A DNA stretch of 64,000 nt from positions 1-64,000 of the forward strand of contig SIBJ01000002.1 in NCBI GenBank assembly GCA_009695195.1. The letters run 5' to 3'. Numbering within the stretch: position 1 is the first letter of the stretch; each line of letters begins with the position of its first letter. The stretch is from Pedosphaera sp. GTDB taxonomy: Bacteria > Verrucomicrobiota > Verrucomicrobiia > Limisphaerales > JADLHS01. Under the pieces are notes generated by a model that saw only the letters and a list, made by a program, of their open reading frames with translations, was not told the DNA's origin and ran no database searches. Shown in pieces: positions 1-64,000 of this stretch. Made by a program: the position numbers and the translations under genes.

Positions 1-216
1 GGGGGTGTAAAATTGATTCGCGCTGTCCGACGCGCTCACCCTTCGGGCAACCATGTGAATCCGGCGCAGCGTGGCCACGTTCTCTTCGGGATGCGCGAAG
101 TCCTGGACATTGGTCGAGAAGATGACGCAATCGCGCGGCTCGGCGGCGCCGAGGCTGGTCGCGAAGGCGAGCGCGATGCAGCCGACGGCGAGAAGCGTGC
201 GGAGGTTAATCGGCAT
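1..216 (-). CDS. Secreted hypothetical protein, N-terminal part only
   Basis: Reading leftward from an ATG at 216-214, 72 codons stay open to the window edge, so the gene is cut. The first 24 or so residues (MPINLRTLLAVGCIALAFAT...) form a signal peptide ending near an Ala-Ala-Glu. The remainder begins CVIFSTNVQDF and matches no family I recognise. Its ATG overlaps the TAA of the upstream BNR gene (TAATG), so the two are probably translationally coupled and act together outside the cytoplasm. Confidence 0.6.
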   Translation of the reverse strand, partial: MPINLRTLLAVGCIALAFATSLGAAEPRDCVIFSTNVQDFAHPEENVATLRRIHMVARRVSASDSANQFYTP

Positions 217-1565
217 TATGGATTGGCGCGGTTGGCGGGTTGGAGTTGGGCGGGCATCCATTCGTCACGCGATAGCTGGCCATCCTTGTTGCGGTCGAGT
301 TTCTTCAACGATTCGGTGGCGCGGTTGATTTCGTCGGCGGACAGCTCGCCATCGCCATCCAGGTCGAGCGCAGTCATGAGCGGACTCCTGAACCCTGCGC
401 CGCCAGCACCGTCCGCGCTCCGCGATCGCGCCGCACTTCCCGACGTTGCTCGCAGACGCGACTCACCCGTGATGACGACGAGCAATCCTCCATCGCGTGT
501 CTGCACCGCGCCGGGGTCGCCGCCACCGATGGGCGGGTTGGCCACCAGTTTCCAGCTCCGGCCGTCTTCGCTCGTAGCCATCCAGAGCCCGCCGCGTGGA
601 CGACCCCCCGTATTGGCACCGCTGCTCAGGCCTTCGCCCGTTCCGTAGAAGGTGATGAGCTTGCCGTCGGACTCCGCGTTGCCGAGCCAGCGACGGTGGC
701 CTTCGATCTGCACGTCGTCCACGCGCGTGAAGTTCAACCCGTCTTTGCTCGTGGCGTGATAGCCGACACCTTCGCGCGGACGGTCGGCTGTGGGTTCATC
801 ACCGGGCCGCTGGCCGGGACTCAAACCAACGCCATTGTCCGGCACGAAGAGATGGAACACGCCTTGGTGCAGCACGGCCGCGCAATCAATGATCATGCGA
901 CCTTCGACATTGAAACGCACGCCCGGTTCGTAGGTGTAGTTCACCCCGTTGGTCGAGATGGCCGAGTGAATCGCGGGCGTGCTGCGCTGGAAGGTGAGGC
1001 CCAGGTTGCCGGTGAAATAAAGCCGCACGCGCCCGTCCGGCAGCGGCACGAGCGTCGGGTCGAAGGGGAAACGCATTCCTTCTGGCAGGTCTGCCACTTG
1101 GATGACTTGCGGCGCCGTCCACGTCTGGCCGTCGTCGCTGGAAAAATGCACGGCCACCTTGTCGAAGTTCTCGCGGTCGTTGTCGGGAAAGTGCTGGTGC
1201 GCGACGATGAGGCGTCCGTCCTTGAGCCGCGCAATGGTCGGCACGCCCGCGCGTTCAAAGGTCGTGGCCTTCTCGACCGAGCCGCCCGCACTCACTCGAT
1301 ACGCTATGACGTCGCGGTTCCATGGGCCGTCGGCGTTGAAGTTCTGTGGGGGCGGTTGGGGATTGAAGTTGTTGGGCGCTTGGAGCGCGGGTGGTCCGCC
1401 CGCATTGTCGAATCGTTGCTGAGGTTGGGAATTCTGTCCGCGCCGTTCTTCCCTACTCCGGCCCTCTCCCGTCGGGAGCGGGGAGCGCGAATTGGATTGC
1501 GCCAAAGCGGGCAAATTGGCGACGAGCAGCGTCAGGCAGGTGAGGAGGATGGTTTTAGCGTTCAT
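216..1565 (-). CDS. Secreted BNR/sialidase-like beta-propeller protein with C-terminal EF-hands
   Basis: The start is taken at the ATG at 1565, which opens a signal peptide (MNAKTILLTCLTLLVANLPALA). A Pro/Asn/Gln-rich linker follows, then a propeller-like region with repeated Asp-box-like turns such as SSDDGQTW and SEDGRSW, typical of BNR or exo-alpha-sialidase folds. The last 60 residues hold two EF-hand loops, DLDGDGELSADE and DRNKDGQLSRDE, predicted to bind calcium. The linker contains a translated copy of the CCCTCTCCC palindromic repeat (SPLPTGEG). The frame stays open upstream of this start through an hsdM-like remnant, so a longer fusion cannot be excluded. The substrate is unknown; a sialidase or glycoside hydrolase role is only suggested by the fold. 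Confidence 0.75.
   Translation of the reverse strand: MNAKTILLTCLTLLVANLPALAQSNSRSPLPTGEGRSREERRGQNSQPQQRFDNAGGPPALQAPNNFNPQPPPQNFNADGPWNRDVIAYRVSAGGSVEKATTFERAGVPTIARLKDGRLIVAHQHFPDNDRENFDKVAVHFSSDDGQTWTAPQVIQVADLPEGMRFPFDPTLVPLPDGRVRLYFTGNLGLTFQRSTPAIHSAISTNGVNYTYEPGVRFNVEGRMIIDCAAVLHQGVFHLFVPDNGVGLSPGQRPGDEPTADRPREGVGYHATSKDGLNFTRVDDVQIEGHRRWLGNAESDGKLITFYGTGEGLSSGANTGGRPRGGLWMATSEDGRSWKLVANPPIGGGDPGAVQTRDGGLLVVITGESRLRATSGSAARSRSADGAGGAGFRSPLMTALDLDGDGELSADEINRATESLKKLDRNKDGQLSRDEWMPAQLQPANRANP
1446..1490. repeat. CCCTCTCCC palindromic repeat inside the BNR gene
   Basis: CCGGCCCTCTCCCGTCGGGA plus GCGGGGAGCGCG lies directly after the signal peptide and is translated in frame as SPLPTGEGRSREERRG. 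The location is a low-complexity linker, where an insertion would be tolerated. Confidence 0.65.
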
Positions 1566-1844
1566 AAATAAAAGGATGCCCTTGGCGTGAGAGGTGGCGG
1601 GTTCATCCAGCCGGGAACTGCGTCGAGGCGACGCAGCCACCTTGTCCAGCTTGGCGCGCTGGGCGGCGAAGCGGACTTCGGCGAAGCGCAGGAAGATGAG
1701 GCCGAGGAGTCCTTGCGGACGGCCACCATTGAAATCCGTTTCGGCAAAATGGGGTGCAGGCACTGCCTGCTCGGCGGCGTCACAGAGGCGCTTTTCGAGC
1801 GCGGCGTTGTCGGTGTCTTTTTCTGATGGGGCGATCCAGATCAT
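1566..1844 (-). pseudogene. hsdM: Remnant of a type I restriction-modification hsdM N-terminus
   Basis: The frame upstream of the BNR gene encodes NAALEKRLCDAAEQ and then GLIFLRFAEVRFAAQRAKL, followed by SRLDEPATSHAKGILL. These match the N-terminal helical region of one HsdM methyltransferase family (ALEKRLWDAAD..., ...LGLIFLRFAEVRFAAQRAKL, ...RVDEPAAYHAEG). Only about 90 codons remain. The segment between the two motifs is altered, and the methyltransferase catalytic domain (NPPY) is absent. The fragment runs without a stop into the signal peptide of the BNR gene. The family match is from memory of these motifs. Confidence 0.65.
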
Positions 1845-2278
1845 GAATATATTTTTTCCCGGGATGAATCCTGCGCGCATCCTAGGCCGGAAAAGGGGTT
1901 AAGCAAGTGAGAATGGAAAGTCAGAAACAGGCAGGGAAAGGAGGCTTAAAGATGGTCGGCCTTGGGGGATTATTGAAATGACAAATCAACGTCCGATCGC
2001 CGAAAACCGCGCGGGGCTGGTCTCAATTTCCCCGGCCAAAGCTTTGAAGAAAATCGAAGCACTCCGCATCACCGCTGCCGCCAGCGCGAGGTCATGCCCC
2101 TGCGGTGTGATCGGAATGGGCGGGAAAAGCGTTGGCATCCGAAGAAAAGCTGGAATCCGGGCACAAATCATCTGTTTCCAAGGCCGAAATGCCGCTTTGA
2201 CTACTTGAGCCGCAGCTTCCATTGCTTGAACCAACGTTTCATTTACTTGCGTCACGAATTTGCAGACGTGAGAACGTG
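1845..2278. other. Gene-poor stretch
   Basis: About 430 bases without a convincing gene. A minus-strand frame at 1986-2255 (89 codons, beginning MTQVNETLVQAMEAAAQ) and an overlapping plus-strand frame are both open, but neither has recognisable domains or a clear ribosome binding site. The minus frame could be an eroded small protein. The stretch lies between an hsdM remnant and a fibronectin III remnant, so it is probably decayed accessory DNA. Confidence 0.4.
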
Positions 2279-2434
2279 ACGCCGCGCGTCTGGTCGCAGA
2301 AAGCGGTGGCCCCCAAATCCCGGGCCACGATCACCGGTTGCACGCCCGGCGCGCTGTGCGTGTTTCGCGTGGCGGCCATCGGCAGCGCGGGTCAAGGCCC
2401 GTGGAGCGATGAATCGGTGAAGATGTCGCCGTGA
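2279..2434 (+). pseudogene. Fragment of a fibronectin type III protein, C-terminal end
   Basis: The plus frame reads VWSQKAVAPKSRATITG, CTPGALCVFRVAAIG and SAGQGPWSDESVKMSP before a stop. This is the last half of a fibronectin type III domain (ATITGLTPG..Y.FRV.A.G..G.GPWSD). No domain start is present upstream in the same frame, so this is the tail of a gene whose 5' part was lost. Similar small FN3 proteins are common in Verrucomicrobiota, and here as elsewhere the next gene is a short protein beginning MPYDPTLPA. Confidence 0.6.
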
Positions 2435-2454
2435 ACCAAAGATGTGCCAGCGGT

Positions 2455-2524
2455 CAGGTGTGAGGTGTCAGGCTTAGGACCCCAGGATTTTTCACCGGAC
2501 ACCTGACACTTCGCACCTCGAACT
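2455..2524. repeat. Intergenic heptamer repeat, palindromic (GTCAGGT type)
   Basis: Left arm GTCAGGTGTGAGGTGTCAGG and right arm CACCTGACACTTCGCACCTCG face each other around an AT-richer loop. Both arms are built from 7-bp units (GTCAGGT, GTGAGGT, GTCAGGC). It ends seven bases before the small protein start at 2531 and could form a hairpin over its leader. Confidence 0.7.
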
Positions 2525-2530
2525 TTATTT

Positions 2531-2794
2531 ATGCCTTACGATCCCACATTACCGGCGAACAATTCACCGGTTTCCAGCGCTGAGTTGCGCGAACAATTAA
2601 CCAACCTGCGGGCGTTGCTCGACAACAAGGCGGACACGGTTTACGTGGATGCGCTGATCAACGAGCAAACCGCCGGGAACGTCGTCGGCTACGCCAACCT
2701 GGAACTGACGGTTTCCAACCCACCCACGCAAGCGGAGGTTCAAGCCGTCGTGGACAAGTTGTATGAATTGATGAACGCGTTGAAGCGGATTTGA
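2531..2794 (+). CDS. Small hypothetical protein (MPYDPTLPA family)
   Basis: The protein has 87 residues, starting MPYDPTLPANNSPVSSAELR, with a helical middle (LREQLTNLRALLDNKAD) and a C-terminal helix ending in LYELMNALKRI. Proteins with this opening are frequent in Verrucomicrobiota, often behind a fibronectin III protein and sometimes carrying collagen-like tails. The remnant upstream fits that pairing. There is no signal peptide or membrane segment. The function is unknown; the composition resembles small structural or phage-derived proteins. Confidence 0.6.
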   Translation: MPYDPTLPANNSPVSSAELREQLTNLRALLDNKADTVYVDALINEQTAGNVVGYANLELTVSNPPTQAEVQAVVDKLYELMNALKRI

Positions 2795-2804
2795 AGAGGC
2801 CGGG

Positions 2805-2894
2805 CCTTAATCTTAATCTTCATCGTAATCTTAATCTCCCCAAGCCAGGAAAAGAGGGGATTAAGATGAAGCGTAAGATTACGATTAAGACGGG
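2805..2894. repeat. Intergenic palindrome of TTAATCT-like short repeats
   Basis: Left arm CTTAATCTTAATCTTCATCG and right arm GATTAAGATGAAGCGTAAGA are near-perfect inverted copies, each built of 6-7 bp units. It sits between the convergent small protein gene and frr, where it could act as a bidirectional terminator-like hairpin. A half copy (GATTAAGATGAAGATGACGA) lies at about 45835-45854. Confidence 0.7.
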
Positions 2895-2914
2895 CGAAGA
2901 AGGAAACCGTCCGC

Positions 2915-3475
2915 TCACACCGTCATGATTTCTTTTTCCTTGTGGGCCAGATGCTTTTCGATCTTCGCCACGAAATCATCCGTGAGCTTCTGCAAATCTT
3001 TCTCGCACTGCTTCTCCTGGTCTTCGGTCACGCCGCTGTCGTGCGCGTGTTTTTTGAGCAGGTCCATGGCGTCGCGGCGCACGTGGCGGATGGCCACGCG
3101 GCCGTCCTCGGCCATCTTCTTGAGGATCTTGGTGAATTCGACGCGCCGTTCCTGGCTGAGTTCGGGAAAGAAAATGCGGATGACCTTGCCCTGCGTCGCG
3201 GGATTGAGGCCGAGGTTGGCCTTTTGGATCGCCTTCTCGATGTGAACGATGGTGCTGGCGTCCCACGGCTGGATGGAAAGCGTGCGCGGCTCGGGCGCGG
3301 TGATGCCGGCGAGTTCGCGGATGCGCATGTTCGAGCCGTAAACGTCCACCATGATGTTCTCGACCAGCGCCGCCGACGCCTTGCCCGTGCGCACGCCGGC
3401 GAATTCGTTGACGACGACCTGTTCGGTCTTCTCCATCTTCTCCTCAGCCTCCAGCAAAATGTCATCGAATGTCAT
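2915..3475 (-). CDS. frr: Ribosome recycling factor
   Basis: The protein has 186 residues, the usual family length, from the ATG at 3475 (MTFDDILLEAEEKMEKTEQ). It splits the post-termination ribosome into subunits together with EF-G. Family signatures include FAGVRTGKASAALVENI near residues 24-40, RELAGITAPEPRTLSIQPWD, NLGLNP and the C-terminal helix region ITKDLQK-like EKDLQKLTDDFVAKIEKHL. In many bacteria frr follows pyrH, but no pyrH is seen here. The frame is open upstream of this start, but the extension has no homologous features. Confidence 0.95.
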   Translation of the reverse strand: MTFDDILLEAEEKMEKTEQVVVNEFAGVRTGKASAALVENIMVDVYGSNMRIRELAGITAPEPRTLSIQPWDASTIVHIEKAIQKANLGLNPATQGKVIRIFFPELSQERRVEFTKILKKMAEDGRVAIRHVRRDAMDLLKKHAHDSGVTEDQEKQCEKDLQKLTDDFVAKIEKHLAHKEKEIMTV

Positions 3476-3579
3476 AAGTGCGGTGAGTTTAGCAAAACGT
3501 TCCGGGGCTGTATAGGGCCAACTCAGCCGCGGCGCGAGACACACTGGCGGGCGAGAAGTTGCCACGCCAACGGCCGGCG

Positions 3580-5244
3580 TCACTTGGTTGCCCCGGGCGC
3601 CATGAACTGCCGGACCTGTTCCTCATACTTTGCCGCGTCCGCCGCCCGGCCAAGTTTTTGCGCGAGGGCAGCGAGCTTGCGATAGACCGGCAGCTTGTCG
3701 GGATAGGCCGCATTTTCGTCGAGAAATTTTCGATAGTTCACGAACGCGTCTTCGTCGCGAGTGAGCGACATCAGTTTTTCCCCGAGCGCGAGCCGCAGCC
3801 GGAGCCGTTGTTGCGGCGAAGGCGCGAGCTTGAGCGCCTGTTCGTAAAGCTGCGCCGACGACGAGGGCTTGCCTTGCGCCGAGTAAAGGTCCGCGAGTTT
3901 TTCGGAAAGCACGGGACTGGATTTGGTTTCCGCGGCTTCTTCGAGATAGCCGCACATTTCGGAGATCGTTCCGCCGCGCGCGAGGTTGAGGTTCACCACG
4001 CGCAGGTGCGACCACTCGACGAGCGAACTGTGGCGGGCCACGAGTTCCTCGTGCTGTTGGCGCGGCGGTTTGTTGAACGGCCGGTAAAGCGGATCGCCGA
4101 CGACGGTGGTCTGCCACGAAAGCGCATTTTGACTGGCGCACGCCGCTTCGCCGAACGTCATGCCGAGAATCAAGAACCGCGCGGCGAACGTCCCGATGTC
4201 CGGCGTGCCGCCGAGATACGGTTCGTCCACGCAACCCATCGTGCAGGTCGCGCCGCGGTCGAGCAGCGGCCCGACCCAATGTTGATTCGTCTTCCGCAAC
4301 GTGCCCGCGCTAAAGGAATGAAGGTGATACGCGAACGCGCCGGGCAGGAACTCGACGGTCGGCGACGCGAACGGGCCGTTCACACTCTCGGTGTACCAAC
4401 CGGCGTAGAACGCAACGTGGCTCAACGGGAAACTGGCGGGAAAAGTTCCCCCGTTCTCGTCCACCACGGTTTCGAGGCCGACGTGTTTGCAAAATTTCCC
4501 GGCGGCGCGGATCCAATCGTCGCCGATTTTCATGCCCGGCTCGGTCGTGTTGCGCAGGTCAATGTAGGCGCGGCCCCAAAGTCCGTCGCGTTCCGCCTCC
4601 AATGCCTTGTCCACAAGCCGGCGCGCGATCTCCGGCGTGGGGCCGTCGAGCCGCGCGACGAGGAGCACACCGTTGGTGGGATGCAACAGCGCGATGTTGG
4701 TCGTGGTGTAGGCGGGATTGTGCAGCGGCCCGGCGAGCGGCAGGTCTTGCTTCAGCATCGGGAGGCAGGCGAGTTCGGAATCCACGCAGGCTTCGTTGCG
4801 GCGCAGTTCGGGCCGCATTTTTTCCTCGCCGGCCTCCTTCAAACTTGCCTCGCGCGCGATCTTCAGCGGCACGCCATAGCACAGGACGAGGTAACGGATT
4901 TTGGATTCCACCACGCGTTGCTCGGTGTGCGCCGGCGTGCCGTTTGCGGCGGGAACCTCCACCGCGCCGAAGCGCCACAACTTCGCAGCCTCGAGTTTTC
5001 GCGCGAGCGGCTTTTGCAAATCGTCGCGGAACGCGGCGCGCGGCATGTCCTCGGCGGTCGTCAGTTCAAATCCAAAAATCTGCGCCTTCGGCACCGCCCG
5101 TCTCGCCGCGTAATGCTCGGCGACGGCTTTCGATTCCGGCACGCGAGTGTTGTAGATGACGACGACTTCGTCGCCGCCGGCGTGAAGAAAAGTCCTCGAT
5201 GCAATCAGCGTGAACGCGACCGCAACTGGAAACGGGAATTTCAT
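3580..5244 (-). CDS. TIGR03790-family secreted protein with C-terminal TPR repeats
   Basis: The ATG at 5244 gives a signal peptide (MKFPFPVAVAFTLIASRTFLHA); an ATG seven codons upstream is possible. The first 370 residues carry hallmarks of the TIGR03790 family: VVVIYNTRVPESKAVAEHYA, YLVLCYGVPLKI, FYAGWYTESVNGPF and GAFAYHLHSFSA. The last 150 residues are tetratricopeptide-like helices (LADLYSAQGKPSSSAQLYEQALKLAP). The family is widespread in Verrucomicrobiota and Planctomycetota but its activity is unknown. It is followed within 30 bases of minus-strand context by the PhnP-like gene upstream, suggesting co-transcription. Confidence 0.8.
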   Translation of the reverse strand: MKFPFPVAVAFTLIASRTFLHAGGDEVVVIYNTRVPESKAVAEHYAARRAVPKAQIFGFELTTAEDMPRAAFRDDLQKPLARKLEAAKLWRFGAVEVPAANGTPAHTEQRVVESKIRYLVLCYGVPLKIAREASLKEAGEEKMRPELRRNEACVDSELACLPMLKQDLPLAGPLHNPAYTTTNIALLHPTNGVLLVARLDGPTPEIARRLVDKALEAERDGLWGRAYIDLRNTTEPGMKIGDDWIRAAGKFCKHVGLETVVDENGGTFPASFPLSHVAFYAGWYTESVNGPFASPTVEFLPGAFAYHLHSFSAGTLRKTNQHWVGPLLDRGATCTMGCVDEPYLGGTPDIGTFAARFLILGMTFGEAACASQNALSWQTTVVGDPLYRPFNKPPRQQHEELVARHSSLVEWSHLRVVNLNLARGGTISEMCGYLEEAAETKSSPVLSEKLADLYSAQGKPSSSAQLYEQALKLAPSPQQRLRLRLALGEKLMSLTRDEDAFVNYRKFLDENAAYPDKLPVYRKLAALAQKLGRAADAAKYEEQVRQFMAPGATK

Positions 5245-5261
5245 CCGGCGAAGCATATCAC

Positions 5262-5281
5262 GCATTACGCATCACGCATCA
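5262..5281. repeat. Short CACGCAT heptamer repeat
   Basis: Three 7-bp units, CACGCAT TACGCAT CACGCAT, separate the PhnP-like gene stop from the TIGR03790 gene start. It is one of the many heptamer tracts in this window. Confidence 0.6.
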
Positions 5282-6060
5282 AACTTTACTTTCAATCCGT
5301 CGTAGGCGAGCCAGACGCCGGCAGGAAGTTCGGCCTGTGAGAGGTCGTGGTCGTAGTCGTGTGTCAGGTGTGTGAGATAAGTCCGCCCCGCGCCGATGCG
5401 CCGCGCCGCGGTGAGCGCCTCGTCGAGACACATGTGCGTGCGATGCGGTTCGCGCCGCAACGCATCGAGCACCACCACCTCGCAGCCGCGCACGCGTTCG
5501 ATGACTTCGAGCGGGACTTCCTTGCAATCGTTCAGATACGCGAGGCGTTTCTTTCCGGCTTGAACAAAAAGAAATCCCAGCGTCGTGAACCGTCCGTGCG
5601 GCAGGGGCAGCGGCGTGATTTCCAGATCGCCGAGCGTGAACGGGCCGGTGATCAATTTCTCCTCGGGAATGAAATAGCCTTTCGGCCACGGGCCGGAGTG
5701 GAAGGCGTATTGGAACACGCGGCGCAGGTCCACCATCGTTTCTTCGTTCGCGTAAATCGGCAGCGCGTTGCCGCCGCGCAAATCGCAGAAGCGACGGCAA
5801 TCGTCCAGGCCCATGATGTGATCGGCATGGGCGTGCGTGAAGATCACGGCGTCCAGCCAGCGGATGTTCTCTCGCAGGATTTGCGTCCGGAAATCCGGCG
5901 TGGTGTCCACGACGAACTTCACGGCCTCGGTGGCGACGTAGATCGAAGGCCGTGTGCGCCAGTTCTTCGGGTTGGCGAGATATTCCGGCGGATATTCCTT
6001 GCCGATGATGGGCACGCCCTGCGACGTGCCGCTGCCGAGAAATGTGAATTCGAACGCCAT
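5272..6060 (-). CDS. PhnP-like metallo-beta-lactamase-fold phosphodiesterase
   Basis: The protein has 262 residues. The metal-binding motif [13 protein letters not shown] lies near residue 75, after the opening strand [11 protein letters not shown], which is characteristic of the PhnP group that hydrolyses phosphoribosyl 1,2-cyclic phosphate and related cyclic phosphodiesters. Further ligands are likely the His of PLPHGRF and the Asp of YLNDCKE. No other phosphonate (phn) genes are near, so the substrate is uncertain; a general cyclic-phosphate or nucleotide phosphodiesterase is equally plausible. It is 28 bp upstream of the TIGR03790 gene on the same strand. Confidence 0.8.
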
Positions 6061-6130
6061 GTCAAAGGCGGCGTAGCTGCACGCCGTTCGGAGGTCGGAA
6101 AACGTCGGGCGCGATTGGCGCAGTGAACGA

Positions 6131-6171
6131 TTCTCCCTCTCCCCGGGGGAGAGGGCCGGGGTGAGGGCGAG
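6131..6171. repeat. CCCTCTCCCC palindromic repeat
   Basis: TCTCCCTCTCCCC faces GGGGGAGAGGG and is followed by CCGGGGTGAGGGCGAGC. It lies in the divergent space between the PhnP-like gene and recN. Related copies occur inside the BNR gene linker (1446-1490) and between the two SDR genes (17423-17583). Confidence 0.75.
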
Positions 6172-6237
6172 CGTGCAACCAACTTTTAGTTTTGCTCAAT
6201 GGATTCATTCCGATCAAATTGCGCGCGCACTTTAGCC

Positions 6238-8046
6238 ATGTTGACGACGCTGCGCATCAAAAACCTCGCCCTCGTGGCCGACCTCACGCTGGAACTCCAG
6301 CCGGGTTGCAACGTCGTCACCGGCGAGACGGGCGCGGGCAAGTCCATCATCATCGGCGCGCTGAACCTTGTCCTCGGCGAACGCGCCGACCGCACGCTCA
6401 TCCGCAGCGGCAGCGATGCGTGCTCGGTGGAAGCCGTGTTCGATGTGTGTGCGTTGCTCGCCCGCAAACCGGAGCGCCGAGCACCGTCTCGGCACGTTTC
6501 AGCCGACGACGACCAACTGGCCGAGACGGTGCTCGGCGCTCCGGCGCTGAAAACTTACCTCGACGAGAATGGCCTTGAACCGTGCAACGACAACCAGCTC
6601 GTCCTCAAACGCACCTTCACCAGCGCGGGAACGAACCTCCAGTTCGTTAACGGCTCGCCCACCACGCTCAATGTTCTCGCCACCATCGGCGAATGGCTCG
6701 TGGACATTCACGGGCCGCACGATCATCAATCGCTCCTGCATCCCGCGAAACAACTCGCGATTCTCGACGCCTTTGGCGGATTGGAAAACGAGCGCGGGGC
6801 GTTCGGAGATTTGGTTCACCGCCGCGCCGTGCTCGAAACCGAAAAGTCCGCCCTGATCGTGGACGAGAAATCCTACGCGCAACAACTCGACCTGCTCCGC
6901 TTCCAAGTGAAGGAGATCGAGTCGGCGCGATTGCATCCGGACGAGGAAGAGCAGGTGACACAGGAGCACAATCGCGCGAGCAACGCCGCGAAGCTTTTAC
7001 AATTGAGCCAGGCCGCGCTGGATTTATTGAGCGAGAACGAGAACTCATTGCTGACGCAGGCCGGGGTGATGGGCCGCACGCTTCAAGAGTTGCAGCGCGT
7101 GGACGCGGGAGCGTCGGCGCTGACGGAACTTCACTCGCAAGCGGCGGCATCGTTCGGCGAGCTGCAAGCCGAACTCTCGCGCTACGCCGACAAAGTGGAC
7201 GTTGACCCCGCACGGCTCGCTGAGTTGGAGGAACGGCTCAATCTCATCCAATCGCTCAAGCGCAAATATGGCGCAACGCTGGCCGAGATCATCGCATTCG
7301 GCGAAGACGCTGGGGAAAAATTGCAATCGCTCGAATCCCGCGACGCCGAGCTGGCGCGCATCAACGCTGCGTTGGCGAAGTTGGACGGAGAATTATCCCG
7401 CGCCGGGAAAAATCTTTCCGCCGCCCGGCGCAAAGTGATCCCGCAACTTGCCAAAGCCGCCGCCAAGCAACTCGCCGATCTGGGCTTCAAGCAAAGTAAG
7501 TTTGACGTGGAGATCACCACGCCGTTTGTAGGAGACGAGGTAACGAGTCTCAAACCAAACGAAAGTCATCCCGACGGGTCGGGACTCACGTCGTCTCCTA
7601 CAATTCGGTCAACGGGTTTCGATGAGATTGAATTCCAATTCTCCCCCAACCTCGGCGAGCCGCCGAAGCCGCTGCGCGCCATCGCGTCCTCCGGCGAAAT
7701 GGCCCGCGTGATGTTGGCATTGAAAACCGTGCTCGCCGCGCAGGACGAAATTCCCGTGCTCATCTTCGACGAGGTTGATGCGAACATTGGCGGCGAGACC
7801 GCCAACGCCGTCGGCGAGAAAATGAAACAGATCGCGGCCAAACGACAGGTCTTGTGCATCACGCACCTCCCGCAAGTCGCCGCGCCGGCGGACGCGCATT
7901 ACGTCGTCACGAAGCAGGTGAAGGACGGCCGCACGATTTCGGAGATCACCTTGCTCGACCGGAAGTCCCGCGTGACCGAACTCGCCCGGATGCTCGGCGG
8001 CCAGAGCGATGCGGCGCGGAAACATGCGGAAGCCATGTTGAAATGA
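6238..8046 (+). CDS. recN: DNA repair protein RecN
   Basis: The ATG at 6238 begins MLTTLRIKNLALV, the conserved RecN opening; an upstream ATG at 6199 would add an unconserved 13 residues. RecN is an SMC-like ATPase in double-strand break repair. Walker A is GETGAGKS near residue 30. The coiled-coil arms run through the middle of the protein, and the signature SSGEMARVMLALK and Walker B VLIFDEVDANIGG lie near the C-terminus, before ITHLPQVAA. At 602 residues it is longer than the roughly 555 usual, because two palindromic elements are translated inside it: residues about 79-103 (72-bp element) and 430-455 (78-bp element). Both lie in variable loops between conserved blocks, so the protein is probably functional. 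Confidence 0.95.
   Translation: MLTTLRIKNLALVADLTLELQPGCNVVTGETGAGKSIIIGALNLVLGERADRTLIRSGSDACSVEAVFDVCALLARKPERRAPSRHVSADDDQLAETVLGAPALKTYLDENGLEPCNDNQLVLKRTFTSAGTNLQFVNGSPTTLNVLATIGEWLVDIHGPHDHQSLLHPAKQLAILDAFGGLENERGAFGDLVHRRAVLETEKSALIVDEKSYAQQLDLLRFQVKEIESARLHPDEEEQVTQEHNRASNAAKLLQLSQAALDLLSENENSLLTQAGVMGRTLQELQRVDAGASALTELHSQAAASFGELQAELSRYADKVDVDPARLAELEERLNLIQSLKRKYGATLAEIIAFGEDAGEKLQSLESRDAELARINAALAKLDGELSRAGKNLSAARRKVIPQLAKAAAKQLADLGFKQSKFDVEITTPFVGDEVTSLKPNESHPDGSGLTSSPTIRSTGFDEIEFQFSPNLGEPPKPLRAIASSGEMARVMLALKTVLAAQDEIPVLIFDEVDANIGGETANAVGEKMKQIAAKRQVLCITHLPQVAAPADAHYVVTKQVKDGRTISEITLLDRKSRVTELARMLGGQSDAARKHAEAMLK
6471..6542. repeat. 72-bp palindromic element, copy in recN
   Basis: Perfect 23-bp inverted arms (GGAGCGCCGAGCACCGTCTC + GGC at 6471-6493 and its exact complement at 6520-6542) surround a 26-bp centre. 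The total of 72 bp equals 24 codons. It is read in frame in recN as ERRAPSRH...AETVLGAP. Confidence 0.92.
7526..7603. repeat. 78-bp palindromic element (TTGTAGGAGACGA arms), copy in recN
   Basis: The left arm TTGTAGGAGACGAGGTAACG + AGTC and the right arm GACTCACGTCGTCTCCTACA + A are inverted copies with a small indel. The length of 78 bp equals 26 codons and keeps recN in frame. The intergenic copy at 28638-28715 has the same length. Confidence 0.88.
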
Positions 8047-8092
8047 ATTCCATTTTTTGAAGGCCGTCGTAACTTGGCGCAGAGTTTCCCGT

Positions 8093-11000
8093 ATGATTCG
8101 TTCGCGAACACAATTAGGAATGGCGGTCGGGATGTTGGCGGTGTCTTCCGGCTTCGTGGCCGTCGCCGCGCCGGCTGGCAAGATTGACTTCAATTCGCAA
8201 GTCCGCCCGGTCCTTTCGGCGAAATGTTTTCCCTGCCACGGCCCGGACGACAAATCGCGCAAGGCCAAGCTCCGGCTCGACCTCCGCAGCGAAGCCACGC
8301 GCGAGCGCGAAGGAATCATTCCCATCAGGCCCGGCGATTTGAAGAACAGCGAAATGATCCGCCGCATCACGGCGGGTGCAGATTCCGACGATCTCATGCC
8401 GCCGACGAAAGCCGGCCATCCGTTGAACGCGCGCGAAATTGAGTTGCTTAAAAAATGGGTTCTCCAAGGCGCGCCGTATTCGACGCACTGGTCGTTCACC
8501 AAACCCGTGCGGCCCACGCCGCCGAAAGTTTCACAACGCTCGTGGCCAAAGAACGCGATTGACGCTTTCATCCTGGCGAAACTTGACGCGAACAAACTCA
8601 AGCCCGCTCCGCCGGCGGATCGCCACGCGCTCATTCGCCGCGCGTCGCTCGATCTGATCGGTTTGCCGCCAACGCCCGCGGAAGTTGGCGCCTTCGTAAA
8701 CGACAAATCGCCGGACGCCTTCGAGCGTGTCGTTGATCGTTTGCTTTCGTCGCCCGCTTACGGCGAGAAATGGGCGCGGATGTGGATGGACATCGCGCGC
8801 TATGCCGACTCGACCGGTTACGGACAGGACTCCATGCGGCAGAGCAATCCATGGCCGTATCGCGACTGGGTCATCGCCGCGTTCAATCGCAATCTCCCGC
8901 TCCACCAGTTCACGATTGAACAACTCGCCGGCGACCTGCTCGACAATCCGACCGAGGAGCAACTCGTGGCGACGGCGTTTCATCGGAACACCATGACGAA
9001 TCTCGAAGGCGGCACGGACGATGAGGAATGGCGCGTGGCCGCCGTGAAAGATCGCGCGAACGTGACCGCGCAGGCCTGGATGGGGCTGACGATGGGTTGC
9101 GCGCAGTGCCACACGCACAAGTTCGATCCCATTTCACAGACGGAATATTACCAGTTCTACGCCTTCTTCAATCAGACTGAGGACAACGATCAACCCGACG
9201 AGCGACCGACGATGCCGTTGCTCAACGCCGAGCAACGCAAGCAGACGGCGGATTTGAAAGCCCAGATCGCCGCGCTGGAGAAAACAATTTCCACCAACAA
9301 TCCGGAACTGGAGCGCGAGTTCGCAAAGTGGGAGCAGGCGGCCCAAGGCCCCGAGCTTTGGCGCGTGGCGGACTTGAAGGAATTTAAGTCGCTGCGCGGA
9401 ACGGGGTTTCGGAAACTGGACGACGGCTCATTGCTGGCGGACACGAATTCGCCGGACAAGGAGATTTACACCTTGAAGTTCGATTCCTCCATGACGAACG
9501 CCACGGCGCTGCGGCTGGAAGTTTTGCCCGACGATTCGCTGCCGGCGCACGGCCCGGGCCGCGACGTGAGCGGCAATTTCGTTTTGACCGAACTGCAACT
9601 CACCGTGAAGTCGTCCGCCGCCGTGGCCCAGCGCTCGCGGTTCGTGCGTATCGAATTGCCGGGAGATAAGCGCATTCTGTCGCTGGCCGAGGTGCAAGTT
9701 TACTCCGGCGGGGAAAACGTCGCGACGAACGGCAAGGCGTCGCAGTCGAGTGTGGATTACGACGGGCCGGCGGAGCGCGCGATTGATGGCAAGACGGATG
9801 GCGAATTTGAAAAGGCGAAATCCACCACGCACACGCGCGAGGAGGCGAACCCGTGGTGGGAGGTGGATTTGGGCGCGGAACAGACTCTGGATTCGGTCGT
9901 GGTGTGGAATCGCACCGACGGCGGCGCGGGCGTCAGCGCGCGGCTGGCGAACTTCCGACTCGTGGCGCTCGACGCCGCGCGCCAGCCGGTGTGGACGACG
10001 CAGGTGGCGACCGCCCCGAAGAAGAACGTGAAGCTGAACGCGCAGGAGCGGACGGCCGTGTTCCACCGCGCGACGGCGACGTTCGAACAGAAAGATCTTG
10101 AAGCCGCGCATTTGACGAGCGGCGAAGCCGACCCGAAACGCGGCTGGGCCGTTGGCGGCGCGCAAGGCAAGGCGCACGCCGCGGTCATCGAGTTTTCCGA
10201 GCCGTTGCCCGCCGGCGAAGTCACCGTCAAGCTCACGCAAAATTTTGGGAAGCAACATTCCCTCGGCCGCTTTCGGCTGGCGCTGACCGATGCGATGGTA
10301 CCGCGCATCGCGGTGCCGGAAAATCTTCAGCCCTCGCTCGCCCTCGCGGCGGACCAGCGCTCGCCCGCCCAGCGGCAGGAATTGTTGCAATGGTTTCAAC
10401 AGTTCGCCGCCGCCACCGCCGAGATTCGCCGGCAGATCGAGCCGTTGCAGAAGGAGCTCGACGTCATCAAGCCGCTGCAGTTGCCGGTGATGCGCGACTT
10501 CGCCGCCGACAAGCGCCGCGTCACGCGCCTGATGAACAAAGGCAACTATCTTGAGCCGGTGGATGAAGTCACCGCCGCTGTGCCCGCGTCATTCAATGCG
10601 TGGCCCGCCGATGCGCCGACGAACCGGCTCGGCCTGGCGAAGTGGCTGATGAGTCCCGAGAATCCGCTCACGGCGCGCGTGATGGCAAATCGTTTCTGGG
10701 CACAGTTGTTCGGGGTCGGCTTGGTGGAGACCGAGGAAGACTTCGGCACGCAAGGTTCGCTGCCCACGCATCCCGAGTTGCTCGACTGGCTCGCGATTGA
10801 ATTGCGCGAAGGCGGCTGGGACGTGAAAAAGTTTTTGAAGACCATCGTGATGAGTTCGACGTATCAACAATCATCGCGCGTCACGCCGGAACTGCTCGCA
10901 AAGGATCCGCGCAATCGCCTGCTCTCGCGTTCCCCACGGCGACGACTGGAGGCGGAAGTGATCCGCGATCAGGCACTGGCGCTCGGTGGATTGCTCAGCC

Positions 11001-11563
11001 CAAAAATCGGCGGGCCGAGCGTCTATCCCCCGCAGCCGGACGGGCTGTGGCGCGTGGCGTTTGATGGGATGCGCGCATATCCGACCAGCACGGGTGAGGA
11101 TCGTTATCGTCGCGGGCTCTACACGGTCTGGCGGCGCACCGTTCCGTATCCGAGCATGACGACCTTCGACGCTCCGAGCCGCGAGAGCTGCACGTTCCGC
11201 CGGCTGCCCACGAACACGCCCTTGCAAGCTTACGTGACGTTAAACGATCCGGTTTATCTCGAAGCGGCGCAGGCGCTGGGCCGGCGATTGGTGCGCGAAG
11301 GCGGTGCGACGGTCGAGGAACGGATTCGCTTTGGGGTGAATCTGGTTTTGTCCCGACCCGCCACGAAAGATCAAATCACCGCGCTGACAAAACTCTTTGA
11401 ATCTGAACTGGCGCATTATCGCAGCGCGGAGAAGGATGCCTTAAAGCTCGCGACCGAACCGCTCGGCGCTTTGCCGAAGGACCTGAGCTCCGCCGAAGCT
11501 GCGGCGTGGACGGTGATCGCGAATGTGTTGTTGAATCTGGATGGAGTTTTGACGGAAGGCTGA
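8093..11563 (+). CDS. PSD1-type cytochrome c / DUF1549 / DUF1553 protein with inserted discoidin domain
   Basis: The ATG at 8093 opens a signal peptide (MIRSRTQLGMAVGMLAV...APA); a TTG 12 codons upstream is less likely. The domains in order are: planctomycete-type cytochrome c with haem motif CFPCHG near residue 43; DUF1549 including a second CxxCH (CAQCHTHKFDP); an F5/8 type C (discoidin-like) domain around residues 520-660 (LAEVQVYSGGENVA, NPWWEVDLG); and C-terminal DUF1553 (NRFWAQLFG, SRSPRRRLEAE). Such proteins are abundant in Planctomycetota and Verrucomicrobiota and nearly always precede a DUF1501 gene, as here. They are thought to act in the periplasm on polysaccharides or sulfated glycans, but no activity is established. 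The discoidin-like domain suggests carbohydrate binding. Confidence 0.88.
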   Translation: MIRSRTQLGMAVGMLAVSSGFVAVAAPAGKIDFNSQVRPVLSAKCFPCHGPDDKSRKAKLRLDLRSEATREREGIIPIRPGDLKNSEMIRRITAGADSDDLMPPTKAGHPLNAREIELLKKWVLQGAPYSTHWSFTKPVRPTPPKVSQRSWPKNAIDAFILAKLDANKLKPAPPADRHALIRRASLDLIGLPPTPAEVGAFVNDKSPDAFERVVDRLLSSPAYGEKWARMWMDIARYADSTGYGQDSMRQSNPWPYRDWVIAAFNRNLPLHQFTIEQLAGDLLDNPTEEQLVATAFHRNTMTNLEGGTDDEEWRVAAVKDRANVTAQAWMGLTMGCAQCHTHKFDPISQTEYYQFYAFFNQTEDNDQPDERPTMPLLNAEQRKQTADLKAQIAALEKTISTNNPELEREFAKWEQAAQGPELWRVADLKEFKSLRGTGFRKLDDGSLLADTNSPDKEIYTLKFDSSMTNATALRLEVLPDDSLPAHGPGRDVSGNFVLTELQLTVKSSAAVAQRSRFVRIELPGDKRILSLAEVQVYSGGENVATNGKASQSSVDYDGPAERAIDGKTDGEFEKAKSTTHTREEANPWWEVDLGAEQTLDSVVVWNRTDGGAGVSARLANFRLVALDAARQPVWTTQVATAPKKNVKLNAQERTAVFHRATATFEQKDLEAAHLTSGEADPKRGWAVGGAQGKAHAAVIEFSEPLPAGEVTVKLTQNFGKQHSLGRFRLALTDAMVPRIAVPENLQPSLALAADQRSPAQRQELLQWFQQFAAATAEIRRQIEPLQKELDVIKPLQLPVMRDFAADKRRVTRLMNKGNYLEPVDEVTAAVPASFNAWPADAPTNRLGLAKWLMSPENPLTARVMANRFWAQLFGVGLVETEEDFGTQGSLPTHPELLDWLAIELREGGWDVKKFLKTIVMSSTYQQSSRVTPELLAKDPRNRLLSRSPRRRLEAEVIRDQALALGGLLSPKIGGPSVYPPQPDGLWRVAFDGMRAYPTSTGEDRYRRGLYTVWRRTVPYPSMTTFDAPSRESCTFRRLPTNTPLQAYVTLNDPVYLEAAQALGRRLVREGGATVEERIRFGVNLVLSRPATKDQITALTKLFESELAHYRSAEKDALKLATEPLGALPKDLSSAEAAAWTVIANVLLNLDGVLTEG

Positions 11564-11568
11564 AACCC

Positions 11569-11610
11569 GGGAGCGCCGGCGTCTTCGCCGGCGCGGACGC
11601 CGGCGCTCCC
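11569..11610. repeat. 42-bp palindrome GGGAGCGCCGGCGTC
   Basis: Perfect 15-bp inverted arms at 11569-11583 and 11596-11610, five bases after the PSD1 stop. Its GGAGCGC terminus is shared with the 72-bp element family. It may serve as a terminator-like hairpin between the PSD1 and DUF1501 genes, though no T-tract follows. Confidence 0.8.
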
Positions 11611-11652
11611 AGGCGCAGTTGGCCGATCGGTTTGTGAAAAACTGTGATTGCT

Positions 11653-13128
11653 ATGAAATTGTTTGATGTGAATCTCGCCCATACCCGCGCGCTCACGCGG
11701 CGCCACTTCTTCGCGCGGGCCGGCTTGAGCCTCGGCGGGATCGCGCTCAGCGGTTTGTGCGTGCGCGATGGCTTCGCGGCTCTAGCCAAAGCCAAGTCGC
11801 CCGGCGCCGGGCCGATGGTCGTCAAGCCGCCGATGATTCCGGCCCGGGCAAAATCCATCATCTACCTGCACATGGCGGGCGCGCCGCCGTCGCTGGATTT
11901 GTTCGATTACAAGCCCAAGCTGAACGAACTGAACATGCAGCCGTGTCCGGAGTCGTTGTTTCAGGGCAAGCGCTTCGCATTCATCAAGGGCGTGCCGAAG
12001 ATGCTCGGCTCGCCGCACAAGTTCGCGCGCCACGGCAAGAGCGGCGCGTGGGTGAGCGATGTGCTGCCGCACGTGGCGAAAATCGTGGACGACATTTGCA
12101 TAATCAAATCTTGCTCAACGGATCAGTTCAACCACGCGCCGGCTGAGTTGTTTCTGTTCACCGGTCTGCAACGTCCTGGCAATGCGTCGCTCGGTTCGTG
12201 GGTTACTTACGGTTTGGGCAGTGAGAATCAAAACCTGCCAGGCTTCATCGTGCTGTCGAGCGGCGGTTCGGATCCGAGCGGCGGGAAAAACCTTTGGAGC
12301 AGCGGCTATTTGCCGGGCGTTTATCAAGGCGTGCAATGCCGCACGTCCGGCGAACCGATTCTTTACGCAAACAACCCGCCGGGGATGGACCGCGACAGTC
12401 GCCGCCGCAGCCTCGATGCATTGCGCCAGTTGAACGAAGCCGAGGCGAAACAGTTTGGCGATCCCGAAACCGTCACGCGCATCGAGCAGTACGAACTCGC
12501 CTATCGGATGCAGATCAGCGTGCCGGAGGTGTTCGATATTTCCAAAGAGCCGGCGGCCACGCGCGAGATGTACGGCGCGAAACCCGGCGAAGGCGGCTTC
12601 GCCAACAACTGCCTGCTCGCGCGCCGGCTCGTCGAGAAGGGCGTGCGCTACGTGCAACTATTCGATTGGGGCTGGGACATGCACGGCACGTCGAACGACA
12701 ACGACCTCGTCACCGGACTGCCGAAAAAATGCAAGGACGTGGACCAGGCCTGCGCCGCGCTCATCACGGATTTGAAACAACGCGGGCTGCTCGACGAAAC
12801 GCTCGTGATCTGGGGCGGCGAATTCGGGCGCACGCCGATGAACGAGGCGCGTAACGGTTCCACCTTCCTTGGCCGCGATCATCATCCGAATTGTTTCACC
12901 ATGGTCATGGCAGGTGGCGGCATTAAACCCGGAATTTCTTACGGCGAGACGGATGAGTTCGGCTACAGCGTGGCGAGCGACAAGGTGGGCGTGCGTGATT
13001 TGCAGCAAACGATTTTGCATCAACTCGGCCTCGACGCGCACCGTTTTGGCTTCCCGTATCTCGGCTTGAACCAACGCCTGATCGGCCCGACGGAGGAGGC
13101 GCAGTTGATCAAGAGGATTTTGAGCTGA
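11653..13128 (+). CDS. DUF1501 protein (sulfatase-like fold) with Tat signal
   Basis: The ATG at 11653 is chosen; a GTG three codons upstream is possible. The N-terminus TRRHFFARAGLSLGGIAL is a twin-arginine signal, so the protein is exported folded. Family motifs include YLHMAGAPPSLDLFDYKP, KSCSTDQFNHAPAELFLFTG, LPGFIVLSSG, DWGWDMHG and VIWGGEFGRTPM, the last two matching the metal-site region of the alkaline-phosphatase/sulfatase superfamily. The length of 491 residues is normal. It pairs with the PSD1 gene 90 bp upstream. Its last 43 bases are duplicated 725 bp downstream, beyond the hicBA cassette. Confidence 0.9.
   Translation: MKLFDVNLAHTRALTRRHFFARAGLSLGGIALSGLCVRDGFAALAKAKSPGAGPMVVKPPMIPARAKSIIYLHMAGAPPSLDLFDYKPKLNELNMQPCPESLFQGKRFAFIKGVPKMLGSPHKFARHGKSGAWVSDVLPHVAKIVDDICIIKSCSTDQFNHAPAELFLFTGLQRPGNASLGSWVTYGLGSENQNLPGFIVLSSGGSDPSGGKNLWSSGYLPGVYQGVQCRTSGEPILYANNPPGMDRDSRRRSLDALRQLNEAEAKQFGDPETVTRIEQYELAYRMQISVPEVFDISKEPAATREMYGAKPGEGGFANNCLLARRLVEKGVRYVQLFDWGWDMHGTSNDNDLVTGLPKKCKDVDQACAALITDLKQRGLLDETLVIWGGEFGRTPMNEARNGSTFLGRDHHPNCFTMVMAGGGIKPGISYGETDEFGYSVASDKVGVRDLQQTILHQLGLDAHRFGFPYLGLNQRLIGPTEEAQLIKRILS
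13086..13128 (+). repeat. Direct repeat 1: 3' end of the DUF1501 gene
   Basis: CCCGACGGAGGAGGCGCAGT and the following bases through the TGA recur at 13811-13853 with about 38 of 43 bases identical. The two copies bracket the hicBA genes. Confidence 0.85.
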
Positions 13129-13181
13129 CCGTTCGTTGGCAGCAGCCTTTTCCTAAGACGACACTTGCATGGTTAATTGAA

Positions 13182-13580
13182 ATGACGTATCAAAACGCCA
13201 TGGACACGCACATCTACGACCTTCAAATCCGTGTATTGATTTACCGGGAGGACGGGGAATTTGTGGCGCGGGCTTTGGAAATGGACTTGCTCGGATTTGG
13301 TAAAACCGAACGCGAGGCGGTCGAATCGTTGAAACAGACCACCGAGGCGCAAATTTCCTTTGCCCATCAAATGAACGACGCCGGCCTTATCAGTTTCCCG
13401 GCGGAAGCCGAGTATTTCAAACGCTGGGATGACGCTCAGAAAAAAGCGTTGCGCGCCGAGATTCTCGGTGATCGGTCGGTGAAGCTGGCCGCGCGTGCAT
13501 ATGTGATTTCATTCACGACCGCAGAATTGAAGGCGCTGCGCACCCGGCGGTTCAAGCAGACAGGATTGGTCTGTGCCTAG
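13182..13580 (+). CDS. hicB: HicB-like antitoxin
   Basis: The protein has 132 residues. The N-terminal half is a HicB fold: IYDLQIRVLIYREDGEFVARALEMDLLGFGKTEREAVESLKQ. The C-terminal half is a helical extension without an obvious helix-turn-helix. HicB proteins neutralise the HicA mRNA interferase and usually repress their own operon. It overlaps the hicA start by 8 bp, in antitoxin-first order. An ATG six codons downstream (MDTHIYD) could be the real start. Confidence 0.8.
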   Translation: MTYQNAMDTHIYDLQIRVLIYREDGEFVARALEMDLLGFGKTEREAVESLKQTTEAQISFAHQMNDAGLISFPAEAEYFKRWDDAQKKALRAEILGDRSVKLAARAYVISFTTAELKALRTRRFKQTGLVCA

Positions 13581-13806
13581 ACCGCACAAGCCCGATGATG
13601 TCTTTCGCATCTTGCGCGAATACGATTCCCGGTTTGTCGTGTTGGTGAATCGTGGCAAAGGTTCTCACCGGATGATTTTTCACCCGAACATCAAAGGGCA
13701 GAAGCGTTCGTTCCCGATCCCGTATCATCGTGGCAAAGAAATTCAGCGGGGTTTGCTGAAGGCGTTGATCCGGCGTTTTAACCTGCCCAATAATCTGTTC
13801 GGTTGA
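13573..13806 (+). CDS. hicA: HicA-like mRNA interferase toxin
   Basis: The protein has 77 residues with a GTG start overlapping hicB. The conserved GSHRMIFHP motif carries the catalytic-type histidine of the dsRBD-like HicA fold, and FPIPYHRGKEIQRGLLKALIRRF follows the family pattern. The opening FRILREYDSRFVVLVNRGKGSH matches HicA as well. The gene is intact, unlike the other two toxin genes in this window. Confidence 0.82.
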   Translation: MPRPHKPDDVFRILREYDSRFVVLVNRGKGSHRMIFHPNIKGQKRSFPIPYHRGKEIQRGLLKALIRRFNLPNNLFG

Positions 13807-13810
13807 TTGA

Positions 13811-13853
13811 CCCGACGGAGGCGGCGCAGTTGATCAAGGGGATTTTGGTGTGA
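13811..13853 (+). repeat. Direct repeat 2: displaced copy of the DUF1501 gene end
   Basis: It begins five bases after the hicA stop and reproduces the end of the DUF1501 coding sequence including a stop (CCCGACGGAGGCGGCGCAGT...GTGTGA). It has no upstream coding part. It probably marks the far junction of the inserted hicBA cassette, or the tail of a lost second DUF1501 gene. Confidence 0.85.
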
Positions 13854-13945
13854 GGCAGGTCGCTCGCTCGCAAAGAATCGGCTTCATCCCGTTCGCCAAC
13901 TGCCGCCCATCTTCACGTTCGGTGGCTCTTTCGTATGTCTGGAAA

Positions 13946-14397
13946 TCACCTGTTTGCCTTGTCCTTGAAGTCTGGCAAAAACCGCAGGATGGTCAGAAAC
14001 TGTTTTTGGTCTTGGAGGCGGATGCGATAACGGACTGCCTCTCCTATGACAGCATCATCCAAAATGGCGGGCGCTTCGTTCTTGCAATACTTCGTCTCTG
14101 GCGCGAGATGGAATGACTTGGCCTTGACCTGATTCACCAGGAACGGGGGGCCAGGGCAATGGAGACGGTTTGCTGTTGTTTGTCGATTGAAAGCAGTGTG
14201 CCAATGAATTCGTCGAGATGTGCCGCTGCTCTGACGTCGTTAGTGCCGACCCGGGTTTGCCCGTTCGTGGCGGAAATGCCCGGTCGCTCAATAATGGTTT
14301 GCGGTCTGGCGTTTCGTGGGGTGGTATTTGTTGATTGAGCCGGGACCGAACAAACTGTGAGAGCCATAAGGAGGGTCAGGTGCGGTAGCAGTTTCAT
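13946..14397 (-). pseudogene. Small secreted protein interrupted by a frameshift in a G6/C6 tract
   Basis: The first frame (ATG at 14397) gives a signal peptide MKLLPHLTLLMALTVCSVPA, then ...FIGTLLSIDKQQQTVSIALAP, and stops after four more residues. The second frame, one base away, continues FLVNQVKAKSFHLAPETKYCKNEAPAILDDAVIGEAV to 13946. Together they match the order of small DUF5666-like periplasmic proteins (GTV..ID....TVTV...F.VT..TKI.K.GKPA.L.D..VGE.V). The switch falls at the run of six G (plus strand) at 14145-14150. Adding one base restores a 150-residue protein. It may be a true mutation, phase variation or an assembly error. Confidence 0.65.
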
Positions 14398-14567
14398 AAT
14401 GTTTGTCGTTGTGTTGTAAGCGTGCCGCGTAACTCTTAAATGGACAGGCAGACTTCCGCCGATCTCGTTTCATTGGGCGACACTATTCCGGGTGCAGCAA
14501 CAAGTCCAGTATGGCCTTGCCTTCAAACGAACGCGGAACGTCCATCAGGAAAACCCGAGGTTGACCG
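14398..14567. other. Intergenic space without visible gene
   Basis: This lies between the start of the frameshifted secreted gene and the end of lnt. I see no RNA gene, strong promoter or hairpin in it. Confidence 0.5.
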
Positions 14568-16289
14568 TCACGACTTATGCCGAAGCGTGCGCGTCAATCG
14601 CGCCAACATCGCGACCGCAACGGTCGCAATGCACCCCCACCCAAACCAATCGCCGTGCCGATTGTAAAAAGTCGGCTCGCGCTTTTCGCCGGGCGCGAGC
14701 AGGGGGATTTGCGCCGTCATCACGCCCGCGCCATGCACGCTGCCGTTCGCGTCGCGAAAGACCTGTCGCACCACGCCGCGCGCATCAATCCAGCAGGTCA
14801 CGCCGTTGTTGCAGCAGCGGAGCAAGGGCACGCCGTTCTCCACCGCGCGGAAGACGGCGCTCGCCGCGTGCTGCCATTGCTCGCCGCCTTCGCCGAACCA
14901 GCCGTCGTTGGTGAGGTTCACGAGAAAGTCCGTGTCGTCGCTCATGTAATCGCGCACGTGGTGCGGGAACACATCCTCAAAACAGATCAGCGTGGTGGTG
15001 TGGATGGGAGCGCCGAGCACCGCCTCGGCTCGTTGCGAATTGTCGCTCGAATCGGGCCGAGACGGTGCTCGGCGCTCCAGCACGAACGGCGTGACGCGGT
15101 CGCCGGGCGTGAAACCAACCGAATCGGCGCTGCCGGGAACAAACCATTTCAGGAAGGGCAGCCAGCGCACCAGCGGAATGTATTCGCCGAACATCACGAG
15201 CTGGCGTTTGCAGTAGCGCGAAACCAGTTCGCCATCAGGACTGATTAGGAAACTGGCGTTGAAATAATCGGCGGCGTTGGTGTCGCGCGAATTTCTCACC
15301 GGCTCGGCGTCATCGCTGCCGACGATGAACCAGAGTTTGTTGGAGCGCGCGAGTGCGGTGATCGGATCGAGCATGTCCTCGTTGTAACGTATTTTTTCCG
15401 GCACGGCGGCTTCGGGCCAGAGGAGCAGGTCGGTTTCATTCGTCAATGCGCGCCGGGTGAGTTCAAGCAATTGATTGAAGCGCCGGTCGTTCTCCGCTTC
15501 GTTCCAGATGACGGTTTGCGGAATGCTCGGCTGGACGAAAGTGACGCGGAAAGTTGGACGGACGTCATCTCCGTTCGGTCGGACTTGCCGGACGCCGAAC
15601 GCGCACAGCCCGAGCACCGCGAACAACGGAAGTATGATTTCGCCAAGCCACGCGTAACGGGCGGTTGGTTTTTCCAGCAACGCGCGCACGGCGGCGAACA
15701 ACGAGAGCGATGCCCAGACGACCACGAACGAGACGCCGTAAACACCGGTCACGGACGCGATCTGGATGAGCGGGATGAGTTTGAATTGCGAGGCGCCGAC
15801 GAAATTCCACGGAAAACCGGAGAGCAGCCGGGCTTGGATCATTTCCAGCGTGACCCACGCCGCCGCACCGAGCAAAGCCCAACCAGTGCGCGCGAGCCAA
15901 CTTTGGACTCTGGACTCTGGACTCTGGACTGAGGTCATCCACACCCACGCCGCTTGATACAACGCGAGGTAGGCGCTCAATGCGATCCAACCGATGATTT
16001 GAAATCCCGACCCGGGAATCAGCAGCAGCCACCAAAGCGCGGTCAAATGGAACGCCAATCCGGCGATGTAACCGATGCGAAACGCCGCGCGACCGTGCGT
16101 GCCGTTCGCGCCGGTGAGCATCAGCGCGGGAGCGATCCACGCGAAACCGGCGATGCCGATATTCGGGAACGCCGCCGCGAGGGAAAGACCGGCGACCACC
16201 GCGATGACCAGGCGGCTGCGAGTGGAAGGTTGGCCGGTGAGCAGATTCAACCGCGCGAGGTTGGCGGAAAAGTGGAGAGATTCAAGCAT
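14568..16289 (-). CDS. lnt: Apolipoprotein N-acyltransferase
   Basis: An inner-membrane enzyme that adds the third acyl chain to lipoproteins. About eight N-terminal membrane segments (residues 25-235) precede a nitrilase domain. The catalytic triad is visible: Glu of WPEAAVPE (about 292), Lys of YCKRQLVMFGEYIP (about 358) and Cys of LICFEDVFP (about 434), with NLTNDGWFG following. The 573 residues include the 72-bp element at about 404-428, just before the catalytic Cys strand, and a GGACTCT heptamer tract at about 119-128 in a membrane loop. All catalytic residues are intact. Confidence 0.93.
   Translation of the reverse strand: MLESLHFSANLARLNLLTGQPSTRSRLVIAVVAGLSLAAAFPNIGIAGFAWIAPALMLTGANGTHGRAAFRIGYIAGLAFHLTALWWLLLIPGSGFQIIGWIALSAYLALYQAAWVWMTSVQSPESRVQSWLARTGWALLGAAAWVTLEMIQARLLSGFPWNFVGASQFKLIPLIQIASVTGVYGVSFVVVWASLSLFAAVRALLEKPTARYAWLGEIILPLFAVLGLCAFGVRQVRPNGDDVRPTFRVTFVQPSIPQTVIWNEAENDRRFNQLLELTRRALTNETDLLLWPEAAVPEKIRYNEDMLDPITALARSNKLWFIVGSDDAEPVRNSRDTNAADYFNASFLISPDGELVSRYCKRQLVMFGEYIPLVRWLPFLKWFVPGSADSVGFTPGDRVTPFVLERRAPSRPDSSDNSQRAEAVLGAPIHTTTLICFEDVFPHHVRDYMSDDTDFLVNLTNDGWFGEGGEQWQHAASAVFRAVENGVPLLRCCNNGVTCWIDARGVVRQVFRDANGSVHGAGVMTAQIPLLAPGEKREPTFYNRHGDWFGWGCIATVAVAMLARLTRTLRHKS
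15007..15078. repeat. 72-bp palindromic element, copy in lnt
   Basis: Arms 15007-15029 and 15056-15078 are inverted copies with one mismatch in 23. The length is exactly 72 bp. Read on the minus strand it gives ERRAPSRPDS...AEAVLGAP in frame with lnt, the same frame and nearly the same peptide as in recN. Confidence 0.92.
15905..15933. repeat. GGACTCT heptamer tract inside lnt
   Basis: GGACTCTGGACTCTGGACTC + TGGACTGAG is four 7-bp units. It is translated in the minus frame as SVQSPESRVQS, in a loop between membrane segments. Confidence 0.8.
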
Positions 16290-16370
16290 CCAAGTACCTA
16301 AACCCGAGTCGGAGTCACCGCGCGTTTTGGGTAATTGGTTATTTGGGTCCTTGGGTATTTCACCCCTCGT

Positions 16371-17396
16371 TCACGAAAACTTCTTGAGCAACCCTAGCAA
16401 CCGTTGTTTCACCACGCTGCGATGTGGCGACGAAGCGGCTTCGGCGGCGAGACGGTCTTTGTTCTGCACGAACCAATCCCAGCTCTCGCGGAACATCTCG
16501 TCGTTGGAATAGCGCGGTTTCCAGCCGAGCGCGAGCAGCGGCGAGACGTCGAAGTGAAACGGCTTGTGATACGTGAGATAGTGCCACGGCGCGAGCGGGC
16601 TGAGGCGCAACCAGTCGAGCACGCGCAGCGTGTTGATGGTGAGTCCGGCGGGCAGGCTCGCAACGCGCGAGGTCGAGTGCGCGTGGGCGATGACGTGGTC
16701 GAGCGCCTCGCGCAATGTGCCGAAGCGATCCGTGCCGACGTTGTAAACGCCCGGTTTGCCAACATCCATCGCGAGCAGATAGGCGTCCATCAGGTCGTGC
16801 GCGTGGACGAACTGGAATTTCTGGTTGCCGTCGCCGATGACATAGATTTTCCGGTTCTCGGAAATCCATTGGAAGAGAATTTGGAAAATGCCGAGCCGGC
16901 CTTCGCCGAGAATAGTGCGTGGGCGGATGACGACGAGCGGCATCTTACCCTTTTCCGAAATCTCCCGCACGGCGAGTTCGCCGGCGAGTTTGGCGCGGCC
17001 GTAAATTTCCACCGGGCGAAACGGTGAATCATTTGTGACGGGACATTCCGGCGCGCCGAAGATGGCGCTGGAACTCATGTGGATGAACGTCTTCACGCCG
17101 GCCTTCACCGCTTGCTCGGCGGCGATGCGTGAACCTTCGACGTTCACGGACCAGAATTCCGTTCCGGCTTTCGTGAGCGGCACGAGCGCGACGTTGTGAT
17201 GGACGACGTCCACGCCTTGCATCGCGCGCGCCACGCCTGCGCCGTCGCGGATGTCGCACTTCACGAACTCAATTTCCTTCGGATGCGAAGCGTCTTCCCA
17301 AACGTCGAGGATGCGAACGGTTTCGCCGCGGGCGTGGAGCCGTCGCGCGATGAGATTGCCAAGAAAGCCCGAGCCGCCGGTGATGAGGTGTTTCAT
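16371..17396 (-). CDS. Extended SDR: NAD-dependent epimerase/dehydratase
   Basis: The protein has 341 residues. The nucleotide-binding motif is TGGSGFLG at residues 6-13, and the catalytic pair is YGRAK near residue 152 with the preceding SSS of HMSSSAIFG. The C-terminal half resembles the 3-beta-hydroxysteroid dehydrogenase/isomerase type of extended SDR. It is the last or next-to-last gene of the minus-strand cluster starting with the winged-helix regulator, separated from the next SDR by 221 bases of palindromic repeat. It probably acts on a nucleotide or lipid-linked sugar; the substrate cannot be read from sequence. Confidence 0.85.
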   Translation of the reverse strand: MKHLITGGSGFLGNLIARRLHARGETVRILDVWEDASHPKEIEFVKCDIRDGAGVARAMQGVDVVHHNVALVPLTKAGTEFWSVNVEGSRIAAEQAVKAGVKTFIHMSSSAIFGAPECPVTNDSPFRPVEIYGRAKLAGELAVREISEKGKMPLVVIRPRTILGEGRLGIFQILFQWISENRKIYVIGDGNQKFQFVHAHDLMDAYLLAMDVGKPGVYNVGTDRFGTLREALDHVIAHAHSTSRVASLPAGLTINTLRVLDWLRLSPLAPWHYLTYHKPFHFDVSPLLALGWKPRYSNDEMFRESWDWFVQNKDRLAAEAASSPHRSVVKQRLLGLLKKFS

Positions 17397-17422
17397 GAAA
17401 AGTTAATGCGAAGAGTGTTGAC

Positions 17423-17583
17423 GCTCGCCCTCACCCTTGCCCTCTCCCCCGAGGAGAGGGAACAGCCGTCGGGCGCTCGCCGGTTTGCTGGAGGCCGTCG
17501 CGCCAACCTAGCCTCACCTCCATCATCGAGACGGCGAAGGATTCTCCCTCTCCCTGGGGGAGAGGGGCGGGGTGAGGGCGAGC
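17423..17583. repeat. Large inverted repeat of the CCCTCTCCC family
   Basis: GCTCGCCCTCACCC...CCTCTCCCCCGAGGAGAGGG at the left is mirrored by CCCTCTCCCTGGGGGAGAGG...GGGGTGAGGGCGAGC at the right, with about 85 bases between. It fills the gap between the two SDR genes and could terminate or attenuate transcription. Confidence 0.8.
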
Positions 17584-17617
17584 TTTCCATTCTACTGTTG
17601 ATGCCCGGTTTCACTCC

Positions 17618-18673
17618 TCAGAAGGTCTGCCCATTCTCCGCGCACCATTTGAGCGACCGTCTCATGCCTTCTTCCAGTGCGATGGTGGGTTGGTAGCCGA
17701 GTTCACGTTCCGCGCGCGCCACGGAGCAAGCGATGGTTTTGTTCATCTCGGAGAGCACGTGAATCTTCTGATGATAAATCCCGAGCGCCTGGAGAGTCTT
17801 GTCCGCGAGCCACGCTACTTCGCTGGCAAGGCCCGGCAACCGCATTCGTTTATGAGCGCAGTTGTGGCCGAACTCAGTTTCAAGCAGGCGTTCGATGGTA
17901 TTGATGATCTCGTTCATCGAGTAGGGCTGGCGGTCGGCGATCCAATAAACCTGTCCGTTCGCCCGCTCGCTGGTCGCCGCGAGCAGCAGGCCCTGGCAAA
18001 GATTGTCCACGTAAGCCATCGAGCGAAGATTTTCGCCGCCGCCAACGATCGGCGCTTTGCCGTCGCGAACCATTTTGAAAAACAGCGTCTGCCGCGGCGG
18101 CTGGTTCGGCCCGTAAAACCACGGCGCGCGGATGATGACGGTCTCAATCTTGTCGGCGCGGTCGCGCACGGCGAGTTCCATCGCCAGCTTCGAGCGACCG
18201 TAATTCAGGTAGGGATTGAACGGCGACAACTCGTCGAACAAATGGTCGGGATGCGGATTGCAGCCGCAGGGAGAGTTGGAGGAGACAACGACGGCGCGCT
18301 TAACGTCGGCGCTAATTGCGGCGTTGAGCAGATTCGCGGCGCCGTCGCGATTGATTTCGTAAAATTCCGAAACGCGACGCGGGTGAATGATCCCGGCGGT
18401 GTGGAAGAGAACCGCGCCTTTTGCGTCCGCGCAAAACCTCCCGCAATCGCCGGCGTTCCGAAGGTCGCCGGTGACGATTTCGATGCGCTCGCAAAGTTTC
18501 TTGAGCGAAGTGGCGTCCTGGCCGGGAAGCAGCAGAACGCGAAGGCGCAAATCTTTTTGCGGTTCGCGCAACGCTTCATGTTCCGGCAGGCCGCGCACGA
18601 GCGAATGGAACAACCGTGAGCCGAGCCAACCGGCGGCGCCGGTGACGAGAACGAGTTTGGTGTTGAGATTCAT
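17618..18673 (-). CDS. Extended SDR: NAD-dependent epimerase/dehydratase
   Basis: The protein has 351 residues with TGAAGWLG at residues 11-18 and the catalytic YGRSK near 159, following VVSSNSPCG. The middle VIIRAPWFYGPNQP and MAYVDNLCQGLLLA match sugar epimerase-type extended SDRs. It starts three bases after the GMC oxidoreductase stop, so the two are co-translated. An FAD oxidase followed by an SDR reductase can invert a hydroxyl in two steps, as DprE1/DprE2 do on decaprenylphosphoryl ribose. That analogy is inference only. Confidence 0.85.
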   Translation of the reverse strand: MNLNTKLVLVTGAAGWLGSRLFHSLVRGLPEHEALREPQKDLRLRVLLLPGQDATSLKKLCERIEIVTGDLRNAGDCGRFCADAKGAVLFHTAGIIHPRRVSEFYEINRDGAANLLNAAISADVKRAVVVSSNSPCGCNPHPDHLFDELSPFNPYLNYGRSKLAMELAVRDRADKIETVIIRAPWFYGPNQPPRQTLFFKMVRDGKAPIVGGGENLRSMAYVDNLCQGLLLAATSERANGQVYWIADRQPYSMNEIINTIERLLETEFGHNCAHKRMRLPGLASEVAWLADKTLQALGIYHQKIHVLSEMNKTIACSVARAERELGYQPTIALEEGMRRSLKWCAENGQTF

Positions 18674-18676
18674 CCG

Positions 18677-20536
18677 TCAGAGCTGGCCGAGCAATTTCAG
18701 CGCGTTGCGCCGGGCGATGGCCATGATCGAGCCTTGCGGGTTCACGCCGGGCGCGGTGCAAAGCAGGCTGGCGTCGCTCACGAAAAGATTTTTGAAACCG
18801 TGAACGCGACCGAATGAATCCGTGGCGCATCGGTTGCGGTCTTCGCCCATCGGGCACGAACTGAAAAGATGGATCGTCATCAAGTTGGCCAGACCGTCTG
18901 GCAGGATTTCGGGAAGCTTGCCGAGCGAGATGTCATCGCGCAACACCGGGCCGCGCGTCAGGCTCGGATAAAGTTCCGTTGCACCGGACGCGAAAAGAAT
19001 TTGCGCAAGCTTGCGCAGGCCATCGCCGAGATTACGCCGGTCGGTGGCGGTCAATCCGTAACGCACCAGCGGATCGCGAAAGCCGGGCAGCGCGCGAACT
19101 GTGCCGTGGCCTTCGCTGGTGATCATCGCGTAGTAGATCGCCGTGCGCTCCCAGGTCTGTGCGGTTTCACGCGCGGCCTCCGGGTGGTCAATCAATCCCA
19201 ACGCGACGTACGCGGGCGAACTGATCGAGCAGCCAAAGCTGAGGCGCGGTGAGAATTCTTTCACTTGATGAACGGGCACGCCAATGCCGGCCGAGTTCAC
19301 TGCCTCCGGGAAGCGCGCGACAATCTTTGCCGTCGGATGGACTTGCAGTGAGTCGCCGATGTTGCGCGAGATGCCGCTGCGACGGAGCAAGGCGGGCGTG
19401 TGAACGGCGCCGGCGCAGAGGAACAGGTTCTCCGCAGTGATCTCGACCAGACTGGTGGCTTGGTGCTGCGCCTCGATGAGCCAGCCATTGCCGGCTTGGC
19501 GAAAATGGTGCGCGCGCGTTTGGGAGAGCAATCGCCCACCAGCTTTCAGGAAGCGCGGGATGAAGGTCTCGGTCATGGACTGGCGCTGGCCGGGTGCGGA
19601 GCGCGGAGCGCGGAGTGCGGAACCCTCGTAACGAAACCAGCGGGGAATTTCGAGCGATTTCCAGCCGAGCTTCGTCGCGCCGTCGTGCAACTTCAGCGAT
19701 GCGAGCGGCGCTGTTCCGGGCAGCAACGAAACCGACACATCCCGCTCACAGGCTTCGAAGTGTGGCGACAAATCATTTTCGGAAAGAGCTTCGACGCGGA
19801 ATTCCTTCCGCCAGCGTTCAAGAATCTCCGGCGGTGTGCGATGGTAAAGTCCGCTGTTGATTTCACTACCGCCGCCGACGCAACGGCCTTCGACGTAGGC
19901 GATCTTATTTTTTCCCAGCGCGACGGTTTGCCCGCCGTTGCGATATTTCTGGAGCATCTCATCCTGCGAGAATGGTGCGCAGGAAGTCAGCGGCAGGTGC
20001 GCGCCTTCTTCAAGCAGCAGAACATCGCGCCCGGCTTCGGCGAGCAGGCAGGCGGTGATCGCGCCGCCTGGGCCGGAGCCGATGACGACGATTTCGGCGC
20101 GGAGGTTTTGCGGGGCGCGGAGTTCCAGCTCGGCGCGTTGGCGATCACTTTCATTTTCGCGCAGAGCTGGAGCTCTGCGCTCCGCTTCGCGGCTGTAAAG
20201 CGCAAGCGTGGCGAGGCTCTCGAAATAGCGGATCAGATCGCGTTGGAATCCAACGCCGGAATTCTTCCACGCGGCGATCGGTCGCGCGCGTTTCTCCGGT
20301 GCTTGCCGGTGAAATGCTTTTCCGCCTTTCAACACGCCGAGCGAATCGAAACCCAGCGTCGCGAGTCGCATCGGTGTGCGCAGGTAATCCGGCATTTGCG
20401 CGTGCTGCGTGAGGATGAATCGTGTGAGGTCGTTGTGCGGGGGCGAGAGTTCCGGCGCGGTTTCGTGCGGGTGCGCGAGCGAGTAAGCGAGCGCGGAAAC
20501 CGCGTCGTGAAACCACTGGTGGCCCGGCGTGTTCAT
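18677..20536 (-). CDS. GMC-family FAD-dependent oxidoreductase
   Basis: The protein has 619 residues. An N-terminal helical domain (1-115) precedes the FAD-binding GSGPGG near residue 154. Further FAD and GMC signatures are EGRCVGGGSEINSG, CAGAVHTPALL, HLFSSCPMG and the C-terminal GVNPQGSIMAIARR. GMC enzymes oxidise alcohol groups of sugars, sterols and related compounds. The 72-bp element is translated at about 118-142, in the linker before the FAD domain, and a GCGGAGC heptamer tract at about 304-314. Both leave the motifs intact. The gene lies 7 bp after the HAD-UbiA gene. Confidence 0.9.
   Translation of the reverse strand: MNTPGHQWFHDAVSALAYSLAHPHETAPELSPPHNDLTRFILTQHAQMPDYLRTPMRLATLGFDSLGVLKGGKAFHRQAPEKRARPIAAWKNSGVGFQRDLIRYFESLATLALYSREAERRAPALRENESDRQRAELELRAPQNLRAEIVVIGSGPGGAITACLLAEAGRDVLLLEEGAHLPLTSCAPFSQDEMLQKYRNGGQTVALGKNKIAYVEGRCVGGGSEINSGLYHRTPPEILERWRKEFRVEALSENDLSPHFEACERDVSVSLLPGTAPLASLKLHDGATKLGWKSLEIPRWFRYEGSALRAPRSAPGQRQSMTETFIPRFLKAGGRLLSQTRAHHFRQAGNGWLIEAQHQATSLVEITAENLFLCAGAVHTPALLRRSGISRNIGDSLQVHPTAKIVARFPEAVNSAGIGVPVHQVKEFSPRLSFGCSISSPAYVALGLIDHPEAARETAQTWERTAIYYAMITSEGHGTVRALPGFRDPLVRYGLTATDRRNLGDGLRKLAQILFASGATELYPSLTRGPVLRDDISLGKLPEILPDGLANLMTIHLFSSCPMGEDRNRCATDSFGRVHGFKNLFVSDASLLCTAPGVNPQGSIMAIARRNALKLLGQL
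19594..19622. repeat. GCGGAGC heptamer tract inside the GMC gene
   Basis: GTGCGGAGCGCGGAGCGCGG + AGTGCGGAA is four 7-bp units, translated on the minus strand as GSALRAPRSAPGQ. It lies between two conserved blocks. Confidence 0.75.
20112..20183. repeat. 72-bp palindromic element, copy in the GMC gene
   Basis: It begins GGGGCGCGGAGTTCCAGCTC and ends GAGCTGGAGCTCTGCGCTCC, again exactly 72 bp. The arms differ at a few positions. Read on the minus strand it gives ERRAPALRENE...AELELRAP, in the same frame as the recN and lnt copies. Confidence 0.9.
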
Positions 20537-20543
20537 CGTGCGC

Positions 20544-21995
20544 TCAATGTCCGGTCGCCAGCCACATCACGAGGAAAGTCGCCGCGCCGACGGCGTAGCC
20601 CACCCAATCGCGCACCGCGAACGCCACGGGATCATCCGGCATCTGGCCGCGATGCGCGATGAACCAGACGCGGCTTACCCAGAACAACAGCAACGGGCAA
20701 ACGAGCAGCAACCGTAGCGGATGAGTGTAAAGCGAGCGGACTTGCTCACTGTTGACGTAGAGCGCCATCACGAGCACGGCGAGATAACCGCTCACAAGGC
20801 CGAGCGTGGTGACGAGTTCGAGGTCGGCGGCGGTATAGCCGCGGCCTTTCGCTTCGTGACGATTTTGTTGACGGAGCGATTGTAATTCGAGAAAGCGTTT
20901 CAACAACGCAAGACTCAGAAAGACGAACATGGAAAAAACCAGCAGCCACGGCGAATAGACGATCCGCGTCGCGACGTGGCCCGCGATGAGGCGAAGGGTG
21001 TAAAGCCCCGCCAGCACGAACACGTCAAGCAGAGCGATTTGTTTAAGCCGCAGTGAATAGCCGCCCGCTAGAACGAAATACAAAAGCAGGATGGCGACGA
21101 ACTCCGCGGACAACAGACAGCCGATGCCCACGGCGCAGATCAAAAAAAATGGAGCGGCGATCAATCCGAATTGCAAAGGGAGCGCGCCGGAAGCGAACGG
21201 GCGGGTGCGCTTCGTGGCGTGATGGCGATCCGCGTCCAGATCGAGGAGGTCGTTGAAGAGATAAACCGCGCAGGCGCAGAGACAGAACGCGGCGATGGCG
21301 ATGGCGGCGTGCGTGATGGCGTCGCGGTCGCCGAGCTTGTGCGCGGTGAGCACGGGCACGAACACGATCAGGTTCTTCAGCCATTGATGCGGGCGCAGGC
21401 AGCGCAGGATCGCGGCGATTGGCGAATCGTCGTCGGTAAAAGTGTTCCCAACTTTGGTCTGCTGCGCCGCGCGCACCGCCAAACCTTTGCTGGCGTTCAC
21501 GACAATGGCTTCGCGCGCGCCCTTCCACACGGCGAGGTCCACGGCCGAGTTGCCGGCGTAATCGAAGCCGCGTTCGCCGAATTTTCTTGTGAGCGCGGCA
21601 AGTTTTGCGTTGTCACGCAGATTGGTCTTGCCATCGCTGGCGAGAACTTCGTCGAACAGGCCAAGGTGACGTGCGACGGGTTCGGCCATCTTCACGTCGG
21701 AGGCCGTGGCGAGAATCAGTTTCCGTCCGGCTTGTTTCTGTGCGCGCAACCAGGCGAGGAATTCTTCGTGGTAAGGCAGCGAGCTGACATCCACCTGAAC
21801 GTGCGCGGCGAGCTTTTGTTTGAGGAAGGCGCGACCGCGCAGCAGCCAGAACGGTGCGGCGAGGGCCGTGAGCGGTTTCTCGCGCAGCAACCGCACAAGC
21901 GATTCCCACATCAGGTCGCTGCGGATGAGCGTGCCATCCAGGTCCACGGCGAGGGGCACTTGACCGGCTGGCGGAGTCACGGTGGCAGTTATCAT
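20544..21995 (-). CDS. HAD phosphatase fused to UbiA-type prenyltransferase
   Basis: The ATG at 21995 is chosen. Residues 1-195 are a HAD hydrolase with AVDLDGTLIRSDL (nucleophile Asp) and ILATASDVKMAEP. Residues 210-483 are a polytopic UbiA domain with the Mg/diphosphate motif NDLLDLDADRHHATKRTRP and the second motif YSLRLKQIALLDV. The closest known activity is decaprenyl-phosphate phosphoribosyltransferase, which transfers phosphoribose to polyprenyl phosphate. A fused phosphatase could remove the 5-phosphate. It is the first of a tight operon with the GMC and SDR genes, 69 bp downstream of a perfect 22-bp palindrome. Confidence 0.87.
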   Translation of the reverse strand: MITATVTPPAGQVPLAVDLDGTLIRSDLMWESLVRLLREKPLTALAAPFWLLRGRAFLKQKLAAHVQVDVSSLPYHEEFLAWLRAQKQAGRKLILATASDVKMAEPVARHLGLFDEVLASDGKTNLRDNAKLAALTRKFGERGFDYAGNSAVDLAVWKGAREAIVVNASKGLAVRAAQQTKVGNTFTDDDSPIAAILRCLRPHQWLKNLIVFVPVLTAHKLGDRDAITHAAIAIAAFCLCACAVYLFNDLLDLDADRHHATKRTRPFASGALPLQFGLIAAPFFLICAVGIGCLLSAEFVAILLLYFVLAGGYSLRLKQIALLDVFVLAGLYTLRLIAGHVATRIVYSPWLLVFSMFVFLSLALLKRFLELQSLRQQNRHEAKGRGYTAADLELVTTLGLVSGYLAVLVMALYVNSEQVRSLYTHPLRLLLVCPLLLFWVSRVWFIAHRGQMPDDPVAFAVRDWVGYAVGAATFLVMWLATGH

Positions 21996-22064
21996 CGCGG
22001 GCAAAAGTTAGCTGGATACCGGGCGTCCTTGCAACCTTTGCAGCGATTGCTCACCGGACTGGTT

Positions 22065-22086
22065 CTCACACTTTGCAAAGTGTGAG
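22065..22086. promoter_or_regulatory. 22-bp perfect palindrome, putative operator O1
   Basis: CTCACACTTTGCAAAGTGTG + AG is fully self-complementary. It lies 69 bp before the HAD-UbiA start and just beyond the regulator stop. The identical sequence recurs exactly 600 bp away at 22665-22686. Confidence 0.85.
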
Positions 22087-22098
22087 CAAAGGTTCTTT

Positions 22099-22662
22099 TC
22101 ATCCGCCCCAGGCCATCCGGCCGAGCACACGGCCCAACGACTCCAGGGGTTCGACCGCCACAAAGTTTCCATCCCGTTGCGCAACAAAACCTCGTGATTC
22201 GAGTTTATGAAGATGCCGAATCATGGCCGGATAAGAAATTCCGGTGGCGACTTGCATTTGCAAGACGGTGCGCGGCTCAGTCTGTAATAATCGAACGATT
22301 TCAACCCTCCGCGGATGGGTAAATGCGGTCGCCAGCCTGAAAATCATCGCTGCAGATACCGATCCGCGGTGGAGCGCCGTGCGCAGTTGCGCGGCTAGGG
22401 GATTGGCCGCTGATTCTGATGTTCGGTTGAAGCCGTAGAGCACGCGCCGGCCGTCGCGACGAACGGACAATAACCCGCGAGATTCCAGAGCGCGCAAAGA
22501 CTGGCTCGCTACGGCAAGCGTCAGATCCAGATTCTCGGCAACGGCGGAAACCGTCAACCATTGGCTTCGAGCCAGAAGCGCCAGAATCTTGAGTCGTGTT
22601 TGATTCGCGAGAACGCGACAGGTGCGCCAAAGTGTCGGTTGGAGAATCGGCGGATTGGGCAT
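22099..22662 (-). CDS. Transcriptional regulator with two tandem ArsR-like winged helices
   Basis: The protein has 187 residues. The first winged helix (about 10-85) reads LANQTRLKILALLARSQWLTVSAVAENLDLTLAVASQSLRALESRGLL, a typical ArsR pattern. The second (about 105-182) reads FTHPRRVEIVRLLQTEPRTVLQMQVATGISYPAMIRHLHKLESRGFV. No metal-binding cysteine motif is present. A tandem duplication in one chain is unusual, since ArsR proteins normally dimerise. The start codon is two bases after a perfect 22-bp palindrome, and the same palindrome precedes the HAD-UbiA operon, so it probably represses itself and that operon. No ribosome binding site fits before the start, which suggests a leaderless message. 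Confidence 0.85.
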   Translation of the reverse strand: MPNPPILQPTLWRTCRVLANQTRLKILALLARSQWLTVSAVAENLDLTLAVASQSLRALESRGLLSVRRDGRRVLYGFNRTSESAANPLAAQLRTALHRGSVSAAMIFRLATAFTHPRRVEIVRLLQTEPRTVLQMQVATGISYPAMIRHLHKLESRGFVAQRDGNFVAVEPLESLGRVLGRMAWGG

Positions 22663-22664
22663 TT

Positions 22665-22686
22665 CTCACACTTTGCAAAGTGTGAG
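22665..22686. promoter_or_regulatory. 22-bp perfect palindrome, putative operator O2
   Basis: Identical to O1. It lies in the divergent region between the regulator (2 bp from its ATG) and the GT-C membrane protein gene at 22786, so it could control both directions. Confidence 0.85.
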
Positions 22687-22785
22687 AATCCTTGTCCATC
22701 CAAGATTTAGTTCTCGTTCCAGAAATGATTGCCTGCCGCGCTCCCCTGGCGTTGACAAGCGGCGGCGATTTGGAAAGCTGCGCGC

Positions 22786-24318
22786 GTGATTCGCCGTCTG
22801 GCCGAGCTTCCGGGACTCGTGTTCGCCGTTGTCTTCGCGTGGAAAGTCGCGTTGTTCGGCCTCACGCTGCAACCCGTGCCCGCGAACGACTCGTATTTTT
22901 ATGACGGCGCAGTAGTGAACGCGCTCAACGGCGGCGCGTATTGCAATCCTTCGCTGGCGCTCGCGCTCAAGATTTCCGGCAAGGAAGTGTTCAGCGCCTA
23001 CCCGCCGCTTTATCAAGGCGTGTTGTGGTGTTGGATGCGTGTGCTGGGCACAAGTGAAGTCGCAGCCATGGCACTGCACATCGTTTTGTTCGGGTTTTAT
23101 CTGCTCGTGCTCCACGGAATTTTTCGGCGGCTCAAGACACCGGCGATCTGGGGGAATCTTGCGGGGCTGTTTTTGTTCGTCATCACGTTTCAAGACCGGC
23201 CGGACAGTCTGGCGCAATTGCTCGGCGTAGCGGCGATCTATTGCTGGGTGCGGGCGTACCAGAAGCCGGGATTGCTTTGGGCGTGGCTCACAACGGCGTG
23301 CGTGACGCTCGCGTTGTCCACGAGCTTGCAATTGGGCGGCGTATATTTTTGCCTCGTGTGGCTGATGACGGTTGGTGCTTTCACTTTGCGGAAAGACAAA
23401 TTCCCCGTGCAGCCGCTCGTCGGGACGATTCTGATTCCGCTGGGCCTGGTTGCGTTGGTGAAGTTTGGATTCCCGCGCCTGTGGGAAGGTTTTCAGGAGC
23501 ACGCTGCCCAGACACCAGCGGTTGCGGGTCTGCGCGTGCCGGGTGTGGACGATTGGCTGAAGGTTTCGCGTACCGTGCCCGGCGTGTTTGCGGCGGCGCT
23601 GCTGGCGCTGGCGTTGTGGCTGAAGAATCGCGGCGCGGCGGTCGAAAAGTTTTCGTCCCGCCCGTCGCTCGTGGCGTTGGGTTGCCTGGCGGCGGTATTG
23701 GGAATTTCCTTCGTGGCGTTGACTTATCTGTCCACAAACTTCGCCCTGCCCGCGGCCTACCTTCAACCGCTCGTGGTCGGCGGGTTGCTCACGGCGTGTG
23801 GTGAGGAAAGTTTTTTTCGGCTGCGAAAAACTTTTTGGGTCGCAACGTTTCTCGCGCTGGCCGCGTTGGGAGCGGTGCGCGCGGTCGGGATGAGCACGTG
23901 GGGCGTCGCGTGTGCGGCGGACGTGGGACACACCGAGGCGATCCGAATGGTGCAGGACTCGTTGAATCACACGCCGTCCGGTTCGGCTGTTGCGGTTTCG
24001 GCGGGGTATCTTTACGAAGCGGCGCGCCACAAAAACCTCCGCGCGATCCATTCCGACTGGCTCGCGCCGGGCCGGCATTCGGAACATCTCGTCGAACTGG
24101 TCGTCCGCGAAAAGCCGGTGAAACTCATCCTCACGCAGTTCGATTACTACCGCCATTTCGTCGGGCCGGTGAAGCAGATGCGGGATTGGCCGCACGTGGT
24201 CACGGTCAAAGTCACCGACGCCGCGCACACGCCTGTGCCGGATGCCTCGCGCCGCTGGCAGAAAGTCGTCCAACACATTTCATGGGCGCCGGTCATCGTT
24301 GAGCTAGACTGGCGTTGA
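22786..24318 (+). CDS. GT-C type polytopic membrane glycosyltransferase (ArnT/PMT-like)
   Basis: The protein has 510 residues with a GTG start. About 10 hydrophobic segments follow an N-terminal helix. The first external loop has YFYDGAVVNALNGG, where GT-C enzymes keep an acidic residue for catalysis, and a C-terminal soluble part from about 390. GT-C proteins use polyprenyl-phosphate sugars as donors. That fits a link to the divergently placed HAD-UbiA operon, which may make such a donor. Subfamily and acceptor cannot be assigned. Confidence 0.7.
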   Translation: MIRRLAELPGLVFAVVFAWKVALFGLTLQPVPANDSYFYDGAVVNALNGGAYCNPSLALALKISGKEVFSAYPPLYQGVLWCWMRVLGTSEVAAMALHIVLFGFYLLVLHGIFRRLKTPAIWGNLAGLFLFVITFQDRPDSLAQLLGVAAIYCWVRAYQKPGLLWAWLTTACVTLALSTSLQLGGVYFCLVWLMTVGAFTLRKDKFPVQPLVGTILIPLGLVALVKFGFPRLWEGFQEHAAQTPAVAGLRVPGVDDWLKVSRTVPGVFAAALLALALWLKNRGAAVEKFSSRPSLVALGCLAAVLGISFVALTYLSTNFALPAAYLQPLVVGGLLTACGEESFFRLRKTFWVATFLALAALGAVRAVGMSTWGVACAADVGHTEAIRMVQDSLNHTPSGSAVAVSAGYLYEAARHKNLRAIHSDWLAPGRHSEHLVELVVREKPVKLILTQFDYYRHFVGPVKQMRDWPHVVTVKVTDAAHTPVPDASRRWQKVVQHISWAPVIVELDWR

Positions 24319-24339
24319 AACAGAAAACGTTTTTTGCGA

Positions 24340-25284
24340 ATGAAAACCATCAAGCTCGGGAAAAGTTCGCTCGTCACGAGCCGGCTGGCGTACGGCTGCT
24401 GGCGGATTGCGGGCACGCGCGATCAACTGAAGAGCGCGGCCGAAGCCGATGCCGCCGGGCGCGCGGCGGTGCTGGCCGCCTACGAGGCCGGCTACACGCT
24501 CTTCGACAACGCGGACATTTACGGCGGCAGTCGCGCCGAGGAAATCTTCGGTCGCGCCGTGCGCGAAGTCTCCGGGATGCGCGAACGCGTCGCCATCGTG
24601 ACGAAGTGCGGCGTGCGGCACGCCGGAAATCCCAATCCTGACTCGCCGCAGCGCTGGGATTTCTCCGGCGAACACATCGTGAAGTCCTGCGAAGGCTCGC
24701 TCAAACGCATGGGCGTGGAGACGATTGATCTTTACCTCCTGCATCGTCCGGATTTTCTTGCCGACCCGCACGAGATCGCCGGGGCGTTCACGCAACTTCT
24801 CGATGCGGGAAAGGCGCGATTCTTCGGCGTGAGTAATTTCCGCCCGTCGCTCGTGACCGCGTTGCAGGCGGCGTGTCCGTTTCCGCTCATCGTGAACCAA
24901 GTCGAGATCAGTCTGCCGCAACGCGCGGCGTTCGAGGACGGCACGCTCGATCAATGTCTCGAACGCAACCTCACCCCGATGGCGTGGAGTCCGCTGGGCG
25001 CGGGGTTGCTCGGTGACGGCGCGAAGCGTTTGCTGCCCGCGCAACAATTGTATCGCACGGACGAAGTGGTGAGGGTCCTGGATGAGATCGCACGCGCGCG
25101 CGGCGTGAGCCGGACGGTCGTCGCCTTCGCGTGGCTGCTGAAACATCCGAGCGGCATCGTGCCCATCGTCGGCTCGACCGATCCGGGCCGCATTGGCGAG
25201 GCGGTGCGCGCGACGGAGCTCGAGTTGACGCGCGAGGAATGGTATCGGCTGCTGCTCGCGGCGCGGGGCGAGATGTTGCCGTGA
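24340..25284 (+). CDS. Aldo/keto reductase
   Basis: The ATG at 24340 (MKTIKLGKSSLVTSRLAYG) is preferred to a TTG two codons upstream. The 314-residue TIM barrel shows the AKR tetrad: Asp and Tyr of FDNADIYGGSRAEEI, Lys of IVTKCGVRH and His of YLLHRPDFL. The NADPH region VPIVGSTDPGRIGEAVRA is near the C-terminus. It is a cytosolic carbonyl reductase of the YdhF/oxidoreductase type; the substrate is unknown. It follows the GT-C gene by 21 bp on the same strand. Confidence 0.9.
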   Translation: MKTIKLGKSSLVTSRLAYGCWRIAGTRDQLKSAAEADAAGRAAVLAAYEAGYTLFDNADIYGGSRAEEIFGRAVREVSGMRERVAIVTKCGVRHAGNPNPDSPQRWDFSGEHIVKSCEGSLKRMGVETIDLYLLHRPDFLADPHEIAGAFTQLLDAGKARFFGVSNFRPSLVTALQAACPFPLIVNQVEISLPQRAAFEDGTLDQCLERNLTPMAWSPLGAGLLGDGAKRLLPAQQLYRTDEVVRVLDEIARARGVSRTVVAFAWLLKHPSGIVPIVGSTDPGRIGEAVRATELELTREEWYRLLLAARGEMLP

Positions 25285-25436
25285 GCGGGTTCGCCGCTGG
25301 CGCGACGGCGAGTGAATCGGGGGCGAATCCCGGTGATGGGCCGAAAGGCTCCCGGTCGAAATTTTTTCTTGCGCTGCCTCGCCGGTAACGCAATCTCACG
25401 CGCGGCAATCACCAGTTTGCCGCCAAACAAGCACGC

Positions 25437-27395
25437 ATGAGCCACATTTCAAACCAACGTTCACAGGAATTTCTCGGGATCGCCGACCAGTTCAAACTGG
25501 GCGCGTTGACCACCGAATCATCGCATCCGGTGACGGCAAACTTGAGCGAGGTCGCGCGCAATGATATTTCCGCCGGCCTCAAACTGCTTTTCGACGTGGA
25601 TGACGACGTGGTGCGGAAGTATCGCGAGTTCGCCGAATCCGGTCGCGCGCGGCAAATCGCGGACACGCTGCTGGCTGCACTCAAGAACGGCGGGAAAGTT
25701 TTTTTCACGGGCTGTGGCTCGACGGGACGGCTGAGTATTCAACTGGTTTCCATCTGGCGGGATTTCTGGCAGCAGCAAAGCAGGAGACAAGGTAACGAGT
25801 CTCCAACTAACACAAAAATAGAGACTCCTCACGTCGTCTCCTACAGTCCAGAGGATTGGGAAAACCGCGCGTTCCCGGTCATGGCCGGCGGCGACTTCGC
25901 GCTCATCAAGGCCGTGGAAGGCTTCGAGGACTTCACGGCGTTCGGCAAGAAACAGATCGGCGACCTTGGCGTTGGCGACAAGGACGTCGTGTTCGCCATC
26001 ACGGAGGGCGGCGAGACTTCCTTCGTCATCGGCACGGCGTGGCAGGGCGTGGAAGTCGGCGCGAAGGTTTATTTCGTTTACAACAATCCTGACGACATCC
26101 TTTGCCAGCACGTGCAGCGCAGTCGCGAAGTGATCCAGGATGGGCGCATCGAGAAGATCAACCTCACCACCGGCCCGATGGGCATCACCGGCTCGACGCG
26201 GATGCAGGCGACGAGCATCCAGCTCGCGGTGATGGTGACGGTGCTCGAAATGGTCGTGCGCGATTTGCTTTTGGAGTGCGGCGGGAAGCGAAGCGCCATG
26301 CCGCTTTCGGGCCCGGATGGTGATTCTAAAAGCGGTGTCGCCGCTGCGCTCTGCCACCGCAGTCCAAATGAAGTCCCTGACCAGTTTCTGGCGAAGCTCA
26401 CCGAACTTCACGCCACGTTGAAAACTCCGGCTGTCCTCGCACAACTCGCGAAGCTCACGGCGATGGAGGAATCGGTTTATCGCGCCGGGCGGAAGAACAA
26501 TTATTTCGCCGACCGCGTGGGCATTGACATGCTCACGGACACGACCGAGCGCTCGCCGACGTATTGCACGCCGCCGTTCCGCAAGTTCGACGACACCACG
26601 GCGACCGAATCGTGGGCGTTTCTTTACGTGCCGCATCCTGACTCGCCGCGAGCATGGGAGCGCGTGTGCAAGCGCACGCCGCGTTGCGTCGAGTGGCACG
26701 CGGAGGACGTGCGCGGCCTCGTGCCCGACGACAAGTACGCGCGCACCGTCGAGATCATCGGCAAGATCAGTTACGCGGAACTGATGCGCTTCCGCATCGG
26801 ACTGGATGGGATCAAGAACCGCCCGCTCGGCGCCGCCGACAGCGCGGTCGCGCTCGTCGTCGAGAGTGAGAAAGCCGCCCTGCTCTCGCCGGAGGGATTT
26901 CAACGGCAACAACTCGACGCAGCGAAACAGGCCGGCGCGAAGACGGGTTTGATTTTTCTCGGCAGTGCGGAGGCGTGTCGCGAGGTCGGCGTGTTCGTGG
27001 CGAAGTGGAATCCCGATTGCGTCGCGGTGCTCGTGCCCGTGCCGCCGGCGGATTTATTGCTCGCCGGCGTGATGCGCGTCGGTTTGAAGATGCTGCTGAA
27101 CACGCTCTCGACCTGCACGATGGTTCGCCTCGGGCGCGTGATGGGCAACTACATGATCTGGGTCGTGCCGAGCAACCTGAAGTTGATTGACCGCTCGACA
27201 CGTTACATTCAACGGCTGACGAATCTGGGTTACGAGGATGCGAACCGTTTGCTCTTCGAGGTCATCGAATACGTCGAGCCGCGCATGAAAGCAGACCAGG
27301 CGTATCCGCCGGTGGTCGGTGTGAGTGTGATGCGCCAGCGTCATGGGTTGAGCAACGAGGAAGCCGAGCGACGCCTGCGAGAAGAACTGGCTTGA
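25437..27395 (+). CDS. Double SIS-domain protein, MurQ/glucokinase-regulatory-protein-like
   Basis: The protein has 652 residues. The first SIS domain carries FFTGCGSTGRLSIQ near residue 90 and TGPMGITGSTRMQATS near 245, the MurQ (N-acetylmuramate-6-phosphate etherase) signatures. The second half has VMRVGLKMLLNTLSTCTMVR, VMGNYMIWVVPSNLKL and DRSTRYIQRLTNLG, the MurQ C-terminal block. Two SIS units resemble mammalian GKRP, which binds fructose phosphates. Two different palindromic elements are translated inside it, at about 115-136 and 278-310, each in a position between conserved blocks. It probably handles a cell-wall or hexose phosphate; whether it has etherase activity is open. Confidence 0.85.
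   Translation: MSHISNQRSQEFLGIADQFKLGALTTESSHPVTANLSEVARNDISAGLKLLFDVDDDVVRKYREFAESGRARQIADTLLAALKNGGKVFFTGCGSTGRLSIQLVSIWRDFWQQQSRRQGNESPTNTKIETPHVVSYSPEDWENRAFPVMAGGDFALIKAVEGFEDFTAFGKKQIGDLGVGDKDVVFAITEGGETSFVIGTAWQGVEVGAKVYFVYNNPDDILCQHVQRSREVIQDGRIEKINLTTGPMGITGSTRMQATSIQLAVMVTVLEMVVRDLLLECGGKRSAMPLSGPDGDSKSGVAAALCHRSPNEVPDQFLAKLTELHATLKTPAVLAQLAKLTAMEESVYRAGRKNNYFADRVGIDMLTDTTERSPTYCTPPFRKFDDTTATESWAFLYVPHPDSPRAWERVCKRTPRCVEWHAEDVRGLVPDDKYARTVEIIGKISYAELMRFRIGLDGIKNRPLGAADSAVALVVESEKAALLSPEGFQRQQLDAAKQAGAKTGLIFLGSAEACREVGVFVAKWNPDCVAVLVPVPPADLLLAGVMRVGLKMLLNTLSTCTMVRLGRVMGNYMIWVVPSNLKLIDRSTRYIQRLTNLGYEDANRLLFEVIEYVEPRMKADQAYPPVVGVSVMRQRHGLSNEEAERRLREELA
25779..25846. repeat. TGTAGGAGACGA-type palindromic element in the SIS gene
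   Basis: The left arm CAGGAGACAAGGTAACGAGT + CTC and the right arm GAGACTCCTCACGTCGTCTC + CTACA are inverted copies. The left arm matches 20 of 21 bases of the recN copy. It is translated as SRRQGNESPTNTKIETPHVV. Confidence 0.88.
26270..26368. repeat. About 99-bp palindromic element (TTGGAGTGCGG ends) in the SIS gene
   Basis: The ends TTTGGAGTGCGGCGGGAAGC and CTGCCACCGCAGTCCAAA are imperfect inverted copies, with the inner parts ATGCCGCTTT and AAAAGCGGTGT also paired. It is translated as ECGGKRSAMPLSG...AAALCHRSPN. A related copy lies at 54028-54137. Confidence 0.85.
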
Positions 27396-27486
27396 GCGTA
27401 GAAAATCGCCGAGATCTGGCCCGAACTCGTCCGAACAAAAGCCGGCTTGCTCCGCCGAAGACTTTCCAAAGATTCGCGACGGTGGC

Positions 27487-28518
27487 CTACGCCCCCATCC
27501 CTTCCTCAAACGACCCCGCCGCCAGCGGGAAGCAGAGGTTGTCGCGCACGAACGCGATGCCGTTGGCGCTCGTCGCGTCGAGATCGCGATACGCGCTCTC
27601 GGCTTCGACCACCAGCGGCGCGCTCGCCGTCCCCATCACCGCGCAATAACGTTGCGGGTAACCGACGTTGATGAGCATCTCGACGTAGCGCGCCATGTTC
27701 AGGTCGCCGCTCGGGATGTCCACGAACTGCATCGCGCGGTCCGGCCAGTTCGGCGCCATCGAGCGCAACGGCAGGCCGCAGCGGATGACAAAGTTCTTCA
27801 CGTGACACGCGTAGATGCGCGAGCCGACTTTGCGGAAACGCGTCTCCCAACTCTCGCCCTCCCAGCAGTGCGACGGGTCGGCGTTCACGGTGAGACATTT
27901 GTCGTTGCGGCAAATCTCGACGAGCAGATTGAAATCGTCCGCGCACATCGCCGCCGTGCCGGGATGGATTTCGTGCGCGAGATAAATCCCGAGCGACCGG
28001 GCGTGCTTGCGAAGTTTCGCGGTCTTCTTCACGAAGCGCTCCGAGCCTTCCTTGACGAGATCGTAATCGCCGCCTTTCCAGAAACCCCACGGATAACCGG
28101 TCGCGAGTTCCCAGCCGAACGCCACGCCCCAGAACATCGGCACGATCTTCACGCCGAGTTCGGCGCAGAGATCGAGCAGCCGCAGCAGATAATCCTCCGC
28201 CCATTTCTCGATCTCGGCGGGCGATTGCTTCGCGACATCGGGCGGCAGGAACGGGCGCACCGTCGGACTGCCGGTCCACGCGGTGGTGTGAACCCAGAAC
28301 GGGCAGTGCGCGGAGATTCCATCGAGACTCAGCTTCGCCTTCGCGAACGTGTCCCTGATTTCCTTCGCGGACTTGAGGCCCGTCGCTCCGGTGAGCATGT
28401 AATTCGACGGTTGCGCGCCGGTCGCGCCGGATTTTTTGGCGTAGTCGAGAAACTGGGCGAGGTCCTTCGCGCCGTGTTGCGCGCCTTCAATGCTGGGATG
28501 ATAAATCGTTTGTGCCAT
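27487..28518 (-). CDS. Sugar phosphate isomerase/epimerase-like TIM barrel
   Basis: The protein has 343 residues of the AP-endonuclease-2/xylose-isomerase-like fold. Metal-ligand candidates are His of AHEIHPGTAAM, Asp and His of NADPSHCWEGE, and His of ACHVKNF. The N-terminal MAQTIYHPSIEGAQHGAKDL and SNYMLTG match sugar isomerases of oxidoreductase/inositol-type catabolic clusters. It is convergent with the double-SIS gene, 91 bp apart. Substrate unknown. Confidence 0.8.
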   Translation of the reverse strand: MAQTIYHPSIEGAQHGAKDLAQFLDYAKKSGATGAQPSNYMLTGATGLKSAKEIRDTFAKAKLSLDGISAHCPFWVHTTAWTGSPTVRPFLPPDVAKQSPAEIEKWAEDYLLRLLDLCAELGVKIVPMFWGVAFGWELATGYPWGFWKGGDYDLVKEGSERFVKKTAKLRKHARSLGIYLAHEIHPGTAAMCADDFNLLVEICRNDKCLTVNADPSHCWEGESWETRFRKVGSRIYACHVKNFVIRCGLPLRSMAPNWPDRAMQFVDIPSGDLNMARYVEMLINVGYPQRYCAVMGTASAPLVVEAESAYRDLDATSANGIAFVRDNLCFPLAAGSFEEGMGA

Positions 28519-28637
28519 AGGTTTTGGTGGGTTAGTTCGCTGGCAGAGAAATAGCGGCGCGACCGGAAGAAATCAACGGGAAATCTTTTGCAAGGCCCGC
28601 GCCCGTTTTGGTCGTGGCACGTTTCACAATTCCTCGC

Positions 28638-28715
28638 TTGTAGGCGACGACGTGAGGAGTCGTTCCGCAAAGGCGAGAGCTTCAACCTTTCGACTCCTCA
28701 CATCGTCGCCTACAA
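28638..28715. repeat. 78-bp palindromic element, intergenic copy
   Basis: Arms TTGTAGGCGACGACGTGAGG + AGTCG (28638-28662) and their complement (28691-28715) differ at one of 25 bases. It has the same length and ends as the recN copy, and lies between the isomerase gene and the next gene. Confidence 0.92.
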
Positions 28716-28775
28716 AAACGTGCCCGCCCGCCCTTTTTGCTTCATTTTTCCCGGCGACACGTTAACGTCGTCGCG

Positions 28776-29102
28776 GTGACAATCGAAACCTTTCGCAAAG
28801 AAATCTCGGCGGCGGTCAAATCCTTTGACCGGCACGTGGTCTGCCTGGAGAAAGCGCCGGACGATTTCGAGGCGGCGATGACCTCGCTGATGAAGAAGGC
28901 GATCAAGGCGTACGACGGCCGCGGCGCGGGCATGCGCCACGGCATCGCGCTCGATAAACACGTCACGATCATCCTGAGCCAGGGCGACGGCCCGCGGCCG
29001 TTGTGCGGGATTTATTTCAACCTCCATTCCCCTTACCAGAAGAACGCCCTGCCCTCGACCGTCAAATCCGTCAGCGAAGGTTCCGCCAAGGACGAGGAAT
29101 AG
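28776..29102 (+). CDS. Small conserved hypothetical protein
   Basis: The protein has 108 residues from a GTG at 28776 (VTIETFRKEISAAVKSFDRH). It is a mixed alpha/beta protein with DDFEAAMTSLMKKAIKAYDG and the strand-rich ITIILSQGDGPRPLCGIYFNLHSPY. No signal peptide, membrane segment or known motif is visible. The function is unknown; the regular pattern suggests a real gene. Confidence 0.55.
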   Translation: MTIETFRKEISAAVKSFDRHVVCLEKAPDDFEAAMTSLMKKAIKAYDGRGAGMRHGIALDKHVTIILSQGDGPRPLCGIYFNLHSPYQKNALPSTVKSVSEGSAKDEE

Positions 29103-29137
29103 TTGCGGTTTCGCGAAGCGTTGGCCGGCGGAGAAAA

Positions 29138-29605
29138 TTATTTGTCCCGGACTTCATCCCCAAGCTGCGCATCGCCCGTCGTGAGATCGGCCACTGTGTG
29201 ATCGTCCTTCTGCGGACCGGTGACCTTCAATTCGGCCACCTTCACGCCGTTGCGATAAAGGAAAAGGTTTTGCTCCGCCGCAGGCATCCGGCCAATCGGA
29301 AATTGCAGCACGACGAAGCGTCCGGCGTCATTGACCCGCGCCACCTTGCCGGTCAACGAATTGTCCGCAGTCACGATCGGCGGCGGCGTGGGTTGCGGTT
29401 TCGGCGCGGGCGGCGGCGGCGCGGTCTCGCGCGGCGCGGGCTTGGGCTTCGAGGCTTTGATAGGTGGCGGCGCGGTCGGCGCCGGTGGCGGCCCGCCACC
29501 AGCGCGAACCATCGGCGGCCACTTCACATCCGAGGTCGCGCCCGGTTGCGCGCAACCAGCCAGAAGCAGGACGGCGACGAAAGAGCACGTCAGCAAAATT
29601 TTCAT
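29138..29605 (-). CDS. Lipoprotein with proline-rich linker
   Basis: The ATG at 29605 gives MKILLTCSFVAVLLLAGCAQ, a signal peptide with lipobox LAGC, so the protein is lipid-anchored. A Pro/Lys/Ala-rich linker of about 60 residues follows, then a compact C-terminal domain (SLTGKVARVNDAGRFVVLQF, ...EQNLFLYRNGVKVAELKVTG), a small beta-barrel pattern. It is made next to lnt-processed lipoproteins only in the general sense; no linked partner is seen. Confidence 0.75.
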   Translation of the reverse strand: MKILLTCSFVAVLLLAGCAQPGATSDVKWPPMVRAGGGPPPAPTAPPPIKASKPKPAPRETAPPPPAPKPQPTPPPIVTADNSLTGKVARVNDAGRFVVLQFPIGRMPAAEQNLFLYRNGVKVAELKVTGPQKDDHTVADLTTGDAQLGDEVRDK

Positions 29606-29705
29606 GCGCCAAGTAGAACGCCAGTCCGGCCCGCGGTCAATTCCGAAGCCGCCGACAATTGCGAATGTCCATGCGTCACGGATTCCACCAAAAAACCTCC
29701 GGCAA

Positions 29706-29825
29706 CAAAAGCTCCAACCTCCAAGCTCCAACATCCAGGGAAGCACCACCATCCAATATCCAATTTCGCCTTCGTGGTGGTTGGTGCTTGGAGCTTGAAA
29801 TTTCTCTGGTGCTTGGAGCTTGAGA
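29706..29825. repeat. GCTCCAA heptamer palindrome (copy 1)
   Basis: CTCCAACCTCCAAGCTCCAA at the left and GGTGCTTGGAGCTTGAAATT plus GGTGCTTGGAGCTTGAG at the right, built from 7-bp GCTCCAA units. It ends about 20 bp before the rhodanese start. Other copies are at 33458-33596 and 55984-56120. Confidence 0.85.
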
Positions 29826-29843
29826 TTTGGTTATTTTATTTGC

Positions 29844-30218
29844 ATGGATCACTCACCGGGTTTTCTCGCCCTCGTCAACGATGCGAAGAAGCGCGTCACT
29901 GAAATCAGCGTCGCCGAAGCGCGCGCGCGGCTCGCGGCCAATCCCCAGGCAGTGCTGCTGGACGTGCGCGAGGACAACGAATGGACCGCCGGCCACGCCG
30001 CGCAGGCCGTGCATCTCGGCAAAGGGATTCTCGAACGCGACTTGGAAAAACTTTATCCCGACCCGAACGCGGAGATCATCATGTATTGCGGCGGCGGCTT
30101 CCGCTCCGCGCTCACGTGCGACGCCGCGCAAAAGATGGGCTACCGCAACGTCAACTCCCTCATCGGCGGCTACAAAGGTCTGGTCGCCGCCGACTGGCCG
30201 ATGAAGAGCGGGGACTGA
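29844..30218 (+). CDS. Rhodanese-like sulfurtransferase
   Basis: The ATG at 29844 (MDHSPGFLALVNDAKKRVTE) is chosen; an upstream TTG lies in the repeat. The 124-residue single rhodanese domain has VLLDVREDNEWTAGHAAQAVHLGKG and the active-site cysteine in MYCGGGFRS near residue 81, followed by LIGGYKGL. It transfers sulfane sulfur to a nucleophile such as cyanide or a thiol carrier. It stands alone between repeats. Confidence 0.9.
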   Translation: MDHSPGFLALVNDAKKRVTEISVAEARARLAANPQAVLLDVREDNEWTAGHAAQAVHLGKGILERDLEKLYPDPNAEIIMYCGGGFRSALTCDAAQKMGYRNVNSLIGGYKGLVAADWPMKSGD

Positions 30219-30398
30219 AACGGTAAACTCCGACTTGCCTACGACAAACTGCAGCTTACGATGCCCGGCAATCCGCATGGGCACTGAGGCTGATACTGGC
30301 CGGGCGTTGAGAACTCCCAATCTGCAAGCTGCGGGCTGGGAAAACGAAGCCATTTCATTGTCATCCTTGGACCGCACCTTCGAGGGAGAATTGTAGAG

Positions 30399-31401
30399 GT
30401 GAATCGCAGCACCCAACTTAAATCCATTGCCAGAGCGGAAATAAAAAAACGATCTGGTTTTGAAGTAGCATCGCATCCGACAATTACTTATCTCCGCGAA
30501 GGATTCTTCTGTAAAATACATCGTACGGTTTCCGGCGATGCGCCCAAGGACTTCATAGCGGTTTACGACTTTGGCCGAGGTCGCAAAGCACAAATGTCTG
30601 ACTGGCCCGCTTACATCGCCAAAGTCGGGCACAAATTCTACCCGAACGAAAGTATTACGGAATACCTGCTGACGCGTGTTGGCGAACTTATGGGACTCAA
30701 AATGGCGTCTTCGCGCTTAATGTGGGTCCGCGGACAGCTTCGTTTCTTGAGCGAGTATTTTTTACGGCCCGACGAGAGCTTGGTGCACGGCGCCGAAATT
30801 TTTGCGGGGCATTTGGGTGACGAATTGTTTGTTGAGCAAGTGGGACAACAGAAAATGGAGCGAGATATTTTTACATTCCAAGTGGTTGAAGAAGCCGTCA
30901 TCAGTCGTTTCGACCAACCAGATCCGATTATGCGCGATTTTGTGAGTTTACTTGGGTTCGACACGATTGTGGGGGAATAATGATCGCCATCATTTTAATT
31001 GGGGAGTCATCACGCAAGTTGAGGGAAAACGTTCGCCTCGATTTTCACCCATTTTCGATTCGGCGCGCGGGCTTTTCTGGAACACAGACGAGGAAGGCTT
31101 GCGTAAACAGGAAGGGAGAATGAATGAATATTTGGATCGCTACACGCGGGAGTGCTACCCGATGATTGGTTGGGATGGATTGGATAATCCCAATCATTTT
31201 GAGGTGATTCGAAAAATCATTGAGCACTTCCCGTCATACCAGCCCACGTTACACAAGTTGGCTCTGCTGGATTTACCCAAAAACGTAGAGAAACTACTAG
31301 CGGCTGAATTTGAAGGTCTTTTTAGTTCACGCAGGAAGAAATTTATTGTAAGTTGTCTGCGCAAACGGTTAGAGCAATACGCCGATGTGGTAACGAAATA
31401 A
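30399..31401 (+). pseudogene. HipA-like (HipT-type) kinase interrupted by a frameshift at the catalytic loop
   Basis: A GTG at 30399 opens a frame with ESITEYLLTRVGELMGLKMA, LRFLSEYFLRPDESLVHGAEIF and FVSLLGFDTIVG, then stops at 30980. The next frame continues NNDRHHFNWGVITQ, PRFSPIFDSARGLFWN and a C-terminal helical part to 31401. The break is in a run of five G (30971-30975); removing one restores GNNDRHHFNWG, the HipA catalytic loop with Asp and Mg-binding Asn. The first product ends just before the catalytic Asp, so it should be inactive. HipA kinases phosphorylate aminoacyl-tRNA synthetases. The segment is less GC-rich than its neighbours, suggesting transfer. An assembly error is possible. 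Confidence 0.78.
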
Positions 31402-31402
31402 C

Positions 31403-31780
31403 ATGCTTAGAAAACTTTATAATTGGTTGTCCGGAGTTGAGCCATTGCCAGTCGAGGAAAAAATCGCGTTCAAGGTGATGCTGCAAACTCGCGAAGTTGG
31501 GACGCTTCTCGCCGATAGGGGCGAGTGGGTGTTCACGTATTCGGATGAGTTTCGCAACCAAACAGAGCTTTGCCCCATCGTGGATTTTCCCGATGTGAAA
31601 AAGCAATATCGCAGCCGAAATCTCTGGCCGTTTTTTGCGCTTCGCATTCCCAGCCCCGAACAGCCAGCTGTGCGCGAGTTTATCCGCAGCCAGCCTCAAG
31701 AGAAAGCGGACGAGGGGATTCTTCTGAAAGAATTCGGGGAGCGAAGCATCGCCAACCCGTTTCGTCTGGTTCCGGTATAG
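31403..31780 (+). CDS. HipA N-terminal-domain protein (HipS-like)
   Basis: The protein has 125 residues starting one base after the kinase frame ends. It reads AFKVMLQTREVGTLLADRGEWVF, YSDEFRN, FPDVKKQYRSRNLWPFFALRIPS and NPFRL, matching the N-subdomain normally fused to the front of HipA. A separate N-subdomain next to a HipA core recalls the HipBST systems, where HipS neutralises the HipT kinase. Here the order is kinase then N-subdomain, and no HipB-like DNA-binding protein is present. Confidence 0.72.
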   Translation: MLRKLYNWLSGVEPLPVEEKIAFKVMLQTREVGTLLADRGEWVFTYSDEFRNQTELCPIVDFPDVKKQYRSRNLWPFFALRIPSPEQPAVREFIRSQPQEKADEGILLKEFGERSIANPFRLVPV

Positions 31781-31844
31781 CACAAATGCCGCACGACACA
31801 GATTGCACGATGGATTTGCGGCCTAAGACGAAGGAATAAAAGTT

Positions 31845-32780
31845 TTATCGGGGAGATGCCGGCCGAGCAAAAACGGCGAGGCTGCTGCCCACCGAACGGC
31901 CGCGCGGGTTGTCGCCGGAGACGGTCAGCAGGCGGTTGGTTTTCGTTTCCGGATCGGCGAAGGCCATCGTCGTCGAGCCGCCGCCGTCGAGATTCAGCGC
32001 GTCGTGGACGTGATAGTCGCGGATCAAAACGTCCGCCACTTCGCCGGGCGTCATGCCTTTGCTTTGGTCGTCGCCACCCACGGTGAACAGCACGAGCGTG
32101 CGGCGGTCCTGCGTCAGGCCGATGACCGTCCGCGCCCGCGGCACGGCATACCACGAGTTCGTTTCTGAAAATCCGTGCAGCCGGTTGAGTCCGTTCGCGG
32201 ATTTCGTGTAGGTCGGAATCGTTTTCCGCCCATCGGTGACGATCTGCGCGCTGCCGGAAACGGTGTTCCACAACGTCACGCGCTCGCGCACGTGTTTGCG
32301 GTCGCGATACCAGACGGAGCGATGGACGATGCGCGCGCGGTTCGCGGCATCAAGGTTCAGCGCCGGCGCGAGGGGAACGATGGCAAAGCTCTGGTCGGCT
32401 TCGCCCGGCGCGACGGGTTGCGGCTCGAACGGCGAATACACGACGCCTTCCGACGCCGCGAGGCCGACGAGGTTCGCATCGTGGTTCGTGGAGGGAAACG
32501 GAACGAAGAAATGCGCGTTGATGGCGAGTTGCGCGTGTTCCTGTTCCAGAAATTCCAGCGTGGTCTGGCGCACCGTGTCGCGCGTGCCGCCGGGCGGTGT
32601 GAGTTTGAAACGGATGCCCGGCGCGGTGAGATCAATCAGCGCGAGGTGCATCGCCAGCGGACGCGGGGAAGTTTCTGAGCGAGCAATGATGGTCACGCCG
32701 AGATATGGATGCGTGACGGTTTCCGCCGCGCGCAGAACTCCGACCGCGAGCAGCAGACAGAAAATCAAAACCAGTCTCAC
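31845..32780 (-). CDS. Secreted phosphodiester glycosidase (NAGPA domain) protein
   Basis: The likely start is the GTG at 32780, giving the signal peptide VRLVLIFCLLLAVGVLRAA and leaving the CDP-alcohol transferase gene free; an ATG at 32873 would overlap it by 65 bp. The C-terminal half has TVIGLTQDRRTLVLFTVGG, GMTPGEVADVLI and the hallmark ALNLDGGGSTTMA of the NAGPA family, which hydrolyses GlcNAc-1-phosphodiesters. It probably acts on phosphodiester-linked sugars in the cell envelope or outside the cell. Confidence 0.85.
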   Translation of the reverse strand: MRLVLIFCLLLAVGVLRAAETVTHPYLGVTIIARSETSPRPLAMHLALIDLTAPGIRFKLTPPGGTRDTVRQTTLEFLEQEHAQLAINAHFFVPFPSTNHDANLVGLAASEGVVYSPFEPQPVAPGEADQSFAIVPLAPALNLDAANRARIVHRSVWYRDRKHVRERVTLWNTVSGSAQIVTDGRKTIPTYTKSANGLNRLHGFSETNSWYAVPRARTVIGLTQDRRTLVLFTVGGDDQSKGMTPGEVADVLIRDYHVHDALNLDGGGSTTMAFADPETKTNRLLTVSGDNPRGRSVGSSLAVFARPASPR

Positions 32781-32808
32781 AAATTCATTTCGCGTTCGTT
32801 CGTGGCGG

Positions 32809-33426
32809 TCATCTTTTCCCGGGCGGTTCGCTCGCCACACTGCTCGGGCTGGCGCTGAGTTGACGCACACCATCCCAGACGTAAAGCAGCCCGGAGAATC
32901 CCGTGCAGACCGCCGCCATCACGGTCCAGACGACAATCCAGTATTTTCCCTGCGCCGGGTCGCCCAAGCCGTCATCCCACTTCAGCAGAATCCAAAGGAT
33001 GCAGATCATTTGCAGCACCGTCGCGCACTTGCCGAGGAGGCGCGGGCGCACTTTCACTTTGCCGACGGTCAAATGAATCACCGCCATGCCAATCAAGATC
33101 AGGAGATCGCGCCCGATGATCGTGCCGGTGAGCCAGAAGGGAAATTGCCCGAGCCGTGCGCCATGATCGAAACTCAGGAGCACGACGCCGGAGACGAGCA
33201 GCAACTTGTCCGCGAGCGGATCGAGGATGGTGCCGAGTTCGCTCCATTGGTTGTAATGTCGCGCGATGTATCCGTCCACGCCGTCGAGGATCGCCGCGAC
33301 CGCAAAGCACAAGATGGCGGCGAGGCGGTGCGCCTCATTGCCCGACTTGACGTAGTAGAGCACTTCGACGACGAAGAACGGAATCAACAGAATCCGCAGG
33401 ATGGTTATCTTGTTGGCCGTCGTCAT
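32809..33426 (-). CDS. pgsA: CDP-alcohol phosphatidyltransferase (PgsA-like)
   Basis: The 205-residue membrane protein has the family motif in full: DGVDGYIARHYNQWSELG then TILDPLADK near residues 48-74, the D-G-x2-AR-x8-G-x3-D-x3-D signature. About five membrane segments are seen. Most likely it makes phosphatidylglycerol phosphate from CDP-diacylglycerol and glycerol-3-phosphate. Cardiolipin synthase of the same superfamily is the alternative. Confidence 0.85.
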   Translation of the reverse strand: MTTANKITILRILLIPFFVVEVLYYVKSGNEAHRLAAILCFAVAAILDGVDGYIARHYNQWSELGTILDPLADKLLLVSGVVLLSFDHGARLGQFPFWLTGTIIGRDLLILIGMAVIHLTVGKVKVRPRLLGKCATVLQMICILWILLKWDDGLGDPAQGKYWIVVWTVMAAVCTGFSGLLYVWDGVRQLSASPSSVASEPPGKR

Positions 33427-33457
33427 GGCGAATCAATCTTGGTGAACGTCGGCCAAA

Positions 33458-33596
33458 TGCAAAGCTCCAAATCCCAACCTCCAAGCACCAGAGAAACTCC
33501 AAATCTCAAACTTCAAAATCTGCCCGAGGTGAAATGGCCTGAAGATTGAAGCTTGGAGCTTCTCTGGATGTTGGAGCTTGGAGCTTGGAATTTCAT
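33458..33596. repeat. GCTCCAA heptamer palindrome (copy 2)
   Basis: AAGCTCCAAATCCCAACCTC + CAAGCACCAGAGAAACTCC is mirrored by GAAGCTTGGAGCTTCTCTGG + ATGTTGGAGCTTGGAG. It fills the gap between pgsA and the MFS gene, and the MFS stop codon lies at its right edge. Confidence 0.85.
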
Positions 33597-34864
33597 CTGG
33601 CAGTCGCGTCCCTCCCGCGTCTGATGACAAACCACCAGAACCAAACCGTCCCCAACCCGCCGCACACCGCCGCGCCGATGAAATTCGCCCGCGGACTGAT
33701 CCACCACAACCACGCGCCGAGGAACGACCCGCTCGTCACCACGCAATCGCGGATGAGATAATACGCGCCGTACGTTCGCGCGCGGAGTTCGGGCGCAGCC
33801 TCGCCGATGATGAGCGCCTTGCGCGCCGGCTCGCCGAATTCCTTCAGCCCGCGCACGATGAACGCCAGCGCCAGCCAGCCAAAGTTGTGCGCCCAGATCA
33901 GCGAGAGCGGAAACAGGGTGAAGAAAACAAACGTCGCCAGCACGAACGGTCGCCGGCCATATTTGTCCGCGAGGTGCGCGACGGGGATGTAGCAAACCAT
34001 CGCGGTGATCATCTCGAAGGCGACGAGATAGCTGAATTGTTGCGCGCTGAGTCCGCCGTGATCAATCGCCCACAACACGACGAACGCGTACTGGATGCGC
34101 TCGCAGAAACGGATGAGGATGTCGCTGACGAGCAGTTCGCGCAGCGCGGGCGTGAAGGAGCGGACGACGGTGAAGAACGTTGGCGACACCGTCTCCGTTT
34201 GAAGGAGACGACGTAAGGAGTCTCGAATTTCTTTTTTACTTCGAGACTCGTCATCTCGTCTCCTACTGGAATCATCCGGTTCAAACATAAACCACTGAAA
34301 CACCATCGTCAGCGAACTGAGCGCGAGGCAAAGCAACAACGCGAACTTCACTCCGTCCGTCCAGCCGAACTTCGTCACCAGCCAGCCGCCGACGAGCGGC
34401 CCGAGCATCATCGGCACGCGGCGCACGAGCGATTGCACGCCGATGCCCATCGTGTGTTGATGCCGTTGCAACGAAGTCGCCACCACGCTGAATGTCGTCG
34501 GCAGCGACAACGCGCTCCACGCGAGAAACAGAAACGCGCCAAGCAGCAACGCGATCCAATGTTGCCACAGCAGCACGAGCAGATAACCGCCGAGCGAGAT
34601 GCCGTTGAACAGGAGCAGCGAGCGCCGTTGCCCCCAGCGGTCTGTCAGCCAGCCGCCGGGATACGCATACACCGCGCCGAGCAACGTTTGCAGCGCGTCA
34701 AACAGGCCGATGATGAACACGCCGGCGCCAAGCGTTTCGAGATATTTCGGTGCGAACCCGAGCCACAACCGCTCACCCGTGCCCGCCAGCACGAGCGCGA
34801 CGAGCAGCAGCGAAGTGTTCCGTCGCAACGCGAGAAATTCAGCGAGCTTCGTCAACCGGTTCAT
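33593..34864 (-). CDS. MFS transporter
   Basis: The ATG at 34864 (MNRLTKLAEFLALRRN) is chosen over an ATG 27 codons upstream. The 423 residues form 12 predicted membrane segments with the MFS motif-A-like YPGGWLTDRWGQRRSL between TM2 and TM3 and HLADKYGRRPFVLA in the second half. A palindromic element is translated at about 199-221 in the central cytoplasmic loop between TM6 and TM7, the most tolerant place in the fold. The substrate is unknown. Confidence 0.88.
   Translation of the reverse strand: MNRLTKLAEFLALRRNTSLLLVALVLAGTGERLWLGFAPKYLETLGAGVFIIGLFDALQTLLGAVYAYPGGWLTDRWGQRRSLLLFNGISLGGYLLVLLWQHWIALLLGAFLFLAWSALSLPTTFSVVATSLQRHQHTMGIGVQSLVRRVPMMLGPLVGGWLVTKFGWTDGVKFALLLCLALSSLTMVFQWFMFEPDDSSRRRDDESRSKKEIRDSLRRLLQTETVSPTFFTVVRSFTPALRELLVSDILIRFCERIQYAFVVLWAIDHGGLSAQQFSYLVAFEMITAMVCYIPVAHLADKYGRRPFVLATFVFFTLFPLSLIWAHNFGWLALAFIVRGLKEFGEPARKALIIGEAAPELRARTYGAYYLIRDCVVTSGSFLGAWLWWISPRANFIGAAVCGGLGTVWFWWFVIRRGRDATAR
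34200..34267. repeat. TGTAGGAGACGA-type palindromic element in the MFS gene
   Basis: The left arm GAAGGAGACGACGTAAGGAG + TCTCGAA and the right arm TTCGAGACTCGTCATCTCGT + CTCCTAC are inverted copies with about 22 of 27 positions matching. It is translated as SSRRRDDESRSKKEIRDSLR. Confidence 0.88.
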
Positions 34865-34887
34865 GGCGCAGAAATTTGTTTTCCAAA

Positions 34888-35490
34888 ATGATGCCCATGA
34901 TTTATATCCACATCCCGATGACGCCGCAAAATTATCCGCAACCAACGCTGCCCGAATTGCACGGGCGCTTCGCCGCCCTCGAGGCCCTGCGCGCGGACGG
35001 CCCCGATCCGGAACGCAAGGCGGGCCTGATGCTCTTCGGCCAGTTTGTCGGCGAGTGGCTGATGGATGTTTCCTTCTTCCAACCCGACGGCAAATTGATC
35101 AGGAACTTCCAGGCGGACTGGGTTTTCTCCTGGATTCTGCAAGGCCGCGCGATCCAGGACGTGCTCATGCATCCCTGCCGCGAAGAGCGCGCGCAGAATC
35201 CGAACGCGCCGCTGAAATCCGGCAGCACGATCCGCTATTACGATCACGAGCAAGACCTCTGGCCCGTTGTGTGGATCGGCCCGGAGAGCAATACGTACGT
35301 CTCGCTGATCGGACGGAAAAACGGCGACGGCATCCTGGTGGAAGGCCCGGACACCGACGGCAGCCCGATGCAATGGATTTTTTCAGACATCACACCGAAA
35401 ACCTTTCGCTGGCGCGGAATGACTTCCAAGGACGGCGGAAAAACCTGGTTCATGGAGCAGGAAATGTTCGCCACGCGCCGGATGAAATGA
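34888..35490 (+). CDS. Conserved hypothetical protein (DUF1579-like)
   Basis: The protein is about 200 residues, with ATG codons at 34888, 34891, 34897 and 34918 all possible. The body reads FVGEWLMDVSFFQPDGKLIRNFQADWVFSWILQGRAIQDVL, a one-domain beta-barrel pattern seen in lipocalin-like DUF1579 proteins, with later WIGPESNTYVSLIGR and FRWRGMTSKDGGKTW. No signal peptide is seen, so it is probably cytosolic. It is 18 bp before purE on the same strand. Confidence 0.7.
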   Translation: MMPMIYIHIPMTPQNYPQPTLPELHGRFAALEALRADGPDPERKAGLMLFGQFVGEWLMDVSFFQPDGKLIRNFQADWVFSWILQGRAIQDVLMHPCREERAQNPNAPLKSGSTIRYYDHEQDLWPVVWIGPESNTYVSLIGRKNGDGILVEGPDTDGSPMQWIFSDITPKTFRWRGMTSKDGGKTWFMEQEMFATRRMK

Positions 35491-35508
35491 CACGCTGAAC
35501 CCACTGAC

Positions 35509-36009
35509 ATGGCAAACGATTCAACCAAACCTCTGGTCGGCATTTTGATGGGCAGCGATTCCGACTGGCCGGTGATGAAAGCCGCCGCGGACGCGTTGAA
35601 AGATTTCGGCATCGCGACCGAAGCGAAGGTCATCTCCGCGCACCGCACGCCGCGCGATCTCGACCAATACGCCACACACGCTCGCGAACGCGGCCTGCGC
35701 GTGCTGATTTGCGGTGCGGGCGGCTCGGCGCATTTGCCGGGCGTGACAGCGGCGTTCACCACGTTGCCCGTCATCGGCGTGCCGATTCAGGGCAAGGCGC
35801 TGGACGGGATGGATTCCTTGCTCTCCATTGTGCAAATGCCGCCGGGCGTGCCGGTGGCAACGGTCGGCATCAACGCCGCGCGCAATGCCGGACTGCTTGC
35901 CGCGCAAATCCTCGGCGTGGGCGACGTGGCGATGCAACAGAAGCTCGACCAGTTCAAGCTCAAGCTCGCGGAGGAATCGCGGGCGAAGAACAAAACGCTC
36001 AACGCCTGA
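35509..36009 (+). CDS. purE: N5-carboxyaminoimidazole ribonucleotide mutase
   Basis: The 166 residues match the class I PurE length. Signatures are [17 protein letters not shown] (CAIR site), [27 protein letters not shown] and [17 protein letters not shown]. It moves the carboxyl from N5 to C4 in purine synthesis. PurK is not in the window. It lies in a plus-strand run with carbonic anhydrase 9 bp downstream, which would supply bicarbonate for the PurK step. Confidence 0.95.
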
Positions 36010-36018
36010 CCCCGCGCC

Positions 36019-36669
36019 ATGCAACGACTCATTGCCGGCGCCCACAAGTTTCGCAAGGACGAGTTCGGCCGCTATCGCGCGCTGTTCCGCCGGCTCTCGC
36101 AGGAAGGCCAGAATCCGCACACGCTGTTCATCACCTGCTCGGATTCGCGCGTGCTGGCGGAATTGATCACCCAGAGCAAGCCGGGCGATTTGTTCGTCGT
36201 GAAAAACGTCGGCAACATTGTTCCGCCTGCGTCCGCCATCGGCAGTACCAACTCCACCGCCGCCGCCATCGAGTTCGCGGTCGAAGTGCTGCGCGTTCAC
36301 GACCTCGTGGTTTGCGGCCACTCGCAATGCGGCGCGATGGAGGCGTTGTTGCGTCCCCGCGCCACCGGCCCCGCGCTCCCGCATCTGGACGAATGGTTGC
36401 GCCTCGCCGAACCGGTGCGGCGAATTTTGCAAACGGAGTATCGCCATCTTACCGATGAAAACGAGCGCAGCATTGCGGCGGCGCAGGAGAACGTGCTCTT
36501 CGCGCTGGAGAATCTTCACTCGTATCCTTGCGTGCAGGAGCGGTTGGCCGACGGCTCGCTCCACATTCACGGCTGGTTCTTCAAAATCGCCACCGCGGAA
36601 CTCTTCGCCTACGATCCGGAGACAAATCAATTTGCACCGCTGGCGGATGGCGAAACGGCCAAAGGCTGA
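36019..36669 (+). CDS. Beta-class carbonic anhydrase
   Basis: The 216 residues hold the zinc ligands: Cys and Asp of TCSDSRV near residue 40, and His and Cys of HSQCGAM near 100. VKNVGNIVPP lies between them. It interconverts CO2 and bicarbonate. A functional link to purE next to it is plausible, as purine synthesis uses bicarbonate. Confidence 0.95.
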   Translation: MQRLIAGAHKFRKDEFGRYRALFRRLSQEGQNPHTLFITCSDSRVLAELITQSKPGDLFVVKNVGNIVPPASAIGSTNSTAAAIEFAVEVLRVHDLVVCGHSQCGAMEALLRPRATGPALPHLDEWLRLAEPVRRILQTEYRHLTDENERSIAAAQENVLFALENLHSYPCVQERLADGSLHIHGWFFKIATAELFAYDPETNQFAPLADGETAKG

Positions 36670-36670
36670 T

Positions 36671-37495
36671 TCAAGTCCGCAGCAGTTCAACAATCCGCCC
36701 GCGAGCCGTCGCCAGGTTTTTGTACCGCGCCATTTCCTCCGGCATCGTTTCCAGCGCGTGAGCCAGTCGCTTTGTCGCGAGTGCATCGGTCTTGATTTCC
36801 GCCAGCGGATGCACGGCGATGCGGATGCCGAAAAGAATTCCGCCGGACTTCGGCAAAGCGATCAGCGCCTGATGTTCGATGCGTAACCAGACTTCCTCCG
36901 CGCTCACGGTCGCATCGAGATGCGGCAGCGCGCGATCCGGGTGCTGATTCAATCCCGCGCTCCGTGACAAGCCCCAGTTGTGACGCAGCCACGCGACGCC
37001 AGGCTTGAGGCCCGCTAGAAACTTGTGAATCGCCGGGCCGATGCTTGCGGTCAGTCCGGGCACCGGGCCGTGAATGAATTCAATTGGCTCTCCAATCTTC
37101 TCGCTTAATTGCCATGATGACGGAAAGCAAATGCAACCGCCATGAAGCCGCACCTCACCGTCCGCATCACACTTTAGCAGCAGGAAGTCCGGCTCCCAGA
37201 ATTCTCCGAGCGCTAGCAGTTTTTCCCCCGGCGATTTGGCGGCGTCCGGCAGCGCGAAGCCGTTCCACGTCCGTGCCTGTTGAATGGTTTCGTCCAGCAA
37301 CGCTTCGCCCGCCGGTAAGAGCGCGGCGTGAATTTGCGGCGCGCTGCGCAGCCAATGTTTCCGCTCGGCCAGCACTTCCGCGTTCCGCGCCGTCGGCTTG
37401 AAGAATTCCGCCGGCTCGCCGCGACCGAAGCGCAGGGAAAACTTGTAATCCTCGTCCGGGAAAATTTCAGCGAGTGTCATCGTTCGGGGAAACAT
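36671..37495 (-). CDS. DUF3445, haem-dependent oxidative N-demethylase alpha-like
   Basis: The 274 residues match DUF3445: [46 protein letters not shown] and [21 protein letters not shown]. Characterised members are the alpha subunit of a haem-dependent dimethylamine monooxygenase, where a PAS-like fold holds haem. The oxygenase partner subunits are not nearby, so the substrate and even the activity are open. It is convergent with the carbonic anhydrase gene, one base apart. Confidence 0.8.
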
Positions 37496-37546
37496 CTTTG
37501 CCTAGTCACCGCCGGTTCACAATGCTACTTTCGCCGCCGTTTGAAC

Positions 37547-39292
<1,746 letters not shown>

Positions 39293-39625
39293 CGGATTGG
39301 GTCTCACACATTCTTAATGCTTCATTGGTCGCCGCGCATTTCGCGCAAGCCGGCCCCGGGCTGTAGGCCGGACGCTGACAACAACGGCCTCTCTCGAAGC
39401 ATTCGGCGCGCGCTTCGTGCGTGTCCCGCGAATTGTCTGCAGGACAGTGAACGGCTTTTGGACAAGTGCGACTGGCCGCGAGGCATTTCTTTCCGACATT
39501 TCTCGCCCGGCGCACGCGCGCGGCCACCCACGGCGGTTCACGTCTCCGCCGAGTTCATGGCTTTGTCGTTGAACCTGGTGGCATCTTGGGTGCTCCCTAA
39601 TCGGCGACGGTTGCGTGAACGCTTG
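39293..39625. other. Intergenic stretch before the NlpC/P60-like gene
   Basis: About 330 bases. A plus frame is open from 39317 and joins the downstream gene, but its N-terminal 80-100 codons are Arg/Cys/Pro-rich with no domain. An alternative start ATG at 39557 (MALSLNLVASW) is possible. No RNA gene or strong hairpin is seen. Confidence 0.4.
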
Positions 39626-40879
39626 ATGATTTTGAAAAATTCCTCCCATCCGCGCCTGAGTTTTTTTCTCCTGGGCGTCGTATCGAACTTCGTCGCCTTC
39701 GCGCTCGCGTTCATCTTCATCAATCACAAGCTCGCGGTTCGCGCGCGCATGCACGCGGATCCACAAATCGCCGGCCTGTGGGGCGTCATCGAGGTGCATC
39801 AGCTTCCGCTCGCCAATCCCGATGGCGTCCTGCCAGATCAAACCGACCGCCTGCAGAAGCCGCGCTGGTATTTTGAGAACTTCACCGAATTGCAACTGGT
39901 CCAACTGTTGCGCCGCTGCGAACTGCGCCCGATCCAAAAAAGCATCCTGCTCGACAAAAGATTTTGGACCGTCACCTCCAACGCCTGCATCCTCCTGCCG
40001 CCCGAACCGGTGATCTGGTCCCTGGCCCCGCGCGCGCGCGGCCTCATTTACTTGGCGCTGGCGAACTGTCCTTCGAATTATTCCCAGTGCTTCCCCTTCC
40101 GCTTCCCGCCGGAAATGTTCCGGGAACATCTCAAAGACTCCGGTCTCCAACCGGGCGACATCGAAAAAGTCAAACGCCTCGCCTACACCAACGCCGGTGC
40201 CGTCTGCTTCACCGACCTGAATCCGCTGCACGACGTCCTCAAGCCTGCCGAGTTCGAGAACCTCGTCGCCGCGCTCTACAATGTCCCCGCCTATACCCTC
40301 CGCCTCGTCGTCCCGCCCGACGCCGACCTCGACCAGCTCATCAAGTATTGGGGCCGGGGCGGACGCGAGAAAATCGTCTCGCCCTTGATCAAAGGTCTTG
40401 CCCGTGTGCCGGGTGGCGGCGCCATCAACATCGCCCAACTCCTCCCGCCCTTCCCCCGCTCGCGCCTCTACACCTACCCCGAAGCCTGGGACGATCCCAA
40501 CGCCGCGCGCGAAGATTGCTTCTTTACCTCGATGAATTTTTTCAACGAAACCGCCAACACGAGTTTTTTCGCGCGCGACTTCACCCGCAAAACCCTCGCC
40601 GACGAGTTTGAAGTCGTCGAAGGCAGCCCGACCTTTGGCGACCGCGTGCTCTTTCTCGACGCGAAAGGCTCGGGCATCCACATGTGCACCTACGTCGCGG
40701 GCGATTTTGTGTTCACCAAGAACGGCATCAACCGCGCCGAGCCGTGGGTGCTCATGCGGATGTCCGACGTGCTCGCAATCTATTTCGGCCAGCACCCCGG
40801 CGATGGCCGCACGGTGATCTATCGGCACAAAGACAAGGCGGCCCTCGCAGCCTCAACCGCGCAACTTCCGGCGGAATGA
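39626..40879 (+). CDS. Membrane-anchored protein with possible NlpC/P60-like cysteine peptidase domain
   Basis: The ATG at 39626 gives 417 residues: an N-terminal membrane segment (FFLLGVVSNFVAFALAFIFI), then a large soluble domain. A Cys at the start of a helix (REDCFFTSMNFFN), then GDRVLFLDAKGSGIHMCTYVAGDFVFTKNG and PWVLMRMSDVLA, follow the Cys-His order and GD.v.f...IH...y...d spacing of NlpC/P60-type amidases. That assignment is my inference; overall the protein is an uncharacterised Verrucomicrobiota family. It probably acts in the periplasm. Confidence 0.6.
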   Translation: MILKNSSHPRLSFFLLGVVSNFVAFALAFIFINHKLAVRARMHADPQIAGLWGVIEVHQLPLANPDGVLPDQTDRLQKPRWYFENFTELQLVQLLRRCELRPIQKSILLDKRFWTVTSNACILLPPEPVIWSLAPRARGLIYLALANCPSNYSQCFPFRFPPEMFREHLKDSGLQPGDIEKVKRLAYTNAGAVCFTDLNPLHDVLKPAEFENLVAALYNVPAYTLRLVVPPDADLDQLIKYWGRGGREKIVSPLIKGLARVPGGGAINIAQLLPPFPRSRLYTYPEAWDDPNAAREDCFFTSMNFFNETANTSFFARDFTRKTLADEFEVVEGSPTFGDRVLFLDAKGSGIHMCTYVAGDFVFTKNGINRAEPWVLMRMSDVLAIYFGQHPGDGRTVIYRHKDKAALAASTAQLPAE

Positions 40880-41095
40880 CTCCGCGGCAATGGTGCTCAT
40901 CTGGCGGTCAAATTGCTCGACCTTCGCGCGCGGCAAAACTCGTTTTCAACGCAAAGACGCGGAGGCGCGGCGATATTAATTTGGACGTTGAAGCGGCGTG
41001 AACACCGCGCGCCACGGAGCGGAGCGCGGGTCTGTGACCCGCAGCGGTTTGGTTAGCAGACGGCGGGCTGCGGCCTCACAGAGCCGCGCTCCGGT
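40880..41095. other. Repeat-filled intergenic region
   Basis: It holds a degenerate CGCAAAGACGCGGAGGCGCG tract at about 40959-40978, followed by the intergenic 72-bp element at 41021-41092. No gene is seen. It separates two convergent genes. Confidence 0.6.
41021..41092. repeat. 72-bp palindromic element, intergenic copy
   Basis: It begins GGAGCGCGGGTCTGTGACCC and ends CTCACAGAGCCGCGCTCC, again exactly 72 bp. The arms share the GGAGCGC ends of the coding copies but differ inside. It lies three bases beyond the end of the DUF2971 gene. Confidence 0.85.
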
Positions 41096-41947
41096 TCAAC
41101 GAGTGCCGTGCAAGGCCGCCGCTTGTAAATCTCCAGTCCGCAATTGCGACCCGGCGACATGAGCAGGAACGCCGTGAAGTTTGAGCATGTTCCGAACTTC
41201 ATCGCGAAAGCCAAATGGACTTGCAGGATGAATCACGACTTTCCGAATGAGTTGCTTCCGATCAACTGGAATCAATTTGTATTCGGCCTCTGGTTGATCG
41301 TGGCCGTCCATGGTCAAAACCCGCAATTCGGATTCACGAATATGTGCATCTCTATCTTTTGCAGCGAATGGCGCGGTATAAGACCAATCAGGGCGTGGTT
41401 GTCCAGCGGGGTAATAAAACATCCGGAGAATCTCAACAGGCTGCCCGGTTAAAGCCGCCTGTAAAGACCCAACAGTGCTGCGCACGGCAACCGAACGAGG
41501 CTCACCGCTAACAAATGAATTCCACATCCACGCCGATTCTTTTTTGCGAATACTCCAACAATGAATGAATGCTCGTTGACGAAATATCTGATTGTTCCAT
41601 TGAAACTGTGACCACTCATTTTTTTCTGACTGGACTGTGAACCCAGCGTGCTCAAGTAAATTCTGAACAACTGGCGTCCATTTGTGGGCATTCGTATCTG
41701 AATACATCCCATCATTCTTATCAGTTTGTTTGTCGAGCCGAGTTAGCCAAAGAGCTTTGTTTTGTAGAAGGAACTGAAAGTAATCAAAGCGGACGTAATG
41801 CCAAATGAAAGCATCTGAAGGCGGAAGAATATGGGGATTCTGTGAATCTTCAACGGGCACGCTGGACACCACGCTGTTGTTTCGCCTGTCTATGATTCCC
41901 AGACTCATTGAGCTTTGAGGCCGGGCTTTCGTCAATTTACTTTTCAT
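41096..41947 (-). CDS. DUF2971 family protein
   Basis: The 283 residues read HYVRFDYFQFLLQNKALWLTRLDKQTDKNDG, CWSIRKKESAWMWNSFVSGE, SVAVRSTVGSLQAAL and RESELRVLT, the DUF2971 pattern. The family is uncharacterised and often found in variable or defence regions. Its base composition is clearly more AT-rich than gltX, which suggests recent transfer. Its ATG overlaps the gltX stop (ATGA), so it would be translated together with the synthetase. Confidence 0.78.
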   Translation of the reverse strand: MKSKLTKARPQSSMSLGIIDRRNNSVVSSVPVEDSQNPHILPPSDAFIWHYVRFDYFQFLLQNKALWLTRLDKQTDKNDGMYSDTNAHKWTPVVQNLLEHAGFTVQSEKNEWSQFQWNNQIFRQRAFIHCWSIRKKESAWMWNSFVSGEPRSVAVRSTVGSLQAALTGQPVEILRMFYYPAGQPRPDWSYTAPFAAKDRDAHIRESELRVLTMDGHDQPEAEYKLIPVDRKQLIRKVVIHPASPFGFRDEVRNMLKLHGVPAHVAGSQLRTGDLQAAALHGTR

Positions 41948-43293
41948 TGTCCGAAGGCCACAAGCGCCCTCTCAATCCTCCACAGCGCCTTCTCTTTCCC
42001 GATCACTTCCAGCAAATGATACAGGCTCGGGCCGGACGGATTTCCGGTGCAGGCGAGGCGGACGGGATGCACGAGCACGCCGGCTTTCACGCCGAGTTCG
42101 CCGGCGACGGCTTTGAGCGCGGCTTCCAGTGACGCGGCGTCGAAGGTGGTGAGTTTGCCGAAGGCGTCGCGCAGTTTTTCCACGCGTGGTTTGTTTTCGG
42201 GCACGAAACTTTTCTTCGCGGCTTCGGGGTCGTAGGTGATTTCGTCGCGGAAATAGAATCCGGCGTAACCCGGCAGTTCGGAGAAAGTTTTTATTTTGCC
42301 GCGGCATGTATCGAGCGCGGCTTTGACATAGCTCGTGTCGAACTTATTGGTGTCAACGCCCGCCTTGGCAAAAGCATGAACGCCGAGTTCATAGAAGCGG
42401 TCGGGGGCGAGTTCGCGGCAGTATTCGCCTTGCAGCCAGAGGAGTTTCTCGAAGTCGAACTTGGCGTTGTGCCGGAGAATTTGCGGCAGGTCAAAGCGCT
42501 CGACGACTTCGGCGAGGGAACGTTTTTCGGTGTTGTCCTTGGGCGACCAGCCGAGGAGGCAGAGGTAATTGTTCACGGCTTCGGGCAGAAAACCTTCGTC
42601 GAGATAGGTCGTGAGGGACGCGCCGCGGTCGCGTTTGCTCATCTTGCTGCCGTCGGCGTTCAGGATGAGCGGGATGTGCGCATACTTCGGCGGCTCAACA
42701 CCGAACGCGCGGAAGAGCGCGATGTGCTTGGCGGTGTTGCTCAGGTGGTCCTCGCCGCGAATGACGTGGGTGATGCCCATCTCCAGATCGTCCACGACGT
42801 TGACGAAATGAAACACGGGCTGGCCGTCGCTGCGCACGAGCACCCAATCCGGGTCTTGCACTTCGCGGTCGGTGAGTGGTCGCACCACATCGCCGACGAC
42901 CAGATCGGGAATCGTGATCGGCTCGCGGGTCATCTTGAATTTGATCGCGCCCTCGTGTTCGTAGGCGAGGCCGTGCGAGAGCAACGCCTCGACGCGGCGC
43001 TGGTAATTCTCTTTCCGCTGCGATTGGAAATACGGCCCGCGATCTCCTTTGCACGGTCCGGTGGCGGCGGCGGTGAGCGGGCCTTCATCCCAGTTCAGAC
43101 CAAGCCAGCGCAAGCCGTTCAAGATGACGTCCGCGGCTTCCTGCGTGTTGCGCGCGGCGTCGGTGTCCTCGATGCGGAGGATGAATGTGCCGCCAGTGTG
43201 CCGCGCGTATAGCCAGTTGAACAAAGCCGTGCGCGCGCCGCCGATGTGGAGGTAACCGGTCGGCGAAGGGGCGAATCGAACGCGGGTTTTCAT
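41944..43293 (-). CDS. gltX: Glutamyl-tRNA synthetase
   Basis: The ATG at 43293 (MKTRVRFAPSPTGYLHIGGART) gives 449 residues; an ATG three codons upstream is also possible. HIGH is in GYLHIGGA and the KMSKS motif in GSKMSKRDRGA. The RIEDTDAARN signature is present. The C-terminal anticodon domain runs to the end. It charges tRNA-Glu. As glnS is also present, this enzyme is probably discriminating. Confidence 0.95.
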   Translation of the reverse strand: MKTRVRFAPSPTGYLHIGGARTALFNWLYARHTGGTFILRIEDTDAARNTQEAADVILNGLRWLGLNWDEGPLTAAATGPCKGDRGPYFQSQRKENYQRRVEALLSHGLAYEHEGAIKFKMTREPITIPDLVVGDVVRPLTDREVQDPDWVLVRSDGQPVFHFVNVVDDLEMGITHVIRGEDHLSNTAKHIALFRAFGVEPPKYAHIPLILNADGSKMSKRDRGASLTTYLDEGFLPEAVNNYLCLLGWSPKDNTEKRSLAEVVERFDLPQILRHNAKFDFEKLLWLQGEYCRELAPDRFYELGVHAFAKAGVDTNKFDTSYVKAALDTCRGKIKTFSELPGYAGFYFRDEITYDPEAAKKSFVPENKPRVEKLRDAFGKLTTFDAASLEAALKAVAGELGVKAGVLVHPVRLACTGNPSGPSLYHLLEVIGKEKALWRIERALVAFGQ

Positions 43294-43472
43294 GGTTGCC
43301 ATTGAGTTGATTTCACTTCCATCACCCAACGATACCCGCGCCAGCCGCCCCGTGACAAGGTTTCTGCGGGCGCGCCGGGAAATGAATTTCTTGCGGGCGC
43401 GCCCCGTCGGCTTTATCTGTCATCAACCGCGGAACGCGCCTAATCAGAAATGATTTCTCAACCACCCCACCG

Positions 43473-44780
43473 ATGAAATTTCCAACCACCCAACGATTCT
43501 TCCTCGCGCTCGTGATGGGGACGACGGCCTATGGCCAAGGCAGTCTCACACCGCCGGGCGCGCCCGCGCCGACGATGAAATCCCTCGCGCAAATCGAACC
43601 GCGCACGGTGATCACCGCCCTGCCCTTCACGGTCACGAACGCCGGCGCGTACTATCTCGCCGGCAATCTCACGGGCATCGCCGGCACGAACGGCATCACC
43701 ATCGCGGCCAACAACGTGAGCCTCGACCTCGGTGGTTTCGAACTCGTCGGCGTGGCGGGTTCGAGCAACGGCATCGCCGAGTCCGGCGCGCGGACCAATC
43801 TCGTCATCGGCAACGGCACCATTCGCAACTGGCCGCTCGCCGGCGTCGGCGCGGGAAATCTTTTTCGCGCCCGGTTCGAACGCCTCCAGGTTCTCGACAA
43901 CAACGGCGGCGGCCTCGGCGCAGCGGACAATTCGTCGGTGGCGGATTGCACTGTTCAGCGCAGCCCGGCGCCCGGCGGCACTTCGCCCGCGATCAGTCTG
44001 GGCGCCGGTTCATCGGCGCGGAATTGTCTGGTGACCGGCAGCGGTCAGATCGGCATCCGCATCGGCCCCGCGGGCACCGTGAGCGAATGCTCCGTTCAAG
44101 CGAGCAGTGGAAACGGAATTGAAGCCGGCAGCGCGAGCACGCTCAGTCGTTGCACCACGCTGGCGAACGGCGGCGCGGGCTTCAACGTGCTGGACGACGG
44201 CAGCCTCCAGCACTGCACGGCACGGTTGAACTCGACCAACGGTTTCAACCTCGGCAACAATGCGACGGCGGCGAATTGCGTGGCCATTTCGAACACCGCT
44301 TCCGGGTTCGTGCTCGGTCACGGCACGACGTTGTCCGCTTGCACCGCGCGCGGCAACTCGCGCGATGGCATCGTCGGCGGCACCGGCGACGCGCTCAATC
44401 AGTGCGTGGTTTCCTTGAACCGGACGAATGGCATCAATCTCGATTTCGGTGGGCGCGTGAATGGTTGCACGGTCACCTCGAACTCGGCGGATGGCATCCG
44501 CGTGACGGGCCGTTGCCTCGTGACCCAAAACAATTGCGATGGGAACGGTACCACCGCCGGCCACGCCGGAATTCACGTCACGATCAGCGACAATCGCATC
44601 GAAGACAACAACCTGACCGGGAATCAAGTCGGGCTGCTGGTGGACGGGAATTTCAACCTCATCATTCGCAACAAGGCCTCGTTCAACGGCAGCGATTTTT
44701 CGATCGCCGGCGGCAATGTCAGCGGCCCGATCAGCGCGGTCGCCACCACCAACGCGCCATGGGCGAATTTCAGCTACTGA
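43473..44780 (+). CDS. Secreted right-handed parallel beta-helix protein
   Basis: The 435 residues start with the signal peptide MKFPTTQRFFLALVMGTTAYG. From about 60 on, short repeats of roughly 22 residues (NGITIAANNVSLDLGGFELVG, NGIEAGSASTLSRCTTLANG) form a parallel beta-helix typical of NosD/polysaccharide-lyase-like proteins. Each coil ends in a conserved Asn-Gly. No catalytic residues can be assigned. It ends by overlapping the convergent panE gene by seven bases. Confidence 0.8.
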   Translation: MKFPTTQRFFLALVMGTTAYGQGSLTPPGAPAPTMKSLAQIEPRTVITALPFTVTNAGAYYLAGNLTGIAGTNGITIAANNVSLDLGGFELVGVAGSSNGIAESGARTNLVIGNGTIRNWPLAGVGAGNLFRARFERLQVLDNNGGGLGAADNSSVADCTVQRSPAPGGTSPAISLGAGSSARNCLVTGSGQIGIRIGPAGTVSECSVQASSGNGIEAGSASTLSRCTTLANGGAGFNVLDDGSLQHCTARLNSTNGFNLGNNATAANCVAISNTASGFVLGHGTTLSACTARGNSRDGIVGGTGDALNQCVVSLNRTNGINLDFGGRVNGCTVTSNSADGIRVTGRCLVTQNNCDGNGTTAGHAGIHVTISDNRIEDNNLTGNQVGLLVDGNFNLIIRNKASFNGSDFSIAGGNVSGPISAVATTNAPWANFSY

Positions 44781-45769
44781 AGCACGGCGGTCACCGATGC
44801 GCGCCGGGCTTCGAGTTGTTTCAACACTGCGCAGACAGCCGCCAGTCGCGGCGTCGCCACGCCCGCGCGCTGCGCCCGGCGCAAGGGTTCGAGGAACACG
44901 CTCTCCAATTCCAGCGGGCGGCCCTGCTCGAAATCGAGGAGCGTCGAGGCTTTGTAAGCGCCCATCGGTCGCGTCCGCGCAATGTGCCGCTCCGCCAGCG
45001 ATTCGGGAATTTCCAGACCTTGAGCGCGCGCCGCAGTGATGACTTCAAGCATCAATTCGCGCACGAGCTTCTCCCATCGCGGATCGCCGAGCAATTTGTC
45101 GGTGGTCAGGCATAGGCCGGGCGTTGGTTGAGGGTTGAAGGTTGAGGGTTGAGAGACGAGCGCGTCGTAACCCTGCGCGCCCGCGACACCGAGCCCGTTG
45201 AACGGGATGTTCCAGACGAGTTTCTCCCAGCGCGAACGCGCGAGATTGTCGGTGACCTTGCTCGGCACGCCGGCGTGGCGAAACATCGTGGCGAAATCCT
45301 GCGTGCGCGGCTCGGGCCAGCCACCGAACTCGCCGAGCATGATCGTTCCCTCGGCGATGTGCTCAATCACACCGGGCGCAACGCGGTTCAAACATACAAA
45401 ACAAATTCCGCCCACGACCTGCCCCGCCGGGAACAGCCGCGCGAGGTGCTCCTCATTCCCCAAACCGTTCTGCAAAGTCATCACGGCGGTATGCGGCCCG
45501 ACCAGCGGCGGAAGCAATTTCGAGAACTGATCGTTCGCGGTCGCCTTCAACGCCACGAGCACCAGGTCGCACAGGCCGATTTCCGCCGGCGTCCGGGCAC
45601 AGCGAGGACGCGCGTTGAAATCTCCGGCCGCGCTGCGAATGAAAACGCCGTGGCGCCTCACCGCTTCATAATCCGAGCGCAACAGGAAGTGAACGTCCAG
45701 TCCGTCGCGGCACAACATCGCGCCGTAATAGCTACCCACGGCCCCGCAGCCGACCACGGCGACTTTCAC
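44774..45769 (-). CDS. panE: 2-dehydropantoate 2-reductase
   Basis: The GTG at 45769 starts VKVAVVGCGAVGSYYGAML, with the NADPH-binding G-x-G-x2-G. Lys of VALKAT, the active-site Lys of WEKLVWNIPFNGL and the Glu/Asn region RELMLEVITAARAQG match ketopantoate reductases. It makes pantoate for coenzyme A. A GGTTGAG heptamer tract is translated at about 205-216 (SQPSTFNPQPTPG) in the helical domain, with the frame kept. It is 331 residues, slightly longer than usual because of that tract. Confidence 0.88.
   Translation of the reverse strand: MKVAVVGCGAVGSYYGAMLCRDGLDVHFLLRSDYEAVRRHGVFIRSAAGDFNARPRCARTPAEIGLCDLVLVALKATANDQFSKLLPPLVGPHTAVMTLQNGLGNEEHLARLFPAGQVVGGICFVCLNRVAPGVIEHIAEGTIMLGEFGGWPEPRTQDFATMFRHAGVPSKVTDNLARSRWEKLVWNIPFNGLGVAGAQGYDALVSQPSTFNPQPTPGLCLTTDKLLGDPRWEKLVRELMLEVITAARAQGLEIPESLAERHIARTRPMGAYKASTLLDFEQGRPLELESVFLEPLRRAQRAGVATPRLAAVCAVLKQLEARRASVTAVLQ
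45124..45154. repeat. GGTTGAG heptamer tract inside panE
   Basis: TTGGTTGAGGGTTGAAGGTT + GAGGGTTGAGA is four 7-bp units. It is translated on the minus strand as SQPSTFNPQPTP. Confidence 0.82.
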
Positions 45770-45828
45770 AGTTCTCCTCTTTCTTTCTTCATGTCTATCT
45801 TCCCGCCCCTCGTACAGCCGCGAGGCAC

Positions 45829-45862
45829 AAGGGATTAAGATGAAGATGACGATTAAGAGCAA
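45829..45862. repeat. Half copy of the TTAATCT palindrome
   Basis: GGGATTAAGATGAAGATGAC + GATTAAGAGC resembles the right arm at 2860-2894; no left arm is present. It lies upstream of panE. Confidence 0.6.
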
Positions 45863-45930
45863 GCGCGCGAAGCAAACCGGCGGCGCCCGCAAACTGGCCG
45901 GCACCCGCGCCAGTCGCACATCGTCAATCG

Positions 45931-45966
45931 CCAATAAAAAAGCACTCCGGCTCGCGCCGGAGTGCT
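45931..45966 (-). terminator. Rho-independent terminator of the HU gene
   Basis: AGCACTCCGGCTCGCGCCGG + AGTGCT is a 26-bp hairpin with a perfect GC-rich 11-bp stem. On the minus strand it is followed by TTTTTATTGG. It starts 19 bp past the HU stop. Confidence 0.88.
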
Positions 45967-45984
45967 AGTGAGAAATCGTGCGAC

Positions 45985-46275
45985 TTAGACCTTCGCACCG
46001 AGGATCGCGTCCTTGGCGGCCTTCGCGACGCGGAATTTCACGACACGCTTGGCCGGGATCTGGATCTGTTCACCGGTCGCCGGGTTACGGCCGATGCGGG
46101 CCTTGCGGTTGACCAGCACCAGCTTACCGAGGCCAGGCAGGGTGAAGGTGTTCTTCGCGTTTTTGTAAGCCAACTGCGCGATGATCTCGAGGATTTCGGT
46201 GGCTTGCTTCTTTTTGAGGCCGGCCTTTTCAGCGACCGCGGCCGCGACCTGTGATTTCGACATTGCGTTTGCCAT
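45985..46275 (-). CDS. HU-family DNA-binding protein
   Basis: The ATG at 46275 gives 96 residues: MANAMSKSQVAAAVAEKAGL, KKKQATEILEIIAQLAYKN, LPGLGKLVLVNRKARIGRNPATGEQIQIPAK. The last block is the HU/IHF signature with the DNA-bending arm proline. It compacts and bends DNA. It has its own terminator and an AT-rich upstream region, fitting strong single-gene expression. The open frame extends far upstream but has no coding signal there. Confidence 0.95.
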   Translation of the reverse strand: MANAMSKSQVAAAVAEKAGLKKKQATEILEIIAQLAYKNAKNTFTLPGLGKLVLVNRKARIGRNPATGEQIQIPAKRVVKFRVAKAAKDAILGAKV

Positions 46276-46470
46276 AATGTGTTCCGTTGTTTTTTGGTTG
46301 TGTTCTACGTTGACCGATTTGCTAAAAGTCACTCGACTTGCCCGAATAAAAAGCTTTTCCCGAAACGCGTGCAAGCAAAAATGTAAAATAATTCCAGCAA
46401 AATCAGGGCTTCCCTCACCAGTCCCGCACGCCGGACTTGACTTGGCTTTCCGTTCCACCAAACATCGCGC

Positions 46471-47481
<1,011 letters not shown>

Positions 47482-47484
47482 GCC

Positions 47485-48381
<897 letters not shown>

Positions 48382-48433
48382 AGTGCTGATTGACCCCCTT
48401 GGCACGCAGGCGTAATTTCGTCGTGTCAAACTT

Positions 48434-48682
48434 ATGCCAGTGACGTTGGAACAAGTCGTGAAGGACGCGCGCAACCTGCCGTTGGCGGAGCTGGAGCGTT
48501 TGGTGGCGGAACTCATCCGCGATCTCGAACCGGGTGACAGCGCGTCGCCGGAGGAAATCGAAACCGCGTGGGACGCCGAGATTGCCCGCCGGCTTGAGGA
48601 AATTAACTCCGGCAAGGTGAAGGGGATTCCGGCGGAAGAAGTTTTCGCCCGGCTGCGAGCCAAGCGCGATGAAACCCGTTGA
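48434..48682 (+). CDS. Addiction-module antitoxin component (TIGR02574-like)
   Basis: The 82 residues read MPVTLEQVVKDARNLPLAEL, EELIRDLE-like AELIRDLEPGD, AWDAEIARRLEEINSGKVKG and IPAEEVFARLRAK, the pattern of the putative addiction module component family that precedes RelE/ParE toxins. It overlaps the toxin start by 14 bp. The gene is intact while its toxin is frameshifted. Confidence 0.82.
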   Translation: MPVTLEQVVKDARNLPLAELERLVAELIRDLEPGDSASPEEIETAWDAEIARRLEEINSGKVKGIPAEEVFARLRAKRDETR

Positions 48683-48963
48683 GTTTCATCCCGAAGCCAG
48701 GCGCGAATTCGATCAGGACATAGATTTTTACAACCTTCGCGTTCCGGGTTTGGGCGACGAGTTCGGCGAAGCGGTGCGAGCAGCATCCCGGAAAAATTCA
48801 AGCCGATCCGATCCGCTTTCCGCCGCGCAAATACCACACGCGCCGTGCGTTGTTGTGGCGCTCTCCTTACGCGATCGTTTACCGCGAAGACCCCGCGCGA
48901 ATTCTCATCGTGGCCGTTGCCCACGGCGCGCGACGTCCCGGTTACTGGCATGAGCGCATTTGA
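48669..48963 (+). pseudogene. RelE/ParE-family toxin broken by a one-base frameshift
   Basis: The first frame from the ATG at 48669 reads MKPVEFHPEARREFDQDIDF + YNLRVPGLGDEFGEAVRAA, a normal RelE/ParE N-terminus, then runs into nonsense. One frame away the rest is intact: GKIQADPIRFPPRKYHTRRA, LLWRSPYAIVYREDPARILI and VAVAHGARRPGYWHERI, ending in TGA at 48963. The break lies at or just before the CCC at 48787-48789, where one surplus base restores the frame when removed. The toxin is therefore probably inactive. An assembly error would be the alternative. Confidence 0.82.
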
Positions 48964-49828
48964 CCTCGCAGCCGCGCGCCAATCTATCGGCTGGGTTACC
49001 GGCGCCGGCGGACTCATCGGCCATCACCTCGTCCAAACCGCGCCGCGCTTTGCGCCCGCGTGGAATGTATGCGGGTTGACGCGCGTGCAACTCGACCTGC
49101 TGGATTTCGCGCGCGTTCGTCAGGAGTTCCAGGAGCAGCGGCCGCAATTGATCATCCACTGCGCCGCGATGAGTCGCAGCCCGGAATGTCAGGCCAAGCC
49201 CGAACTCGCCCGCCAAATCAATGTGGACGTCACCGCGCTGCTCGCCGAACTTGCGGCGGACATCCCGTTAGTTTTCTTTTCGACCGACCTGGTCTTCGAT
49301 GGCAAGAGCGGTGGCTATCACGAACCTTCGCCCGTCAACCCGCTCAGCGTTTACGCCGAAACCAAAGTCGCCGCCGAGAAGATCGTGCTCGCGAACCCGC
49401 GCCACCTCGTTATCCGCACTTCGTTGAACGCGGGCACGTCGCCCACCGGTGACCGCGCCTTCAACGAGCAGATGCGACTCGCGTGGCAACGCGGCGAACG
49501 CCTGCGCTTGTTCACCGACGAATTCCGCTCCCCGATTCCTGCCGCCGTCACCGCGCGCGCGACTTGGGAACTCATCAACGAAAAAGAGACCGGCTTGTTC
49601 CACGTCGCCGGGCGCGAGCGGTCGTCACGTTACGAAATCGGCAAGCGCATCGCCGTGCGCCGGCCAGAACTGCTCCCGCAAATTGAACCCGCGTCGTGCA
49701 AGGATTTTCAAAATCCCCCGCGCCCGCCGGACACAACGCTGAATTGCATGAAGGCGCAAAGTGTTTTGTCCTTTCAACTCCCCGCGTTCAGCGAATGGCT
49801 GCGCGATCATCCGAACGAATTGATTTGA
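48950..49828 (+). CDS. RmlD-like extended SDR (dTDP-4-dehydrorhamnose reductase family)
   Basis: The ATG at 48950 gives 292 residues; it overlaps the end of the broken toxin gene by 14 bp. GAGGLIGHHLV (cofactor), PLVFFSTDLVFDGKSGGYHE, and SVYAETKVAAEKIVL (Tyr-x3-Lys) are the RmlD features. Members reduce dTDP-4-keto-rhamnose. No rmlABC genes are near, so it could act on another keto sugar. It overlaps gluQRS by 34 bases. Confidence 0.8.
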   Translation: MSAFDLAAARQSIGWVTGAGGLIGHHLVQTAPRFAPAWNVCGLTRVQLDLLDFARVRQEFQEQRPQLIIHCAAMSRSPECQAKPELARQINVDVTALLAELAADIPLVFFSTDLVFDGKSGGYHEPSPVNPLSVYAETKVAAEKIVLANPRHLVIRTSLNAGTSPTGDRAFNEQMRLAWQRGERLRLFTDEFRSPIPAAVTARATWELINEKETGLFHVAGRERSSRYEIGKRIAVRRPELLPQIEPASCKDFQNPPRPPDTTLNCMKAQSVLSFQLPAFSEWLRDHPNELI

Positions 49829-50766
49829 ATCCGCAATCCGCAATCCGCAATCCGCAATACCGTGGCCGCCTCGCGCCCTCGCCGACGGGCTATCTCCATC
49901 TCGGCCACGCGCGGACGTTCTGGACCGCACAGGAACGCGCCCGCGCGAACGGCGGCGTGCTGCTGTTGCGTAACGAAGACATGGACGCCAAGCGCTTCAA
50001 ACTGGAATTCGTCGAAGCAATGATCGAAGACCTGCGCTGGTTTGGTTTCGAGTGGCAGGAAGGGCCGGATGTCGGCGGTGAATTTGGACCGTACAACCAA
50101 AGTGAGCGAATAAGTTTCTACCGCGCCGCGTTGGACAAGTTGCGCGCCGGCGGTTTTATCTACCCGTGCGTGTGCTCGCGCAAAGACATCGCCGCCGCCG
50201 CCCGCGCCCCGCACGCGGAAGATGATGACGAACCGATTTATCCCGGCACGTGCCGCGCGCGAATAGAGGTCAGAGGACAGAAGTCAGATGTCGGAGTTCT
50301 GGTTTCTGACCTCCGGCTTCCGTCCTCCGACCTCCGCTTCAACTGGCGTTTCCGCGTGCCCGATGGCGAAACCATTTGCTTCACCGACGGCCACTTCGGC
50401 CCGCAATCATTTGTCGCCGGAAAACATTTCGGCGATTTCGTCGTCTGGCGGCACGACGATGCACCCGCGTATCAACTCGCCTGCGTGGTGGACGATGCCG
50501 CGATGCAGATCACCGGGGTCGTGCGAGGCGCGGACTTGCTCAAGTCCACCGCGCGGCAACTGCTGATCTTCCGAGCGCTTGGATTCACGCCGCCTCAATT
50601 CTTTCATTGTCCGTTGATGACGGACGCATCCGGCGTGCGCCTCGCCAAACGTCACGACGCACTGAGTTTGCGCGCGCTTCGCGCGCGGGGGGAATCACCG
50701 GTTTCGATCCGCCGAAACTGGCCGCCAATCACTTCGACTTCTTCTTTTCCGCCACCCACGCCTTGA
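49795..50766 (+). CDS. gluQ: Glutamyl-Q tRNA(Asp) synthetase
   Basis: The ATG at 49795 is the nearest start before RGRLAPSPTGYLHLGHARTF (HIGH motif). The first residues include NPQSAIRNPQ, which come from an AATCCGC heptamer tract. It lacks the anticodon domain of GltX, has Cys residues YPCVCSRKD and YPGTC for zinc, and a KMSKS-like VRLAKRHDALSL. It attaches glutamate to queuosine of tRNA-Asp. A second tract (GAGGTCA type) is translated at about 159-183. Conserved motifs remain intact. The end overlaps the convergent DUF885 gene by 38 bp. Confidence 0.87.
   Translation: MAARSSERIDLNPQSAIRNPQYRGRLAPSPTGYLHLGHARTFWTAQERARANGGVLLLRNEDMDAKRFKLEFVEAMIEDLRWFGFEWQEGPDVGGEFGPYNQSERISFYRAALDKLRAGGFIYPCVCSRKDIAAAARAPHAEDDDEPIYPGTCRARIEVRGQKSDVGVLVSDLRLPSSDLRFNWRFRVPDGETICFTDGHFGPQSFVAGKHFGDFVVWRHDDAPAYQLACVVDDAAMQITGVVRGADLLKSTARQLLIFRALGFTPPQFFHCPLMTDASGVRLAKRHDALSLRALRARGESPVSIRRNWPPITSTSSFPPPTP
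49829..49860. repeat. AATCCGC heptamer tract at the start of gluQRS
   Basis: AATCCGCAATCCGCAATCCG + CAATCCGCAATACC is about four and a half 7-bp units, beginning just at the stop of the RmlD-like gene and ending within the gluQRS N-terminus. Confidence 0.85.
50268..50341. repeat. GAGGTCA/GACCTCC heptamer palindrome inside gluQRS
   Basis: About ten 7-bp units: GAGGTCA GAGGACA GAAGTCA GATGTCG ..., mirrored by GACCTCC GGCTTCC GTCCTCC GACCTCC. It is translated as EVRGQKSDVGVLVSDLRLPS, between the zinc region and the rest of the catalytic domain. Confidence 0.8.
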
Positions 50767-52543
50767 TCCGTTTCTCCAGCAGATCGAGCGGCAGCGCGCC
50801 TTGACCGAGGACTTGATCGTGGAACTGGCGCACGTCGAACTTGTCGCCGAGTTCCTTCGTGGCGTAGTTGCGAAGCTCGCGGATCTTTAGCTGGCCGATC
50901 TTGTAGGCGAGCGCCTGCCCGGGCCAGACGATGTAGCGGTCCACTTCCACCGTGATGTCGTGCTCGTTCTTGCTGGCGTTCGCGAGGAAGAAATCAATCG
51001 CCTGTTGCCGCGTCATCTGGCCGGTATGCATGCCGGTGTCCACGACGAGCCGGATGGCGCGCCACATTTCATAAACGAGCTGGCCGAATTTCATGTACGG
51101 GTCTTTGTAGAAACCCATCTCGTAGCCGAGGCTCTCGGAGTAAAGCCCCCAACCTTCGACGTAAGCGGTGTAGTCGCGGTTCTTGCGGAACTCGGGAACG
51201 TTTTCCAATTCCTTCGCGAGCGAGATTTGCAGGTGATGGCCGGGCACGGATTCGTGGAGCGAGAGCGCTTCCATTTCCCACTTCGGGCGCGTGTTCAGAT
51301 GCGAGGTGTTCGCATAATAATATCCGGGCCGTCCCGCGTCAGGTGCGCCGGGCTGATAGTAAGCGGTTGTCTGCGATTCCTCGGAGTAAGCCGGGACGGA
51401 CAGGATGCCGTAAGGCAGGCGCGGAAGTTTGCCGAAGAGATGCGCGAGTTCGGGGTCGGCGCGCTTGCAGATGTCGCGGTAGCCGGTGAGAAGTTCTTCC
51501 GGTTTGTTGTAATAGAACTGCGGATCTTTGCGCAGGAAAACCAGGAACTCGTCGAAGCTGCCCTTGAAGCCGGAGTCCTTGGCTACCTTTTCCATTTCAG
51601 TGCGGATGCGTTTCACTTCGGACAGGCCGAGTGCGTGAATCTGTTCCGGCGTCATCGTGGTCGTCGTGCTCACGTGCGCATTGTAGGCGTACCATTCCCT
51701 GCCTTGCGGCACGGAAGTGAAGGCGATGTTCTCGCGCGCCTTGGGGATGTATTCGTTGACGAGATAATCGTGGAGCTTCGCGAAAGCGGGGATGATCTTC
51801 TCCTTCAAGGCAGCAGCAGCTTCGGCGCGGAGTTTCGTTTGTTCGGTCGCAGGAATCTCGGGCGGAAATTCTTTGAAGAGGGCGAGGAAAGCGCTTTTGT
51901 CCGGGTCTTCGACCATTTGATTTTTCACCTGCTGCGGCACATCACGCAGCGTGATGCGCGGCGGCGTGAGTCCGGCGGCGAGACCTTTGCGCAGAAGCAC
52001 GAGATTTTGTTCGATGACTTTGTCGGCGGACTTCAGGCGCGCGACCATGTCCCGATAATCCTTGAGCGTGGTGTGCGGCGAGAATTCCAGAACCATCGCG
52101 ATGCCTTGCTGCACGCCGCCCATCTGGTTGATGGGCATGAGTTCGCCGGGGAACTTCGTGCCGGCGATGGCTTCGTTCAGATTGTATTGGTAGAGATCGA
52201 AGTTTAGCTGGTCAGCGGCTGTGAGCCTGGCGCGCTTGATGGATTTGATTACCGCGAGCGGACCTTGCAGTTCGCGTTTGCGGCGCGCGATGGCTTCGAG
52301 CGACTCGTCGGACCAACGATCATTCTGTCCGGGGTAGCCGACTTCGGTGGCGAACTCCGGGTTGTCGAGCATCGCGTGCTCCCAATCGAGCTTGAACAAC
52401 GCGTGCAATCGCAGGGCGTCGGCTTTCTTCGAGGCCGCGAGTTTCGCGCAACCGCGTTCGAAATCAGTTTCCACCGGCGCGGCGCAAAGCCGCCCGGCGA
52501 CGAGACCGCCGACAACCAGCATCATCAATCGTGAATGGATCAT
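50729..52543 (-). CDS. DUF885 secreted metallopeptidase-like protein
   Basis: The ATG at 52543 opens a signal peptide (MIHSRLMMLVVGGLVAGRLCA). The 604 residues match DUF885, a largely helical family related to M3-type metallopeptidases, with the zinc motif HESVPGHHLQ near residue 430 and the downstream YVEGWGLYSE. It is probably periplasmic. Peptide substrate unknown. Confidence 0.85.
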   Translation of the reverse strand: MIHSRLMMLVVGGLVAGRLCAAPVETDFERGCAKLAASKKADALRLHALFKLDWEHAMLDNPEFATEVGYPGQNDRWSDESLEAIARRKRELQGPLAVIKSIKRARLTAADQLNFDLYQYNLNEAIAGTKFPGELMPINQMGGVQQGIAMVLEFSPHTTLKDYRDMVARLKSADKVIEQNLVLLRKGLAAGLTPPRITLRDVPQQVKNQMVEDPDKSAFLALFKEFPPEIPATEQTKLRAEAAAALKEKIIPAFAKLHDYLVNEYIPKARENIAFTSVPQGREWYAYNAHVSTTTTMTPEQIHALGLSEVKRIRTEMEKVAKDSGFKGSFDEFLVFLRKDPQFYYNKPEELLTGYRDICKRADPELAHLFGKLPRLPYGILSVPAYSEESQTTAYYQPGAPDAGRPGYYYANTSHLNTRPKWEMEALSLHESVPGHHLQISLAKELENVPEFRKNRDYTAYVEGWGLYSESLGYEMGFYKDPYMKFGQLVYEMWRAIRLVVDTGMHTGQMTRQQAIDFFLANASKNEHDITVEVDRYIVWPGQALAYKIGQLKIRELRNYATKELGDKFDVRQFHDQVLGQGALPLDLLEKRIKAWVAEKKKSK

Positions 52544-52606
52544 GCCCGGGAAGTAAGCAGATTCCGCCCGCGCGGACAAGCGAACTTTGCCGGGTGAAAA
52601 TTATTC

Positions 52607-52634
52607 TTGACGGCGCGCGGTCACTGTCCTAGTG
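52607..52634 (+). promoter_or_regulatory. Candidate promoter and operator of the GntR-ABC operon
   Basis: TTGACG (52607-52612) fits a -35 box. CACTGTCCTAGTG (52622-52634) is an interrupted inverted repeat CACT-N5-AGTG over the -10 region and just before the ATG at 52639. GntR regulators of the YtrA type bind such short sites to repress themselves. The -10 box itself is weak. Confidence 0.4.
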
Positions 52635-52638
52635 TCCT

Positions 52639-53070
52639 ATGACAGACGACGGCGTTATGATGCTTCAGATCAATTTCAAATCCGGGAAGCCGGTCTATCT
52701 CCAGGTGGTGGATCAGATCAAGTCCGCAGCCGCCTCCGGCGCGTTGCGGGTCGGCGAGCCGCTCCCGTCCATCCGCCCGCTCGCCGAGGAATTGCGCGTC
52801 AACCGCAACACCATCGCCAAGGCGTACGGTGAACTGGAAAGCCAGGGCGTCATTGAAACCCTGCCGGGCAAGGGTTGTTTCCTCAAAGCGAACCATTCCC
52901 CGCTCAAGAAAGACGCGCGACACAAGCTTCTCATCGAGGAGATTGACCAGGCCGTCGTGCAGGCGCACCACTTGCAAGTGCCGCGCGGGGAATTCATCGA
53001 ACTCGTGCGCGAACGCCTCGACACGCTGGACGACAAGAAACGCGCCCACGACAACCAGAAATCCGATTGA
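52639..53070 (+). CDS. GntR-family regulator, YtrA type
   Basis: The 143 residues hold an N-terminal winged helix: PVYLQVVDQIKSAAASGALR, VGEPLPSIRPLAEELRVNRN and TIAKAYGELESQG. The C-terminus is a short helical dimerisation region with no ligand domain, which defines the YtrA subfamily. Members control ABC exporters next door. The downstream ATPase starts within 6 bp, in keeping with one operon. Confidence 0.9.
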   Translation: MTDDGVMMLQINFKSGKPVYLQVVDQIKSAAASGALRVGEPLPSIRPLAEELRVNRNTIAKAYGELESQGVIETLPGKGCFLKANHSPLKKDARHKLLIEEIDQAVVQAHHLQVPRGEFIELVRERLDTLDDKKRAHDNQKSD

Positions 53071-53075
53071 CGATT

Positions 53076-53966
<891 letters not shown>

Positions 53967-54027
53967 AAAGACGACCGATGCCAATAGAGCTGCGAACCGC
54001 CGGCAACTGCTGTTATAGCCGCGAGGT

Positions 54028-54137
54028 CTTGGAGTGCGGTGGCTGGCGGGGAACGGGGCTGACACCGCTTTCGGATGGGGTTAAGCGCCCGTACCAAAAG
54101 CGGCGTGTGCCCTCGCCCCTCACCCGCCGCACTCCAG
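54028..54137. repeat. About 110-bp palindromic element (TTGGAGTGCGG ends), intergenic copy
   Basis: The ends CTTGGAGTGCGGTGGC and CCCGCCGCACTCCAGG pair, and the inner parts GACACCGCTTTCGG and CCAAAAGCGGCGTGTGCC pair as well. It is the same family as the copy in the SIS gene. It sits between the ATPase and permease genes and might reduce read-through from one to the other. Confidence 0.85.
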
Positions 54138-54210
54138 GACGCTGGCGCGCGTTCCTCAGCGATGCGTGCTTTGTCGCTCCAGTTTTCACAGTCGAGGAAA
54201 TAGGAAATTC

Positions 54211-55785
54211 ATGATCCCGCGCCTCGCCAAAGAACTGCGCCCGCTGCTGCTGCCGTGGAGCGTCGCCGCGCTGGCTGCCGGCGCGAATCTCGCCGCGCAG
54301 GCGAATCCTGTTTTTGCTCACGGCGAGTTCGGCTCGTTTCTCACTGGATTGGCGGGCGTCGCGTTCGTGGTCGGCGTGCTCGTCCTCGCGGCAATGCCGA
54401 CCGCCGTGGAGTTGCACGAGCGGACGCTGGTGATGCTGTTCAGTCAACCGATGCGCCGCACACAGCTTTGGAAAGAGAAAATGATGGCCGCGACCATTGC
54501 CATCATCTCGCTCGGCATCGTCCACGGCCTCGCCAGCGCTGCGACCGGACAACTCACGCCACCACTCGTCATCCTCTACGCGACCTTCGCCGTCACCGCG
54601 ATTTGTTCGGTCGGTTATCACACGCTCGCGACCGGCTCGATTTTGGTGGGCATCGCCTGCGCCGCCGGATTGCCGTGGGCCATCGCGCTCAGCGTCCACC
54701 TGTTTGTTTATTATGCGCTCGGATTTCAGGTTGACCCCAGCGAGCGGGCGACCCTGGCGCTGGTGGGAGGCGCGAGTGCGGTTTACTCCGCGTTCTTCCT
54801 TTGGCTCAGCCGCCGGCAATTCGCCCGGTGCGAACTCAGGGACACGGTGGCGACTCACGCCGCACAGATTCCGGCGGCGCTCATTCCCAAAACACTCAGC
54901 GAACTCGTCCGCTCACGACCCACCGGCGCGACTGCGAACCTGATCCGCAAGGAAGTCTGTCTGCAAAAACCGATCTTCCTCGTCAGCGCGGTCTTCGCCG
55001 TTTGCTGGCTGCTCACTCTCATGTTGATGATTCTCCACCCGGCTTGGCACGAGAACTTGGTATCGGTGTTTGCCGGACTGACCGGAACGCAGATCGTGCT
55101 CATGGTGATCATGATTCCGTGCGTTTCGCTCGGCGATGACAAGTCGCTCGGCACGGCCGCGTGGCATCTGACGCTTCCCGTTTCAGCGCGACGGCAATGG
55201 TTCATCAAACTGTTCGTCGCCGCCGCGACCGTGTTCGCGATGGCTGTCGTTTTGCCGATGTTCCTCGCCGCGCTCACGTTGTTCAAAGCCGAAGTCGGCC
55301 TGCTCGCAATTCAACAACCGGAGGAGGCTTTGGGATTTTTCATCGTCTCAACGATAGTATTCGTAATCAGCTTTTGGTCCGCATCACTCGTCAACAACAT
55401 CGTGCGCGCGGCCTTGGCAACCATTGTGAGTCTCATCGGCATCGGCACCTGTGCTCTGTTAGGCGGCTGGGTGGGCCTTGAGTATTCCCCCGGACTTCAA
55501 ACGAACCTCGGCGTCAGAATAGTCGCAGATGAGTCTCTGAATCCCACGATAGTTCCGTATAGCATGGCTCTGGTCGTTCTCGTGGTGACAATCGTCGCGT
55601 TGCTTCAGAGTCTGGCGCAATTCCGGCGCACCCGGTCATCAAACGTCATCATGCTCAAGTATTCGCTCATTCTGGCCGCAGTCACTTTCGTCGGTGCGTT
55701 CTGGTACGCGGACTTGATAAAATCCTCACAAGACCAAAGATTACTGCTCTCTCCACCTCAACCACACCCACAGAGGAAACCATGA
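54211..55785 (+). CDS. ABC transporter membrane protein
   Basis: The ATG at 54211 follows a good ribosome binding site (GAGGAAATAGG). The 524 residues show about 12 hydrophobic segments in two blocks of six (residues 20-240 and 265-510), as expected for a fused permease. The pairing with a YtrA-type regulator suggests export of a stress- or antibiotic-related compound, with no specific substrate visible. Its end overlaps the next small gene (ATGA). Confidence 0.82.
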   Translation: MIPRLAKELRPLLLPWSVAALAAGANLAAQANPVFAHGEFGSFLTGLAGVAFVVGVLVLAAMPTAVELHERTLVMLFSQPMRRTQLWKEKMMAATIAIISLGIVHGLASAATGQLTPPLVILYATFAVTAICSVGYHTLATGSILVGIACAAGLPWAIALSVHLFVYYALGFQVDPSERATLALVGGASAVYSAFFLWLSRRQFARCELRDTVATHAAQIPAALIPKTLSELVRSRPTGATANLIRKEVCLQKPIFLVSAVFAVCWLLTLMLMILHPAWHENLVSVFAGLTGTQIVLMVIMIPCVSLGDDKSLGTAAWHLTLPVSARRQWFIKLFVAAATVFAMAVVLPMFLAALTLFKAEVGLLAIQQPEEALGFFIVSTIVFVISFWSASLVNNIVRAALATIVSLIGIGTCALLGGWVGLEYSPGLQTNLGVRIVADESLNPTIVPYSMALVVLVVTIVALLQSLAQFRRTRSSNVIMLKYSLILAAVTFVGAFWYADLIKSSQDQRLLLSPPQPHPQRKP

Positions 55786-55979
55786 AACGAACACTCAAAA
55801 TCATCCTCAGCATCGCCGGCGTCCTCGTCGGCATGGGCTCCGTTATGCCCGCCGTCGCGCAATGGCGGCAGGAAGGTGGAATGACAACCTCAAGCGTCGC
55901 GCTGTTGCTGCTTGGCGCGGTGTTGACACTCGGCGGTGTAGGCGCGGCAGTTCACGGCGTCGCCAGGCAGAGAGCCTAA
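55782..55979 (+). CDS. Small two-segment membrane protein
   Basis: The 65 residues start at an ATG overlapping the permease stop, so it is translationally coupled. Two hydrophobic stretches, LKIILSIAGVLVGMGSVMPAVA and SVALLLLGAVLTLGGVGAAV, surround a short polar loop (QWRQEGGMTTS). No family is recognised. It may be a small accessory subunit of the exporter. Confidence 0.65.
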   Translation: MKRTLKIILSIAGVLVGMGSVMPAVAQWRQEGGMTTSSVALLLLGAVLTLGGVGAAVHGVARQRA

Positions 55980-55983
55980 GGCA

Positions 55984-56120
55984 AAGCTCCAAATTCCAAG
56001 CACCAAGCTCCAGAGAAATTCCAAACCTCAAGCTCCAAACAAAACGTCCACGCCATCCTGATTGGTTATTGGAGCTTGAAGCTTCTCTGGAGCTTGGGTG
56101 TTGGTGCTTGGTGCTTTCCC
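55984..56120. repeat. GCTCCAA heptamer palindrome (copy 3)
   Basis: AAGCTCCAAATTCCAAGCAC + CAAGCTCCAGAGAAATTCC is mirrored by TTGGAGCTTGAAGCTTCTCT + GGAGCTTGGGTGTTGGTGC. It is built of 7-bp GCTCCAA units and sits between the exporter operon and icd. Confidence 0.85.
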
Positions 56121-56127
56121 GGTCATA

Positions 56128-56150
56128 GCCTCCTTACGCCGTCTCCTACA
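56128..56150. repeat. Half copy of the TGTAGGAGACGA element at the icd end
   Basis: TGTAGGAGACGGCGTAAGGA + GGC on the minus strand matches one arm of the 78-bp element. It supplies the TAG stop codon of icd. The other arm is missing. Confidence 0.8.
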
Positions 56151-57462
56151 TGTTCGCGATGATGTTGTCGCCGAACGCCGAACACTTGATCTCCGTCGCG
56201 CCTTCCATCTGGCGCGCGAAATCGTAGGTGACGCGCTTCGAGCCGATAGCGCCGTTGAGGCCTTTGAGAATCATGTCCGCCGCTTCGGTCCAGCCGAGGT
56301 AACGGAACATCATCTCGCCGCTCAACACGACTGAGCCGGGGTTCACCACGTCCTTGTTCGCGTACTTCGGCGCGGTGCCGTGCGTGGCTTCGAAGATCGC
56401 GTGGCCGCTGATGTAATTGATGTTGCCGCCGGGCGCGATGCCGATGCCGCCGACCTGCGCCGCGAGCGCGTCGCTCAAATAATCTCCATTCAGGTTCAAC
56501 GTCGCGATCACGTCGAAATCCGTCGGGCGCGTGAGCACTTGTTGCAACGTGATGTCCGCGATGGCGTCCTTGATGACGAGGCCCGCGCCGGGTTTGCCTT
56601 CGGGAATCTTGCACCACGGGCCGCCGTCCATTTCCACCGCGCCAAAAAACTTCTTCGCCGTTTCGTAGCCCCAATCGCGGAACGCGCCTTCGGTGAACTT
56701 CATGATGTTCCCCTTGTGAACGATCGTCACGCTCTTGCGCTTGAATTTGATCGCATAGGCAATCGCGCTGTGAATCAACCGCACCGTGCCGCTGTAGCTG
56801 ACGGCTTTGATGCCCAGCCCGACCTGCACGTCGCACGGAAAATCCTTCGCGCCGACCGCCGACCAGAATTCCTCCGCCTTCTCCTTCGAGTTGAAACGGA
56901 TCTTCTTGAACGCCGCGGGCAGTTCGCGCTGGATGAAATCCATGATCTTCGCCGCCTCGACCGAGCCGGCCTGATAATCAATCCCCGCGTAAATGTCCTC
57001 GGTATTCTCGCGAAAGATGACCATGTCCACCTTCTCCGGATGCTTCACCGGCGACGGCACGCCCGTGAACCATTGCACCGGACGCAGGCAAACGTAGAGA
57101 TCGAGCATCTGCCGCAACGCCACGTTCAGCGACCGGATGCCGCCGCCGACGGGCGTGGTGAGCGGACCTTTGATGCCGACGAGATATTCCCGGAACGCCT
57201 CGACCGTGTCGTCCGGCAGCCAGTTGTCGAATTTATTCTTGGCCAGCTCACCGGCGAAAACTTCAAACCACGAAACCTTGCGCTTGCCGCCGTAAGCCTT
57301 CGCGACCGCCGCGTCGAACACGCGCACGCTGGCAGCCCAGATGTCTGGTCCCGTGCCGTCACCGCGGATGAACGGCAGGATTGGATTTTCCGGCACTTCG
57401 AGCCGTCCGGCCTTGATGGAGATTTTCCCGCCCACCGGCGGTGTGACGTCTTTGTAGCCCAT
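56146..57462 (-). CDS. icd: Isocitrate dehydrogenase (NADP)
   Basis: The 438 residues have [12 protein letters not shown], the substrate-phosphorylation region [14 protein letters not shown], and the metal ligands in [30 protein letters not shown] carries the Lys-Tyr pair that favours NADP over NAD. It decarboxylates isocitrate to 2-oxoglutarate. The end [10 protein letters not shown] equals the normal E. coli-type C-terminus, followed at once by a stop supplied by a repeat arm. Confidence 0.94.
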
Positions 57463-57614
57463 GATTCAATTTAGTTTTGATTCAACCCGGAAAAGGAATA
57501 CCGCCTCCCGCCATCCGCCGCAAGCCGATTGAATTCCCGCTCCGGCGAGTTCCCACTGACTTCGTCGCTCCGATTCCTGACTGTGGATTGTTCACATCGG
57601 ACCTCGGACTTCAG

Positions 57615-57977
57615 TCAATGCCCGCCAACCACCGTGTAGCCGGCCCGGCGCAAATCCTCGGTCAAATCTTTCTCCATCTGCGCGGCGGCGGCGAAGGGCA
57701 TCGGGTTCAGGTGCGCGTAGAGTTCCGGCAGCAGCCGGAGGCCAAAGCGTTTGACGAACGATGAGGATTTGATTCCCGCCTGGTGATTCGCGAAGCGCTC
57801 CTCCGGTGTCAACCCGGTCATGCCGACGTAAACGCACGGCTTCTTCGGGTCGCGAGCGGGATTGGCCAGACGCACTTTGCGGAGTTTGCCGACGACTTTG
57901 TCCAGCAACACCACATAGACGCTGTGATGGTCGGTCGTCTGACCGGAACTGAATTTTCTGAGCGTGCGTCGCTTCAA
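57615..57977 (-). CDS. GIY-YIG-like nuclease domain protein
   Basis: The 120 residues read SVYVVLLDKVVGKL and, about 25 residues on, CVYVGMTGLTPEERFANHQAG, the GIY-YIG pattern with VYV and YVG and the conserved Arg in the following helix. It probably binds or cuts DNA; many short members have no assigned role. The ATG overlaps the dxs stop (ATGA), so the gene is translated together with dxs. Confidence 0.75.
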   Translation of the reverse strand: MKRRTLRKFSSGQTTDHHSVYVVLLDKVVGKLRKVRLANPARDPKKPCVYVGMTGLTPEERFANHQAGIKSSSFVKRFGLRLLPELYAHLNPMPFAAAAQMEKDLTEDLRRAGYTVVGGH

Positions 57978-59974
57978 CTCATCGCGAGGGCGCGGGTTTC
58001 AGCGGTGGCGCTCGGCGCGACCAGAAGTTCCTTCGCCTTCGCCACCGCGTTCTCGACGGTGAGTCCGTGACGCTTGCGCAATTCGTCCTGGTTGCTGGCG
58101 TGTTCGATGAACTGATCCGGCCAGCCGATGCGAACGACGGGCGTGGTGATGCCTTTCTCGCTGAAGAGTTCGAGCACTGCCGAACCGTAACCGCCCATGA
58201 GCGCGTGGTCTTCCAGCGTGATGATGACGTCGGCGGAGCGACCGAAGAATTCGTGCGTGCCGGGATCAATCGGCTTGGTGAAGCGCGGGTTGATCACCGC
58301 CACGTCAAACCCTTCGGCGGCGAGTTTGGCGGCGGCCTTGCGCGCCAGGGAATTCATGTTGCCCAAGCCGAACAGCGCGATTTTCTTTCCGTCCCGCATC
58401 GCGGGATTCGAGAAGTTTTGGATGACTTCGGCCTTGCCGATTTCGAGCAGCGCGGGCTGGTCCTTGATCGGCACGCCTTCCCCCGCGCCACGCGGATAAC
58501 GGATGAACGTGGGATGCTTTTGCAACGTGGCCGTGAACATCATGTCCTGCAATTCGTCCTCGTCCTTCGGCGCCATCGCGATGACGTTCGGGAAGCAGCG
58601 CAGATACGCGATGTCGAACAGGCCGTGATGCGTCGGGCCGTCGTTGGCGGAAAGGCCCGCGCGATCCATGCAGAAAATCACCGGCAGGTCCTGCAAGCAG
58701 ACGTCGTGGTGAATGCAATCGTAGGCGCGCTGGAGGAACGTGGAATAAATCGCGCACACCGGATGAAAACCCATCGTCGCCATGCCGGCGGCGAACAGGA
58801 CCGCGTGTTCCTCGGCGATGCCCACGTCGTAATAACGCTCGGGCATTTCCTTTTCCAAATGTTTCAAACCGGTGCCGCTCGGCATGGCGGCGGTGATGCC
58901 GATGACGGTGTTGTCCTTTTTGCAAAGCTTCACCATCGTCTTGCCGAACACGTCCTGATAATTCGGCGGCGCACCGGGTTTGACGGGAGATGTCTCGCCG
59001 GTCTTGGCGTCGTAAGGTCCGAGGCCATGGAATTTTTCCGGGAACTTCAGCGCCGCCTCGAAGCCTTTGCCCTTCTGCGTCAGCACGTGAATCACGATCG
59101 GGTGGTCGCAGGTCTTCGCGAACTCCAGCGTCTGCATCAACAGCGGCAAATCGTGGCCGTCAATCGGTCCGAGGTAACGCAGACCCATTTCCTCGAAGAG
59201 AATCGCGCTGCCGAAACCGCCGCGACCGTCCGCGTCGAGCACGCCGCTTTTTTGGTGCAACCCCACCTCGCCGATCGCGCCCTTGAAACCTTCCTCGGCC
59301 TTGTGCGCGAGCTTCAACGCCACATTGCCCTTGGGCAGGCGCGTGAGGAAGCGCTCGAATTCCTTCGCCAGCCTGTTATACGACGGATTGGTGATGAGCT
59401 TGTTGAGATAACCGGAAACCGCGCCGACGTTTTTGGCGATGCTCCATTCGTTGTCGTTGAGGATCGCGATGAATTTCTTCGTCGTGTGCGAAATGTTGTT
59501 GAGAGCCTCGAAGGAAATCCCGTTCGTCAGCGCCGCGTCACCGAAGATGCAGACGACGTTCTCGTCGCTTTTCTTCTGGTCGCGCGCGGCGCACATGCCG
59601 AGCGCCGCGGAGAGCGCCGTGCCGGCGTGACCCGCGCCGTAACAATCGTGTTCACTTTCCGTCCGCAACGCGAAGCCGTTCAAGCCGTCGGTCGTACGGA
59701 TGGTGTGAAAGCGGTCGCGTCGGCCCGTGAGCAGTTTGTGGACGTAAACCTGATGGCTCACGTCCCACACGAACTTGTCCTTCGGCGTGCTGAAGACGCG
59801 ATGCAGCGCGAGCGTGAGTTCCACCACGCCGAGGTTCGGGCCGAGATGTCCGCCGTTCTTCGCGAGCACGGTGATCAACTCGTGCCGGATTTCGTCGGCG
59901 AGGAGATGCAGTTGCTCCATCGTCAACTTCTTGACGTGAACAGGACTCTGGACCATGTCGAGGTATCGGCTCAT
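57974..59974 (-). CDS. dxs: 1-deoxy-D-xylulose-5-phosphate synthase
   Basis: The 666 residues have HLGPNLGVVELTLALH, the thiamine diphosphate motif GDAALTNGISFEALNN, and the second-half DRAGLSANDGPTHHG with the conserved His. The transketolase C-terminal domain ends the chain. The enzyme condenses pyruvate and glyceraldehyde-3-phosphate in the non-mevalonate isoprenoid path. It lies next to xseB, a frequent bacterial arrangement, and the isoprenoid product also feeds UbiA-type enzymes. Confidence 0.96.
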   Translation of the reverse strand: MSRYLDMVQSPVHVKKLTMEQLHLLADEIRHELITVLAKNGGHLGPNLGVVELTLALHRVFSTPKDKFVWDVSHQVYVHKLLTGRRDRFHTIRTTDGLNGFALRTESEHDCYGAGHAGTALSAALGMCAARDQKKSDENVVCIFGDAALTNGISFEALNNISHTTKKFIAILNDNEWSIAKNVGAVSGYLNKLITNPSYNRLAKEFERFLTRLPKGNVALKLAHKAEEGFKGAIGEVGLHQKSGVLDADGRGGFGSAILFEEMGLRYLGPIDGHDLPLLMQTLEFAKTCDHPIVIHVLTQKGKGFEAALKFPEKFHGLGPYDAKTGETSPVKPGAPPNYQDVFGKTMVKLCKKDNTVIGITAAMPSGTGLKHLEKEMPERYYDVGIAEEHAVLFAAGMATMGFHPVCAIYSTFLQRAYDCIHHDVCLQDLPVIFCMDRAGLSANDGPTHHGLFDIAYLRCFPNVIAMAPKDEDELQDMMFTATLQKHPTFIRYPRGAGEGVPIKDQPALLEIGKAEVIQNFSNPAMRDGKKIALFGLGNMNSLARKAAAKLAAEGFDVAVINPRFTKPIDPGTHEFFGRSADVIITLEDHALMGGYGSAVLELFSEKGITTPVVRIGWPDQFIEHASNQDELRKRHGLTVENAVAKAKELLVAPSATAETRALAMS

Positions 59975-60016
59975 ATTTTTTTGAGTCTAAAGTTTGACGT
60001 CTAAAGGCTAAAGTCG
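59975..60016. repeat. GTCTAAA heptamer tract upstream of dxs
   Basis: GAGTCTAAAGTTTGACGTCT + AAAGGCTAAAGTC is built of 7-bp units (GTCTAAA, GTTTGAC, GTCTAAA, GGCTAAA). It fills the short gap between xseB and dxs. Confidence 0.7.
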
Positions 60017-60023
60017 GCGGTCG

Positions 60024-60302
60024 TCAGTCCTCGGTCGGTTCCGGCGACATGGGTTTCAACTTCAATTCGCCCGCCGCGGTTTTTTCCAGTTGTTGAATCT
60101 TCAACTCCGCCTCCGCCAGTTTTTCCTGGCAATGCTTCGCCAGCTTCGTGCCTTCTTCGTAGCGCGCCAGCAACGTTTCCAGCGGCAGATCGTCGGACTC
60201 CATGGCCTCGACGACGCCTTCGAGCTTCTGCAACGCCTCTTCAAAAGGCATCGCCGGCTTGGCGCTGGGGCTGACTCCACTGGCTTTGGACGGATTCGGC
60301 AC
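60024..60302 (-). CDS. xseB: Exodeoxyribonuclease VII small subunit
   Basis: The core MPFEEALQKLEGVVEAMESD + DLPLETLLARYEEG is followed by TKLAKHCQEKLAEAELKIQQL, the family signature. The GTG at 60302 gives 92 residues; an ATG at 60251 would give 75. It binds the large subunit XseA, which is not in the window. It precedes dxs, as in many genomes. Confidence 0.88.
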   Translation of the reverse strand: MPNPSKASGVSPSAKPAMPFEEALQKLEGVVEAMESDDLPLETLLARYEEGTKLAKHCQEKLAEAELKIQQLEKTAAGELKLKPMSPEPTED

Positions 60303-60421
60303 GGCGAAAAAGTTATGCGAATCGTCCGCACTCGTCCAGTTCGCAATCGGGGCGACCCCGGGAAGGCGACCGGCCAAAACCCAGATTGGGCGGCCCGGCG
60401 GATTCCGCTCTATTCCCACGG

Positions 60422-61894
60422 ATGAATCCACCCGTCGCAGCTGCCCGCGACCACCGGTCGCGCGAAGCGTGGGTCGTGTGCGCGCTCGTGCTCGCGGTGT
60501 TCGTGGTGAATCTGCTGACCGGAACACGTTTCCCGGCAGTCTGGCTCGACGAGGTGCAATACACCGATCCCGCCGTGAACCTTTACCTCGGCCACGGTTT
60601 CACTTCGACCGCGTGGTTCGTGCAGACGGGCGAGAAGTTTTGGGCCGCTTACGTGCCGCTGCATCAATTCGTGCTCTACGGCTGGATGCAGATTTTTGGG
60701 TTCAGTCCCCTCGCGGTGCGGTCGCTGAACTACACGCTCGTAACGTTTGCCGTCCTGCTTCTCTGGCACACGGCGCGCAAACAAGCATGGATCCCCACCG
60801 CCCGCGCCCGGATCCTCCTCGTGCTGCTTGTGTTGCTCGATTACGGCGTGAGCATCTGCACGCGCTCGGGACGCTACGATGGCGTCGTGATGTTGCTCGC
60901 GGCGGCGGCAACCTGGGCCAGTTCTTTCGCGCGTCCGCGAGCACGCCTGCCCGCGATGGCTGCGCTGGCCGCAGGTTTCCCTTTCGCGGGTCTGCAACTC
61001 ACCACGTTCACAGCCGCGTTCTGCGTCTTGCTCGTGGTCTTCACCGGTTGGCGGCGGATTCGTGAATGTCTCGCGCTCGCCGGCGGCGGCCTCGCTGGAA
61101 GTATCGGGCTGCGGCTGCTCTATCAACATCACGGCGTGTGGGATGATTTTCTCGCTTCCATCCGTTACTGCATGACCGTGACGGTGGGCAATCTGCCGAA
61201 AGACCCCAGTCTCATCGCACTGTTCGCGGTGGCGCTGCTGCTGGTGGGTTGGCGCTGGCGACGCGGCGAACTGCGATTCAATTCCCCCCTCGTGTTCGGC
61301 ATCACCGGTGCGGTGTGGATCGGGCTATGGTTTCACCTGCTCGGCCGCTTTCCCACGACGTACACGTGGATGGCTTACGTCCCACTGGCCATCGGCGTTT
61401 GCGCGACGCTGCCGGAAGCGTTCCGCGCGGCCGGGCTGCCGTTCAAAATCACGGCCACGACCTTGCTCACGCTGGGATGCGCCGCTGGATTGCCATTGCA
61501 ACTCGCCTCGACGTTCTATTACTGGCCCGAGCGCGACTACGCGAAGGTCGAAGCCTTCATCGCGCGGCACGTCCACTCGGACGACAGCGTTTACAGCGAC
61601 CCCGAGGCCTACTACACGGTGAAGAAAACCGCGCGGCACATCGTGTTGCCCTCCTATCTCGCCGCCACGCCCGAGGAGAACGCGCGCCTCAACGTCCTTG
61701 TGCTCCGCCCCTATCACGCCGAGAAAGTCATGGCCCGGCTCGGCGGACGTTGGACCCGCGACGGGGAAACTCTCCCCGGCATCACGCGCCCGTTCTTCTT
61801 CGCCAAGCCGGACACCGACAGCAAACTCACCTGGGACTACAACCTCGAAATCTGGCGTAAACAACCGGAAGCAGAAACCCACACGGCGCGTTGA
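60422..61894 (+). CDS. GT-C type membrane glycosyltransferase (GT39/ArnT-like)
   Basis: The ATG at 60422 (MNPPVAAARDHRSREAW) gives 490 residues with about 10 to 12 membrane segments. The first external loop has VWLDEVQYTDPAVNLYLGHG, holding the acidic residues typical of GT-C catalysis, and a conserved RYDGVVMLLA. The C-terminal soluble domain begins near 375. It would transfer a sugar from a polyprenyl phosphate to a periplasmic acceptor. It differs clearly from the GT-C protein at 22786. Confidence 0.75.
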   Translation: MNPPVAAARDHRSREAWVVCALVLAVFVVNLLTGTRFPAVWLDEVQYTDPAVNLYLGHGFTSTAWFVQTGEKFWAAYVPLHQFVLYGWMQIFGFSPLAVRSLNYTLVTFAVLLLWHTARKQAWIPTARARILLVLLVLLDYGVSICTRSGRYDGVVMLLAAAATWASSFARPRARLPAMAALAAGFPFAGLQLTTFTAAFCVLLVVFTGWRRIRECLALAGGGLAGSIGLRLLYQHHGVWDDFLASIRYCMTVTVGNLPKDPSLIALFAVALLLVGWRWRRGELRFNSPLVFGITGAVWIGLWFHLLGRFPTTYTWMAYVPLAIGVCATLPEAFRAAGLPFKITATTLLTLGCAAGLPLQLASTFYYWPERDYAKVEAFIARHVHSDDSVYSDPEAYYTVKKTARHIVLPSYLAATPEENARLNVLVLRPYHAEKVMARLGGRWTRDGETLPGITRPFFFAKPDTDSKLTWDYNLEIWRKQPEAETHTAR

Positions 61895-61948
61895 ACAGAT
61901 TGCGGCTTGTCTTTCCGATGGAATTAGAGTCTATTCCTCCACATTGTC

Positions 61949-64000
61949 ATGTTGTTTTTTCGCACGAAAATCCTCCCGCCGGTCGTTTTTCTTTTTCTCT
62001 ACGCCGGGTTCGCGTGCGTTTTGACCCAGGCCCAAACCAGCAACGTCACCGTCCGCGTGATGGCCTCCAACCTGTCCTCGGGCAACAATCAACGTTATGA
62101 ATCACCCGGGCTTGACATCCTTCAAGGCTTGAAGCCCGACCTCGTCGCGATGCAGGAGTTCAACGTCACCAATCAGTTCGGCTTCAACACCACTGCCGCC
62201 ATCAGCAACATGGTCGCCACAACTTTTGGCACCAATTTCAGCTACTACCGTGAAACCGGCTACAACATTCCCAACGGCGTCATCAGCCGTTATCCCATCC
62301 TGTCGAGCGGCAGTTGGCCCTCTGACGTCGGCGACCGCGGTTACGCCTGGGCGCAGATCGACCTGCCCGGTACCAACAATCTCTACCTCGTGAGCGTCCA
62401 CCTCAAGGCCAGTAGCGGCTCGGCAACCCAACGGGCCAGTGAGGCAGGAGTCGTCAAATCCAACATCCTGTTTTTCTTTCCCGCCGGCGCGTGGATCATC
62501 GTCGCCGGGGACATGAATCTGTATTCCGAAACCGAAGGCGCCATCGTCACCTTCAAAACTTTTCTCAGCGACAGCCCCGTACCCGCCGACCAAAGCGGCG
62601 ATCAGGATACAAACGCCGGACGCGCCGAACGCTACGACCGCGTGCTCCCGAGTTTTTCCTTCACCAACACGCTCACGCCCGTCGTCCTGCCGTCGCACAC
62701 CTTCGCCAACGGACTCGTCTTCGACTCGCGCGTTTACACGCCGCTCACTGACGTTCCGCCGGTGGTCTCGGGCGATTCCGGCGCCACCGGAATGCAGCAC
62801 ATGGGCGTGGTGAAGGATTTTCTAATCACCTTCGCCATCACGAACGGCGTCATCGCCCCGGTCATTACCAACCAACCGCAGAGCCTCACCGTCACGCAGA
62901 ACAACAACGCCAACTTCACCGTCCTCGCCGGCGGCACGGCGCCGCTGAGTTATCAATGGCGCTTCGGCGCGACGAACATCGGCGGCGCGACGGCCAGCAG
63001 TTACACCCGCACCGCCGCACAGGCGAACGACACCGGCAATTACACCGTCGTCATCACCAACACCGCCGGCAGCGTGACCAGTTCCGTCGCGACGCTGACC
63101 GTTCTCGTTCCGCCGGGCATCGCGACGCCGCCGCAAAGTCTCACCGTCACGCAAAACAACAACGCCACGTTCACCGTCGTTGCCACAGGGAATCCTGCGC
63201 CGGCTTACCAATGGCGCTTTGGCACGACCAACATCGCCGGCGCCACCACCAGCGCGTACACCCGCGTCAACGCGCAGACCAACGACGCTGGCAATTACAC
63301 CGTCGTCCTCACCAACGCCGCCGGTGGCCTCACGAGTGCCGTCGCCACGCTGACGGTTCTCGTTCCGCCGGGCATCGCGACGCAACCGCAAAGCCTGACC
63401 GTGACTCAAAACAACAACGCGACCTTCACCGTCGCCGCCACCGGCACCGCCACGCTCGGTTATCAATGGCGTTTCAACGCCGGCAACATCGCCGGCGCGA
63501 CCGCCAGTTCCTACACCCGCAGCAACGCGCAGACGAACGACGCCGGGAATTACACGGTCGTCATCACCAATTCCGCCGGCGGCCTCACCAGTGCCGTCGC
63601 CACGCTGACGGTTCTCGTTCCACCGGGCATCAGCACGCCCCCGCAAAATCAAACCGTCAGCCAGGCTGCCAACGCGACGTTCACCGTCACGGCGAGTGGT
63701 TCAGTGCCGCTGGGGTATCAATGGCGTTTCAACTCCGCCAGTATTGCCGGTGCCACCGCCAGCAGCTTCACGCGCGCAAACGCCCAACCCACCGATGTTG
63801 GAAACTACACCGTCGTCGTCACCAACGCCGCCGGCGGCGTGACCAGCGCGCCCGCGAGCCTCGCGCTCCAGATTCCCGCGCCGCTGCTCACAATTCTTTC
63901 CGCAGACGTGATCCAGTGGCAGGTATTGAGCAATCTGATTTATTCCGTCGAAGGAAAAACGAATGTGGAATCAACCAACTGGACATCGCTCGGCACCGCG
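61949..64000 (+). CDS. Secreted EEP-family nuclease/phosphatase with tandem Ig-like domains, C-terminus cut
   Basis: From the ATG at 61949 the frame stays open for 684 codons to the window edge. A signal peptide (LPPVVFLFLYAGFACVLTQA) is followed by an endonuclease/exonuclease/phosphatase domain (about 33-300) with VAMQEFN, ISRYPI, VSVHLKA, AGDMNLY and ERYDRVLPS. At the usual SDH site the chain reads MQHMGVVKDF, so the His is present but the Asp before it is Gln. Four Ig-like domains follow, each near 85 residues. It is probably extracellular. Activity may be altered by the missing Asp. Confidence 0.85.
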   Translation, partial: MLFFRTKILPPVVFLFLYAGFACVLTQAQTSNVTVRVMASNLSSGNNQRYESPGLDILQGLKPDLVAMQEFNVTNQFGFNTTAAISNMVATTFGTNFSYYRETGYNIPNGVISRYPILSSGSWPSDVGDRGYAWAQIDLPGTNNLYLVSVHLKASSGSATQRASEAGVVKSNILFFFPAGAWIIVAGDMNLYSETEGAIVTFKTFLSDSPVPADQSGDQDTNAGRAERYDRVLPSFSFTNTLTPVVLPSHTFANGLVFDSRVYTPLTDVPPVVSGDSGATGMQHMGVVKDFLITFAITNGVIAPVITNQPQSLTVTQNNNANFTVLAGGTAPLSYQWRFGATNIGGATASSYTRTAAQANDTGNYTVVITNTAGSVTSSVATLTVLVPPGIATPPQSLTVTQNNNATFTVVATGNPAPAYQWRFGTTNIAGATTSAYTRVNAQTNDAGNYTVVLTNAAGGLTSAVATLTVLVPPGIATQPQSLTVTQNNNATFTVAATGTATLGYQWRFNAGNIAGATASSYTRSNAQTNDAGNYTVVITNSAGGLTSAVATLTVLVPPGISTPPQNQTVSQAANATFTVTASGSVPLGYQWRFNSASIAGATASSFTRANAQPTDVGNYTVVVTNAAGGVTSAPASLALQIPAPLLTILSADVIQWQVLSNLIYSVEGKTNVESTNWTSLGTA
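62851..63870 (+). repeat. Four tandem 255-bp units encoding Ig-like domains
   Basis: The boundary CGTTCCGCCGGGCAT recurs at 63106, 63361 and (one base changed) 63616, giving an exact 255-bp (85-residue) period. Units two and three share long identical stretches such as SLTVTQNNNATFTV and NYTVV, which points to recent duplication; the first unit is more divergent. Confidence 0.88.

Follow-up and report, generated by a model that had tools for sequence, protein, structure and literature searches.

REPINs are doublets of REP sequences (Bertels and Rainey 2011, PMC3116915). Those described there are inverted REP doublets of about 70 bp, with conserved ends and a less conserved spacer, and the gene of the REP-associated tyrosine transposase (RAYT) is flanked by the same elements. 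The elements analysed here are alike in each of these respects, but differ from the REPINs of PMC3116915 in that 40% of the copies are genic and in frame, in their GGAG tag, in the several arm types found in a single genome, and in arms that differ at orthologous sites. The REP/BIME elements of Escherichia coli and their TnpAREP (PMC8266576; structure 4er8) offer a likeness both in the enzyme family and in the tagged hairpin that is its substrate. Positions 3-4 of the tag (AG), which choose the CT cleavage site in the published TnpAREP model (PMC8266576), are kept in GGAG, whereas the usual tag in E. coli is GTAG and the REPs there are extragenic.

REP dimers inside genes have also been reported, most of them in Opitutus terrae and with DNA-repair genes among the hosts (Di Nocera 2013, PMC3733652, in the part of its text that was available). 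The GTAG REPs of O. terrae, a member of the same phylum, are described in that part as dimers encoding 20-30 residues in genes such as uvrA, associated with RAYTs and including heterodimers, all of which resembles the present family; unlike them, this family carries a GGAG tag, and therefore no TAG stop within the tag. Arm types at orthologous sites are compared here, and the same part of PMC3733652 contains neither such a comparison nor arm turnover. The question whether transposition, gene conversion or both account for the spread of REPs dates from 1988 (Higgins et al., as cited in PMC3116915 and in the available part of PMC3733652), and gene conversion of REPs is itself an old suggestion (Higgins 1988, cited in that part of PMC3733652). 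Rickettsia palindromic elements (RPEs), in the available extract of PMC10969869, are likewise in-frame palindromes in unrelated conserved genes that yield a recurring peptide. They differ from the present elements in length (about 150 bp, compared with 60-81 bp here) and in lineage; several frames are used here, and the extract records no RAYT for RPEs.

The elements analysed here are very likely REPINs whose genic copies have been filtered for frame, with an unusual share of copies in frame. They would thus consist of two REP hairpins in inverted orientation with a variable spacer between them, and be the non-autonomous mobile DNA of a RAYT of the REP_Tyr_transpos family. Copies would land both in intergenic DNA and in genes, and a genic copy would persist only where its net effect leaves the reading frame intact. 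Once placed, an insert would be passed on over long periods, outlasting speciation and, at some sites, the split between genera. Its arms would give way to, or be homogenised with, the arm type that prevails in the genome at the time, possibly by RAYT strand exchange or short-tract conversion, such that spacers would stay site-specific and arms would evolve in concert.

The initial annotation held that such elements were little described in Verrucomicrobiota. Given the intragenic REP dimers already published for O. terrae (PMC3733652, available part), in-frame REPINs in this phylum are not new. Beyond that paper, a literature search that stopped short of most subscription journals found nothing on in-frame REPINs in Verrucomicrobiota and nothing on concerted evolution of REPs. 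Within the literature so covered, comparing sites between species appears to be new, as do the concerted arms and the shared loops.

The palindromes of the window and their family

Four palindromic elements had been annotated in the window, which is the whole 64,000-nt stretch of DNA analysed, and all four are present (Table 1). Their arms pair as reported, with a perfect 23-bp inverted repeat in recN and a single mismatch in lnt, and the DNA folding z-scores of the four elements (-9.6, -8.3, -5.9 and -5.5) are all far better than those of shuffled sequences. The four had been taken for copies of one sequence family, but they fall into three groups. The recN and lnt copies have type A arms (CCGAGCACCG, continuing CCGAGCACCG[T/C]CTCGGC), the copy in the GMC oxidoreductase gene has type E arms (AGAGCTCC), and the copy at 41021 is of a GGAG class further removed from these and resembles the repeats beside a RAYT on contig C35. 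A covariance model built from 33 copies recovers all four from the 64-kb window, together with the short copy at 11570, which is either one REP unit of this kind or a collapsed element. The initial annotation had missed other palindromic inserts in the window, the second one in recN among them.

Table 1. Palindromic elements of the window and the genes that carry them.
Feature	Position	Strand	Remarks
REPIN, arm type A, in frame in recN	6471..6542	+	residues ~92-115; perfect 23-bp arms
recN host gene, 615 aa	6199..8046	+	SMC_N and AAA_23 Pfam matches; two palindromic inserts
Second in-frame recN palindrome, 75-bp GTAG-tagged REP doublet, GTAGGAGACGAGGT...ACGTCGTCTCCTAC	7528..7602	+	
Short 40-bp GGAG palindrome	11570..11609	.	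directly 3' of the stop of ORF 8057-11563
lnt host gene, apolipoprotein N-acyltransferase	14568..16289	-	LNT_N and CN_hydrolase
REPIN, arm type A, in frame in lnt	15007..15078	-	
GMC oxidoreductase host gene	18677..20536	-	
REPIN, arm type E, in frame in GMC oxidoreductase gene	20112..20183	-	orthologous copy in G001
GTAG-type palindrome related to the 7528-7602 insert	25782..25845	+	open frame inside ORF 25437-27395
GGAG REPIN of a different class, GGGTCTGTGACCCGCAGC arm	41021..41092	.	gap of convergent ORFs 39317-40879 (+) and 41096-41947 (-)

The genome-wide pattern search proposed in the initial annotation finds many more copies. The pattern GGAGCGC-N40-60-GCGCTCC has 71 matches in the 4.46-Mb genome, compared with 3 for the reversed pattern that served as the control. 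The palindromes are real and biological. The covariance model finds at least 75 copies in this genome, and copies in 22 of the 38 genomes searched, this one included; class-level counts of the exact pattern are near the control in most genomes and enriched in a few. The set analysed below consists of 82 copies from this genome, each taken with about 1.5 kb of flanking sequence. These dispersed copies are 60-81 bp long. The fixed unit of 72 bp or 24 codons that had been proposed is rejected, given that genic copies span 60-78 bp and non-genic copies 67-81 bp with the same mode of 71-72 bp in both; 24 codons is the natural modal length and not a rule.

Each element is an inverted pair of GGAG-tagged hairpins of about 23 nt with a variable spacer between them, and as expected of a REPIN the whole can form one hairpin. 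An arm starts with the 5' GGAG tag, present in more than 90% of aligned copies, and continues with a small hairpin (GCCGAG-loop-CTCGGC in type A, with a 5-6-bp stem); the two arms then pair together. In the 23-bp outer stem, 96.4% of cells are paired, 11 of the 23 pairs have changed on both sides, and the covariation score is 0.315, compared with 0.085 for shuffled alignments. The small hairpin within each arm covaries as well, and both kinds of stem keep their pairing across arm types. As in the GTAG REP superfamily, a stem lies next to the tag; the unpaired 5' GTAG tag of that superfamily is absent from the GGAG family and present in the second recN insert.

Copies within genes and at empty sites

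Genic status was assigned from a codon-usage score on both flanks and checked by homology; two copies directly preceded by a stop (L014 and L072) were left out of the genic set, and four (L004, L018, L029 and L069) were included on homology. By this measure, 33 of the 82 copies (about 40%) lie inside genes and 49 do not. All 33 keep the reading frame and add a loop of roughly 24 residues to the host protein, where about a third would be expected to do so without selection (P about 2e-16). Frame-breaking genic copies were sought among the 82 and none was found, and the 12 same-strand copies with a change of frame between their flanks lie at most 18 codons past a stop, between co-directional genes. 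Selection on protein function would explain the frame rule. Copies that keep the frame are possible because the type A arms contain no stop codon in any frame, and because about 24 residues form a tolerated extra loop. The second base of GGAG differs from that of the usual GTAG, which removes the TAG stop codon from the tag, and this may help coding use.

The three genic copies of the window are indeed read in the same phase, giving peptides of the ERRAPSR...AETVLGAP type, but one frame is not general. Phase 0 (GAPSTVSAR) is used by the 5' arm in 16 of the 33 genic copies, phase 1 (ERRAPSR) in 13 and phase 2 (SAEHRLG) in four. The 3' arm is read as AE[T/A]VLGAP in 26 of the 33 (chi-square P = 2e-7). 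The single conserved reading frame suggested at first is therefore rejected for the 5' arm, which uses all three phases, and stands as a bias for the 3' arm. For annotation, the shared peptide is to be regarded as the product of a mobile element and not as a domain.

The hosts include RecN, RecQ, UvrA, an Mfd-like protein, TsaD, MnmE, an MnmC2-like protein and PrmC, as well as FolC, CysS, PheT, the type III pantothenate kinase (CoaX), Lnt and the GMC oxidoreductase. Dozens of natural insertions of about 24 residues, evidently tolerated by RecN, UvrA, PrmC, CysS, PheT, MnmE and others, amount to a map of insertable loops. DNA-repair genes make up four of the 33 hosts (RecN, RecQ, UvrA and the Mfd-like protein), and several other hosts act on tRNA, much as PMC3733652 remarks for REPs elsewhere.

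Empty sites were identified in other genomes, all of them metagenome-assembled (MAGs), the nearest relative being distant (flanking protein identity roughly 45-95%). The initial annotation had noted that homologous residues in relatives would speak against insertion. In RecN, 28 homologues and the copy in G001, the only other genome found for the genus, align on both sides without the insert, such that all 29 relatives compared lack it. Compared with these relatives the protein is longer by a net 27 residues (81 bp), which exceeds the 72-bp element by 9 bp, so the boundary is not clean; the alignment of this one empty site shows 9 extra bases and no clean target site duplication of the sort associated with classical MITEs of DDE transposases. 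Both genomes of the genus have an element at the CoaX site, which is empty in ten relatives, G003 among them. The lnt site holds GGAG REPINs in G001, G008 and G010 and is empty in G007, G009 and G033. In G002, G005 and G006 the same site holds a non-palindromic sequence of similar length, perhaps a decayed element.

Arms and spacers at shared sites

The host protein shows which sites are orthologous, and genic copies can therefore serve as fixed, alignable reference points at which arm turnover is directly measurable. Within this genome (G000), the 44 type A elements have arms that are 95.7% identical and spacers that are 57% identical (53% when shuffled), which is the REPIN pattern of conserved ends and a less conserved spacer. 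Sixteen sites are filled in both G000 and G001. At type A sites, the arms are 71% identical to those of the G001 ortholog, compared with 91% between unrelated loci of this genome (over 16 positions). About five of the 16 positions per arm differ from the ortholog, yet the arms mostly pair within each species. The spacers at the 16 shared sites are more alike than those of permuted partners (P = 5e-5), most clearly in PrmC (80% identity), CoaX (78%) and the GMC oxidoreductase (68%); the relation is undetectable at several sites, and at five the true partner ranks 10th or worse of 16. The lnt spacer is 75% identical between G000 and G010, which belongs to another genus, and the arms around it are different. 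Mosaic elements with two different arm types also exist.

As judged from these sequence comparisons, the arms undergo concerted evolution, which probably arises from arm-by-arm replacement. On the simplest reading, the sites and spacers would be older than the present arms, and the arms would have been replaced from other copies, sometimes singly. A more tentative extension, given somewhat less than even weight, is that certain surface loops of conserved bacterial proteins are long-lived docking sites. An in-frame insert would persist there as long as the genus or family itself, and a RAYT or short-tract conversion would exchange its arms, in some cases individually, for those of whichever REP type was active at the time. 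If this were true, these proteins would carry a loop with ends that are rewritten genome-wide in concert.

It is possible instead, though rather doubtful, that no arms are exchanged and that REPINs repeatedly and independently enter the same permissive loops, the arm type being that of the family currently active in the genome. Palindromes of other kinds do occupy the same loops in other genera. GTAG-type doublets are found in PrmC in G008 and G011, in a permease in G002 and G005, in a solute-binding protein in G005 and G011, and in MnmE in G007, and CCCTCACCCCGGCCCTCTCC-type repeats lie at several of the same loops in G003. The shared sites with spacers that are not recognisably related fit such repeated entry as well. 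However, independent insertion fails to explain related spacers under different arms (PrmC, CoaX, and lnt between G000 and G010), the 44 copies in one genome with common arms and unlike spacers, or the mosaic elements. Because the spacer evidence is weak at several sites, a mixture of arm replacement with independent insertion is likely, and some shared sites may be independent insertions.

REPs often sit between converging genes. The copy at 41021 does so, and this, together with the paired changes in both stems, which indicate that pairing is maintained, would suit a third explanation, in which the arms are kept alike not by copying but by selection for a function at the DNA or RNA level, such as the binding site of a genome-specific protein or an mRNA hairpin. 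This is improbable, given that 16 variable positions at about 90 arms would have to converge on one sequence and that the sister genome has many arm types at once.

RAYT genes and other repeats

Pfam Y1_Tnp identifies six candidate transposases in this genome and more in relatives. A 224-aa protein on contig C80 of G001 scores 86.9 bits to the NCBIfam model NF047646 (REP_Tyr_transpos; cut-off 80) and matches the E. coli-type TnpArep structure 4er8 (E 4e-6). This RAYT has a GGAGCGC...GCGCTCC element on each side, both with the same arm type, and is thus flanked by the same elements in the manner of REPINs. In the genome under study, such flanking is seen only for the other GGAG class and for a broken RAYT, not for type A. 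The RAYT-like gene on contig C35 has an open frame with GGAG repeats of the 41021 kind on either side, and G036 also has a RAYT-like gene between GGAG repeats. The RAYT on contig C122 (L046:949-1536 and beyond) lies between a type C element on its upstream side and one of type A downstream. A type A arm and a frameshift interrupt the gene, a break that is possibly a MAG error. Among the Y1_Tnp loci of this genome, none is an intact RAYT bordered on each side by type A arms, and no GGAG REPIN pair surrounds the loci other than C35 and C122. A RAYT may have moved the REPINs, whose presence or absence varies between species. At one other locus (L037:1303-2054), 83-nt inverted repeats with GTAG-type hairpins enclose an open frame of 172 aa that matches Y1_Tnp and is probably the partner of another REP family.

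The initial annotation had compared the elements to RPEs. The comparison is apt for their behaviour, as palindromes inserted in frame (in 33 of 33 genic copies) in the variable loops of unrelated conserved proteins and absent from relatives, but this is no RPE-like orphan: it is a REPIN for which a RAYT partner can be identified. That it is a true relative of RPEs, a selfish element with coding capacity as its function, is very improbable. Although in-frame insertion in unrelated genes and a recurring peptide are described for RPEs too, the available extract of PMC10969869 gives RPEs the greater length noted above and families of their own, and here a RAYT partner exists, 49 of the 82 copies are non-genic, more than one frame is read, and the arm sequence yields the peptide as a by-product. 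Chance GC-rich palindromes or an assembly artefact, for which nothing speaks but the MAG status of the genome, are refuted by the reversed control and by the same sites being filled in independently assembled genomes.

Repeats of other families also occur. At the second recN site (7528-7602), most relatives are shorter and G003 and G008 have another repeat. An element related to this second insert is found at 28640-28714, where it is apparently intergenic. Another palindromic repeat family, TTCTCCCTCTCCCCGGGGGAGAGGGCCGGGGTGAGGGCGAGC, is present at 6125-6172 and 17536-17583, and its relatives fill the same protein loops in G003. In one relative, CAINLR01, the MnmC2-like site carries a type A REPIN (L223, around 1094-1204) with a further palindrome, CTCAAGCTTCAGCTTG..., nested in its spacer. 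Finally, a repeat at 62829-63893 occurs in four tandem copies at a spacing of 255 nt, which are 63-77% identical to the reference copy.
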